Of a stretch of 64,000 bases of DNA, positions 1 through 64,000 are shown piece after piece. Numbering within the stretch: the first letter of the stretch is position 1; each line of letters begins with the position of its first letter. The notes beneath the pieces were generated by a model. It was not told the origin of the DNA. It worked only from the letters and a program-made list of their open reading frames with translations, and searched no databases. A program made the translations under genes and the position numbers. Source of the DNA: Saksenaea vasiformis B4078 (Eukaryota > Mucoromycota > Mucoromycetes > Mucorales > Saksenaeaceae); NCBI GenBank assembly GCA_000697055.1, contig JNDT01001846.1, positions 1-64,000 of the forward strand. Reading direction: 5' to 3'.

Positions 1-156
1 AAGAAATATGATCAATTGAAATGATCACCGCTGTACAATAGCATAAACGCTTCTAAAGAGGACGCACTCATTTTATTTAGAAGGGGTCGTTTGAAAGAGA
101 TGACGTGTGATGTGCAAACACGCAGCATTTACTAAACTTTCGGACGTTTCGATGAG

Positions 157-3100
157 ACACGACCATCCTCCCTATTGCCAGAAGAATTATAGACAAAGAG
201 GACAATTTTTTCCTCATGTCGTACAGATACCAGTGCGAAGGATGTAGAAAGACCTTTCTTGGTCACGATCGCGAAATATTGGACGGCCTGCCCTCATCGT
301 TATCTCAAGAATTTCCTGCCATCATGTCTAAACGCAGCGGTTTGTCTTTGCGTGTGATGGATATGATGCGAGCATGTTTTCATTCCGGAATGGGACCAGG
401 GCCATTTGTGCGCATGCTCAGCGAACATCATCATTTGCGACATGACCGTTTGGAACTGCAGTTTTTGACTGAAAGAGCTAGACGGACCCTGTATCCATCA
501 ATCCAGATGGTGAAGCAGAAAATGTTCTCATCTTTTTCCGATCCAAAAGGTTATAATGGATTTGTTCCCACTGTGAAATATATCACAAAGATGTACAATG
601 ACTTTGTCCAGTCCCGTATGTCCTCTCACCATCAGCATACGAGTTCTCTCCCCGCTACTATTCTTCATGTCGACCATAGTCATAAGGCAAGTGGCTCTAT
701 TGCTATGATTGATCATCATGCTAATCCACCGGTAAAGGTCACAACACGTATATGCAAGATCGAAGGGGCGAAGCTGTTTGAGGGCCTGTTCACTGCAACA
801 AATGAGATGGGAGAAATACGACTGCAATGTTTTGTCCCTTCAACGTCCATGGAATTCATTCGAGGACCAGTAAACAACATGATGCGCAGCCTAACTGCCC
901 TTGGTCACCCGGCGCCTGAAATTCTGTAGACTGACAACGTTGACGGCGATAAACTTTTCTTCGAGGAAGTTATACCGTCGCTTAGAGCAGACCTTGGCAA
1001 CCGCCAGTCGTTATGGGTCCGGAGGAGCATCTGGACCTCCCTCGTCTAAGGCTACCAAGCGATGTGGATGTAACTGTACACGAAACAAGCCAGATAAATA
1101 CTGCGATATCGGCGCTTTTAGACCTAATTGACAACGCTGATGACCAATCACCAACAGTAGTAGGATTAGATGCTGAATGGTCGTTTGACGCCCGGAGACC
1201 TGCCTGGAAACCCGTTGCTACTTTACAGGTAGCATATTGTCGACAAATCATCATATTACGACTTTCCCGGCTGCATACACTGCCGCACGCGCTTCTTGCC
1301 TTCCTGTCCAGAAGCGATGTAACAAAAGTTGGCAAGAACATTGGAGGCGACATCAGCCGGCTCCAAAGAAGCTTCCCCGAACCGCCAATCGAAGTAGTTG
1401 GCATGATAGAGTTGGGCGGGTACTGTAAAGATCGCGGCCTTGTGGTATCGGCAATGACAAGCTTGGCTGGAATTTGTGCGAGTGTCCTTCATCATCGTCT
1501 TCCAAAGGATGCAAATATCCGGCAAAGTGACTGGGGCCAACCAACTCTGAGTCAGGAACAAATCACGTACGCTGCATTAGATGCATGGGCGTCTTTGGAA
1601 ATATACCGGCAAGCATCTTCTCTGCCACCGACAAGTCAGACAGCCGTGCGCATTGAGCGAAACGAGCCATTGCTCATGGACGGATTATAGATGAACCTCA
1701 ACCACGGTAAGAAATATTAATGCTCTGCGATGGCAACACATGCTAATTAATGAACATAGAAAATTTAATGGAAGAAATCGTACGGATAATAGGGCGGTCG
1801 TAGAGGTTCAGCATGTCACTGTACCTAGTGCCACTACTCAGCTATGCGATGAACAACCTCTATCGAGTTTTGGTGTCCCACCTTTCCGCATTATGGCCAG
1901 GATACAAGCACTTCGATACCGGCGACAGGATATCTCAGAAATACGCAACGCCGAGAAACCTGTGATAGACGATGTAACTCTAGCTACTCAGACACAGGTG
2001 CATAACGTGACGAAGCTTTCGCGGGATAGCAGCAGTGTCGAGGACGAAGGAGAGTCTGACGAAGATGGTAGCGATATTGAAAATGAGCAGACTGCCGAAA
2101 ACTCTGCGGTAGATGAAGAAAGCAGGAGAAGAGGACACAGAATGCTGGATACCCTATACAGAAATGCAACCGCATCCAACAATCCAAGCACAGTAGCTCC
2201 GTTTGTAAGAACTCGCGTAATTCAGGATGTATGGCACGCTTTGAAGCGTATATCAGTACCAAAGAAACACGGTCTCCGCAGAAATTTCCAAAGAGCACTG
2301 ACAGATGCAGTCATGGTAATGGATCAAAGCGACGTTGCCAAAGTGAAGTGGGTGCTTGAAAGAAAAGGAGAGCAATTTGATCAAGGTTAGCAGTATTTTC
2401 CCTCACTCATAACAACAATCTTCTCTAATATACTTAATTTGCAGTTCAGAAGACAAGGAAACAATGGCTGCAAGCTAGGATTCGGCGCGTCATCCCACCA
2501 CCCCATTTAATGCTACGTCCTGTCTACGATGTGCTCATCACATACGGTCCTCTACTGTGCGCATCATCAAAGCAACCGCTATTCAATGATCAAGCCTGGA
2601 AGCAGGCCCGTAACTTCTTGGACTTGGTCGCAAAGGGGTATCTCAACGAACCGGAGGGACAGCAGCTCTATCATGAGCGCTATACAGATGCAGATGGCCT
2701 CATGGTCTATCGATGCTCAAGAGGAACCAACGTGTTGGAAGGCGGCATACATCAAAATCTAATCAGAAGGTTCGGTGCGTTCAATGCAAGCCCAAAGTTT
2801 GCCTGCAGCTTAATGCTTGAATACCGTACGCGACATAACCTTGATGTAAGTGGAGAGACTTTGCTGACCGCTTACGTTGCCTTACATTACTTCGGTAGGA
2901 ATTGAAAACCGCACGGGCAAACGATACCGCGATCACTACGATCTGTGGTTGAAAAACGAAATCCAAACACTGTACGTAAAGCTCGATGACGAGATACCAT
3001 CTCACTTGGATGGATGGCGAAATACATCCGCATATACGCCAACGAGCGAGCGGTTTGATATACCAGAAGTCTCCGATCAGCAGATTCACTTGTTGCAGAT

Positions 3101-3764
3101 GGAAAGATACACTGGCGCTATCGCTAGCAGCAGCGGACGATACCAATTTCTTATACAACGGCAAGATACCAAGTATGCAATCCTACCTATTCATACTGTA
3201 GAGGAAAGACTATTATTTTCCCGACTTGCAACCCAGTTTTGCAGCAATGTCGTTACTGCAGCGGTCAGATGGGAAAGTTTTGCTCAAACTTGGAATAGGA
3301 CATATGCCAATGGAGCAAATATACATTATAAATACCCTCAGATGATTCAGTCATACCATAGGCTGTGGGAGCAAGCCCAGGTCCAGCGCAGCTCGGCGAT
3401 ATTGACACAAGCACCCCGCAGCCGACTATCATACCTATCAGAACGGCAGCATGAGGGTGCCATTGACGCCCCTCATCCAATACCTCGACCGCAGTCTATA
3501 TCAACTACGTACCCACTCCAATCACCACCACCGCCACCACCACCGATTATACTGCCTGCCACAGCACTTCCTCCCACGTTACCCCAGTTAGCTGCAACCC
3601 CTACACCATCGACCTCGTATACCCCACCTACAACACTAGCAGGTAGAATTCCAATCCGAAGAATACCACAACCAATCCAGCGCAGGAAACGGTCGAGACA
3701 CTGCGCTCTTTGCGGTGAAGTAAGCTGTCCTGGAAGTCAAAATAGATCGCGATGCTTGAATTAA
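157..3764 (+). pseudogene. Decayed DUF6729-like / 3'-5' exonuclease repeat-family gene
   Basis: Remnant of a large multidomain gene of a type that is repetitive in fungal genomes. Coding similarity starts near 157 (possible acceptor AG at 155-156; the 5' part with the first CxxC pair is missing or upstream). The first block has a zinc-ribbon half (CEGC) and the MGPGPF and HHLRHDRLELQ stretches typical of the family. It is cut by an in-frame TAG at 927-929, inside the stretch between GHPAPEIL and TDNVDGDK, followed by a frame change near 990-1012. The exonuclease domain (1013-1690) keeps Exo I GLDAEW (1163-1180), Exo II VGKNIGGD and Exo III YAALD, so all four DEDDy acidic residues survive. It ends in a TAG at 1688-1690. 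Later blocks are 1760-2390, a good intron about 2387-2444, then a segment with RGTNVLEGGIHQN, another frame change near 2865-2898, and a tail ending in a CxxC...CPG...C zinc knuckle. Several breaks argue for a pseudogene. Family naming is from memory. Confidence 0.75.
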
Positions 3765-3774
3765 GAACCTCACT

Positions 3775-4843
3775 GTATATATCCCTTCATGTATTAAAGT
3801 CCTTTGACATTAGTTCGCTTTGATGAATCTTAATACGCCCATTCCTCTCTATTAGTATTAATTCTCGGGTAACACTGTTCAATATGTCTCTCCTCGGTGG
3901 TGTTTGATGCCAATGCTAGGGTGTCTTAACCCATGATCATATAAATCACGTTGGATAATATCCTTAATACGGTAGTTTTTCCCTTGTTTCATTAGGGGGA
4001 AAAATCGTACACAGTCGCTCTGATACTTTCTGACTTGGACACGTGACGTCCAGCACAGCGTAAGCATGCTCCATACTCTTTCACAGCAGACCTACGTCGG
4101 CGATTTAAAAAAATTCTACTGCTAACAGATATGGCCACCGAGCCCAAATATCACTTCTTCGAAGCATGCCTTATGTTACATCCTACTTTTGGCAGGTGTG
4201 ACGCAAGTACCCCTCGTGCAACGTACCCCCAAAATTCACAAGATCCCTTGATAGTTAACGATCAACCTGCGCGGAGTGAATAATGCTGTTGTGTTTCTTT
4301 AAAAAAAAAGGAAAAAGAAAAAAGGAAGAAGAAAACGCATTTACTGTTATTTCATGCGTCGTGATGCCTTGGAGATCCATTCACCATTGCCTGTTGCTCG
4401 GTTAAGCAAGCAAGTTCCGCAAGCAAAAAAAAAAAAAAAAATACTTTATCGATTTCATGGCTGAAGCTTATTCCACTGCCTGACTTTCATTCTGTGCGGA
4501 AGATGTTCCTTCTAGTGGTGTGATTAGAATTTCACGTACAATTACCCTGCAAAGCAAAAATTCGGATACATCTATTTGAAGATCAGGGAATTGGTAGATA
4601 AACTCATGGAAATAAGATATTTGGCACAACGTGGTGCGTCGTTCAGCTGATACAGGCTCTCTGAAAAAGGAGCACAGCCTTCCCGTGATGAAACGCTATT
4701 CCGTGGCACAGTCCTTGAACGGCCCATTTTGGTTATCTTTTGAATCGCCGCTTTTCTTGATGCGCCGCAGTCCAGCGATAAGTGCATCAAACGAGCGCGT
4801 CGGGCATTGCTTCCCCCCTTCCATCCGTCGTTAAGAAGTCAAA
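3775..4843. other. Intergenic, no gene recognised; EF-2 promoter at right end
   Basis: AT-rich DNA with A-rich runs (about 4300-4318 and an A17 run at about 4424-4440). Short ORFs here have no recognisable domain or splice context. The last few hundred bases should hold the EF-2 promoter; the 5' UTR just before the ATG is pyrimidine-rich (TTCCCCCCTTCCATCC, about 4811-4826). I see no clear TATA box. Confidence 0.5.
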
Positions 4844-7747
4844 ATGGGTATGTGGAAAGTCGATAGATAATGCATCCATGGATGGATGTTTGTTTATGTG
4901 GAACGATGCATACTGATAACTTTAAATTTTTGACCACTGACACTTTCCCACCTGACTGAAATATAGTGGTAAGTTGCACATGGCGAACCCATTCTGCAAA
5001 TGAGATGCTAACGATTATGCCATGTTCTATAGAACTTTACCATCGAGGAGATCCGTGAATTGATGGTATGCAGGAACATACCTAACGCTTTGGTGTCTGT
5101 TATTGACTCTCGCCCGTAGGACAAAGTTACGAACGTCCGTAACATGTCCGTCATTGCCCACGTCGATCACGGCAAATCTACTTTGAGTGACTCTTTGGTC
5201 TCCAAGGCTGGTATTATCTCTGCCGGTCGTGCTGGTGAGACCCGTTTCATGGACACCCGTAAGGATGAACAGGAGCGTGGTATTACTATCAAGTCTACCG
5301 CTATCTCCATGTATTTCCAGCTGGAGAACCCCGATGATATTCAGGAAATCAAGGGCCAGAAGACCGATGGTAAGAGTTTGTAGCTTATGCTGAAAGCAAA
5401 AAAGTGTTGACGAAAATGTGGTGTATTATCTAGGTCACTCTTTCTTGATCAACTTGATCGATTCCCCCGGTCACGTTGACTTCTCTTCTGAAGTCACTGC
5501 TGCCCTCCGTGTTACTGATGGTGCTCTTGTCGTCGTCGACTGTATTGATGGTGTCTGTGTCCAGACCGAGACCGTCTTGCGTCAGGCTTTGACCGAGCGC
5601 ATCAAGCCTGTTGTTGTTATCAACAAGGTTGATCGTGCTCTTCTCGAATTGCAGTTGGACAAGGAAGAATTGTACAACGTAGGTCACATTTTTTTTGTTA
5701 TTTTTGCGTCTTGTGAGATACAGCCAATTTAAACCAGAATGTATAGGCTTTCGCTCGTACTGTTGAGTCCGTCAACGTTATCATCGCCACTTACCTCGAC
5801 GACGCTCTTGGTGATGTCCAGGTCTACCCCGAACGCGGTACCGTTGCTTTCGCCTCCGGTCTTCACGGTTGGGGTTTCACTCTCCGTCAGTTCGCTGTCC
5901 GTTACTCCAAGAAGTTCGGTGTCGACAAGGAGAAGATGATGCAGAAGTTGTGGGGTGAGAACTACTTCAATCCCAAGACCAAGAAGTGGACCACCAAGGC
6001 CACCGATGCCGATGGCAAGCCTCTTGAGCGTGCTTTCAACATGTTCGTCTTGGACCCTATCTACAGAATCTTCGACTCCGTCATGAACTTCAAGAAGGCT
6101 GAGATCCCCACTCTTTTGGAGAAGTTGGACATTCAGCTCAAGGGTGAAGAGAAGGATCTTGAAGGCAAGCAGCTCCTCAAGGTTGTTATGCGCAAGTTCT
6201 TGCCCGCTGGTGATGCTCTTTTGGAGATGATCTGTATCCACTTGCCCTCTCCCGTCACTGCCCAGAGATACCGTGTCGGCAACTTGTACGAAGGTCCCGT
6301 TGACGACGAGTGTGCCATTGGTATCCGTGACTGTGACCCCAACGGTCCTCTTATGCTTTACGTTTCCAAGATGGTGCCCACTTCCGACAAGGGTCGTTTC
6401 TACGCTTTCGGTCGTGTCTTCTCTGGTACCGTCCGTGCTGGTCTTAAGGTCCGTATCCAGGGTCCTAACTATGTTCCTGGCTCCAAGACCGACTTGTCCG
6501 TCAAGTCTATTCAGCGTACCGTTCTTATGATGGGCCGTAACGTCGAAGCCATCGATGACTGTCCCGCTGGTAATATCATTGGTCTTGTTGGTGTCGATCA
6601 GTTCTTGGTCAAGTCTGGTACCATCACCACCTCCGACGTTGCCCACAACATGAAGGTCATGAAGTTCTCTGTCTCTCCTGTCGTGCAGGTTGCCGTCGAA
6701 GTCAAGAACGCCAACGATCTTCCCAAGCTTGTTGAAGGTCTTAAGCGTCTTGCCAAGTCCGATCCTTGTGTCTTGACCTACACCTCTGACTCTGGTGAAC
6801 ACATTGTTGCTGGTGCTGGTGAACTTCACTTGGAAATTTGCTTGAAGGATCTTGAAGAAGACCACGCTCAGGTTCCCTTGAAGACTGGTGACCCCGTCGT
6901 CCAGTACCGTGAGACCGTCACTGCCGAGTCTTCCATGGACTGTCTTTCCAAGTCTCCCAACAAGCATAACCGTATCTACATGAGAGCCATGCCCTTGGCT
7001 GATGAGCTTGCCGATGATATCGAAGCTGGCCGCATTGGTCCCAAGGACGATTTCAAGGCCCGTGCCCGTACTCTTGCCGAGAAGTATGAATGGGATGTTA
7101 CTGAGGCCCGTAAGATCTGGTGTTTCGGTCCCGATGGCACTGGTCCCAACCTTATGGTTGATGTTACCAAGGCTGTTCAGTACCTTAACGAAATCAAGGA
7201 CTCCTGTGTTGCCGCCTTCCAGTGGGCTACCAAGGAAGGTCCCGTTGCTGAGGAGAACTTGCGTGGTTGTCGCTTCAACATTTTGGATGTGACTCTTCAC
7301 GCTGATGCTATCCACAGAGGTGGTGGACAGATCATCCCCACTTGCCGTCGTGTCGTCTATGCTTCCGTGTTGACTGCCACCCCCGGTATCCAGGAACCCG
7401 TCTACTTGGTCGAAATCCAGTGCCCTGAAAGTGTCATTGGTGGTATCTATGGTGTTCTTAACAGACGTCGTGGTATGGTCTTCGCTGAAGAACAGAAGCC
7501 CGGTACCCCCATGATGAACGTCAAGGCTTACTTGCCCGTCAACGAATCTTTCGGTTTCACTGCCGATCTTCGTGCCGCCACTGGTGGTCAGGCCTTCCCT
7601 CAGGCCGTGTTCGATCACTGGCAGATCATGACTGGTAACCCCTTGGAGGCTGGTAACAAGGTCTACGACATCATCCGTGCTGTCCGTAAGAGAAAGGGTC
7701 TCGTTGAGGATATTCCTGGCCTTGACAAGTACTATGACAAGTTGTAA
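4844..7747 (+). CDS. EFT: Translation elongation factor 2 (eEF2)
   Basis: GTPase that moves the ribosome along mRNA in the cytosol. Six exons in my model: 4844-4847, 4967-4968, 5033-5065, 5120-5369, 5434-5678, 5747-7747, giving 2535 nt and 844 aa, the normal fungal length. The start gives MVNF, the universal EF-2 N-terminus, but only if a 2-nt exon (TG, 4967-4968) joins exon 1 (ATGG) to exon 3. Motifs seen: P-loop AHVDHGKST, switch II DSPGH, NKVD, and near the C-terminus the diphthamide loop DAIHRGGGQ with the target His codon at 7313-7315. Introns have GTATGT/GTAAGT donors and GCTAACG/CCTAACG branch-like sites. Codon use is strongly biased to C/T-ending codons, as expected for a very highly expressed gene; this bias also opens a 727-codon antisense frame that I reject. 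Identity is certain; only the 5' splicing needs RNA confirmation. Confidence 0.97.
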
Positions 7748-7795
7748 ATTCCATCCAATTCTGTACAGTACATGTGAATCCAAACAATGGATTGT

Positions 7796-7801
7796 AATAA
7801 A
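7796..7801 (+). terminator. Poly(A) signal of EF-2
   Basis: AATAAA 49 bases after the EF-2 stop, followed by an AT-rich stretch. It fits a canonical polyadenylation signal. Confidence 0.55.
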
Positions 7802-8562
7802 TTTCTTATTTAAAAAAAAAAAGGACGGTTCCTGGTGAAAGTGAGCTTTATTATAAAGAGACTGAGAGTGTGTGTGTGTTTGTATATGTGTGGAATACAG
7901 TATGATTATCAATGGGGAAGTGTCTTAATATAAGAAAGGTGGAACCAAACTGTCATGTTTCCATAAAAGCAATTGCAGGGTCTCAACTTGTGACCTGCAT
8001 TATTTGAATTGTTTCTAGGAATACTTAACACGTGAAGTAAGAAAAGAATACAAAAATAAAAACAAAAATAAAGAAAAAAGAACAAACTACACATCCATTT
8101 ATTCTAATACGTTGAGATCTTCCATAGACACGAGATGTTTGATTCATGAACATCCAGGTCAGCAGAGATGTCATTTACAAAAAAGGAGGTTTATGTCAAC
8201 TGTATACTGAAACCAGAAATAAAGGACTTTTCATTGTGAAACGTTTAGTAGACATGTTGTGACGAGTTGATTCAAATCAGTTAACGAAAATGAAGGTACA
8301 AGGTTTTTTGTTGGATAAATAAGACATATTTACTCTCTTTTTTCATTTTGAAACATTCAAAATGATTTGTGTTGTCTTTTCCAGTGACCAATTCAGCAAC
8401 GTTTACAAGTCACAACCCCTGGTACGTGGTACCCAATCGCAAGACACGGTGGCAACCGGAGCAAGAAAAAATTTTTAAGAAAAAAAAAACTTGGGTATAA
8501 AGGCTAAACACCTGGCTGCCTATCGTTTTTCCTTCCCTTTTCTTTAACCCCACTCCTTCGAA
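7802..8562. other. Intergenic with ADP/ATP carrier promoter
   Basis: No coding region recognised. A short TG repeat lies at about 7868-7880. The right half carries core promoter elements of the carrier gene: CCAAT at 8433-8437, TATAAAG at 8496-8502 and a pyrimidine-rich initiator region at about 8520-8555. Confidence 0.5.
8433..8502 (+). promoter_or_regulatory. CCAAT and TATA elements of the ADP/ATP carrier gene
   Basis: CCAAT at 8433-8437 and TATAAAG at 8496-8502 precede the ATG at 8563. The TATA box is about 60 bases from the start, leaving a short CT-rich 5' UTR. This arrangement suits a strongly expressed gene. Not tested by transcript data. Confidence 0.5.
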
Positions 8563-9644
8563 ATGTCCACCGATACGACCAAGTTCCTCCAAGATTTCTT
8601 GATGGGCGGTGTTTCCGCTGCCGTCTCCAAGACCGCTGCTGCCCCCATTGAGCGTATCAAGCTCTTGATCCAGAACCAGGACGAGATGATCAAGCAGGGT
8701 CGTCTTGCTTCCCCCTACAAGGGTATTGGCGACTGCTTCGCCCGTACTTTGAAGGATGAGGGTGCCATCTCCTTCTGGAGAGGTAACACTGCCAACGTCA
8801 TCCGTTACTTCCCCACCCAGGCTTTGAACTTCGCCTTCAAGGACAAGTTCAAGCGTATGTTCAACAAGGACAAGAAGAAGGATGGCTACTGGGTCTGGTT
8901 CGCCGGTAAGTTCTATATTTTATATGATGTCAAATTTCGATGACTAAATGGAACCCCCTGTCGTTTTTTTTTTTTTTTGTTCAATAGGTAACTTGGCCTC
9001 TGGTGGTTTCGCTGGTGCCTCTTCCCTGTTCTTCGTCTACTCCCTTGACTACGCCCGTACCCGTCTTGCCAACGACGCCAAGTCCGCCAAGAAGGGTGGT
9101 GAGCGCCAGTTCAACGGTCTTCTCGATGTCTACCGCAAGACCCTTGCCTCCGACGGTATTGCCGGTTTGTACCGTGGTTTCAACATCTCCTGTGTTGGTA
9201 TCATCGTCTACCGTGGTTTGTACTTCGGTATGTACGATTCCATCAAGCCCATCATGCCTGAGAACCTCCAGAAGAGCTTCTTGGCTTCCTTCTTGCTTGG
9301 CTGGGCTGTTACCACTGGTGCTGGTCTTGGTAAGTTTTATTTTTATTTTTTTATATATGGATTTGGGTGTGTGATAATGAGGACCTGGATTGTAACGCCA
9401 CGCTTTTTTTTTTTTTTTAGCTTCCTACCCCATCGACACTGTCCGTCGTAGAATGATGATGACCTCTGGTGCCGCCGTCAAGTACGACTCTTCCCTCCAC
9501 GCCTTCAAGGAGATCGTCGCTAAGGAAGGTGCCAAGTCTCTCTTCAAGGGTGCTGGTGCTAACATCCTCCGTGCCATCGCTGGTGCTGGTGTCTTGTCTG
9601 GCTACGATCAGCTCCAGATGATCTTGTTCGGCAGAAAGTACTAA
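8563..9644 (+). CDS. AAC: Mitochondrial ADP/ATP carrier
   Basis: Exchanges cytosolic ADP for matrix ATP across the inner mitochondrial membrane. Three exons: 8563-8905, 8988-9329, 9421-9644 (909 nt, 302 aa, the usual family length). Two introns, both phase 1, have T-rich tracts before the acceptor. Three mitochondrial-carrier repeats are visible: the first has [10 protein letters not shown], the second [12 protein letters not shown], the third [12 protein letters not shown], which contains the RRRMMM signature diagnostic of nucleotide-specific ADP/ATP carriers. Each repeat has the Px[D/E]xx[K/R] motif at the end of its odd helix. Codon bias matches EF-2, so the gene is highly expressed. No presequence is expected. 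Its 3' end converges on ISA2. Confidence 0.97.
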
Positions 9645-10220
9645 GCTTTTGAGAACCAATCATCAAATCCAACTCCGGAATGCATTAGACGTTTTATAAG
9701 AAGGAGTGTATAAAGTGGACATGCTCCTCTTTGTTATAAGTTGCAAAAAAAAAGAAAACATTTATAAGCAACCAACTTGTGTGTGTGTGTGTGTGTTTTT
9801 GTATGTTCGTGTTGTGTTGTGTTAGCAAATGGGTGTTGTACGTGTTTGTAATCTTTTCCCCCCTGACGGGATCTTCAGGAGAAGTTTTCTTCGCCGACAC
9901 TGTAGAAGCCGGGATCGGAAGCTGTGGAACCGGAAGCGGGATTTATCTTCACATGTGATAACTAAAGCTTCTAGCTTGATTTTGATAAACCGCGTGGCTC
10001 CACACGTGGGGTTACGAAAGTTTAAAGAAGATGTAGACATCTGGAGAATAGAAGTTTTGTCTTTGTGTAGGATTCTAGTTCACGGAAAGTAAAAAAGTAA
10101 AGGAACAGGCATGTAGTGTGATAGACACTTTGTTTTGTTTGCGCCACGTTGGCGACCAGCCAGGGGGGGGGGGGCAGCCCACACGCATCGGAAACGGCGA
10201 TTCAATACAGTGACTGTTTT
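9645..10220. other. Convergent intergenic region between AAC and ISA2
   Basis: Holds the 3' ends of two converging genes. Contains a TG dinucleotide run at about 9779-9796 and a run of about 11-12 G at about 10164-10175. No gene recognised; the 87-codon ORF at 9829-10092 has no family match I know. Confidence 0.5.
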
Positions 10221-10940
10221 TTATTCATTCTGGACAATCTTATCCAGGTCGATATCATAGGAAATGTTACATCCACAGCTGTGTTTTGCATTCGGGTTAT
10301 CGATCACTTGGAAAGTGGACCCGATCAGCTCCTCCACAAAGTCGACTGTTGAACCTCTTAAGAATTGGAGGGACACACTGTCGACCACCACACGCACATT
10401 CTCCTTTACGAATACGCTATCATTGATTTGTGAGCAGACGCTTGACTATGCATCCCTTCCTTACGTATCATCTTCTTCTACAGTGTTTGTAAGTTCAAGC
10501 TTATTTTGATAACCATGACAGCCGCCCGAATCAACCAAAATCCGCAACATTAAGTCCTTATCGTTATCCCTTTCTGCTATATATTGTAGTTGCTATGCGT
10601 AATAGATGAATACTGCTGCTCGGGTCAGTTACGGTTCATTTACCTTGACAGCTTTGTCGGATATATCCATGCCATTCTCTACTGATGCAGGTCTAACAAT
10701 GTGCTTATCTTTGTATTCTGAGGCGAAAGAAGTCGCTTCTGAGGTCGCATAATAACGAATGGGCAATGATCTCGTAATCTTCTGAGTTGGCAGTCGACCA
10801 TAAGGGAATGCTCTTGTTTGTGGGGTATGCAACTTGTTGATCGAAGAATAGCGAAGTAATTGCTGTCTGACAGAAGCGCAACGAGCGCATGTCAGATATG
10901 GCGTACTCAATAAACGGTGAGTAAAGGACGATTTGAACAT
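10221..10940 (-). CDS. ISA2: Mitochondrial iron-sulfur assembly protein ISA2
   Basis: A-type scaffold that helps mature [4Fe-4S] proteins such as aconitase and radical-SAM enzymes in mitochondria, together with ISA1 and IBA57. Three exons on the minus strand: 10940-10644, 10556-10465, 10416-10221 (585 nt, 194 aa). The N-terminus MFKSSFTHRLLSTPY is an amphipathic, Arg/Ser-rich, acid-free presequence. The HesB/IscA domain has the three conserved cysteines: one in VDSGGCHGYQ and two in the C-terminal SCGCN. Introns are 87 nt and 48 nt with GTAAAT and GTAAGG donors; both junctions restore the frame exactly. The DUF-like spacer EEDDTVFVKENVRVVVD sits where family members vary. Placed head-away from the accessory block and tail-to-tail with the carrier gene. 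Confidence 0.92.
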
Positions 10941-12021
10941 CGAGGATTAGCAGAAATGTGGGAAACTGGGAAAGAGTAATTAAGTGAATTTCTCACACAT
11001 TTCGTCCAGCGCCAAAATTTTCAAAGGGAAGCTCAATCTGATTGGCTGAAAGCACTTTGAGGGTGCTGCTTTTCCCACTCAAACGATAACTCGGGTTCAA
11101 ACGTGGTGAAGAACAAAATTCATGTGAGTAATATTTTATGTTTCCATTTTATCGCGTTAAATGAAAGATACACGTATTTATCTTGTTCTCAGCGGGTTGC
11201 CTCACTGTTGAACAAGCTTTACTCATCCATTGCTTCTGTGTAGGATTGCTTCCCAACCTGATGTGTTTATTCATCCCACTTCTGTCCATCTTTTACTACT
11301 TTATTGTCCTACTTTTTTTATCAAATTTCTTTTCTCCATTTTTTTTTTCCTCCAGATCTCAGCAGCAAAAGCAGTAGTTAGATAGGCATGTTCCCTCCCG
11401 GCATCGATCTAACATCTCTATTCAAACACAAATTCTGGAAATACAAATTTCATAGAGAGATCTACATATGACACGTGGAATCCTAGGCTTGCTCAACGGT
11501 TTATCGTCTAATCTTCGGTAAATATGGAATATGAGCGATGTATTGGACGATCACGAAAGTCATTGTATAGTCGGCGATCTTATATCAATCAAAGAGAACG
11601 TACCCTTCAAATGAAAGCTAAAACACTGATGTTCTGCTTGCATGCCGAGCGCTTGCACCTGGTTTAACACGTCCCAATTCGCGCTGATATCTCGATAGTG
11701 TTTATTGCCAAGATTTAACCGCGGTTGCTCCTCCCTTTGATCGACAACATTCTCATACGCGCTAATATCTTGTCATATGTTTTGTCGAGTTAACCTGCAC
11801 ATCTTCATCACCATTTACGACTGTATAAAAATATATGACGAAGCGCGTTTGCGTTATGTACAGGAATACACTTTTCTGTATGGGTTATACACCAAAAGCT
11901 TAATGAGTCAACGTGCCCATAAGACCAAAGAAAGTAGACGGCATCATACGTGCAAGGATAGAAAAAAAGCCGTTCTTTTATTTAAAAAGGAGAACGCAAG
12001 GTTCTCGGGTTTGAAGAGACA
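10941..12021. other. Intergenic, ISA2 promoter side; no gene supported
   Basis: CT-rich and T-rich stretches (about 11280-11355) and short ORFs only. A possible exon-like piece at 11192-11245 preceded by a CAG acceptor could not be joined to a start codon, so I do not call it. The rest shows nothing recognisable. Confidence 0.4.
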
Positions 12022-15000
12022 TCATGGACTGTTTCGATTCCATCCTTCTCTCCGTAGCTCATCAAGTTTGGCTTGTGCATCTTCACTTGTTTCATACGCT
12101 GCTTCTTCGTACCATTCAATTGCTTTGTCGATATCTCTCTTTTCGTATCTATAAATATCTCCGAGTTTCACTTTTGCTTCTTGCTCGCCCCAGTATGCTG
12201 CCTTTTCATACCATTCGATTGCTTTGTCGATATCTTTTATCCCGTGTTCTTCATCTCTGTACAGATCTCCCAGCCTCAATTGCCCATACAATACCCCGCG
12301 ACGTACTGCTTTTTCGTACCATTCAATCGCTTTGTTAATATCTTTCTTCACGCCGTCGCCATCTCTGTATATGTCTCCAACTTTGAGGTGATCACCTATA
12401 TCATCTACCCATGTCGTATTCCCCTCATCCAGCAGCTTTGCATACCATTCAATCGCTTTGTTGATATCTTTCTCTACACCGTCTCCATAATAATATAGAT
12501 TTGCAAGTTTGACTTGGGCATCTCCAACTTCTTCGTCTGCTGCTTTTTGATACCATTCGATCGCTTTGGTGATGTCTTTTGTCACCCCATCTCCAAGTTT
12601 GTACATATCTCCAACTTCCCATAGCACTTCCATATCTCCCGCATCAGCTGCTTTTTGGTACCATTCAATCGCTTTGTTGATATCTTTTTCCACTCCATCT
12701 CCGAGTTTATACATATCTGCTACTCTCCGCAGCGCTCCTGCCTTTTCGTACAATTCGATCGCCTTGTTGATGTCCTTTCTCACTCCGTTTCCAACTTTGT
12801 ATATATCTGCAATTCTCAACAGCGCTTCCCTATTTCCCTGATCAGCTGCTTTCATGTACGCTTCGATCGCCTTGCGGACATCTTTTCTCGTTCCACCTCC
12901 ATCTCTGTACATATCTCCAATTTTCGATAACGCTTCCAAGTCTCCTCCATCAGCTGCTGCTTGATACCATTCGATTGCTTTGTTGGCGTCTTTTCTCACT
13001 CCATCTCCAGCTCTGTACAGATCTCCGATTGTGGTCTCCATACCCCGAGCTCCTTCCTTCGCTGCTTTTTGGTACCATTCAATCGCTCTGTTGGAGTCTT
13101 TCTCTACGAATTCTCCGTCCTTGTACATATCTCCAAGTGTAACAGCCGCATCACAACTCCCTCTACCCGCTGCTGTTTGGTACCATTTGATCGCTTTGTT
13201 GATGTCTCTCTTCACATACAGTCCCTTTTTGTAAAGGGTTGCAAGGTTATCCAGTGCTCTTATATCACCTTGATCTGCCGCTTTTCGATACCATTCAATA
13301 CCTCTGTCGACGTCCCTTTTGACATCCCATCCTTGCGTATAGAGATATCCAAGTTGCGCTTGTGCAACTTCATTTCCTTGATCCGCTGCTTTTTGGTACC
13401 ATTCGATCGCTTTCTTAATATCTTTCTTCACGTCACATCCATATCTGTACATTTCTCCAAGTGAATATTGCGCATCTTCCTGTCCTTGATCTGCTGCTTT
13501 TTGGTACCATTTTATTGCTTTAGCATTGTCTGTCCATTCTACAAAAGGATGTGCGTATATACGTCCAAGTGTCCATTGCACATTTTCATCTTCTAGATCG
13601 GTTGCATTTTCGCTCCATTCAATCGCCTTGGAGAACAGTTCGGCCGCCTTGGTTCCGTCGTATCCTATATCTACTCCAATCCAATACATGGTCGCAAGAT
13701 TGTATTGTGCAATTCCATGTCCTTGATCAACTGCTTTGCTGTACCATTCAGCTGCCTCCTTGCGGTTTAAACGTGTGCCTCTCCCACCGTAGTACATATC
13801 TCCAAGCCTGTTTTGAGCGTCGCCATTGCCCAGATCAGCTGCTTTTCGGTACCATTCAATTGCTTTAGAGTAGTTTCGCTCTGCCCCGCGTCCATATCTG
13901 TACATGTCCCCAATTCTCGTTTGCGCATCGCTATTTTCCTGATCTGCTGCCTTTGTATACCATTCCATTGCTTTGATGTAGTCTTTATCAACACCTACTC
14001 CACGGTAGTATTTCTCGCCAAGTTTGAACTGTGCCAATTGATCGTCACATTCGACCATATTTTCGGACACTCCAATATCCTTGTTGCAATCCTTATTCGT
14101 ATCGTCTGGGTCACTGTTCGCGTCTTCTTGATTACCCGCTGTATTGTTGAGGTTGATATCTTTGTGATCTTTGTCTGCAGCTTCTTCGTGGCTGAGTGAA
14201 TTTCCAGGTACCATTTGTGCATCGCCAATTTCTCGGTCAATAGTTTCTTTTCTTGTGTCAATATCACTGATATTGTCGTTGCAACCGCTATCTTCTTCGT
14301 CGAATGAGTTCTCACCAGATCCCGTTTGCACAGTTTCCTCCTCGGGATCCGTGGCATCATTGTGACCCTGATCCAAAACTCGCATGCAACTGCTTGTCTG
14401 TTCACGTTTGTCTCGCATTTCTTCTTCTGTTTTTGAATGAACGTTGAAAACACATGCGGATTCGCTTGTAACGGCATGCCTTAGTTCGTTATCCTGAAAC
14501 GCCCTGTCGTAGACCTGCTCCACTCGAAGACGTTCGTTATCTTCAAGGAGGTTAAATATTGGCTGAATGTCTTTGAGCTGGATAATTGCTGGATCAGTCT
14601 TGATTGTTTCTTTCCAGCTTTCTAGCCCATCCAGAAGGAACGATGCGGAATCACCACCTATTACAATTTGCTTAATGAATATACGAGTTATGCCACGGAA
14701 CGCACCTATGACTTTCCAGTTCCTGGCGTCTGTAGGTTCTTTCACGTCGCCGCCAGTAGGCTTGATTGCTTCATCCCCATCTTCTGCTTCATTATTATCG
14801 CATCTGTTCCGTATCATTGAACCCTCTTTTCTGCGTGCCAATAAGCCACCTGGCATAGGAGATCGTTAGTTTAAGCTATATGTCTGTAAGTTGGAGTACC
14901 AAGCAAGATCCTCGATGGATAATAATACCCAAATTGTTGAAACAGTGTTTGTAGTGCTTCATATCTCTTTTCATTCGTATCTTCCTTCAAGGCATATTGT

Positions 15001-15555
15001 ATTGCTTTCTTAAAAGTAGCGGTTGCTTTGATAATGTCCTGAGACAAATGTACCTGGCACAATCCTATTAGCTGAACGACTCACAAGTTATGTTTGCATT
15101 CTTACTTCTCTCCAACAAATATAAGAGACGGCATATTCTGCCACGTCGTTTGCACAGAGCCGTTGGTTCCGTTTGAGTGTACCGCAACTAGCTTCAGCGG
15201 CGATGTCGTAAGCAGACATCTTCGATGGAACACGGCGGAAGCTGTCATCCATCAGTAACACGTCCATGGAACTATCTATGCCCGCAACATTTGTGCAAGT
15301 GTATTCCACAGACGGCTGGTCGCAAGGATAGTCGTGAACAATCCTTAGGATATTATCCTCTTCCTCTGCAACCTCTATCACAGGGTTCTCAGCGCTGTTC
15401 CCATCAAAATGGATACCCCGTGTACATCGGTAAACGAGATCATAGATCGAACGTTGGCTAAGCTATTGAAAGCATTAGATAACCGCATATGTGATAGAGT
15501 TATTGGCTTTTGTTACATGAGATGATAATTTATCTTTGACATTATAAAAGCTCAT
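12022..15555 (-). CDS. MACPF-like / Sel1-repeat fusion protein, intact copy (copy A)
   Basis: Four exons on the minus strand: 15555-15517, 15462-15106, 15053-14900, 14849-12022; introns 54, 52 and 50 nt; 3381 nt, 1125 aa. All junctions keep frame. Residues about 170-186 read FGYYYPSRILLGG and about 248-285 contain GGD, a Trp, and DPAIIQLKDIQPIFNLL; this spacing resembles the core of fungal membrane-attack-complex/perforin (MACPF) domains, where a YGT-like/LGG strand and a GGD..W..P..I..PI..L segment recur. An acidic low-complexity linker follows (about 310-450). From about 455 to the end are about 19 Sel1-like repeats of about 36 residues with the pattern AQ..LGDMY..G.GV.KD..KAIEWYQKAAD. Sel1 repeats form a helical adaptor solenoid. 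No signal peptide seen. The MACPF assignment is inference from short motifs; the Sel1 part is certain. Homologous decayed copies lie at 18326-20894 and 39567-42401. Confidence 0.85.
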
Positions 15556-16444
15556 TGAAAGGATGAAAGGAACTTGTGGTGTTTGCTTTCTTATCAACCT
15601 GAACTTTCGGGACTTCTGCTTTTAAACCTGTGCAAAGCGGATACCAAACGTCTGCGCTTAAAGTCCGTAAGGGTTCTGCTAAGCCGGGTGCCACATATCA
15701 AATAGGAAGACCTTACTTCTGCAAATAGCTTCTGTCTTTTCTGCCAACGATACTGACCAATACTTAGTTTCTAGATGACGATAGGTGGTGCTGACTGTGG
15801 TACTCGTATTACTTTATGGCAGCAACGATAAAAGGTTTAAAGAAGTCGTGTAAAAGCGACGGTGCCACAATCTTGCGATAACCAACGCTGCGGTGATTCT
15901 CTCAACCGCAGCACAGAAAGACCCGATTATTGGAAGATCGAATATACATGGCAAGCTGCTTGTGCTCATTAAAGCGCCAACTGACAGTAAAATGAATTTA
16001 GTTTAGGGGTACCCTGTCTTATAGATGAAAGCGATATTAGCGCCTACAGCAGTGCCTCCTTCGTGGCAGACAGACTATCGAAACGCTTAATCTGAGACAT
16101 GCGGTGGGCGCATCCCACTGGTTTCGATCTTTTCGTCACGTTAGCATTTCGACTTTGTTTCGCCCGCCTTGGACTCCATATGTGATTGCATGAACATACA
16201 CAATGAATCCTGCTCGTGTCTTGCACACCAACGCAAAGGTTGCTGACTACATTAATAATAGATTATGGTAGGCGCTGCACTTTCCAGCATGTCTTATTCA
16301 GAGTGTTGCTATTGTCGCAGCAGCAGGAAGAACTGCAGAAATACAATGTGTGCGGATGTGTGAGCAGGATGTTCATTTATTAAGCCCAACCGCCTTTTTC
16401 CTCTTTAACAAAGAATCAGAACCTGAGCCTGTCTTAATCTTTTG
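15556..16444. other. Intergenic upstream of copy A
   Basis: Should contain the promoter of copy A. The first about 100 bases resemble the DNA upstream of copy B, consistent with duplication. No coding region recognised. Confidence 0.4.
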
Positions 16445-16489
16445 ATCTATCTTTCACCTCTATTTTTCACCTTTCTCTTTCAACCCATC

Positions 16490-16776
16490 AGTTCTCCATT
16501 CCGCGCCTCAAGTTCCTTTCTCCTTCCCTTTTGATACCATCCGATTGCCGTGTTGATATCATTCTTTTCGGTTCTGTAAATATATCCAACCATAATTTGC
16601 GCCCATTCATCTCCCTGATCCGCCTCTTTTCGATAGCATTCCATTGCTTTGTCGACATCACCTTTTTCATATCTGTAGATATCTCCAAGTTTTAGTTGCG
16701 TATCTGTATTTCCTTGATCCGCTGCCTTTTGTACCTGTCAATTGCTCTGTCAATATCTTTCTTATCCAATCTGTAT
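16490..16776 (-). pseudogene. Sel1-repeat fragment (copy D)
   Basis: About 3.5 Sel1 repeats on the minus strand, spread over two frames: first DKKDIDRAID, then after a frame change LKLGDIYRYEKGDVDKAMECY, EWAQIMVGYIYRTEKNDINTAI. The 5' side of the coding strand stops abruptly at 16776, where the sequence changes to CACTGTGG. No N-terminal exons are found for this copy, so it is a truncated relic of the same family as copies A and B. Confidence 0.7.
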
Positions 16777-17294
16777 CACTGTGGATTAAATTTGGTTTTT
16801 ATTGTAAGCCGATGAGCGCTTCGCCATTTACCATGTCCGCTCTAGCCAGTTCCAAGAAGAAAAGTATATAAAAAGCCCTTAATACGCTTAAGGGAAAAAG
16901 GTAGAAGGCTAATGGGAAGGGGAACAAAGGTGGGGAAGATGCATGATGTAAGGAAAAGATCGAAGAAGAGAGAAAAAATAGTAATAAGAGCGAGAGTGGG
17001 GATGGGGGAAGAGGGGAGAGATTAGATCAAAAGCTTGACATATCGGAGACCTGTGAAAAGGCAGAAGAAGTAGTTGCTTGTGGTTGTCGTGGAGGGGTGG
17101 TTAACCAGGTGAGAAAGGGACTGCCATGAGTTGGATCCGGACGAAGATCACCATCGGTGTGGCAAAGTTCATCCAACTGACGAAGTAGCTTGGTCAGTGT
17201 AAGCCAGGTACGGCGCCAGTGATGTATCTATGCCTCGGTACGTGGTGGGCGAGTTGGCAGTGTGTCAAGGACGTAGGAGATCGGGTCCCTGTAT
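16777..17294. other. Non-coding purine-rich stretch
   Basis: Purine-rich DNA (about 16860-17040, many GGGGAAG and GAAAGG runs) with no reading frame of note. The left edge begins CACTGTGG, the same octamer as the end of the TIR element to the right, so this stretch may belong to a larger composite insertion. Confidence 0.35.
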
Positions 17295-17459
17295 CACTGT
17301 GGGACGGATTCGTCTCTTAAATCGCATGCTCTAAGTAATGCGACTATTGAGACTACGACTATTGCGACTTCTGTACGACTTATGCGACCATCAAGACTAC
17401 GACTAATACGACTTTCATGCGACCTGTGCGATAACTGCGACTAGTTCGTCCCACAGTGT
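17295..17459. mobile_element. MITE-like element with CACTGTGGGACGRA inverted ends
   Basis: A 165-bp stretch begins CACTGTGGGACGGA at 17295 and ends TTCGTCCCACAGTG at 17446-17459, an inverted pair with one mismatch over 14 bases. Flanks are TGTAT on the left and TATAG on the right, compatible with a TA or TAT target duplication as made by Tc1/mariner-like elements. The inside is full of imperfect copies of GCGACT/ACGACTAT, including two about 30-bp near-repeats. It has no ORF, as expected of a non-autonomous element. Confidence 0.55.
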
Positions 17460-18325
17460 ATAGTATTGTTACTTTCGCTAAACATATCGATGATTATGCG
17501 ACAACTAATTTTTTTTGTGGCAAATTGCATAGCTAATCATGTAACCCAAACTCGATATCTTTCTACACCGATACATTTGTAAAATAACGTATTCATGCTT
17601 GAAGCTTTGATAAAAGGTATAATATCTTCATCAGCGGTAATTAACTGCTACCATCTTTACTGCGTCTCCCGGTGGAGTCACCATCGATGGTGCAGAATGG
17701 CTTCACTGAAGTACTCGTAATGGAGTAAAGGAACACTCCATAGATTGATTGAAGGTGAGAGAAAAAGAAGCAAACGCGATGATTGGAAATCTACTGCTGT
17801 TCCTTCCCTATAATATGAATGCAAAAGTATTCGTTGTAATCTCTTTGTTCAACTGAAGTTTCCATCCAACGACGCCCGTTTAATGTATTTTCAAGGAAGG
17901 ATCGGGCAGACAGATGAACTTGAAAGGCATCCAAGCATTTATATTACTGCGCCTGTCTTTTTAAATATCAGTATATATAAATTTACTTATGTGAACCAGA
18001 GTTCAGCCCGCGCAAATCCTCTTGTTAAACACGTCAAAACATACGAGAAAGTGCTGTGATGGTTCAAATTTAATTTACTGTATACGAAACTGGAGGCTTC
18101 TATATTCATGGCGATAATTATCTCTGGAATTATAGTTTATTCTGTAGTTCTGCTCTTCGTGTATAATTTCTCATACGATTGATAAGAAAGCAATAACATG
18201 AAAAAGGGGAAGAAGCAGACAAGCGTAGAAGGCAATAGAAAATACGGAGGCTGTGAGAAGGAAGACCCTGTTTGACCTATTGTCGATCCTTCTTTCTGTG
18301 AATCAGAACATCTCCACTTTGCAAA
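17460..18325. other. Intergenic between MITE and copy B
   Basis: AT-rich DNA with no recognisable gene, RNA or repeat family. Confidence 0.4.
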
Positions 18326-20894
18326 CTAGTTTCCTTTATCCGCAGGTTTCTGGTACCATTCCATTGCTTTGTTCATGTCTTTCTTTTCTTCCTGCAAATA
18401 TCTCCAAGTTGGATCTGCGCATACCGGTTTCCTCGAGCAGCCGCTTTTTGATACCATTCAATTGCCTTGTCAATGCCTTTCTCTCTTTTTCTGTAAATAT
18501 CTCCAAGTCTCACGTTCGCCCATACACTTCCGCTATGCTGTGCTTTTCGGTACCGTTCCATTGCTTTATCGATGTCTTTCTTCTCTTCTCTGTAAATATC
18601 TCCAAGTATAATTTGCAATTTTTCATTTCCTTGATCTGCCGGCCTTTGGTACCATTCAATTGCTTTGTTGATGTCTTCCCTTTCATCTCTGTAAATATCA
18701 CCAAGCTGAATTTGTGCATATTCACTTCCTTGATCTGCTGCTTTCTGGAACCATTCAATTGCCTTGTCAATGTCTTTTATTTCATTTCTGTAAACGTTTC
18801 CAAGTTTCTTTTTCGCAACATCACTTCCTTGATCCGCCGCTTTTTGGTACCATTCAATTGATTTGCTGATATCTTTCTTGTGATATCTGTAGACACATCC
18901 GAGTCCGATTTGTGCTTCACTATTTCCCTGGTCAGCCGCCTTTTTATACCATTCATATGCTTTGTCGACATCTACTCTCACGCCCTGTCCATAGTAGTAC
19001 AATTGTCCAAGCGCGTATTGTGCAACTTCATTTCCTCGATCAGCTGCGTTTTCTTTTTACACCATTCAGCCGCCTTGGAATACAACTCGTTTGCTTTCTC
19101 CTGGTCCCTCGTTACGCCGTATCCCAACCGATACATATTTGCAAGATTGATTTGCGCAATTCCATAACCTTGTTCTACTGCTTTTCCGTACCATTTAACT
19201 GCCTCCTCGTTGCTCCGATCCACACCCCATCCATATCTATACATATCTCCAAGTTTGGTTTGTGCATCAGAATTTCCACGTCCCGCTGCTTTTTTGTACC
19301 ATTCAACTGCTGCCTTGTTATCTCGATCTACACCTCGTCCATATTGGTACATATCTCCAAGTTTTGTTTGTGCATCGCGATTTCCCTGGTCTGCTGCCTT
19401 CTTGTACCATTCATGTGCCTTAATGTAGCCTTTATCCACGTCTATTCCACAATAGTATTTCTGGCCAAGCTTGAACTGTTCCCGTCCATTACTTGCGTTG
19501 ACTGCGTTCGTGTCTCCCCCAGCAATGGCTTCACGGTCGCATGCATGTTTGGAATCATTTCGTGTCCCTTCACCTCCTCCGTTAACAGATTCTCGTTCTG
19601 TGCTAATAGCTTTGATATCGCTATCATAGTCAGAATCCTCGTCGCTGAATAACGGTTCTTCAGGTTCATTTTGCAAGTTTTCACACCCATGGTCTGTTGC
19701 TCGGTTGCTGCCTTGATCCAGAACTTGTAACCAATTCATGTTCTCCACTTTGTCTCGCGTATTTTTATTTCTTTTGGCACCCTTTTTGAAAACTTCTGCG
19801 GGACGTCTTTGTACTGCGAGCCTGAGCTCATTATTAGAAAATGCCTTGTCGTACACCTCCTCCACTTGAAGGCGCTCATCATCCTCGAGGATATTATACA
19901 ACGGCTGCAGATCTTTGAACTGAATAATTGCTGGTTCGGGCTTGGTGGTCTCCTTCCAGCTTCCTAGACCGTCTATGAAAAATACCCCGGGATCACCACC
20001 TATCACAAGTTGGTCTAACTGCTATTACGGATACGGAATGAAATGTACCTATGACTTTCCAATATTTGTGATGCTTCATTGCATCTATAACACCCTTCGC
20101 TATGTGTTCGCTGGATTGCCTATTCTCGAATTCACACTCATTTCCGCTCTGGGCTTTTAAACTCTCTTTCTTACAGGCGAGTAATCCACCTAAATTAGGT
20201 TAGTTTAAGCTACTACTATATAGAATCAAAGTACCAAGTAAAATTTTTGATGGATAGTAATAACCGAATCGCCCAAACACAGCTTCCAGTTCTCTGTATT
20301 TCTTCTTGTTGATTTCTTCCTTTAATGCGTTTTGCACAGCTTGCTTAAAAGCCGTAGTTGCTTTGAGAGATTCGGCAGATAGATGCACCTGGTACGGAAA
20401 TCCTTTTAGTTGTGCTACTTTAAAAAGTACTTATGACTTCTTACTTCTCCCCAAGCGACGTAAGAGATAGTGTACTCAACTGTGCTGCTCGCAAAAGTCT
20501 TCTTTTTTTGTTTACGTGCGCAGGAACTATATTCAGCGGCAATATCATAAGCAAATGCTTTAGACGGTAACTTGCGGAAAGAGTCATCCACCAATACACT
20601 CATAAAGTTGTCTGCCTCGACGGTCTTAGTGCACACTTGTTCCACGAACGGCTTTTCGCAGGAATATTCATGAACCAATCTTAAGATATTATTTCTTCCA
20701 CATTCAATTTCTGTTGCGGGGTACTCCGCAGTGTATCCGTCAAAGTGGAGACCCCGTGTGCACCGGTTGACAACGTCATACGTCAAAAATTGACTGAACT
20801 GTCGAAAAAGTCAGATCATCACATATCGAAGAACAAAATGAGCTGCTTTTGTTACGTTAAATGATAATTCATCTTTCGCACTGCAGGAACCCAT
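18326..20894 (-). pseudogene. MACPF-like / Sel1-repeat gene, decayed copy B
   Basis: Same architecture as copy A: exon 1 20894-20856 (39 nt, as in A), exon 2 20798-20445 (354 nt), exon 3 20388-20235 (154 nt, identical length to A), exon 4 from 20189 downwards. Splice sites of the first three introns are intact. In exon 4 the frame breaks at about 20009-20013, just before VIGGDPGVFFIDGL, apparently by a 1-nt gain. It breaks again at about 19047-19060 in an A-rich run within the Sel1 array, and a third time at about 18379-18394. The reading ends at a TAG (18326-18328). About 11 Sel1 repeats remain. Because neighbours such as WDR48 are intact across 14 exons, sequencing error alone is an unlikely cause of three breaks, though homopolymer errors are possible at two of them. 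Confidence 0.8.
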
Positions 20895-21877
20895 TGAAAG
20901 TAATGGAAGAGATGCTGCGTTGTTTACCATCCTTTATCAATGCGATCTTTCGGAAATGCTCCGTTTGAATCTCGTTAAGGTTTGTGCTTAGCCAATATCA
21001 CACGACACACAAGGAATTTTCGTACAGGCGCATCCTTCATGAGCTAAACTTAAGAGCAGAAAGCCATGCATTAGGAGAAAAGCGATGAGTAGTCCTTTTG
21101 AGCCTAGTAATACAAAATAGCACCACCTCGACGTTTGGTTGCAATCTTGAGTAGCATTCATGGTGTCCTTTCCTCAGCTTCCTGGAAATCAAATTTCAGC
21201 TGTTGACAGTTCGCTGTCAATGGTACGGATGGTTGCTGCAGTTCATTGCGGCGCAAAGCGTTAATTAGACTCCGTTCCCTAATTGGAGTATTGTAAAATC
21301 AGGACGTTAAGGCTGAAAGCCATCGCGCTGATTTCCTTATTTTAGTTTCATCGCTAACTTTACAGGAACGCATTGAATTTGTAGATCTCTCTACTCATGC
21401 CAAGAAGAATCCTCTTAATTATCTCAAACGTTGATAGACCTGTTGCCGTGAATTGTGCTATACTCTTGGAAATACTAAGGTAGAATAGCCTGTTTAACAA
21501 ATATAGGATATTAAAATCATTCAATTGTAGTTTTTCAGTATCGCTGACAATATCTGGGTTATGCAAGCAATGTAAACTTCCAGTCCTGGAGAGATACTTC
21601 AATAATCTATTCTTACTCTTTTCACGTCCTAAGGCGCTGGATAACCCACGTAATTAAATTGCAAGATTCAAGCGCGCAAAGCTACCCACAACATTGGGCC
21701 AAACACAAAAGTGCGAGGAAAACGGGCTGGGCATCTGCGCCCCTTCAAGGTGCCCAGGATATCGATTACAGTCAAATTCAGATTCCGATGGTTAATTTTT
21801 GCGGTCCGTGGAGCATCGTATGCCTTGATTACCTTACAGGCATCTTAGGTAGAAGTAGGAAGCAACCAGCTCGAGCC
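20895..21877. other. Intergenic between copy B and WDR48
   Basis: Contains the presumed promoters of copy B (leftward) and of the WDR48 gene (rightward). The in-frame region 21659-21877 ahead of the WDR48 start is open and has an upstream ATG at 21788, but the family begins at the later Met. Nothing else recognised. Confidence 0.4.
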
Positions 21878-24800
21878 ATGAAGGCATCCACTCGCCGCAA
21901 GGTGTCATACGTCGTGAAGCAGCGAAATGAAGAACAGGTTCACTGTTTAGGTGTCAATTCTTTGGCACTGGACCCGAATACTTTCGAACAGACGACCGAC
22001 GACACTGCCGTGGGAGGCGTCTTGTATTCTGCTGGAAGAGACGGTGTTGTGGCCGGCTGGGATATCCGTATGAAATTCAAACAAGAAAAACGATCATCAG
22101 CCATCGGTGGAGAAACTAAATGGAATTTGGATCGAGAAATGCTGGTAACTGCGTGCCTTAAACTGTATGCCCTAGACTTCTCATACGACGATGATGCAGC
22201 ATTCTGCGCCAAGGGCAACATGTAAAGTATTTTCTCAAATGCATACCGATTGGGTGAACGACATTGCAGTCTGCCAAGGGGGAACGTGTGGTAATCTCGA
22301 CCCAGGTCTCAATATAATGCTCATGAGAAAGGAACATAGTGGTTTCTGCGTCGTCCGATCGGACCGTCAAGGTCTGGAAACCGTACAGCGATACTCCTAA
22401 CAGCGCGCATACAATTGGATGGCATACGGACTATGTGAAGTGTTTGGCGTACGCTTCAAAAGCTGATCGCGTTGCCAGCGCCGGCCTCGACAAAAAGATT
22501 AATTTATGGGACATTGAGCATGGTCAAGCGGCGTTAACCATAGACGCGGCAGCGTCCAAAAATACCCAGGGATTCACACCGGATACATCAAGTAGGACGT
22601 CAATTTGCATTGAGGAAAAGACAGGATTAACGAAATCGATAGTTGCAAGGCACGACGACAGCTCTAAATCATCCATCTACGCTCTGGCAATCAATCCGAC
22701 AGGAACCATGCTTGCCACTGGTTCCCCTGAAAAAGTATGCAATTGGTGTGCCGATCTCTCACATTGGTCGTTGCTAAAATGATTGGTTCCTAGGTCGTCA
22801 GATTATGGGATACACGTTCGGGTAAACGCATCAGCAAACTGACAGGTCATACCGATAATATCCGTGCACTATTAATTAGCGATGATGGACAAGTGGTATG
22901 CTATCCAAGAATGGTATCTCTGGGTTATAAAGTATATTCTATAGATTCTATCCGGATCATCAGATTCCACAATCAAGATGTGGTCTGTGAAGTCACAAAG
23001 GTGCCTTACTACTTATGAAACTCACACGGATTCGGTCTGGGCCTTATATTCTGATCATCCTGAGCTCAAAACGTTTTACGCCGGTTCTCGTGATGGTCTA
23101 GTGACGAAGACTGAGGTGTCCAACACAGACACAAGCGTTTCAAGCGAAAGTGAATGCATAGGTCTGTTCAAGGAAAAGTCGGGCGTAGTTAAGGTTGGTA
23201 AAGGTAGAACGCTTGAGCTTTGGTTTAGTTAATGCCGCTTTAGATCGTTGCACTCCAAGATACGTATGTATGGACAGCGACATCCAGTTCAAGTGTCAAT
23301 CGATGGGTGAGTGCGTCTTGTTAACAATTCGTTGTTCTTTCGGCTAACGGACCGTCAAAGTTGTCTATACCTTCTCGCGAATCACGACAGGTGCTGATGC
23401 GCTCCGAATATAACCCGGAAATACCCCCTACTGCTGTTGTGAAGTTACCACATGCCAAATCAACATTTTCTGCACAAGTGCCAGACGCTTTCCTAGGAAG
23501 TGATAACCTAACACTGTACGCAGGGTCTGTTATGTCAATTCCTGTTAGTTATCATGAGGATGATGTGGATTCAACGGAGACATTGGTACCAGTGAGAGAG
23601 CATCCCGACGATGTAATAGAGGGTAAATAAGCAGGTTGTGGCTGCGGGTATTGATGAATACTAGGCAAACCTGGTATTGTTTCGCATCTTGTACTACAGA
23701 ACAGGCGACAAGTCCTTACCCAAGATACAAATGGGGACATTGCGTTGTGGGATTTGGTGAAAGTATGGATTGATTCTTGTGATATGGTCACTTTTCACTG
23801 AGCTGGGTTATTAGTGCACGCAACTCAGAAACTTTGGCAAGAGATCTTTAGAAGATGTTGCACAAGAAGTAAACAATATCGAAAGCTTCCCGGCCTGGTG
23901 TACCGTAGATACAAAGATTGGGGTAAGACAGAATTGTGATGTGAGTATCAATTGAATGTCCTATAGTCTATTACGGTACAATTGCACGAATTCAACTGCT
24001 TTGATTGCGAAATGTACGCAGACGAGGCTGATTTACCAGATGAATACGAGTTCCGTGATGATCAGCGAAGTAAGTGTGTTCTACATTGTCATCTACAACT
24101 GTTAATCAAACGATATCTTTAGTAAATATCGGAAAATGGGTGCTAGCCAATCTTTTCTACAATTTTATTGAGACGGAATTGAAAAACAGAGCAAGCGACC
24201 CTGTGGGGTATGATGCTGATTCAGAAGAGAAAGAGAGTGGTGTGGAAACCAGTGCAGGAAAGTCAGATCAAACTCCACAAGACACAGGCAATGGTGAAAA
24301 GTCTGCTGAACCCGCGACACGTACATTGACACGTAAAGAGATCAACACCCCCACACCGCTAAAACTGCCACTGACGGCCATTACGACAAACGGTGATCAA
24401 TCACCTTTTCATCCTTCCTCGCAAGCAGCTCAGGACAATGAAATGTTCCGGGGTCCTTATACAGCGCCACCTACTACAGGGCATCAGTTTGATTACTTCT
24501 CAGGGACACACCTCCCGCAGCGAGGAGACTCTTCCGTACAGATGCCGCCACCCGCAGCACTCTCTAATGTATCAACTTCACCTACTAGCTCCAATTTCAT
24601 TAATAGACTAAAAAATCTTTCTGTGAAAGCCAAACTTTCGAGGATACCCAGCAATGAAACGACCTCAAACGAAGTGGAAGCCGGCGACAAGCAGCTGAAC
24701 GCTAGTACAGAAGAGGTAGATATGATGGATTTTGGATGCAGTGTATGACAGAATCTGACAGAATCGTCCAGGATGAACCTACGCAGGATAAATCTAATAA

Positions 24801-25542
24801 TGACGAAGATGGAGAACAAAGCGCAAATGTGGCGCCAGAGGCTCCTACCTCGAATTCAACCGAAGAAAAGGTGACTGAACTATACAATCCCCCGAGCACA
24901 GAGGAATTTCCACCTCTTCCCATCCCACCAACTACGACAATTATCATTGCCGAAGAAAGTGCAGAAGCATCTACAGGAATGGATCTTTACCGCGGAACAG
25001 TTGCCAGCGCAGGAGATGATGCAGAACTAATTGTAAAAAATGCACCATCCTGGCTATTATCATATTTACTTTATGTAAGTGATTATATTTATTTTGTTTT
25101 GAATTTAAATAACCCATTGGTTGAATACAGAGCAAGACATCTAGCAAGGAGACTGTTAAGCTCACGTTCATTCTCAAGCCATTCGAAAATACGACATTGC
25201 CCGAATTACCGGGAGGGTAAGCGTAATTTTTGTAGAGACGTTCTCAACTCATAGGATCATAGCCCAAATAACCGGCTGCTGGCGAACAGAGTGTTGCGGG
25301 TGCGAAAATTAACGCAATACGTAGCAGAGAAGTTGAATATTGATCCCTCTCAAGCTGAGAGCATAGAGCTTTTGTGCGGTGATACAGTATTAGCACCGAC
25401 AACGACATTAGCTACGATAAAACAGCATATCTTGAAGTCAAGTGGCGATATTCCGTTGTCTTATCGGTACAAAGGCGAAGGCGAGCAAGAATCAAGCGCG
25501 TCGCCGTCTAATGCGATGTCTCTGCAGGCCGGAGCAAAATAA
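21878..25542 (+). CDS. WDR48/UAF1-like WD40 protein (deubiquitinase activator)
   Basis: WDR48 (S. pombe Bun107) binds and activates USP1/USP12/USP46-type deubiquitinases. Fourteen exons: 21878-22144, 22200-22290, 22340-22734, 22794-22895, 22945-23193, 23244-23306, 23361-23622, 23665-23762, 23815-23922, 23967-24069, 24123-24715, 24772-25074, 25131-25216, 25263-25542; exactly 3000 nt, 999 aa. The start RRKVSYV and the N-terminal propeller ([71 protein letters not shown]) match WDR48 closely. The C-terminal half has the DUF3337 region ([22 protein letters not shown]) and the [16 protein letters not shown] ubiquitin-like part. A Ser/Thr/Pro-rich linker lies at about residues 580-790. Intron 5 (GTTGGT donor) and intron 11 (56 nt, 24716-24771) are the least certain. 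AATAAA follows at 25644. Confidence 0.92.
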
Positions 25543-25929
25543 ACCAGACTGGGCTTTTAAATTTTCTTCAACGTCATATTACCTCTTCTTGGGACAAAGG
25601 AAACAACCCTATTTCTTGAACAGTTCTAGCTACTGTTTATTGGAATAAATCTTACGTTGCTCCAAATAAATTCTGCGTTCAGACAGAGTTAGTCTTCCGC
25701 TTACGTTGAAAGATTCCTGCCGTTCGTTCCTGGGCATATCTTTTCCAAAGATGTACGCACCGACTAAGACACAACATTAACGATCGATACTCGTTGCCGT
25801 GAAAGTTATCTTCACCGAAAGCGTCACATATCATGCTTAATCCTCTTGAATTCATGCTTGAACACGGTGGAGTCGTACGGTAGATAACGCTCGCATCTCG
25901 TTGGAGTCAATGTATTTTTTTTTACCGGA
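25543..25929. other. WDR48 3' flank
   Basis: 3' UTR and downstream DNA with AATAAA at 25644-25649. No gene recognised. Confidence 0.4.
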
Positions 25930-25949
25930 TAGTTTTGTCATCACGCAAT

Positions 25950-26370
25950 TGATACAGACGAATGGACGCATAAAAAGAAGAAAAAGTGGTCCTCCTTCCA
26001 AGACGCATCACTTTCCGTTATCTGGAACATCTTTTGTGTGTGACAATAGGAACCTGTCTTCAACATGTCTTTTGCACGAAATAACGAGTACATGATCACT
26101 GACAGACGCTTTGCATGAAGTAAAAGAATCTTATCTCTAACACGACACAATCGACGCGATATTTAACACACCTCTTGCACAAGACGGTGAAACCCGTCTC
26201 AGTTACATCTTTTGGTCCAGGTGGTGGGACGTTGCCAATGAGGCAATCGTAGCGTGGGGAAGTATGACACGTAAATCACATTACTACTGAACGTAGCAAG
26301 ACTTATTCCAAAGCGCTGTGTTCATCTGCAAGTAACGGCAAATAACTTCCAGTGGGGTCGATATCATAGA
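25950..26370. repeat. Dispersed internally repetitive element, copy 1
   Basis: Shares sequence with 62690-63250. The common parts begin GCATCACTTTCCGTTATCTG (26004 here) and continue through a run of imperfect units of about 40-45 bases built on CTATCTTCAACAC..CTTTTGCATGARAYAA. They end with a common tail resembling ATATGACACGYAAATCA...AAAGCGC.G.GTTCATCTG.AAGTAACG.CAAATA. This copy has fewer units (about 4) than copy 2. No ORF spans it. Confidence 0.6.
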
Positions 26371-28151
26371 AAAAGTCCTCTAAAACCATTGGGTGGTAAT
26401 GTGTTGATCATACCACGAAACCTCTACCGTTGGTAAATGGGCACCCTAGCGTATTCTGGTCTGTGGTTTGATGCTGTCCCATATATGAATAGTCCTTCGC
26501 TGTTACTGGAAGGCATCGTGTCGCGGTTCCACCTCCAAATTGAGTTCTTTTTGTGCCAATAGATACGCATTACCATCCATCGCTGAACTTCTACCCTTTG
26601 CCTTGCTTATATTTCAATCAATCCTTGTCAAATCTATGCATATCAATTTTGCGCTACGCGTCCCTTTGCTCTAAATTATGATAACAACAATTGAAAAGGA
26701 TACACATCCAACTGTTTACTCGTGCCGTAGATATTCCATCGAAGGAGATTTCTTCCGAACCATAACCCGAAGCATCTTGGAATGAAGTGATTCCGTAGCA
26801 GCAGAATGATCAGATTGTTGTTTCTGGCATGATGATCTGACCCTGACCTTATTTAACGCATACTTTTCTATTTTCTTTTGAGCTAGCTATTTCAGTCAAC
26901 CTTCAATGAGGCTACATCTTATCTCTCATGAACAAGTTACTCGAATTCCAGTGCACGAAAGGAGCATGAAATTAAAAGAGAAATGGAGAAATGGCGATCA
27001 TAGCTTTTCCCAAGGGATAGGCGCCTGAACTATGGCAGTATACGTAAACTACAAAGTCCAACAGTATCTCAGAAGCTGCAATTGCGAAAACACGAAATAA
27101 TAGTAAGGTAGACACGTTTCTGAATCTGCAATCATGTCCGAAAGAAAAAAGATCATCCGAGAGAAACCTCCTCGTGTCAGACAGATCTGTTTTCTAGTTA
27201 ATATTTTTAGACACTGTATACTGACTGAGAAAAAGTGCTTATCAGCTACGTTTATAGTTTGCCCTGAAAACGCTATTAGTTTGTTAAATGGAATGAACAC
27301 TGGAAAATGCATTGGCATTCAAATTTCAGGTACCGATTATTGCAACTAGACAGATGAACTCAGATCACACAAACGGCGTTATCATTCTTCCATACGGGAA
27401 AACTTTTTCCTGCATCTGTTTGCAAAGGATCCCTTCCATAGTAAAGCAAGATAGCAAGATCTTGGTGCAGGTAGGAGGTTGTGTAACTTGAATTCAGTTT
27501 TATCCAAGGTGGTTGGACGCGAAAAGCGACAAGTATTTCTCGGAAACGTTAGATTTCGATTGACCAGCTGCGCGCGCAATAAGCTTGCCTGCAGATTCTA
27601 AGCCATATATTGTAACAAATTTAGAAGCTGGTTATGAAAAAAAAAATTAACTGAAAGATGACGAATCGCTGATAAATCAGCCGTACGATTTGCTACTGCT
27701 ATTCCCCTAATACGTAATTGATTGTCTGCAAAGACATTTAATTGATAGTAGCAGACTTATTTTCAGAAAAGAAATGCCGCTAATCCTTATTTATACATTG
27801 CAGAGAACATTTGCAAAACTATTTGCGGGGAAGCTAGAGAGAATGCGCATTAGTAAGATAAACGTACAGGGTATTAGTCTTCTATTATATGCATACGGAT
27901 GAAATCAATTTTGCTCTATGCACAGCTGATTGAGACATAGCCAACGAAACGTTAGTGCGGAAAACGCAGAAATTTGCATAATCTTCGCGTTACTTGACGC
28001 GAATTATAACGTTTACCATTGAGTCTATTCCTGTATGAAACACTTGAGATGATTGGTTTGAGTTCACAAATTTGTACTGTGGCGTCGCAGTTTGCCCACA
28101 TGATTTGAGTTTATTGCCGGTTAGAGAGAACACACGCCAGATTTAGACGCA
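26371..28151. other. Gene-poor intergenic region
   Basis: About 1.8 kb without a supported gene. Short ORFs on both strands lack splice-compatible partners or family motifs. No tRNA, rRNA or long repeat seen. Confidence 0.4.
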
Positions 28152-28823
28152 CTAATCAAGATTGTCGCTGAGTATAAACCAGGAAATTTGTCCATGAACT
28201 GGATTCAATAGCCGGTAGGGAAGTGAGCCGCTCCCCGCAGACAACTTATCCAGGTCGGATTGATTTGCGATGACAATCAATTGATGTGCATGATTCAACA
28301 CAGGCAGACAAAACGATATTCTATTTATATGATCTGGTGCATCTTCTACTCCTGCCACCCAATCCACGTTTTCATCAAGAATTTCATGGTTTGGAAAAAG
28401 TCCGCATGTCTGACCGAAGTCACCAACACCAACAATGATCAGATCAAAAACAGGAAATCTGACAGTGTTCGCCGCTGCAAAGACGTTGCGGAGCTGTGCC
28501 ATGTATTGATCGGCACACTCAGCCGGTGTGGCCAAGAGATTCTCGTCGATTTCGTGGATTTGAGCTTGTCGTTCTTCCACGTGGGAAAACTGCCGATTCG
28601 ACAACGTGTCTTTTCCCGCCAGTTTTTCATCAGCGTAAAAAATTTGCCAGCTTGAGCAATCGTGAGAATTGATAACGGGCCATACAATAGTTGGCACTTC
28701 CTGTGGCTCTCCACTCACGGCAATGGTAAAACGATGATGGCGTTCAATGGCAGCCTTTGCGATGGTTTCAATTTTTTGCGAGAGTGCATCGCAGAGTTCC
28801 TGTTTCTTTTTGAACGTTCCCAT
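28152..28823 (-). CDS. 6-phosphogluconolactonase-like protein with altered active-site motifs
   Basis: Single-exon 223-aa frame covering most of the glucosamine-6-P isomerase/6PGL fold. The family hydrolyses 6-phosphogluconolactone in the oxidative pentose phosphate pathway. Recognisable parts in order: AAIERHHRFTIAVSG, WQIFYADEKLAG...SNRQF, FPVFDLIIVGVGD, GLFPNHEILDE, and a C-terminal NPVHGQISWFI. Two conserved signatures are changed. The phosphate-binding SGGS after the first strand reads SGEP, and the catalytic GxDGHTASLFP-type loop reads GDFGQTCGLFP, so the active-site His is Gln. The N-terminus is about 15-25 residues shorter than typical enzymes unless an upstream exon exists. The frame stays open over the whole domain, so it may be a pseudoenzyme rather than a dead gene; an early pseudogene is the alternative. 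Confidence 0.7.
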   Translation of the reverse strand: MGTFKKKQELCDALSQKIETIAKAAIERHHRFTIAVSGEPQEVPTIVWPVINSHDCSSWQIFYADEKLAGKDTLSNRQFSHVEERQAQIHEIDENLLATPAECADQYMAQLRNVFAAANTVRFPVFDLIIVGVGDFGQTCGLFPNHEILDENVDWVAGVEDAPDHINRISFCLPVLNHAHQLIVIANQSDLDKLSAGSGSLPYRLLNPVHGQISWFILSDNLD

Positions 28824-29183
28824 CCTGAGCAGAAGATGGTCACGTTTCCAAAAACGCGATCAATTTATGGCATCGCCAAGAATGTTTGCGTTTCCACCGG
28901 CTGGTTGGGGTGACACGGCAATGTCATCATAGACACTGGATGATCAAATAAGAAAAACGTGCTAGGATGACACAATTATGTACGCGTGAGTAGAGTGAAT
29001 ATGAATACGCTATAACGGTGAACCTCGCGCGACTTTGTCAGATTCTCCTAGAAAAACAAAAAAAAAACTCAGATGTTCGTTGCTCCGGCGATCGGGAAAT
29101 CGCGCTATATTTATTTATTACTTTGTTATTGTTGTATCTGTAGGCTTTAGTATATACAAACATTGTATCGATGTATAAGAGTA
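28824..29183. other. Intergenic between 6PGL-like gene and receptor gene
   Basis: Short spacer with the 6PGL-like promoter and the 3' UTR of the receptor gene. No gene recognised. Confidence 0.4.
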
Positions 29184-30814
29184 TTAGAGGCCACGGAACA
29201 TCTTTCTGAGTTTCTCGTTTTCACTATTCTTGCGACGTTTGTGAGGCGTACCCGAGCTAGCATGCGACACTGATTGCATCTCAATGGCATTGTCTCCATG
29301 AGCTCTTTCAGGGAAGCGCACAATTGTCGATTGGGAATCAGCCTTTGTTGTAGGGTATTGATGTTGTTCTTCTTCAGTATAAAACTCGTCTGGATGGTTA
29401 TGGCTGATGAAATCACCGCCGGTATCGTCGGAAGCGGTGTTATCCGTAGCAGACATACGATAAAATGGCGAGTCGGTGGCATCCACTTTTTTAGTGCCGA
29501 TGAATGTTCTGGTCAACCATCGCTTGAATCCGTTTTTAGAGCTGGCTCCGGAGTCTGTGTTGACATCGCCATATTTGTCAAGCATGTCGTTTTTGATACG
29601 TTGAAGCGCGTTCGAAAGCGCCGGATCAAGGCAAAAGGCCAATAAATTCAACACACCGGGCAGATCTGTTCCAATGATACTCCAATAGGTAACTCCCTCA
29701 TGCTAAACAGACGAACTGAGCACATTGTTTGAGCGCCGACAGGAACTTACCAAGACGTGGGCATACATTTGGACTAGCTCACAAATGTACCATCCTCCTT
29801 GTGTAACCCAAGGGATTAAGGCATACAAAGATATTCTCAGGGCAAGTTTGTTAAGCATTCTCTGATTGCGTCGGGCTTTGTTCTGAGCGTCATTGTTCTG
29901 ATTAAAGCTAGAGGTAATGCTTTTAATGTTCCTGATATTTTTTCTCAGTTTGATAATGACGGCGATCACCACGAAAAGACAGTAGAGAGATCCAATCAGA
30001 TTCCAACTGAGAAAGGTCAGCCATTCCCAAACCATGGTTCGCTTGGACGAAAACGCTATGAACCAGCAAGCACCGAAGTTTTCGTCAAGACCTAGACGGC
30101 CAGCAGCCTATATGCCTTATATGTTTAGAATCAAACCCGATAAGACATAGGTACCGTATTTACCCATGGAGGAATAGAAGTTGCAAGAGCCAAACCAAAG
30201 GACACAGAGAAATAGACAATCTCCAAGTAATTTTCTACGCTTTTGCCTTGAATAAAAATCTGTTGCGTAAAAAAAAATTTTTTTTTCTTTCTGGTTAGCG
30301 CGAAGCACTATAAAAAAATTGAACACAGCCACTATGTTACATACCCATTGTAAATTAAAGGCAATGGCTACACTAAGAAACGTGTATACATTTGTCAAGA
30401 ATATAAGCATCCAGGCTGTGCCACCACAAGCAGCTCCAGGTGTAGCGACATAGGTGAAGACAATGTAGGCAGCGGCCTTAATTGCATCCACCGCACTGAC
30501 TACAGCGGTGAGGCGGAGACTAACACGGTCCACCAGCGACTTGTCGTAGGCACGGATCAACAGCAAGATGATGCATACCAGAGATCCACCAGCAATACTC
30601 ATTGAATTGAGAATGAGGTTGAGATATGGAAATGCGGCTGCCAGCTGCAACAATACAATCAAAAGATTAAGAGGATGGTCTCGAACAAACCATGATTTAT
30701 CTTGCTTACATTGCCTGACATAACCATTTGATAACCTGGATCAAAGTCCCATGAGTCCACTGGAAGATGAGGTGTTGGTGTATTGGGATAAAGATCCGTT
30801 GCGTTGCTTGCCAT
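29184..30814 (-). CDS. Seven-transmembrane G protein-coupled receptor-like protein
   Basis: Five exons on the minus strand: 30814-30710, 30644-30345, 30307-30164, 30107-29751, 29702-29184 (1425 nt, 474 aa); all junctions keep frame. An Asn-containing N-terminal tail (NAT) precedes TM1 (LNSMSIAGGSLVCIILLLI), TM2, a Cys-rich loop ATPGAACGG before TM3, and a basic second inner loop (TRKKKKFFF). TM4 is YFSVSFGLALATSIPPW; then comes AAGRLGLDENFGACWF, a loop typical of cAMP-receptor-like GPCRs, followed by TM5 WLTFLSWNLIGSLYCLFVVI, TM6, TM7 (GVLNLLAFCLDPAL) and a long hydrophilic tail. The family is the fungal/Dictyostelium CAR-like or Git3-like group, so a plasma-membrane sensor coupled to a G protein is the likely role. 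The ligand cannot be told. The 9A/9T run in exon 3 is in frame as counted. Confidence 0.85.
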
Positions 30815-31320
30815 GATCCCCGAAAGCAAGAAAGCAAGAATAAGAGGTGATTGCTAAGATGGTTAGCCGTGCGTTTTTAGGGGTCCTGTCGTTTTGTGTA
30901 GCCTTACTATTCCCAGAAAGCGAAAATGAACCGGGATTTGAAGTATCAAGGCTTCGTGCTACCTTGGTGTTCCCCCAGTTGAAACCTCACAACGAAAAGT
31001 GTTTGTGCGGTGGCGTCCTATGCAGACTGATTACTAGACAAAAAATTTTTTTGAATGGAGAAAAGAAAGGCAGCCGTAACACGTTTTCCATAACTTCGCT
31101 GAAAGAAAAAATGGGTCGGATGTTTCAGACGGGAAGTCGTGCGTTGTACGGCGGAATGCAATGGTTGGTGGCACAAATTCATTAGGGGTTAGCGGCGATT
31201 TAATGAGCACATGGGTGGAATTTATCCGATCGCAGATCGAAAAATCAAGCCCACTAACCTATAAAGTGCCCCTGTAGGCATTTTTTTCTCCTGCGTATCA
31301 CTTCTTATTGTCCCATCGCT
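30815..31320. other. Divergent promoter region (receptor / amidase)
   Basis: Lies between two genes reading away from each other. A 109-codon frame (ATG 30859 to 31185) has no family I know and overlaps the likely promoters, so I do not call it a gene. The last 60 bases before 31321 contain a CT-rich initiator-like stretch. Confidence 0.4.
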
Positions 31321-33292
31321 ATGGCTCGCGGACTATTTACGCTTTTGGCCCTGGCATTGGGCGTTGCCAATGTGGCCGCTGCTAATACCCAGGAGAACCC
31401 CTTCCCTATGCCAAAGTGCAACGGATTCCAACTCGAAGAAGCTTCCATTGACGCTATTCAGGAAGCTTTGTCTTCCGGAAAACTCACCAGTCGCGAACTC
31501 GTCAAATGTTATCTCGATCGTGTCGAATTGGTTGATCCCTACTTGCAGTGAGTTATATATCTTTCCCGCCCTCTTCCAGTTTATCCTGATCGCTTGCAGT
31601 TCCATCATTGAGACCAATCCCGACGTCTACGACATCGCCGATCAACTTGACAGCGAACGTTACAATCACCATGTGAGTTACCAGATCAAATCAGAAAACA
31701 TGGAATAACCGTATGATTTCACCCAGGTCCGTGGCCCCCTTCATGGTATCCCTATCCTTATCAAAGACAACATCGCCACTGACGATAAGATGGAAACTGC
31801 CGCGGGATCAAATGGTATATGTTTAAAACATTTTGAGTTTAAACTCCATCTGACACAACTACACTAGCTTTGGTTGGTTCCAAGGTTCCCAGAGACGCTC
31901 ACGTGATCGCCCGTCTGCGTAAGGCTGGCGCTATCATCTTTGGTAAAGCCAACTTGGCCGAATGGGCTGATATTCGCTCTACAAATTACTCTGAAGGCTG
32001 GTCCGCACGTGGTGGACAGTCGCGCAATGCCTATAACCTCACCCAGAATCCCGCCGGATCCTCTTCCGGTAGTGCCCACGCTGTCGCTGCCAATTTGGTC
32101 ACTGTCTCCATCGGAACAGAGACCGATGGTAGCGTCATTGGTCCCGCACAACGTGCCGGTCTCGTTGGTATCAAACCAACTGTCGGCCTCACTTCGCGTG
32201 ATGGCGTGATTCCGGAGTCGCATTCTCAGGTAACGCGTTAAATGCGAAAAGTTAAATGTCTGACAGTAGATCTCAATTAGGACACCGTCGGAACTTTCGG
32301 AAGAACTTTTAAGGACGCTGTCTACGTGCTTGATGCCATCAAGGGTGTTGACGAGCGTGATCCCGTCACTTCCCAACAGAAGGGCCGTGTTCCCAAGCGT
32401 CTTGCCAAATATGTCTCGAAGAAGGGTGCCCTCGAAGGTGTTAGAATTGGTATCCCATGGAAGGCGATCTGGCAAGCTCCCACCACGAGAGCCGCCCTTC
32501 CCCAGCTGTTCAGCGCCATTGAAGAATTGCGCAATGCTGGTGCCATTATTGTGAACAACACTAATATTCCTACCATTGACACTCTTGCTCCCAGCCCTCC
32601 CCGTAAGTCTTCATATCACTTTATCAAACATTGGCGCTAAATGCATTATTCCAGAGTGGGATTGGGCTTTCAAGAACTCGCTTGGTCTTAACAACCAGTC
32701 TGAATACACTGTGGTCTGCTATGAATTCAAGCGCGATTTGAACAAATATCTGTCTGAACTCAAGTCTTCCCCTGTCCGAACTTTGGCTGATATTATTACC
32801 TACAACGATGCTCACTTTGAAGAAGAGATGAAGTACTTCAGACAAGAATCTCTCGTTCATTGTGACAGCAACCCTTTCACTGATGAAGAGTATAAGGAGG
32901 CCAAGGTAAATTTTTTAAGCGTTTGTCCTACCTAATATACTGAATCGTCCTGCTAGGCTTACATTTTGAGAAAGACTCGTAAGGAGGGTATTGATGCCGC
33001 TCTCAAGAACAACAACGTCACCGCTCTCCTTGCTCCTTCTGACAACTGGAGTATGACTACCCAGATCTCTGCTCAAGCCGGTTATCCTATTGTTACAATC
33101 CCTGCTGGTCACGATCCTTGGGGTGTACCTTTCGGCATCTCTCTCTGGGGAACTGCCTTTTCCGAGCCTACCCTCATCAAGCTTGGTTCTGCCGTTGAAG
33201 ATACTCTTCGCCGCAGACAAACCCCCCGCTTTTATGAGCATAAGACCAAGCTTATTCCTGTTGCGGATGCTTATGGCGTTTTCCATCAATAA
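31321..33292 (+). CDS. Secreted amidase (amidase-signature family)
   Basis: Seven exons: 31321-31547, 31600-31672, 31727-31814, 31868-32229, 32281-32602, 32655-32905, 32957-33292 (1659 nt, 552 aa). It hydrolyses C-N bonds of amides with a Ser-cisSer-Lys triad. The Lys is in LIKDNIAT, the cis-Ser and nucleophile are in the Gly/Ser-rich NPAGSSSGSA and GTETDGSVIGPA segments, so the triad is complete. The first about 20 residues (MARGLFTLLALALGVANVAAA) form a clear signal peptide, pointing to the secretory pathway, unlike GatA or fatty-acid amide hydrolase. NNT and NNQS sequons fit a glycoprotein. The C-terminal part GYPIVTIPAGH.PWGVPFGISLWG is typical. All introns are 51-54 nt. The substrate cannot be told; close fungal relatives are annotated only as amidases. 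Confidence 0.92.
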
Positions 33293-35665
33293 GGACGATA
33301 CCCGTTGTAGCTAGACAATCTCTTTACACAAACCTAATACTTAATGCATCTATTTATGGTTGATTGGCCATAAACTGATTTGTGTAATGCGACACGTGGA
33401 CGGACCTTAATCCCTGCTTTCTTCTTGTGTCCCCAAATGGTGAAGCGCGTTTCCGATTAAGCTTGCAGTATCTCCATTTTCGTTCTAAGATTCCTAAATG
33501 AGATAGCTCTGTTCAATCCTTCTAACTAGCAATAGAGAGAGAGCAAATGTGTGCATTCTACCTGATTGTTCAGAAAATGTCTAGCGGGCACATCGGACCG
33601 CGCCTTCGCTTGTGCCACTCATACTGGTACGTTATCTAAGTTCTTGCCCGAAGCAAATGCTACGGAGTAAAATGTCAGTGAATATCGTGACACCGAACCG
33701 CCGGTTCTTCTTCAACGCTCACGAATTCAGAGAGCTGACTCTTTTATCAGCTTAGTCTACTATAACGGACAGTAGTACTTGTCAGATTTAAACTTTAGAC
33801 TCAATGCGGTGCTTGATTTGAAATTCTAGAGTATCATGGTTTTCTAGGGCATCTCACTTTGACAAACGGCAACCTACTCCGAGGCCTGTCAAAGCAAGTC
33901 TAAAGTACCACGGCAAAGGTAGATCTAGGGCACTGAGATTGGAAACATCTTCCTTTTTTTTTGTCTTGTTAGTAGATTTTTGTATCTCAGACCGAAGGGT
34001 GTATTTCCTTTTAGCAAATTAGCCGATCAATGGTGTAGGAACCATTGTCGGTTGGTTAGTCATGGGTTATCTCACAATCACTGCTTGTCACAATGAACTA
34101 GTACACAAACAGACTCCGTGCCTAGCTGAACTTTCCACCGCTACCACTTTCAAGAAACCGGCCTTTGCCAAGAATTTCCTCGCCTTCTTCATCATCTGAA
34201 GCTGAGATACACGCTAGAGGCTAAACCTGTCTTCTGGAAACGCACAGGCCGACCATCGATAGACAACCCCCGATTTTTTGCACTAAACGCGTTCAACCCG
34301 ATGCCAGTTTCTTGATTGCGGCTTATCTTTAAAGCCCCTGTATTACATATACTATTTCTCCTTGAGGAAGGAAGTTGTTCTGTCCTTTGTGAATTAATCA
34401 TCAAAGTTACTGGGTACAGTCCGCGGAGACCCGACTAATGGAGATCATTGCCGATTGGGTGCCCTCATCCGAGTAAACATCCAAATCCTGTCCTTATCGT
34501 CGGTGTTGATTCTATTGAATGGTTGCCCATGACACATCTGCATGTAGTTGCCGTGTCTGATGGTATCTAGCTGGCTTTCAGACTGTACCAATCACACTAC
34601 CACATCACAACTGAGTACACTACCTGAGATAGATCAATACTGCCCCAACCGACAATTTTCCCCGAACCCCATTCCGGGTTCGTTCCCCCGTTTATCTGCA
34701 ATACGGGACCCACGGAGCTATAATGTCATCGTTTTGCTTCTTTCATTTATCACCTCCAACATACCTTCTCTTAGACGTAGCATTGCTAATGGCTATTAAA
34801 GTGTATCAGAAAGACAACACTTCGTCAAGTATTTATCTCTTTTACACGAGGTGTACAAAATTCGGTCATACCTCTTCCAAACGGAATATTCCCATGGTAA
34901 GAAGACATCAATCAAAATCTAGATCGTTACCGGATATATCTGCAGCAGCATAAGGTTTATAGTCTATCGTTTTGCATATATCAAGCCAGGTTCTGTAGAG
35001 ACGATTTGCGTGATAGATAAGAACATTGAGCTGCAGGAAATCGAGTTGGTCAAATTCGTGTAATAATCCCTTCAATCTTATTGCACTTCTCAAAGAAACC
35101 AAGCATGTAACGTATACTGGCGAGAATTCAAGCCATGATTAGGTTAGTGTTTTTAGGGACAACCGATGGTACCATGTATCGAAAGTTGACTTCCGCAGAA
35201 CGACTGAATAAAACGTATTTGCTGTATGAAAGCAAATAGATACAAATTCAGACAATATTAAGAAATCCCACCTGATGAAGCTGCACAAGCTGTAACCTGG
35301 ACGTCTAGAATTAGTCTCTATATCATTTTGGTGCCGTCTGCAACAAATTCAGACTGAGTTTGTCCCTTTTAGTCAAAACACTAGAACTAGGGTTTGTACA
35401 ATGTTAATCGAATCGAGGTATTGCTTGCTTGGCTTCACCGCTTGGTCTATGTACGTGGCCTTCTTGTAGGCTCTGCAGCGGCTTGTGGCCCCAGGCGGGA
35501 TTACAAGATTTGTCCAGCCTTCACGTGAGGCCAGGGGGGAATCATTCTGTAATCCGCGAACGCTAGAGCGGTTTAGTGAACACGGTCTGTGATCGCATCG
35601 TCACTATCAAACAAGTCCAGATCGTTTCTAGATAGCGCTAGAAGAAACAGTCAACTATTATCTAA
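33293..35665. other. Gene-poor intergenic region
   Basis: About 2.4 kb with only short ORFs and no splice-joinable coding block. No repeat family, RNA gene or transposon recognised. The right end is the promoter of the RCC2-like gene. Confidence 0.4.
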
Positions 35666-37874
35666 ATGGAGGCAAAGCAATCGGATAGCAATTGGGGTAG
35701 GTCTGGTTCTATCATCTGCGTTTACGGTACACAGGATCTGTCCTATGAAGTAAAGGACAAAGGACGCTTGGCATTCGCATAATTGGTGCAAGATCTCTGT
35801 CTATCTACCTATCATGTGTCTCCAAATTGATTTGTTCTCTTGTCTGCCTGACCGGCTTTAGGGAAAGCCGTCATTTGCGGAACTACAGCATGGGATGTCA
35901 TCAACAAAAAGCATAAACAGGCGCCGGACATGGAACAGTAAGAAGATGACATGCGTAAAAACCAATTTGATGACCATTAAATTCCACTTAGGCATATACT
36001 CTTAGGGCCTCATCTCATTCGAGAACTGGTTGATGTCAGGTGCGTGTTACAGCAGCCATACGTAACGTGGCCCTGACTTAGGGGGTTGATTAGGGTAAAG
36101 CAAGTGATCACAGGGCCAAATGCATGCCATTCGGTTATCATTAGTGATGAAGGTGAAGCGTGGGTGTTCGGTCGAAACGAACGTGGTCAACTAGGCATTG
36201 GACACAAGAATTGTCAAGATTATCCCATAAAGATCAACAGCGTACCAGAAATCAACAGCAAATATGGTGGGACGAAAATTGTCCATGCTGCTGCTGGTAG
36301 AAACCACACGCTGCTGGTGACAGGTAAATGCTTATTGGGACAAGAATAAAAGTTCATTCTATTCCTTGGTAGAACGAGGTGAAGTGCTTGCTGCAGGAGA
36401 CAATAAGCTAGGCCAACTTGGCATCTCGACCCTGAATGATCATGTCCTTTTTGAGACGGTCACAAGTCTCAGCAAGGAAAAGATTGTAGAAGCTGCCTGC
36501 GGTGCAGACTTCTCTATCGTGCGTAGTGGTAAGTTATTGGGGGAAGATGGACCTGCTACTTTACTGATATGTATTTAAAGACCAGGGGAAACTGTTTGCG
36601 TTTGGATCCCAAGAGTTTGGACAGGTAGAGCTTCCCATCTGATAAATCAAAAAACTGTGTTTTGATGATGACGGTGTTTAGCTTGGTAATGGCGCAGATG
36701 GGCAGTACATCAAGGGGTCGGGCAAAATGATCACCCAACCTCAACCTTATCCATGTAGGTTGATCGTGCTGTATTTGGGATAATGTAGATAATTGACAAC
36801 TCTGTAGTACCTGTGAAGGCTTTGGCGAAAAGAAATATTACTTCCATTGCATGCGGCACGAATCATTCTCTTGCTTTGGACGACGAAGGTTATGTTTACT
36901 CCTGGGGATTTGGAGGTTATGGTCGTCTAGGGCATGGCGAGCAGAAGGATTTGCTTGTTCCACGTGTGATATCGCATTTTGCTGGCCCAGCAGAGATCAC
37001 CAGAGCATCCGCCATCGCTTGTGGCTCAACCTGCTCCATGGCGCTCGATGGTAGCCGACAGCTGCTTCTGTGGGGAAAATGGAAGACGACCGGCGATGGT
37101 AGTGCTGGTCAGGCTTGGATGGTATGTTGAGACGAGCTTTCGCGAACGTAGCTCACCTCTGTATGTATATTGCAGACACCACGCTACCTTTACGACATCA
37201 ATGGTTGGGAGCTTTCCGCAATTTCCGCAGGCAACAAGAGTCTTTTTGCTTTGACACAGACTGAACCAACGACGATCGCCTGGGGCCAGGTGCAAAATGG
37301 TGAGCTTGGCTTTGGTGAAGACTCGGCAGTGAAAACAGCCACAAAACCTCAACGTGTTGAACCTTTGGAAGGAATTGAAACGATCAGGTAAAGGCACAGA
37401 TATTGCTCAGCTGACGCCACTTTTTATACCGAGACTATGTATAGTGTTTCGGCTGGTATGGGTCACACGCTATTCATCGTCAAACCTGGTAATGAACTTG
37501 TACAGGATCTTCCAAAATGGCCAATCCTTCCTGAGGTAAGTTTAGCATAAATAGCACCGCTATAATTACGCTCTTTATTCCTGTAGGGTGACGATTCCTG
37601 CGTGAAATGCCATAAGGAAGATAACGAAGACCAGCTTCTTTTATGTGATAAGTGTGATGCGTCTATTCACACCTACTGCGCAATTCCGCCTCTGAAGGAA
37701 ATTCCAAGCGGTGATTGGTACTGTGACACATGTCATCCTGTCGATAAACCCGAGGAGACCCCAAAGAAACGTTCCAAAAAAGCGATTGCATCATCTGGTG
37801 AGTGTACCATTTTCGTGATAGATATATTGCTAATGATCAATATCCAAGCTGCTAAACGAAGTCGGACGGAATAA
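35666..37874 (+). CDS. RCC2-like beta-propeller fused to a PHD finger
   Basis: Twelve exons: 35666-35696, 35862-35937, 35992-36039, 36094-36323, 36373-36528, 36581-36624, 36682-36754, 36808-37121, 37176-37387, 37445-37535, 37587-37797, 37849-37874 (1512 nt, 503 aa). The N-terminal about 400 residues are an RCC1-type propeller closest to RCC2/TD-60: CGTTAWDVI, GPHLIRELVDV, WVFGRNERGQLG, ACGTNHSLALD, YSWGFGGYGRLGHGEQKD. RCC2 works in mitosis and Rac1/Arf6 regulation. Exon 11 adds a complete C4HC3 PHD finger (CVKC, CDKC, H..C, C..C, with LLLCDKC and DWYCDTC), a histone-tail reader. The tail KKRSKKA...AKRSR is a likely nuclear signal. Intron 10 splits propeller and PHD in phase 0. Intron 1 (165 nt) and the 31-nt first exon are the least certain. 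Confidence 0.88.
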
Positions 37875-39566
37875 TATAGTTCTTTTTCAAGAAAAAAAAA
37901 ACATTGGTACTTCATAAATGATTGCTTGGGATGAAACTTAGGGAGGAACGCAATGTCTGTTGTTAAAAGAAATAAGTTTTTTTGTTAAGGTCCTCAAGTA
38001 CTTTTACATCATCAAACAACCTTCCGTAGTATATCATAAAATGATAGCTGTTAACTTTACGATCCGAAGGCGAGAATTCACAGATGCTCGGCCGAATGGT
38101 TTTGGCCTATAAAGTTTGCGGCGGCAAGATATTATTCAAACGCGTTACGATCTGACATTGTAAATAAAGCTTTGTGTCATCTGGATCTTCTGTTGAATGA
38201 CTATCGTTACGTTTTGGACCCGCTGCTGATGATAGAGGTGGTGGAAGAACAGATGAGACTTTGTCCCTAACAAGACATCCAACTACTGTTGAAGAAGATA
38301 ATACGGTTCTTATTAACTCGCCAAAAACGGGCATGCTATTTTACCAAAGTGTCTACGAACATAAGAGATCCCCGCTTTGAAGTGTATGACTAATTATGCG
38401 GTCGGCCACAACAAGGACTGATTGTCGCCCGATCATCGGTATGCGTAACAAAAGCACAATAGACCTATGGAGGCTTATTAAGCATCAACTCTTCATCCTC
38501 GATATCTCAACACTCAGTCAACCCATAACTGTTAAAATTATCAGAGGGAAATGTAAATTCGGCTTTTATTTGTTTTCTATTGTAATTTGGCGTCAGCTGA
38601 TGGTAACTTTGCGCTGGGGCGAGCCCCTTCCTACATTGCTCTAATACTTGTATCAGTGTGCTCTTTCCTACTTGCATTACAAAAGACACATTCCTTCAGG
38701 CTCTTGTTGAGGTGGCATGGATCTGTTCCGAACGGTCTTCACCTATGCCCTTTTGATTCACACCGGATAGACAGAACGTTACCTCGTAACGCATTACCTC
38801 TACCTCTTACCACATACATTACACCTTTCATTACAATCTTAAGGTGTGAGAAACATCTATTCGGCGCGTGTATCAAAGCAGGTTCAACTATTGGCATCCT
38901 TGACCGTGCGCCTAAGACGGCCAATCATTGTGAAACCTGGACCACGCATATCCTATCCATCACACGCGTCCAAGTTTATCAGCAGCTAGGGATCTAGTCT
39001 CGCATACTTTCAATTACTGCACATCCAAACCTCCTCAATAATTGGTCCAATAGGACTACATATTGTTAATTCATCCACGAAACCACCATAACATAGGGTA
39101 GCTTCCCTACTTGCCTAACCACTGATTGAGAGACGCTAATTTGGACCTGCTTGTCCTGTCACAGCCTGCTATCGCTTCTCAGCTCTTCCCCTTTGCGATC
39201 GGGACTCTTCCCTGTGGTCTTTTGCTTTCCTTTTTGCTTCATTAAGCCGGCTTTTCGTATCCCCTTGTTTGGGTGTGTTTTCCTTCCATTTTCGGCCTTT
39301 CTTCCCTTGTATAGCGAGCAATTCATCTTAATCTCAATTTTCCGCAGATCCAACGAAATTGAACATGCTGAAAAGCTTAACTTTTGTACATAGATGCCGA
39401 ATTATGAAATCAAGTTCCCTTTCCACGTCTTCTTTCCATGTTTTCTTTCCATATTTATCTTTGGCGCTGGTTTAGCATGAACCTCACTCGGTTCAATCGG
39501 TGCCATTCAGAACACTAATCTGTAAGAAAGGACGATAGGTGTCGCAGCGCCTCTTTCTTTGCTCCA
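37875..39566. other. Gene-poor intergenic region
   Basis: About 1.7 kb without a supported gene; includes the 3' flank of the RCC2-PHD gene and the promoter side of MACPF-like copy C. Confidence 0.4.
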
Positions 39567-42401
39567 ATGAGTTCCCACGACCCAGAAAAGAAGTTTATAT
39601 CTAATGTAAAAAGCCTCAATCCTTTATATGTGAGCTTATCTAACATTTTCATAAGATTGACACATTTTTAGCGGATGATATCCTCAAGCGATGCACAAGA
39701 GGCCTTCACTTTGATGGATGCGCTGCCAAGCACCCTGCCATGGAAATTGGACCGGGAAACGAAAACATTATAAGACTTATACATGAGTATCCAACTGACA
39801 ATCCGTTCGTGGAAGAGAAGCATACAAAAATCATCGATGCGAATAATTCAGTGGAAGCATCATTGCTTAATGACAGCTTCCGCGACCTGCCGTCCAAAAC
39901 GTTGCCGTACGACATTGCTGCTGATATAAGTTGCTGCTCACATAGACGCAGCCAGGATCGCTTGGAGAATAATACAGGCGAATACATGGTATCTTACATT
40001 TCTTGCGGAGAACTAGGAATCTGAGAAATGTATGAACTATTCATTTTAATAGTATTCTACTAGATACATCTCTCTACCAAAGTTATCAGACCAACTGCTG
40101 GTTTCAAAGACGTTATACAAGTTGCTCTGAAGGACGACGTGCATAAGCGATATGAAGCTCTACAAAATGTGTTTGGACGATTTGGATATTATTACCCATC
40201 AAGAATATTACTTGGTACTTTGGTTCATAGATGCATAGCATAAACTAATAGTTTTCTGATTTAGGTGGTCTGATTGCTTGTAAAAAGAAGAATTCAACTA
40301 TCCTGGACGGAAGCGATAGTAAACGTAAAACAACCCAATGTGGCGACGTAGTGGAAAGAATTACAGGTGCAATCAAAAATCACCAAAATCGGGAAGTAAT
40401 AGGTAGACTTCATCACAATTGCTAGATGATCTGGTGATAGGTGGCAACTCCGGAAACTTTTTTTGCGGGTGGGATGGAAAGCTGGAAAGAAAGCATGAAG
40501 TTTAAACAAGCGACTATCCAATTTAAAGATTGGGAGCCAACGTATAACATACTTGGCGATGACGATCGATTTCAAGTGGAGGAGATTTATCCCTTGCATA
40601 TATGAAGTTCTATTCTGAACAGCCAACAGAAAACATCTATATCAATCTTGCTAAACTATTCAAGAAAAAGGATGGAGAAGTGCGAGCTAGGACTGGAGAT
40701 GCGAACATCTGTAGTCGAGATCTAAATCGAATAACTATAGCCCAAGAAAGAGAAAATGTGTCTGCACACGAAACTGCTCATAAAGATTCTGATAAGGTCA
40801 TATCCAGTGATGAGAACGTTGGTAACGGTATTGATATCGATGATACGTCCTCCGAACAAAAAGTCCTTGGCCAGGAACGTGAGGTTTCACGAAAATGATC
40901 CAAAGAAGGGATGGAAATGCCGATCATTGAACGATTGAGGAAGTGGAAACGATGCGAAGACAGTATGGACAGATACTACAACGAGAGCATTAGCCAATAC
41001 GAAAATGCGGGCTATCAAAATGAGGAACAGCACAAGTCTAAACTCAACGAGGAACACTATCTCCGAACAAACGTGCATAAAGACAATGACAAGGCCATTG
41101 AGTTTTGCGCAAAAGGGATAAATCAAGGAAATGAGCACACCCAAATCAAACTTAGAGATACGTACAGAGATGGAGATGGAGTGAAGAAAGACATCAACGC
41201 AGTTGAACACTATAAAAAAGGGGCGGAACAAGGAAACTGGAGTGCGAGAGAGAGACTTGAAGATGCGCAAACAAAGCTGGGAGACATGTACAGAAATGGA
41301 GATGTGTGGAAAGAGACGTCATCAAGGCAATTGAATGGTACGAAAAAGCGGCAGATCAAGGAAACTGGAGTGCGCGACAGAGACTTGGCAGTGCGCAAAC
41401 TAAATTGGGAGGCATGTGCAGATATGAAGGCGGAACGGTTCAAAACATCAGCAAGGCAATCGAATGGTACAAAAAAGGAGCAGAGAACGGAAATTGGGAT
41501 GCACAATGCAGGCTTGAAGATGCACAAATCGAACTTGGTGATATATACAGAGATGGAAATCTAGTGAAGAAAGACACGAACTAAGCAACTGAATGGTACG
41601 AAGAAGCGGCGAATCAAGGGAATGAGGATGCACGAATAAAACTCGGGGATATGTACCATCACGGACGTGAGGTGGAAAAGGATTGGATCAGAGCAATTAG
41701 GTGGTACGAAAAAGCGGCCAGTCAAGGAAATGTAGAAATGCAAATCAGACCTGGAGATGTTTATAGAAATGAAAAGAGAGACGTCAACGAGGCAACTGAG
41801 TGGTATCAAAAAGCAGCGAAACAAGGAAATGCAAATGCGCAGTGTACACTTGGAAGTGTTTTCAACTATGATAAGAAAGATGTTGACAGAGCAATTGAAT
41901 GGTACCGAAAAGCAGCGGATCCAGGAAACGGTTTCGCGGGAATTATGCTTGCGAGTATTTACACGGATAAAAAGAAAGACATCGATAGCGCAATTAAATG
42001 GTGCTGATCAAGGAGATGATTGTGCTCAAACTGAACTTGGAGATATTCACATAGATGAAAAGGAAGACGTTACTCAAGCAATTGAATAGTACCAAAAAGC
42101 AGCGTGTAAGGGAGGCGCAGTTGCGCAAATGAAACTTGGAGATGTTTACAGAAATAAAAAGGAAGACATCAATGAGGCAATTGAGTGGTGCCAAAAAGCG
42201 GCTAATCAAGGAAATGAGGAAATGCGAATCCGACTTGGAGATATTTACAGGGAAGAAAAGAGAGACACCGACAACGCAATGAAATGGTATCGAAAAGCAG
42301 CGAACCAAGGAAATGACCATGCGCAAATCCTAGTTGGAGACATTTACCGCAACAAGAAGGAAAAGTACGAACAGACTCTTGATCAGGAAAATCACGGTTG
42401 A
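39567..42401 (+). pseudogene. MACPF-like / Sel1-repeat gene, decayed copy C
   Basis: Third family member, here on the plus strand. Exon 1 39567-39605 (39 nt), exon 2 39656-40012 (357 nt, same as A), exon 3 40064-40214 (151 nt), exon 4 from 40265. The exon 2 donor is broken: where A and B have GAA|GTAAG this copy has GAA|CTAGG at 40013. In exon 4 the frame is lost around 40424-40470 (before and after VIGG) and again at about 40600. The Sel1 array is spread over several frames, with a stop TAA at 41582-41584, a small deletion at about 42001-42004 that removes most of a WYQKA motif, and a TAG at 42087-42089 where the repeat has Trp (AIEWY). About 13 repeats can still be traced, the last ones at 42129-42401. 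Clearly a pseudogene. Confidence 0.82.
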
Positions 42402-43280
42402 GCGATAAACAGTATTTAAAGGCACGCATGAATTCTTTTTTCTTGTGTTTTTTTTTCTTTGACTCTGTTCAATTCACATTCCCAGCAAGAATGTCGATCC
42501 TTCATCACATACGTATACAGGACCATTCATGTCTTTTTATCTATCGCTTATCTTGGATGACTTTTGTCCCAAATCGTCCTGGCTGTGATGTAGCCCTTGT
42601 TCACCATCCGCTAGGCAAATGTTATCGGCCAATGCCTATACATGCTAATGACCGCACATCTAATTCATCCTTTAGCGCAAGCTTGGTTCGTCATGAACGC
42701 GTAATTTTTTTTGGAGTGGTGTAAAAATCGTCCAAATAAACCGTAAAATTCAACCATTACTATAACTGAGTCTTAAATGCTAATATAACTTGGGTGTACC
42801 ATATGCTTTGAAGTGATTCAACTTCTTTGTTTTTCCGAGGCCACTCTCTCAATACTTTGTACGATACCTGTAGACAATAGTTCAAAGAGCATTTCCAATG
42901 CACGACATTCTAATCTTTCATCATCTGCACGTAGCGGAAAAAGAAGTTTTGATATAACTTCAATGCGGCAAATAAGGCTGCTGCAATTGCTTTTCGTTAT
43001 TTATTCATAGATCAGTCAGAAGTATATTACTTCTATAAGTGCATAGAATATGAAGAGCTTAGGTGATACAGCAAATAGATATAATGATATGACAAGACAT
43101 TGCCACTTAATCCTTTAGCCAAGTTGTTTGTAGAGTCAGAGCTATCTGTCATGTCACACTTCATCCTGTCTTCTGTACCACGGTTCATTTTATCCTTCGT
43201 ATCGTATTCCATTCTGTCTTTCGTATCGCAATCCATCCTGAGCTGTATCTCGTAATCCATTCATTGTATCTTACGGTTTC
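42402..43280. other. Intergenic; contains short tandem repeat
   Basis: No gene recognised. Holds the 24-base repeat listed separately at its right end. Confidence 0.4.
43150..43265. repeat. Imperfect 24-base tandem repeat
   Basis: About 4-5 degenerate units built on CCATTCTGTCTTTCGTATCG. On the minus strand they encode a repeat like TKDRMEYD / TKDKMNRG / TEDRMKCD, so it may once have been coding. Confidence 0.5.
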
Positions 43281-43289
43281 ATTAAGCTC

Positions 43290-44250
43290 TTTAAAAAATG
43301 TCGCTCTTTGATGCGACAACCCTTGCACAGTCACCCTTTCCCTGGGATGAGCTTGGAGATGTGTACGCCTCCTTGAGAAGAAGGCGGGTTGGGAATACTG
43401 GGTCGTGTGGGACATTACAATGCTGTACGCCTTCGTGTGCTACAGCCTCTGCTGGTAAAGGTTATCTCGGGTTCGTCTCCATCACTTGCCCATCCCTACG
43501 ACGTACTGTCCGATTTTATATGGGAAATGCAACTCTACCATCCTTCTGGCCCCTTTCCCAGAACGCCGTGCTGATACCTTACCGGATCTCGTCCACTCCG
43601 GTGCGTCGTTCCGGGCCGTGGATACTCTCAACCGGTCTGGCGATAATGGTATTACTGCATAAAAAATGCCCTGGTCCGTATATGCCAACACATCGGTACT
43701 CTACCCATCCGGCTTGAACCTTAATTGGAGAAAGTAGTCATTCAAAGAGTATATGTTTATGACTGTCACACGGGTCCATTGCGCGCTCGGACCATACAGG
43801 AACGAGGCAGACAAAGCAACAAAGTCATGGTTTTCCTTAGAACAGTAGATTACGGCGGTTTCTGGAAAATCTGCACGGGCTTCCAACGGCTTTTGAATAT
43901 CCAAGAGAACCAGAAGGCCAGCTTCAGCACTATGGTCAGTTCCCCCCTTAGCCTCTGGTGATACACTTTCATGCTTCAATCGTGAGGCCTTCCGTCTGGC
44001 ACAACTACCGACTTTGAACAGCCTACCGAATCGATACCCTCGTGCAACGCCCGCGATATGATGCAGTTTCTGGGAAGTAACATCCCCCTTCAAAGCCCAC
44101 ACGCTACTCTGGCGTCACTATTACAACAGTCTTCCCTACCATTCTCGCTTGCACGCTGTAGCTCCCGCTAAATTTCTGAAGACTAGTTGCTCCCTTCGCG
44201 ACGAGCAAGAAACACGCGAACATCTACTCTGGCGACACCCGCCGAAATAA
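43290..44250 (+). mobile_element. Non-LTR (LINE-type) retrotransposon remnant
   Basis: Broken reverse-transcriptase C-terminal region. At 43384-43460 one frame reads GGLGILGRVGHYNAVRLRVLQPLL, which matches the post-RT GGLGxxD...A...R.L..LL segment of fungal LINE-like elements. At 44101-44250 another frame reads LLWRHYYNSLPYHSRLHAVAP and C.LRDEQETREHLLWRHP, the C-terminal zinc-knuckle-like C...ET..HLLW.CP motif with the cysteines partly lost. The pieces between are in different frames with stops. No intact endonuclease or RT core, poly(A) tail or target duplication seen. Confidence 0.6.
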
Positions 44251-44744
44251 GTCATCTGAATCCGTCTAGCACGCCAGTTCCTTTTCTCTCGTTGTTATCC
44301 TTTGTTCCGCGCAAATCTTCACAGTCATTCCCTCCCCACTACTCTCCACGTCCATATCCACATTGAATTTTATTAATTCCTTGCTTGCACCATCATAAAT
44401 GTCTGGCAAGGCCGTTGGGACGCGGTTCTCAGCGCTAAGCTCTTTCATCCTTCCCATGTAACTGTCAAAGCCCTCCTCTTTATCCGACATACAGGTGTAG
44501 AAAAATTCTGTGAATCTTAGATAGCGTTATACGTAACCGTAAATAGCGGCACAGAATAAATCATTCTATACGCAAAAAAGTAAAGAATGGCCATCTGGCT
44601 TCAGCATTTCTCGTGTAACAGATCGCATGGGTACGCATTGTTGAAGGCCATCTACATTTCAAGGACCGACGGAAGGTGTGCTCCATACGCAATGCGAACA
44701 AGAAGGACTATGTACATTCTTCTCGCAAGAAACGTCCATTGGAA
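44251..44744. other. Intergenic, eS27 promoter
   Basis: A 74-codon minus-strand ORF (44266-44490) has no known relative. The right end should hold the eS27 promoter. Confidence 0.4.
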
Positions 44745-45253
44745 ATGACTGTAAGTGTGGGGATATTGGAGATGGATAGATAGATGGATGGATAGACAGA
44801 CGGATGGATAGTTGATAGGATGGATGGCAGCACGCGAAGGAGTTGGACGACTCAATGGCCGTGTTCATTTTTGTAGTTGGCTGTTGATCTTCTGAATCCT
44901 TCCGTTGAGCACGAGAAACGCTCCCACAAGCTGAAGCGCTTGGTGCAGTCGCCAAACTCTTATTTCATGGATGTCAAGTGCCCTGGTAATATTTGGAGCA
45001 TGCTTATGACAACGACACGAAACTAATGGTACGCACGACAGGTTGTCTTAACATCAGCACTGTCTTCAGCCATGCTCAGACTGTGGTTCTATGCTCCTCC
45101 TGCGGCACTGTTCTCTGCCAGCCCACAGGTGGTCGCGCCCGTCTGACTGAAGGTAATAACACTGCTTATTTGCCTGTTTGATTTTTTGCTAACCGATGTA
45201 ATCTTTTTTTTTTTTGTTGCACAGGATGCTCTTTCCGCAAGAAGGCCAACTAG
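44745..45253 (+). CDS. RPS27: 40S ribosomal protein eS27
   Basis: Zinc-binding component of the small ribosomal subunit. Four exons: 44745-44750, 44877-44985, 45042-45152, 45225-45253 (255 nt, 84 aa, the normal length). Exon 1 holds only ATG ACT, then a 126-nt intron. Conserved blocks [40 protein letters not shown] and ARLTEGCSFRKK are all present. The zinc ribbon is C-x2-C-x14-C-x2-C (CPGC ... CSSC). Intron 1 carries a GATG/GATA tetranucleotide repeat. AATAAA lies at 45274-45279. Confidence 0.96.
44768..44828 (+). repeat. GATG/GATA tetranucleotide microsatellite
   Basis: Runs of GATG and GATA inside intron 1 of eS27, about 15 imperfect units. Confidence 0.7.
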
Positions 45254-45799
45254 ACCACCGCATGCATATCATGAATAAAAGAAATTCTGATCAGTATGCT
45301 TGGATCTTTACCCACGAGGGTGGCCACAGCTGCCGTTGAATTTTTATTTCACGCACCTCACGACGTTGCGTACTACGTAGTACTCTTCCCCTCTTTTTCA
45401 TCGTAAGATCATATCTTGCACAAATTTGGATTTGTTGTATTTAAAAACATTTGATGGATCGATAAAAAAGAAAGAAAAACTGCGACAAATTGCAGCTGTG
45501 CCTCCCAAAAAAAGAGAAAACGGCCTGAGGTGCGAGTCGCCCAAAAACAGATTCGAACAGCTCGACCCCGCTTTATGCAGTAGATACGTAGTAGCACGGA
45601 TCACACACATTCTTACTTATCACTTCCCTTGCTGCTTTCCTCAACACGTTTTAATCATACGACCCATCACCCAGGAAAAACGAAGCGATCAACGGCGCCG
45701 CTGTAGACCGAACCAATTCACAACCATTGGAACTTTAGATAAGCGAGCCTTCTCCGTTTATAAAAGAAAATTATCATGGACCATGTCTGCAGTAGAGGA
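45254..45799. other. Convergent intergenic region, eS27 / BTB protein
   Basis: Holds the 3' ends of two converging genes. The 180-codon plus-strand frame at 45426-45968 runs into the antisense of the BTB gene and has no known domain, so it is not called. Confidence 0.4.
45274..45279 (+). terminator. Poly(A) signal of eS27
   Basis: AATAAA 20 bases after the stop codon. Confidence 0.55.
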
Positions 45800-48700
45800 T
45801 CAAATGGCCGCGGCCTTATCTGTGCGTAATAGTAATGCCATTCCGTCGCAAAATGCTTCCAGTTCCTCCGGGTTCTGCTCCGTAATCATTTTGCCGAATT
45901 CTTCAGTAGCACATACTCTGGGAAGATTACTGATAAGGGTTTTCAAGCACTCACGCAGTAAGATGTGAAACGGCCATGAGAGCAGCGCCATTCCTCCGCA
46001 GGGCTCCTTTTCGCTCCGACACCGGCGGTAGAGTAAAAGACATCCTTCTAAACAGCGATCAGACGAAGGTCCTTTCAGCGTGCGTAGTATCCAGCGTTCA
46101 CATAGTGCCCAGACAGCAGCACACGCGAACCTGTCTGATAAGTGAAGTAGATCAATAATGTCGTTCCATTGTGTTGATGGTGGAAAAATATGCGCATCCT
46201 CGCGTTCTGCACTGATCATACTCATGACGTGCAAAAGTAGTTTCAGATTGCGATGGCTGATATCTCCCAGAAGGATCGGACGATGGACGGATTCGCGATA
46301 GTTCCCACTAAGTAATGTTTCGAAGACGGGGGACTGTCGTGCCAATGAACTTGCAACGGCTGATAGAGGTATATCGGAGTCATTGGTTGTAAAAGATACT
46401 TTGAAATCGCCTTGTGCTACGTTCGGTTCTATATGTGTCCGTTGGGAGAGGATATCATTCTCGAATGCTTCAAATTGTTTTTCCCATCGTGATTGCATTT
46501 GTAGTGCGAGAGACATGATGACCTGTGCAGCAGCGTTCCGCCGACGAGATGTCACTTTTGCATGCAATTCCGGCTCGATATGGCGTCCTTCCTCCTGACT
46601 ATCGGCATCATATTCTAGTTCGTACACAATCATATGGCACAAGTTCCCAAAAATGGATTTCGAATAGACAATGTTCTCTCCATCGCTGTTAAGGCCAAGG
46701 AAGGTATCCCATTCGTCAATGTTTGGACAAGCGTAGCCAACTGCGACTGCGGTTAACTCGTGACATTTTACTGCATTATCGTCATCTTTGGTGAACTCGA
46801 ACAGCGTCTGAAAATCGTCGCGACGTTTGTGCATCAGTACATCACACAGAGATTGTCTCCAACGGGTCTGCGCATTGCTGAAAGGATAGGAAAGAAGCGG
46901 TTGGAAAAGTGTTGTCAGCGTGTCTGAAAGGATTAAGAGTTGCATGTTCTCTTTTGATGTGGTAATACGGACTAAACTTCGGAATAACGCGTCAATGCAA
47001 GGTCTTATGAATCGGTTGCCTAATGTTCTTGGCGTGTCTAAAATTGTTTGTACAGTTGTGTTATCGGCTTCGTCAGAAATGGGTATGGTGACAGTGCTTG
47101 GCGAGGGACATGTAGTATTACTATTACTATTTTCCTCTTTTTCCGGGTCCAGTAGCCCGTACTCAGCGTCTTGTAATACGAGACCCGTGCCTAAGAAATT
47201 ATCCGTCAAATGTATCAGCATTTCACACAGATGAGAAAGTGCTGTACTGTCTTGCAACATTTGCCGTACACATTCAGAGACCGTGGAGAGATGTTCCAAT
47301 GCCACCACAGCTTGTGTAATCACGTTAAAATTATCTTCCCAAAACGTCCGGATCGTTTCACGACTGTTTGATAGATGCGGCGGCCACAGGATAGAAAGCA
47401 CAAGCGAGATTAACGAAATCCAAGTCCCATCCAAACACAACGAAGTAGACCATCGTTGCAATGAGGTTTCATCGTACTGGAAAGCGCAAACCACTTGTAG
47501 ACAGTTGTAAACGACACTATCCCACGCTCGATTCGATGTATCAGCAGTGGCTTGAGAAGCATCCATCTTCCACCTCGTCTCTCTATGTTGGACTGCTTCC
47601 GAGAGAAGCTTTAGAATGATCGATAGGTATTCTTCTCGGATGGTAGATCGAACAACGGCGGTCCTCACAACGAGACATGCAATAAAGCGAGTAAAGAGGG
47701 CGTACAGTTCAAGTAACGATAGTGAATCTTCGAAAGAGGATAGACTCGGTATCACATCAATTGTGACAATACCAACCACACCAGACTCTAGAATCCTTTG
47801 ACAGGCTCGCGGATGCCTAGAGATAATCTCCAATGCAATCACTGAGCGCTTCGCTTTACAAACGTTCCATTGATACTGTGAAACGTCAATGGACTGATCC
47901 AGTGTCGCTATTCTTAAACCTTTTTCAGCATAGCTAATAGTCGGCTTCCATAGATAGTCATCCAATGTTGCAGATGCATTTGCGAGCTGGTCAACAGCGT
48001 CATCGTAACACAGAAAAAGAACAACAAGTCGTTGCAGCCGCTGTCGTAGTGCACACGTCGCCAGGATATTGTCTCTTTCCAAAACGGTAAGAAAGGCTTG
48101 TAGACAAAAGGCAAAACTCCTTGCAATGGATGGCATAAATGCAGCATCTGATAGCTGCACATGCTGAATAAAGCTGTCCAGCAGATTTACCAGTAAGCCT
48201 TCATTTTCTAACACGGTATGGCTAGTGAGTTCTCGAAAGCTGCGTTCCCCTACATCTGCGTAAGTTTTGATGGGTAACACAGTTCCGCTCCCGACCTGGA
48301 TAATATCTTCTTTCAGAACAGGTCGTGAGGCAAACACCACCATGAAGTTTGTAATATCACGCAGGATTTGATTGATATAGGCCTGCCGGTATGAATCTTT
48401 GGGCAACGATCGTGCAGTGTGATAGCAAATGCGGGAGAGCCTTGATAGATGTGTTGCTACCGCAGTTGAACCATCATCGCTATTTTTCGACATGGATTCA
48501 GTAGGTCGATCGACATGCTCTTTCCGGGTGCAAGTACTGTTGAGGAAATGCTGCATTTCCGTCACGATGACAGGTTGCCATGTTTTTCTAGATTCTAACG
48601 AGGCCACTCGGTCTACCAACGTTTGCGAAATACTTGTACATTTTGCAACAATGGCTGATAGAGAGTACATCAACTTGTCGATCTTTCGCGTCCGCGTTTC

Positions 48701-49564
48701 TTCTTGTTGATACAGAGAACATACCCCATGCCAAGCTTGGATCACTGTAGCTGCATCTTCTGATTCAGCAAAGCTTTCTAGTTTTCTCCGTACGTTTACA
48801 TCTTTATCTCGTTTCATAAGTGCTTCAAGCAAAAGACATGCCCGTGCGCATTGATCCAGATCAGCATTATCATTTGGTGGTTGATCGTGGCACATGAATC
48901 GTGAGGTGATATCTGGTATTTCTCTCAACATCTTTGCCAGTATCACAAACGCATCATCATTGACAAGATCTTGTGCAAAAAACTGGCCCTTGGCTGTCAA
49001 TGCTCGTAGACAGTAGCCTCTACCAGAGCCACGGAGCTCGTCAGCCCACTTCAAGATGTAGAACAGTCCACGCTGGCGTCTGATATCGTTAAGCAAGGAA
49101 GTCACTGCAACGTTTCCGTCTTCGTTGATGCGTGCTGCACGTTCGAGTAGGTCAGACATGAATTTTACGCTGGCTAGGATAGTGTCCATGTCGATCGCGC
49201 TAACTTGGTCGGTCATGGCGAAGTTATTAGCGAGCAACTGCATGACAAGTCGTACACAAGGTTTCAGTGACGGTATTGTCAGCACATTGCTCGGGGAATG
49301 ACAGTTATGAGTGATGATATAGTCCAAGCAACGCACCAGTCTGCGCATGGGCCATCGTTCTGTTGGGTTTTTCGCGTAACCCAGTAAGCGTCGCAGTGTC
49401 TCGTCGACATCAGAAATGGTTGCTGTTCGTAAGGCATGTTGACCAGTCGAACCTGCGGATGAGGTGGGATCTCGTAGTGCGGCATACACTGCACTCAAGC
49501 TCAACTTTTGGTGGCGCATTGATAAAGGAGGCAAACATGTGACGGCAGGATCCAAGTTGGTCAA
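45800..49564 (-). CDS. Large helical-repeat protein with C-terminal BTB domain
   Basis: A single uninterrupted frame of 1254 aa, unusual next to multi-intron neighbours. Residues about 1-1000 are leucine-rich and helical with no transmembrane segments, best read as an ARM/HEAT-like solenoid (for example LEALMKRDKDVNVRRKLESFAESEDAATVIQAWHG split by short loops). Residues about 1050-1165 form a BTB/POZ fold: DFKVSF, LARQSPVFETLLSGNYRES, ILLGDISHRNLKLLLHVM, and LLHLSDRFACAAVWALCERWI. BTB domains dimerise and often recruit Cullin-3. The end is a short helical BACK-like tail. ARM-BTB pairs are known in plants and fungi; I cannot name this protein. The start at 49564 is the first ATG in frame. An E3-ligase substrate adaptor role is inference. 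Confidence 0.85.
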   Translation of the reverse strand: MTNLDPAVTCLPPLSMRHQKLSLSAVYAALRDPTSSAGSTGQHALRTATISDVDETLRRLLGYAKNPTERWPMRRLVRCLDYIITHNCHSPSNVLTIPSLKPCVRLVMQLLANNFAMTDQVSAIDMDTILASVKFMSDLLERAARINEDGNVAVTSLLNDIRRQRGLFYILKWADELRGSGRGYCLRALTAKGQFFAQDLVNDDAFVILAKMLREIPDITSRFMCHDQPPNDNADLDQCARACLLLEALMKRDKDVNVRRKLESFAESEDAATVIQAWHGVCSLYQQEETRTRKIDKLMYSLSAIVAKCTSISQTLVDRVASLESRKTWQPVIVTEMQHFLNSTCTRKEHVDRPTESMSKNSDDGSTAVATHLSRLSRICYHTARSLPKDSYRQAYINQILRDITNFMVVFASRPVLKEDIIQVGSGTVLPIKTYADVGERSFRELTSHTVLENEGLLVNLLDSFIQHVQLSDAAFMPSIARSFAFCLQAFLTVLERDNILATCALRQRLQRLVVLFLCYDDAVDQLANASATLDDYLWKPTISYAEKGLRIATLDQSIDVSQYQWNVCKAKRSVIALEIISRHPRACQRILESGVVGIVTIDVIPSLSSFEDSLSLLELYALFTRFIACLVVRTAVVRSTIREEYLSIILKLLSEAVQHRETRWKMDASQATADTSNRAWDSVVYNCLQVVCAFQYDETSLQRWSTSLCLDGTWISLISLVLSILWPPHLSNSRETIRTFWEDNFNVITQAVVALEHLSTVSECVRQMLQDSTALSHLCEMLIHLTDNFLGTGLVLQDAEYGLLDPEKEENSNSNTTCPSPSTVTIPISDEADNTTVQTILDTPRTLGNRFIRPCIDALFRSLVRITTSKENMQLLILSDTLTTLFQPLLSYPFSNAQTRWRQSLCDVLMHKRRDDFQTLFEFTKDDDNAVKCHELTAVAVGYACPNIDEWDTFLGLNSDGENIVYSKSIFGNLCHMIVYELEYDADSQEEGRHIEPELHAKVTSRRRNAAAQVIMSLALQMQSRWEKQFEAFENDILSQRTHIEPNVAQGDFKVSFTTNDSDIPLSAVASSLARQSPVFETLLSGNYRESVHRPILLGDISHRNLKLLLHVMSMISAEREDAHIFPPSTQWNDIIDLLHLSDRFACAAVWALCERWILRTLKGPSSDRCLEGCLLLYRRCRSEKEPCGGMALLSWPFHILLRECLKTLISNLPRVCATEEFGKMITEQNPEELEAFCDGMALLLRTDKAAAI

Positions 49565-50934
49565 TTGCTGTCACATCCATCGGTTTTAACGGACAGTTTC
49601 CTATCGGAGACCCAAGAAGTTGTCCGCTTAGGGAAATGTGTAGTGTACGTGATCACCGTTGAGTACTCAAATCAATAGTACATGATTCCACAGCAACTTG
49701 GATACATGGCCAATGCTGTGCTTTTGTTCGTATCATAACGTCTGTAGCGGGAGTAATAACAATCAAATGGTTTTTTCTTCTTTTACACTTAAAAAGAAAG
49801 CCCCAGCAATGTTTGGACAAACGTCTCGTACTTATCGATAAACGCCTTATCTAATCCATTATCGCCAGCAGAGTCAAGCGTTGAAATTCAAAAATTACAT
49901 TAAAAGCAGCCGTGAAAAAAGGAAGTGACCTTTGTACGCTTTCTTGACGACAGAAAACGGGTGATTTCGCGACAATTAAAAAAGATGCTTCGTAAATTAG
50001 AGGACTTTCCTTGTGATATGGTGTCGAATTATTTGGTGTTACTTGAAAAAAGAACTCTGCCTTTTGAATTATCTTTTTTATGCTGCTTTGTGGCCATTGG
50101 AAAAGTCTAGCTTCAAGTTAACTGATACTGTGATCTTTCCTCAGCGCCAATTGGACCCTTGATGATCGCAAGATTTATTTAGTGTAGCGTAATAAATAGT
50201 ATGCATAGGAACACAAGGAAAAGCACTGACATTTTTATCTTCATTCGACATGACAGCATTTACTTGTCGTTCAGTGAATATAGAATAGTAATTGATAAAT
50301 TCCATAGGATAGTGTCCTACTTTCTTGAGGTAGTCCATCGGATCATCTATCAAATACATCTTAGCATTGGACTGATGTAAAAAGAGACCACCTTTCCAGT
50401 TCAAAAGTTCATGTCATATGCAAGTAATCTCGTTATCATTAAAAAAGGTGTCGTCTGATCACCACATGTGGTCCTCGTACCTCACTACTCGGGTTCTAAG
50501 GGCTACTGCTCTCTTCTTTTCCCTAAGCAATTACACCCTGGAAGAAAATGCAGTATATCCCCTGGGATAGCAGTCCCTTGATGGATCCATCAGTATGAGC
50601 ATAATGAGCTGTGTCAGGAAAGTAGTTGTCACTGTTTCCCTTGTTTAGTGTAGGAGAACTCCCTTGGTGTTGATCATCAGGTATGCCTCGCCAGACTGCT
50701 TCTCTCTTTCTCCTGAATATACTACAAAAGAAAATAGGATGGCACCCTAATCAGGGCCATACGGAATTCTCTGGAACTCAGAGTGCCTAACGTTGCACCA
50801 AATCATGTCCGAAGGTCGGATTGCCATCATGGATCGATGGATTCATACGATCATGTCATTTATTTACTTTTTCCCTCTCTCGCTCTCTCTCCCTCTGTAC
50901 ATTCTAATTACCGTGAATTCAGAAAACGCGACAG
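49565..50934. other. Intergenic upstream of BTB gene / 3' of MCMBP gene
   Basis: About 1.4 kb with no gene recognised; short ORFs only (for example 49925-50110 and 50141-50404). Confidence 0.4.
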
Positions 50935-52981
50935 TTACACGACCTGATTTCGGTCGGTTTCCATTCGGTGTCTGCGTTTTACGTCGAGATTTCGTGCGTA
51001 TTCGTACATTTCTTTGCTTAAAACTTGCTCACCGAAAGACAAAGAAACTAATCGAGCCAAATCCATACGCAGCATTAAATCTTCTTGGGAAGTCATTGCG
51101 CTACCCTTTTCTGATGCTGCTTTCCGTTCATGAACGTAATCCTCTTGAATATACTAGAACAAACATGTCAACCCATTGAATCCTCTTTACAAACTACTTT
51201 TGTTTTAAGTACCTTGGAGACCTCTTCCGGAATTTCGTATCCGGAACGTCTTGCAAATTGTAAGTACATTCTGAAGAGATCAAGCGTTTCCTTTGGAGGG
51301 TGAGTCAAGTTCTTTGAATCTGCCTCCTCCAAGTCATAGCAAGGCTCCAATCGTACTGTGCAGTTATTCTAACGGAACGTCAGCTACCACATAACGGAAG
51401 CTACAGAAAACTTACAGGCAGCAGTGATTTTCTCGAAGAGAATGTCAGCACGCCAATATCAGTATCCAAATCAAAATGACTGTATGGGAAGAAATAGCTA
51501 AGTTTCTGACCCTGTATGACATTGGTCAGGGCCTGTACGTTGCGCACACCTGCATCTCATGAGTCAAGCACGTGTGGAAACCATTGTTTACCTTTCTTAC
51601 CTGTATCACCCAGTTTTCCTTCTGTTAGTACAGTTTCATCGATAAGAAGCGTGGTGCCTTTGGGAAGCTGAAGTAATCCGGCATGAAGATTTTCATCCAC
51701 GCTTCTTGGTGAGAATGGAATTTTGTTCAGTACATCTAACGTTAACGGAAGTTGTACGCAATGCGAAGTAAGATTTTGCAAAACAGAAGCTGCCAATTTG
51801 GTGTCTGGATTGTTCAATGTCAAATTCACATCTTGCGATTTGGTTGTTGTCGATGCCGTTGTAGTTGGGAAATTGTTGATGTTCAATGTAAATTGGCCGA
51901 TTTTCATGCCACCGTTGTTATTGGTCCTATAAGCGCATTTAGAAATACAACTTGGAAATTGTGTCACACACACACACACACACTTACACTCGAGCAATCA
52001 GTTGTAATAGGACAAATTCTGCGACTAGCTTGTCGCCTCTGAATGCATTCGCAAGATAATCAATCAATGCTGGGCGTATGTCGCGACATTGATGAGCTAC
52101 GTCGGACAATTCGTCTGATGTGAATGGCACATGTTCTAAAGTTTTATACGTGATAGCATGGAGTACTGGGACCTTTGACAGCGGCTCGAGATGTGCGTTG
52201 AATTCATCCGTTGGATCATGTATACCAAGTCCGCGTCCAATCACACCAATGACTTCGATTAACTGTCCCACCCTGACTGTCTCTTGAGCATCATAGAATT
52301 TAACGACAGCAGCGACGTGATCATGCTCCGGCAGGGGATATTTTTGGTTTACAGTTGCCGTCTTCTCGGTTTTCCCATCCATGTTCAGATGGCCAACAGC
52401 CGTGCTCAAATCTATACATAGTAACTCGCTTAGTGTTGTCTCACTCATTTAAGGTTTATGTGTACCAAAGACATCAGCACGATTTTTCAACCAGCTGGTT
52501 TCACCAGGAGGTGATACACAGTAGACCGCAGTTCTTTCGCCTAAATAATGATTTTCATCGGGATAGTCGCCCTGAAATAGTAACGATTTTAGAAAAATGT
52601 ACAAATGGGGAACGGAAAAATTTAGCTCACCTTCATTTCAACAGGATCATCCGTGAATCGATGACAGACGATTTTTTTGGTTCCCCTTTCATGGTTATCG
52701 TCGTGGTAGGCCGCTATAAATATTTCTTGTCCCAAACCGGTATCCTGAACCATACAGCGAAAACGTACAAGGGACTTTTCGGGAATATCGTGCACAGGAA
52801 CATGGTTGATGGAAGGAATCTATCACGTTTCCCAATGTTAATGGGAACAGAGGGAACACAGGTAGCTTCGTAGACATGCCTGATTTCTTTCGGCTGGATT
52901 GGCGAATAATTCGGAGAACTTTGGCGATGGGTCAAATTCAGAAGGAGCTGCAGCAGGATCTTGAATGTAGGATGCTACCAT
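50935..52981 (-). CDS. MCM-binding protein (MCMBP/ETG1-like)
   Basis: Binds MCM3-7, helps unload or recycle the replicative helicase and supports sister chromatid cohesion in the nucleus. Eight exons on the minus strand: 52981-52880, 52819-52631, 52571-52466, 52411-51988, 51926-51601, 51549-51416, 51368-51213, 51153-50935 (1656 nt, 551 aa). Family landmarks in order: IPSINHVPVHDIPEKSLVRFRCMVQD, TAVYCVSPPGETSWL, HDHVAAVVKFYD, the helical RPALIDYLANAFRGDKLVAEFVLLQLIARV, FTLNINNFP, LPLTLDVLN, LLQLPKGTTLLIDETVLTEGKLGDTG, and a C-terminal LMLRMDLARLVSLSFGEQVLSKEMY. Intron 1 (52820-52879) fits only with a GC donor. Intron 4 contains a CA/TG repeat. The in-frame TAA before the tempting ATG at 52448 lies inside intron 3. 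Confidence 0.9.
51964..51984 (-). repeat. CA/TG dinucleotide run in MCMBP intron 4
   Basis: About ten CA units directly after the donor site of the intron. Confidence 0.7.
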
Positions 52982-53237
52982 GGTGTCAACTTCTTCTTTG
53001 GCTCTTTATTTTTCTAAATGCTTCATACCAAACAGCTCGTGAATTAAGATGAAGGGATTGCTAATAACTTCGGAAACGGACATAACTTTTTGGGCACAAT
53101 AGCAGGATAAAAATGAGGGCAAAAGACAGCCCTAAAAATGATAAAAGCTGTCACGGTGTGGCTTCCTAAGTTCCCGCAGAGCCATAAAAGTAGGGCTTTT
53201 CCGCCTTTTCTTCGATCATGCTCTTTTGAGGAATAGC

Positions 53238-53449
53238 ATGTTATCCGTGACTTCGAGTATGTGGACTTCAAACTCCAGCAAAACGACTCTGAATGACGCT
53301 AGCTTCCTCCAGAACAAGACCCAAACAGGCTTAGCAGATATTTCCGTATCAGAGATCCTTCAAACGTACAAACATGATACCGATTTATTAAAGCATATCC
53401 TTATTGCCAAATCCGAGGAAGACAGAGTAAGAACTTTGTCAAAAAGAAA

Positions 53450-53488
<39 letters not shown>

Positions 53489-54479
53489 AAGGGAGAGACG
53501 TTTAACTGTCGACTTTCGTTTTTTAACAGCGACGTACGGCAGAGGAAATCCGGCGAGCAGAAGAAGCCAGACTACAAGCCAAGTATCTGGATATGGGAGT
53601 GAATAATAACAATGACAACCGTCGTTCAAGCGATCCACCGTTGACTTTGGACGATGTGATAAGCGAGTCGTTTGGTAAAGCAAAAAAGAAAAAAAAGTTC
53701 CCCCTTTTTTTTTCTCCTCAGTGTTTTCTTAACCATTGATCATAGGATCACTTGGCGTTTCAAATGAAGTGATACCAGATTGGATGTCTATGCCAGCTGC
53801 AGCAGTGTCTTCGTTCGATCCTCAACTAAATACCCCTCCTTCGCCTTCCTCCGTTCTTCTGCAACCATCGTCACCTTACACGTCGTTCGAAGTACCATTC
53901 GCCGACTTATCAATCTCCGCTTCCTCATCACCTGAACCTTCGGACAACCGTCAACAAACAGCGCAATCGCCTTCCTTGACACCTCCAGTGCCTCGTGAAC
54001 GTGCTTGTAAGCGTACATTATCTCGAACCCGCTCTCAACGAAGACCTGGGATGAATGGAAAATCATCCAAAAAGAATAGGTCACAACCACCTCAGGCACC
54101 TCCGCCACAGCAAATGGGGAACGAGCCGGGGACGCAGGAAAAACCACTTGATCATGACACAGTGATGGAAGCACTTCGAGCAAAAATCCGCCGATCTACA
54201 CCATCCCAACAACAACCACCACCACAACCACAGCAACAACAACAACAACGATCACAGCCAAGTGAGTCTGAAAAAGAGGAAAAAACAACAACGCCACCAG
54301 ATCAAGCAGCCAATGTGTCACCTTCAGGTGTATTCTTAGTCGATCTTAAAGAACAGTGCAAGGCATTTCCACCACCCCGGCGGGTAGCAGTGACACGTCG
54401 TGCACGCCCTTTTGCATCTGCTTATAGCCACGTTGAAAAATCGAAAGACAATGCATCAACAAAAGCCTCTCGGCAATAG
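53238..54479 (+). CDS. Low-complexity hypothetical protein
   Basis: Three exons: 53238-53426, 53530-53674, 53746-54479 (1068 nt, 355 aa). The first exon is Ser/Thr-rich with a short helix (ISVSEILQTYKHDTDLLKHIL); the second has a charged coiled-coil-like stretch (RRTAEEIRRAEEARLQAKYLD). The long third exon is Pro/Ser-rich with a basic patch (RERACKRTLSRTRSQRR), a conserved-looking DHDTVMEALRAKIRRS helix, a Gln/Pro run, and a tail with SGVFLVDLKEQC. Intron 1 contains a GA microsatellite, which would be translated if intron 1 were retained. I do not recognise the family. The basic, disordered composition would suit a nuclear regulatory protein, but that is a guess. Both junctions keep frame. 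Confidence 0.7.
53452..53482 (+). repeat. GA microsatellite in intron
   Basis: About 14 GA units inside intron 1 of the hypothetical gene. Confidence 0.8.
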
Positions 54480-54489
54480 TGATCCTTTT

Positions 54490-54504
54490 TATATATATAC
54501 ATTT

Positions 54505-54538
<34 letters not shown>

Positions 54539-54542
54539 ATAC
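54490..54542. repeat. TA microsatellite
   Basis: TATATATACATTTATATATATGTATATG followed by a longer TA run, directly after the stop of the hypothetical gene, probably in its 3' UTR. Confidence 0.8.
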
Positions 54543-54962
54543 ACCATTCGTATACACACTCCTACCGTTCTATTTATTTCTGCACCTTCCTTTTTGTTAT
54601 TCCCTTTTGCGACTCTCTGTATCCATGGTAAAAACGAAAAAAAAAATCATTTGAATGACCGAAAAAGAAAAAAGGATTTTTCTTTTTCCCAGTTGGGGTG
54701 ACAAGAACCAAAGCTTTTACCTGAGCAATTGTGCATTTTCTCAATTCAATTGCATCAAAAGTTCCCTTGTTCATGATGTTCTAAGAAAAAAAGGAACTAC
54801 TTTTCGATTGGTTTTCACTTTTCAACTTTGCCAATGCCTGATCTAGAGGGCGGACCAACAAAACGCCGTCCCGAATTGCGACAGCGATGAGTTGCTTTAA
54901 AGTCACATCTTGATGCAGAGATATCTCAGCTCGGGTTGTAAGTCTTTGGCTTTATTCACACT
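54543..54962. other. Intergenic, MTHFR promoter
   Basis: A- and T-rich spacer. No gene recognised. Confidence 0.4.
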
Positions 54963-57210
54963 ATGAAAATTGTGGACAAGATAAAGCAAGCACAAGCGAA
55001 TAACGAACTATGTTATTCTTTTGAGTATTTTCCACCAAAGACTGAACTCGTAGGTTTAACTCGTATCACAAGGGGTTCCGTCATTCATTTTGCAACTTCA
55101 GGGTTTAGCCAATCTGTTCGATCGTATGGCGCGCATGGCCCTGCTAAAGCCAACCTTTGTATCTTGCACATGGGGCGCAGGAGGCTCTACCCATGAACGT
55201 TCGTTAGAACTCTGTTCGACGGCGCAAAACGTCTATGGCCTGGAAACTTTAATGCACTTAACCTGTACAAATATGGAAAAGGAAAAGCTGGACCAGGCGC
55301 TCAAGGTACGCATTTCTTTTTTTTTTTTTCTCTGCATGGTGCCAGGCTTATCATGGATTAGGCTGCGAAAGAGGCCGGAATTCAGAATATTTTGGCGCTT
55401 CGAGGCGATCCCCCTCGTGGGCAAGAAAGCTGGATACCCGTTGATGATCGATTTGTTCATGCCATTGATCTTGTCAAATACATCCGAGAACAGTATGATG
55501 ATTATTTCTGTATCGGCGTAGCGGGCTACCCCGAAGGTCATTTGGACTCTCCCGACATGGCCACGGATATCCAGTACCTGAAGGAAAAAGTCGACGCTGG
55601 AGCCGACTTTATCGTGTCTCAGTTATTTTACTGTACAGATGCTTTTCAATCATGGTCAACAAAGTGTCGTGAGAGTGGTAAGCTATCGGAACGTGGGCGT
55701 TTAGGAGGACTCAATGTGTGTGCTGGTAGGAATTCATGTACCCATCGTACCCGGCATTATGCCAATTCCAACCTATCAAAGTTTCCGTCGTATGCTTAAT
55801 CTATGCAAAGTGAAAGTTCCAAAAAGAGTTCTTGAAGATTTGGAATTGATCAAGGTAAAAAAAGAAAGTGGAGATGCTGCAAAGAGAGGGAAAGAGAAAG
55901 AGAATATTTTTGCTGATACACCCAAAACAAGGCCGATGATCAAAAAGTAAAGGATTATGGTGTCAAATTGGCGGTGGAGATGATATCCAACATGTTCAAA
56001 GAGCAAAATATCTGTGCTTTTCATATTTCGACCCTCAATTTAGAACGATCAACAAAACTGATTCTACAAGCACTTGATCTCATACCGCAAGAAGAAAAGG
56101 TCATTCCAGAAAATGTAAGTTCTGTGGCTGGCTAAGACGATGTCTCATATATATGAATAGCTATCACTTTGGAATACGATTCATAATCCTAATTCGGTGG
56201 AAAACTGGGATGAATTTCCGAACGGTCGATATGGTGATGCACGATCACCAGGTAAAGAGGACAAGAAAAGATACAAGATAGAATGGCTAACTTCTTTGTT
56301 CAAAGCGTTTGGAGAAACGACATATGGTCAAAACCAGCTCTTGGCAGTAAGGTTTAACACAGTATGGCAACAGGCTGAGGAAGGGATTTAATAGACATCG
56401 GAAGCCACCCGGAAATGGGGTCATCCGACGATAATAGAGGACGTTACCCAACTTTTTGTAAAATATATTTTGGGTCAGATAGACAACTTACCATGGTGTG
56501 AGGAAGCATTGCAGACAGAAACAGATACCATTCGACAGCAGTTGGCGACCTTGAATCGTCGTGGGTTCTGGACAATCAGTTCCCAACCAGCTGTAAATGG
56601 AGTTCCGAGTCAAGACCCAGTGTATGGATGGGGTCCGGCTGGTGGCTATGTATATCAAAAAGTAAGCAACATGTTGATTAATCCGATGAATGCTTCATGA
56701 AACATTAGGCGTTTATTGAATTCTTTGTGTCCGACCATCAACTCCGTGAACTGCTAGAAACATTTAAAAGTGAGCAGTGTATCACATATTACGCTGCAAA
56801 CCGCAAAGTAGGTTAGCCCCTGCTGTGGCGTAAAAAAAAAAAATTGATAGCAGCTTTAATTTTTTTTCTTTTTTTTATAGGGCGAATTTTTGACCAATGT
56901 GCAAGATTCAGAGTCCCAAAATGCAGTGACCTGGGGAGTTTTTCCAGGGAAGGAAATTGTTCAGCCTACCATCATTGAAAAAGCCAATTTTGAAGCGTGG
57001 AAGGTAAAGCGATTAAGAGTAAATGCTTAGAGGTAACATTATTTGCAGGATGAAGCATATGCACTATGGACTGATTGGGAGCACCAGTACAAACGAGGAA
57101 GCGAGACGGCTAACTTGTTGAAAACGATTGGCGACCAGTACTGGTTGGTCAATGTTGTACACAACGATTTTCAGCAACCAAATGGGTTGTTTGATATCAT
57201 CCTCTCTTAA
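54963..57210 (+). CDS. Methylenetetrahydrofolate reductase
   Basis: FAD enzyme that reduces 5,10-methylene-THF to 5-methyl-THF for methionine synthesis. Ten exons: 54963-55049, 55102-55305, 55362-55677, 55730-55854, 55932-56114, 56161-56346, 56395-56661, 56709-56807, 56881-57003, 57049-57210 (1752 nt, 583 aa). The catalytic TIM barrel shows [10 protein letters not shown] (catalytic Glu), [41 protein letters not shown], and PIVPGIMPI. The C-terminal regulatory domain follows ([66 protein letters not shown]). Fungi usually have two isoforms (Met12, Met13 types); I cannot assign which from sequence alone. It converges on the HMG-box gene, whose stop is only 79 bases away. Confidence 0.95.
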
Positions 57211-57289
57211 GCCTAGCTTTTCTTTTTTTTATTGTGTTGTGCAGTAAGAATGTGTAGAACGACGACAACTACTACATTTTTTTTGTCTT

Positions 57290-57813
57290 TTATTCCTCTG
57301 ATCCATCGCTCTGTTTGCTGTTAGCCTAATCGTTTGAGTCATGTGAGTTGCATGTCCGAGATAGTGGCATAAACATCCAACTTACAGCCTTCTCACTATC
57401 GTAACGTTCTTTGTCAGCCTTAGCCTTTTCAACATAGGGCTAATAGAGCACATAGAATGAGTTAAGATGATGATTTATCGTGGTATCTTCTTTTTTTTTT
57501 CTTTACCTTCTTCTCTGCATCCGTCATATTCTTCCACTTTTCACCAAGAATTTTGCCAATTTGACCTAATAATAATAATAATAACATCAATCAGTCTCTT
57601 TTTTCTTGTATGAGATAAAAAAATTTTTTTTGCTGCTTTACCGAAGGTGGCATCAGGATTTTCCTCTTTGACTTTTTGTCTCTGATCTTGAGAAAAGAAC
57701 ATATATGCCGACAAACCACGCTTGGGAGCAGCTGGATCTTTCTTCTTAGAACGCTTCTTGCTATCATCCGTCTTGGAAGAAGCCTTGGTTGCTTTGGTGG
57801 TTTCCTTTCCCAT
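57290..57813 (-). CDS. NHP6: NHP6-type HMG-box chromatin protein
   Basis: Non-histone protein that bends DNA and assists the FACT complex. Four exons on the minus strand: 57813-57642, 57565-57507, 57439-57386, 57325-57290 (321 nt, 106 aa). A basic N-terminal arm ([19 protein letters not shown]) leads into a single HMG box: [53 protein letters not shown] in segments across exons 1-3. An acidic 12-codon last exon closes the frame ([10 protein letters not shown]). Length and order match yeast Nhp6. Intron 1 has an A/T-rich tract and a TTA repeat before the acceptor; intron 2 has a long purine run after its donor. Confidence 0.93.
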
Positions 57814-59099
57814 GGTTCAGACTAATAAAAAAAAATAGAGCATGAATTATTGCGCGTTTTTCAAGTAAAAAACTGCTGTCATAGCAACAAGATGAGCTAC
57901 TGATGGTCAACAGAAGCCGATGGAGGGCAGTGGAGGGAGAGGTGTCTGCTCATGGTCCAAGAAAGAAGGGCAATTTTTTTCTGGGCCTAATAGGTACGAC
58001 CTACTAACCTTTAAGCTTTTTGTCTGGCTCGGTTGTGAGTGAGAGTGTGAAGTGTATGTGTGAGCTGTGTGAGAAGCTGCGAGCGGCTTCACACCCTCTA
58101 TCCCCGCGGAAATGACTTTTAAACCAATCAAATAGGATGGCTTGCTAGACACAGTCACAGTTGGCGTACCAAAAGCTGCGGGACTCTGCCCATTGGGAAC
58201 GTTAAGACACCTTCATACCTCACTGGGGGAAAAACCAAAAAAAAAAAGAGCCCCTCTCCCTCTCCATCAGCTTCAGATGAATCCCCCTGAATGACCAGCC
58301 TTCAGTCCTTCAAGCTACAACAAGAGAAGTATACTGAGTACCAGTTGTGCGCAAAAGAAGACATATAACTTTAATACGTTTTGTAAACACTATGTACGGT
58401 CCTGCTAGTGTCAGGCCTGAGAATCAAAAATTCTAGGTATGATGATATGCTGATAAAGCTCCTGAGTGGTTGTCCATAAAGGGGCAGGAAGGAAAAATTG
58501 TGTCACAAGGCATCTCAGTAAATCATAAGCGGACTCTTCTTCCTTTTCGAAAGTATACCATGCAGCCGATGGATCCTTTAGCTTCGACAAATACCATTGT
58601 CTTTTACTGACGAACACCTCGCTTTCATTTCTATGGCAAACATGATAGACATAGAAGACTAGAAAAAGGGAAACATAACAAGTGAACACGCTAAGTCCCT
58701 GATAGTCTGTAACAACGAGATTTAGATTAATGAGTCCTGATTCAAGACTGATCGTCGTGCGACATGTGCACGATAAGGGAGAGTGTCTTTTTTTTTCTTT
58801 TTTTCTTTTTACGTGAGATATTGATTTTAAAAAACAACGACTTGTTATGGGTCATCTGGTGATCTCTATGCATTGGGTTGTGATGTTAGCGATGATCGAG
58901 ACTACCCTTTCATTGGATCGAAATGGACAAAGGCCAGATACACACTCATTTTCCTTGAAAAGCACAAATCTTCTCCTTTTTGAAATGCCCTAAAACTGTT
59001 TCGTTGACAGTACATGTTCAAGAAAACCCCATCAACAGACATTGACGGAAATTACGGCAGACTTGCTTTTAATGCAGACACCCTTTATTATTATTCCCA
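57814..59099. other. Intergenic, NHP6 promoter side
   Basis: No gene supported. A minus-strand 92-codon frame (58411-58689) with a Trp/Lys-rich middle might be the last exon of a decayed gene, but no upstream exon could be joined. CT-rich and T-rich runs occur near 58240 and 58790. Confidence 0.4.
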
Positions 59100-59784
59100 T
59101 CAGCCTTCCGAACGCGTACACTCTTCATTTTTATGCGCAGACTCAGCTTCCCTCACACGCGGCATCCACACTGATTCTGGAATGGTTTTGGCCCATTCTA
59201 AAAACATAATTAATATGCAACTTGTGTGTGTCATGCTGCAAAAAATACTAACCAGGGACAGCTGTAGCTGGAAACTGGATAGTGTTCATTATGGACTTGA
59301 TTAATTCCGATGTTTCTAGAGACCTTGGATTTTAAGCATATAAAAATAAATATAGCGCATTGTTCACCTTCTGACATTCTTTCTGATTCGTCCAATGTCA
59401 CAGACATAGGCTGGATAGGCGTCCCCACCTTCTCTTCTATCTCCTCAGTCAGTGATTCGTCAGCGATCGCTTCGTCGTCATCCTGCGGTAATGGCTGATA
59501 TCCGAAACATTCGTTGTCTAGATCCTCGTCATCGCTATCTGCATCTACATCTGCTTTGACAACAGGATTGTTTAAGCACACTACGGAAAAAGCCTCATCA
59601 ACACAATCAGAACATGGCGGCTTTCAAACCTTCTTCAAGCTGTCTTGCAAACGCTTCTACCATGTCTTCTTCAGCATTGGCATCATCTGAGTATCACCAG
59701 TTAAGCATGAGTGCAGCCATTGCTTCCTTTCTTTTTACTTTGTGAGAAATCAACTCTAGGCGATGCTGTGTCTTCTAGTATCAT
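59100..59784 (-). CDS. MEA1-like small acidic protein
   Basis: Five exons on the minus strand: 59784-59739, 59686-59630, 59580-59368, 59315-59253, 59197-59100 (477 nt, 158 aa). Human male-enhanced antigen 1 (MEA1) has an acidic stretch, a GYxYQPLNQD motif, then a C-terminal ELVK..M..V.LP...VP.WA segment. Here the same order is seen: DADSDDEDLDNECFGYQPLPQDDDE, then SEETSELIKSIMNTIQF, then PATAVPEWAKTIPESVW. The last two blocks become contiguous only after splicing two small introns, which supports the model. Molecular function of the family is unknown. The exon 2 donor (GTTTGA) is weak, so residues about 33-36 are the least certain. Confidence 0.75.
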
Positions 59785-62689
59785 GAATAAATTGCAAAGC
59801 CAAAATGACAGCGAAAATTATTGGCTCTGCAGATCTGTCACATCCTTTTTTGCTCTACCCTCTCGTCGTTTAAAAACACCATAGAGATACTGCCTGTACG
59901 TCCTGATTGTTAGGCATGTATCCTCTCCCGACAACATATCAAATCGGTGGATCATGGTCTGCCACTCTGTGTATGGAAATGAAACTGGAAAGACGCATTA
60001 AATTGCCCTGTCCCATTGCTCATGGCCTGTCTGTGTGCGCAGCAAAAACTAATGCGCTTTTCGTATTATTCTTGTCGTCTTCCGCATCTCGCCTCTATAC
60101 TGCGCTAGATACGCAAACTAGGATCTATATTACAAAATGTCAAAATGGTATATCGAAACTACGTCCTCAATACAGTATCTTTGTAACATGGGTGGATCTG
60201 CAGCAACAAAGGCATCCTCGGCGGACAAGAGACGGCTTTCAATTTTGCCACACCGCCATACGATGATAGTTCTGTCGACTCTTTGTTGTATAGACTACAG
60301 TATATAGGAGATACCAAACCAATGTCGTCCAACCGGAACAGTCCCCTGTGGCCAGAGACATTGCGTGATGGATAAGAAGAAAAAGAAAAGGTCTAGTAAT
60401 ATGTGGTGGGCCTGAACTTTTGGATAGTAGTGTGCGGACCGGGCTAAACCCTTATCAGCCGCAACCTTGTAATGTATCGTACTGTATTTAGGATTTGCGT
60501 TCACTGATAGTATAAATTCGCGTTGCCTGGGAATATCCTTTATTCCCTATCAAAGTAAGAGACTTTCCGCCGGTAAAGCTGAAGACTGGAGGTTTGTGTA
60601 GCCGATATACTACTCCTCAGCAAATAGCAAAGTTATTCACGGGGGCTGTCAAGAGATAGCTAACTGCTTTAGAAGCAGCTAAATTAGTGGCATAGACGCC
60701 CAAACTGCTCAGCATTACATTAAAACATAGGTGTACTTCATCTATACCACTATGAAAAGCAAGACAACTTTCTTCCCGACGTTGCAGATAGACTTTCAAT
60801 AACGAAGGCGCTCTCTGGAAACACAGACATCGCACGTACAGTGATCATGTAATTCTTCCACTCCTCTCCTGCGCAAAGATTGAAATTGGGCTAATACATA
60901 ATGAAAAATTGATTATTCATAGCTAAAGAAACTGCTCCAGTTTGTCTTCGACTGTCTTGTTTGCAATTTTTAAATTGGAACACAGACTGTTAGCTAAAGT
61001 TTGCAAACAAGGTTCCAAAGCATTGTTGCCAATTATAACAATTTCTTCGTTGTCGCCAAAAAGATCAAGATCGCACCGGTCGAAGCAGATACACCACTCT
61101 GGTCGTTGCTCTTATGGATCATCTCCGCGTCCTTTTTCCTAATTTTAGCTTCCTGACCTTCTTTTATGACAGCCAGTGCGATTGTCTGGAACAGTCGCGA
61201 AAACGATCTGGCCTGTGTATCTTCTGCTTTGTTTCCGTCACTGTCCACTAAAGTTCAGATAGTAAAAGGCTGGTACGTTAGGAGGTCTGCGACAGGAATG
61301 GATCGCGCGACATAGCGTGAACGCGGAGGGACAATTGAGTTTGGACTGGACTTGCCTCAGCTGTACCGTTATACCGTATGAATACAATCTCCAACAGCTA
61401 CTTCCTGAGTGTCGTATTCTACATACAGAATGACTAAATCATATCACGACATCTACAGATAAACCTCACAGATGAGAAACCGGATAAATAATGATTAAGC
61501 TGAAGTACAAATCATATCAGGGTCCAATACCCGATTGTACCTGAAACCTCTTTAACATCGATCATTGGTTTATCATTGTAAAATTTTTATTTCTCAAGAA
61601 CACCGCCACTGCTATAAAAGCTCCCTGTAAAACAATAATAAACAATCATCGAAGAGTCTCAACGTATTCCCGTTGTTATCCATCTCTCAATTAACCAAAT
61701 TTCACACTGAATAAAGTAGTTCTGTTTGACTTTACAACTTTCGTATCCAGATAAATTCGTGGGATCTTAGGAGAGAAGCGTTTGGTACTTGGGCCCATCT
61801 ACACCTCTTTTTCTTGCACCACAGAGAAATAATCCAGGGCACAAAAAGATTGCCGGTCGCGTTCCAATGAGCGACTTTACTGATCCATCAGATGCACCGA
61901 CTACTATTCTGGTCCCGCTGTAGCGAAGATCTGGACTATCTGTCAGTAATGATTGACGCCATAGTGACTCAGGATGTGCGTCAATCGAAGTAAACCTACT
62001 ATAGACTTTCACACAGTTGATTAGTAAAATCTGGCCATTGTCCGTAAGTACCGCCCCACTGAATACCTTTGGCGCTAAAGCGTTCTTATGAACACTAACT
62101 CCGGCTGCCTCCAGAGCTGCCTGGAGATAGGAATAAGGCATAAAAGGATCGCGCCCGACGCTTAAAATATAGACTAGTCTTGTTTGTTGGCTTCAAGCTT
62201 TTCGGTCTATCAGACATCGGCTATGGCTCCGTCGACGCAGTTTCCTTCCGTCTGGTAGTCAATGAACTGATGGTCGAAGAACGTCTTCGACCAGGAGCGG
62301 AAATTTCAGCTTCGGATTTCCTCCAATTTGAAGCCAGATTACACAGCCGCGAGAAGTCTGTGACATCTTAGGACTACGCTTCCGGATATCGGGTAGGGTC
62401 TTTGCTTTGCATACAGGAACAGGTATAAGAAAAACGATGTCAAAAATGAGCTTTAATATCTTTTTCACTTAGCCCCGAAGGGTACTTCCTCCCATCGACG
62501 GGGGCCAAAGCCCCGCACCTGATTCGGTGGAGCGCCGAGAGGTTGAGGGAGACCCGATGGCATTGGAACGGCCATTTTTGAATGGCGTGCAGAGGAGTCG
62601 AAGCGATACAACGTCTGGCGATCTATTGCGGGAGATGAACGATACTGGATATGTAACAAAAAGTTGACATCCATACCAGGGATGTTTGT
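59785..62689. other. Unassigned region, possibly decayed genes
   Basis: About 2.9 kb with several medium ORFs that I cannot assign: plus 59907-60266, minus 60617-60835, minus 61033-61248, minus 61767-62141 (124 codons). The three minus-strand frames could be remains of one gene, but I find no consistent splicing. Nothing else recognised. Confidence 0.35.
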
Positions 62690-63250
62690 ACCAACGGAGC
62701 CAAAGAAAAAGGAAAAGGAAAAAGAAGTCGTCCCTTTAAATATGCATCACTTTCCGTTATCTGAGACATCCTTTCTGTGTGAAATAAAATGAACCTATCT
62801 TCAACACACTTTTTGCATGAGACAACGGAATCCTATTTCTGAGATACCGTTTCTATGAGGCGAAAGAACCGGTTCACTGACTCATCCTTTGAATGAGACG
62901 ATGGTACCCTACCACCGACCACGCCTTTGCATGAGATAAAAAAGGCCGTATCTTTCACACACCTTTCGCATGAAATTAAAAAAAAACCTATCATTGCCAC
63001 GCCTTTTGCATGAGACAAAGAACGTTGCCTTTAACACGGGATAATCGCGCCCTATCTTCAACACGCGTTTTCCATGAGACAATAAAACCCTGTCTCTGAC
63101 ACATCTTTTGCGTTAGATAATGAGAAGCTATCAATGACATAAACGTGACACGAATCAATATGACACGCAAATCATAGCATCGTATGAACGTAAAAACATG
63201 TGCTTCAAAGCGCAGAGTTTATCTGGAAGTAACGTCAAATATCTTCGAAT
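62690..63250. repeat. Dispersed internally repetitive element, copy 2
   Basis: Longer copy of the element at 25950-26370. The shared GCATCACTTTCCGTTATCTG is at about 62745-62764. Then come about 8-9 imperfect units of about 40-45 bases, each with a core like CTTTTGCATGAGACAA and a spacer like CCTATCTTCAACAC (best units at about 62800-63120). The shared tail follows (AATATGACACGCAAATCA ... AAGCGCAGAGTTTATCTG ... AAGTAACGTCAAATA). No ORF spans it and no terminal repeats were found. Confidence 0.6.
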
Positions 63251-64000
63251 AGACGCAAATGGGTATTCAAACTCCAATAGTTTTTTTCATGTGGCTGTAT
63301 AACCTTTTCCTTGCATGGAATCACAACCCGATCAGGGATTTTCTCTCCGGGAGCCCTTCAGACCTTTCAGCGTCAAAGAGCATTTATACGCCAGTTGGAA
63401 GAAATGCAGTTGCCCGATGCAACAGTTACTCTGTTACCAATCTTGATTTTTCTATATAAATAACTGAAGAAAGCATCTGAAGCCTTCACATGTTTTGACC
63501 CTATCCCGTGGTCACCTATTCTTTGCGCATAATCGGGTGAGATTCTTTGGATCATTACCTCCTCCAACGTAAAGTTAGAGTTGGGTGTAATCGCAACGGT
63601 ATCAACTCTTTCATCTACTGACAGATTGCATCCGCACCTACTATGACCTCCGTTGGTGTTGTTGTGCCCCAATATCCGCTGTTTCTACTTATGGCCTTTG
63701 CATCGCTTCTTTAACGAACGCGACGGTAGTCGCGTGTTTCATAGTCGCGACTTGTTTTGTGTGTTCAACGTACGCAAGGAAATGTGTGTGTTCCACTGGC
63801 AAGATGCGTCATTGTCTAGGGGCAGACCAGAGTGCTCATGGGATGTATTCTGTCTTTCTCGATGAGAACTAGTCTTAATGTCTTGGATTATCCCTTTTTT
63901 GGTTCTCTTTCGTGAATTACCTATCACTCTCCGTAGTTCTCTATCATTTTATGGTTTAATATGGAAACTGAGGTATTGTAAGCATTCAATCTCGGATCTC
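63251..64000. other. Right end, unassigned
   Basis: Only short ORFs (the longest is minus 63373-63672, 99 codons, no family recognised). No RNA gene or repeat seen. Confidence 0.35.

Follow-up and report, generated by a model that had tools for sequence, protein, structure and literature searches.

The EF-2 gene lies on the forward strand near the start of the window, the 64,000-nt stretch of DNA that was analysed. EF-2 (translation elongation factor 2) is an essential and normally very abundant protein. At the 5' end of the gene the sequence reads ATGG/GTATGT, TATAG/TG/GTAAGT and TATAG/AACTTT, where the slashes mark predicted exon boundaries. The ATG is at 4844-4846, the G at 4847, GTATGT at 4848-4853, an AG at 4965-4966, TG at 4967-4968 and GTAAGT at 4969-4974. 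A second acceptor AG (5031-5032) is followed by AAC TTT ACC from 5033, in an exon that ends at 5065. The letters and coordinates that the initial annotation gave for ATGG, TG and AAC were correct. The TG is very probably an exon of only two nucleotides, which supply the rest of EF-2 codon 2; this prediction from sequence would place it among the smallest exons known. With the TG kept, the exons listed in Table 1 join into 2535 nt with a single, terminal stop and encode an uninterrupted protein of 844 amino acids with the N-terminus MVNF (ATG GTG AAC TTT), as had been claimed for TG inclusion. Codon 2 (GTG, Val) is assembled from the G at 4847 and the TG.

Table 1. Exons and predicted introns of the EF-2 gene in the window.
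Feature	Positions	Strand	Evidence
Exon 1, coding part ATGG (ATG and first base of codon 2)	4844..4847	+	Sequence; ATGG then GTA also in C32 and C437
Predicted intron 1, 119 nt, donor GTATGT, acceptor ATATAG	4848..4966	+	Free of AG over the 98 nt preceding the terminal AG
Predicted 2-nt exon TG, completing codon 2	4967..4968	+	3/3 copies with a readable 5' end; self-trained gene finder (window in training set)
Predicted intron 2, 64 nt, donor GTAAGT, acceptor TATAG	4969..5032	+	CTAAC branch-like motif, A 21 nt before intron end
Exon 3, encodes 11 residues	5033..5065	+	Sequence, joined frame, PDB comparison
Predicted intron 3, 54 nt, GTATGC..GTAG	5066..5119	+	Joined frame, site scoring
Exon 4	5120..5369	+	ORF and joined frame
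Predicted intron 4, 64 nt	5370..5433	+	Joined frame, site scoring
Exon 5	5434..5678	+	ORF and joined frame
Predicted intron 5, 68 nt	5679..5746	+	Joined frame, site scoring
Exon 6, including stop codon	5747..7747	+	ORF, joined frame, paralogue search

Several other predicted features surround the gene. Directly downstream on the same strand is a gene with three predicted exons (8563-9644), resembling one for a mitochondrial ADP/ATP carrier. Upstream, the gene at 1013-3723 has a predicted 16-nt internal exon (1691-1706). An antisense open frame of 731 codons (5729-7924, minus strand) lies over the EF-2 exon and probably reflects codon bias. It misled the gene finder into an artefact gene antisense to EF-2, and the 8-nt exon predicted for this gene (8111-8118, minus strand) was rejected.

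The predicted N-terminus agrees with that of known EF-2 proteins. Yeast EF-2 and 7old were the top PDB matches, ahead of animal EF-2; this ranking, together with the short introns, makes the genome a likely fungal one. The first ten residues are identical to the start of the EF-2 chain in PDB 7old, which we take to be Chaetomium EF-2, and yeast EF-2 (PDB 1n0u) begins MVAFTVDQMR. The N-terminal peptide expected from the reading that contains TG is (M)VNFTIEEIR.

The large EF-2 exon was used as a query against the organism's own 38.7-Mb assembly. Seventeen matches were found, four of which are EF-2 itself: the window copy (contig C402), C539, C437, and C32. C32 and C539 are each truncated by a contig end, and the 1001 nt over which they overlap contain 1 mismatch; they are thus probably one gene cut by the contig ends. 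The 5' end is readable in C402, C32, and C437, and all three possess the same layout, ATGG followed by GTAWGT or GTAACG, then AG/TG/GTAAGT, and then AG/AACTTTAC. The TG is flanked as TATAG/TG/GTAAGT in C402, AATAG/TG/GTAAGT in C32, and GCTAG/TG/GTAAGT in C437. It has the sequence features of an ultra-short constitutive microexon, with AG directly before it and GT directly after it in every copy, a need for it in the reading frame and in the conserved N-terminal motif, and conservation in 3/3 paralogues with a readable 5' end. The island that the initial annotation suggested looking for, AG-TG-GTAAGT, is thus conserved among paralogues of one genome rather than in other species. The introns on either side vary in length, with 119, 146, and 132 nt for intron 1 and 64, 62, and 55 nt for intron 2 (C402, C32, and C437, respectively). 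The intron 2 donor GTAAGT, as GTG/GTAAGT, is identical in 3/3 copies, whereas for introns 1, 3, 4, and 5 the donor hexamer varies among the copies. When the TG is omitted, a stop is reached at codon 10 (C402), 6 (C32), or 7 (C437), as expected from the earlier statement that skipping disrupts the frame. One of the skip products is MELYDR followed by a stop.

C402 and C32 are a close pair, identical at 554/556 residues and 236/269 fourfold sites. C402 and C437 are identical at 724/844 residues and 174/345 fourfold sites, where composition predicts about 36%. Because their fourfold sites agree at only 174/345, C437 is an old copy and the TG layout is old as well. The three paralogues have common ancestry and do not count as three independent cases. 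Codon 2 is GTG in each of them, and GTG makes up 6/82, 4/58, and 16/78 of the valine codons; its presence at codon 2 despite low use fits a demand for G before the intron 2 donor. A wider search for related loci gave 2 matches in genome contigs, both archaeal EF-2, and none in viral contigs.

The TG island is conserved within introns that otherwise match poorly. Across the three intervals of 185-210 nt, the longest shared word is TAGTGGTAAGT (11 nt), while no shared word exceeded 8 nt in 2000 sets of dinucleotide shuffles. When the 185-nt C402 interval was itself shuffled by dinucleotides, AGTGGTAAGT appeared in 0/5000 shuffles, and AGTGGTAWGT at least 40 nt from both interval ends in 1/5000. 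The assembly contains 19 occurrences of TAGTGGTAAGT and 34 of the reversed control word, which shows no enrichment of the word itself. Three of the 19 are at the equivalent point of the three EF-2 copies. The second TAGTGGTAAGT of the window (36524-36534) is an ordinary exon end (...CGTAGTG/GTAAGT) in a predicted gene at 35666-37874 and not a microexon.

Other ways of joining the 5' end were enumerated. Among readings that begin at the ATGG start codon and place an internal exon no longer than 40 nt between consecutive introns, ATGG/TG/AAC was the sole in-frame one with two introns in C402 (1/1) and C437 (1/1), and the best-scoring of 8 in C32. Single-intron alternatives, with any ATG no farther upstream of ATGG than 300 nt accepted as the start, numbered 9 (C402), 12 (C32), and 8 (C437). 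The best of these in C402 has a very weak donor with a score of only 1.66, under the 5th percentile (2.32). In the other copies the strongest donors go with an ATG lying 248 nt before ATGG (C32) and with the ATG at 3500 (C437). The single-intron alternatives were rejected because their sites are non-homologous between copies.

A purpose-written, self-trained gene finder was also applied. The full model was trained on 264 kb including the window and gave 70 genes and 260 introns. It returned the exact EF-2 structure with the 2-nt exon, unprompted, although the window was in its training set. A leave-out model, trained on 200 kb of C441 alone (49 genes, 154 introns), gave this structure in 0/3 copies. 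It kept the TG in C402 with the start moved to the ATG at 4878, started C32 at Met13, and started C437 at the ATG at 3500, reading straight into GTG. Forbidding the donor beside the TG cost this model 3.25 (C402), 0 (C32), and 1.56 (C437) log units. The leave-out model performed worse, so the ab initio score does not decide the matter on its own. The case for the 2-nt exon comes from the frame, the N-terminus known for EF-2, and the paralogues. Automatic gene models may place the EF-2 start wrongly, at Met13 or another incorrect ATG, which is what the leave-out finder did here.

Very small exons were few in both models. Internal exons of at most 6 nt numbered 1/198 in the full model, this being the EF-2 TG exon, and 1/114 in the leave-out model, this being a 5-nt exon absent from the full model. 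The latter (L043:8072-8076, minus strand; C441:168072-168076) is GAATG between TCAG and GTAAGA and is an unsupported candidate for another tiny exon. A coding first exon of at most 6 nt was predicted in 7/62 multi-exon genes of the full sample. At L041:1985-1999 (C441:141985-141999), a 15-nt second exon was predicted after an ATG-only first exon, in a gene resembling that of ribosomal protein eL20/L18a.

A real local rival start is present at the ATG at 3500 in C437. It can be proposed that EF-2 starts elsewhere and that the TG is no separate exon, with C437 reading 21 codons from this ATG into GTG/GTAAGT, or with EF-2 starting at Met13 (window 5063). The leave-out gene finder did pick the ATG at 3500 in C437 and Met13 in C32, and in C437 the frame upstream of GTG is open back to that ATG. 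However, the ATG at 3500 sits behind 4 other ATGs, and the frame upstream of GTG is closed by a TGA two codons away in C402 and one codon away in C32. The weak single-intron donor in C402 also argues against another start, and a start at Met13 would remove residues that are found in yeast EF-2 and 7old. A start elsewhere is thus highly improbable. The initial annotation had also drawn a comparison with fungal stwintrons. A nested reading of the [D1,2] type is possible in form: 4848-4966 would interrupt, at G^T, the donor of an external intron placed right after ATG (ATG/GTGGTA), leaving the mRNA junction ATGAACTTT and the product ATG AAC TTT, or MNFT, without Val2. It is in frame and available in 3/3 copies, with donor-split readings numbering 2 (C402), 3 (C32), and 2 (C437), and almost all known stwintrons are of this type (PMC12403724). 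The geometry gives no independent support, because codon 2 is GTG and begins with GT. The external donor GTGGTA has a score of 0.39 (1st percentile), whereas GTG/GTAAGT three bases on reaches 6.97 (90th), and 0/154 predicted introns start with GTGG, so that it does not appear to be a usable donor. Val2, which is present in yeast EF-2 and 7old, would be lost. Hence there is very little chance that this is the structure, and the two-nucleotide exon is preferred.

The order in which the two introns flanking this exon are removed can be suggested from their sites. Summed donor and acceptor/branch scores were expressed as percentiles of 154 introns that are themselves predicted and not sequenced (Table 2).

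Table 2. Percentiles of summed site scores for the pairings around the TG exon.
Pairing	C402	C32	C437
Intron 2	99	94	100
Intron 1	55	5	1
Skip pairing (intron 1 donor with intron 2 acceptor)	71	49	47
Intron 2, length counted	97	91	100
Intron 1, length counted	3	1	0
Skip pairing, length counted	5	3	3

Intron 1 is long for the genome, with 7/154 predicted introns of at least 119 nt, and in C402 it is not weak once length is ignored. The GTAAGT donor is found in about 15% of the 154 introns. Intron 2 possesses a branch-like motif, CTAAC, CTAAT, and CTAAC, with its A 21, 18, and 14 nt before the intron end (C402, C32, and C437). In intron 1, C402 contains several YTRAY motifs and C32 a single one 65 nt away, and C437 lacks the motif. 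Intron 1 ends in a tail free of AG, of 98 (C402), 70 (C32), and about 124 nt (C437). Tails as long were reached by 0, 67, and 18 of 2000 composition shuffles and by 21, 19, and 2000 of 2000 dinucleotide shuffles, the last being uninformative because intron 1 of C437 has no AG to place. The tail is not exceptional under every control. The seven predicted introns of at least 100 nt in the sample, some of them possibly false predictions, have AG-free tails of 2 to 33 nt.

These site strengths point to removal of the downstream intron first in 3/3 copies. If the 2-nt exon is accepted, intron 2 is likely to leave first, given its strong sites, the weaker sites of intron 1, and published microexons of this build. 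The exon and this order taken jointly remain fairly probable. The initial annotation proposed the opposite, in which intron 1 leaves before intron 2 and its removal restores ATGGTG ahead of the GTAAGT donor. The order of transcription and the middling intron 1 sites in C402 are in its favour, as is the requirement that the internal intron of a stwintron be removed first. On the other side, intron 2 outscores intron 1 in every copy. While intron 2 is present, the skip pairing also outscores intron 1 in each copy, so that skipping of the TG would be at least as favourable as removal of intron 1. Removal of intron 1 first is therefore rather unlikely, though it has some chance of being correct.

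With intron 2 leaving first, splicing would probably proceed as follows. U1 bound to GTG/GTAAGT would cover the acceptor AG of intron 1, and for this reason the two introns could presumably not both be committed at once. The strong and short intron 2 would be defined and excised first, joining the TG to exon 3 (TGAACTTT...). Its removal would take away the acceptor that the intron 1 donor could use to skip the TG, and skipping would then be impossible. Intron 1 would be removed last, using a branch point farther upstream and the first AG encountered after it, and the long AG-free tail would help.

Comparable exons have been described. In Fusarium, a 1-nt exon of CYP621A was confirmed by reads, in a P450 gene described as rarely expressed, and the same paper lists Arabidopsis, Drosophila, and humans as having exons of 2-5 bp (PMC12940212). 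The fungal CYP621A exon and the EF-2 exon of this likely fungus each consist of one or two bases within a codon that belongs to a conserved motif, with AG and GT directly flanking, and both were found through frame and conservation, with an overlong 'intron' as a clue. Unlike the read-supported 1-nt exon of the P450 gene, the EF-2 exon is 2 nt long, lies beside the start codon, occurs in three paralogues, and is predicted from the sequence. Plant APC11 and VPS55 possess 1-nt exons (PMC4674806, PMC8831610), which also restore the frame and are conserved in copies. VPS55 likewise conserves a GTRAGT donor after the tiny exon, and in the APC11/VPS55 group an annotation error shortens the N-terminus. 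These plant exons are constitutive, as the EF-2 exon is predicted to be. They differ in being 1 nt long, from plants, and tested in protoplasts or by RT-PCR.

Removal of the downstream intron first is also known. Microexons spliced in this order are shorter and have weaker upstream 3' sites (PMC10250204), in fly microexons the AG exclusion zone is long and the downstream branch sequence strong (PMC8797185), and a potato 9-nt exon, cited in the paper on the Arabidopsis 1-nt exon, has its second intron removed first (PMC4674806). The EF-2 exon resembles the downstream-first neural microexons (PMC10250204, PMC8797185) in its weak upstream 3' site, predicted steric conflict over the tiny exon, long AG-free zone, and strong downstream branch motif. 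The neural microexons differ in being from animals, mostly alternative, up to 51 nt long, and driven by SRRM4/eMIC. With fungal [D1,2] stwintrons the EF-2 gene shares two abutting introns that give the frame only if removed separately, and one-step missplicing that shifts the frame (PMC12403724). Stwintrons have no exon letters between the introns, whereas the preferred EF-2 reading keeps TG in the mRNA. No description of a 2-nt exon in a fungal EF-2 gene was found in the open PMC subset.

Since 1-nt exons are already known in plants and Fusarium, the EF-2 TG exon extends a known kind and is not a new kind. What is notable is its location at codon 2, its conservation in three diverged copies, and its design of strong and weak sites. 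A more speculative and rather doubtful idea is that the 2-nt exon serves as a gate on splice order. Removal of intron 2 first would lock in Val2, the reverse order would open the [D1,2] donor three bases away and give EF-2 without Val2, and skipping would give a nonsense mRNA. Stwintrons and microexons would then be linked by a donor slide of 3 nt, which could tune the output of an essential translation factor. The three diverged copies with one shared island provide a clean natural test of splicing order. If the prediction is true, tiny exons can be spliced routinely in this likely fungus with short introns.
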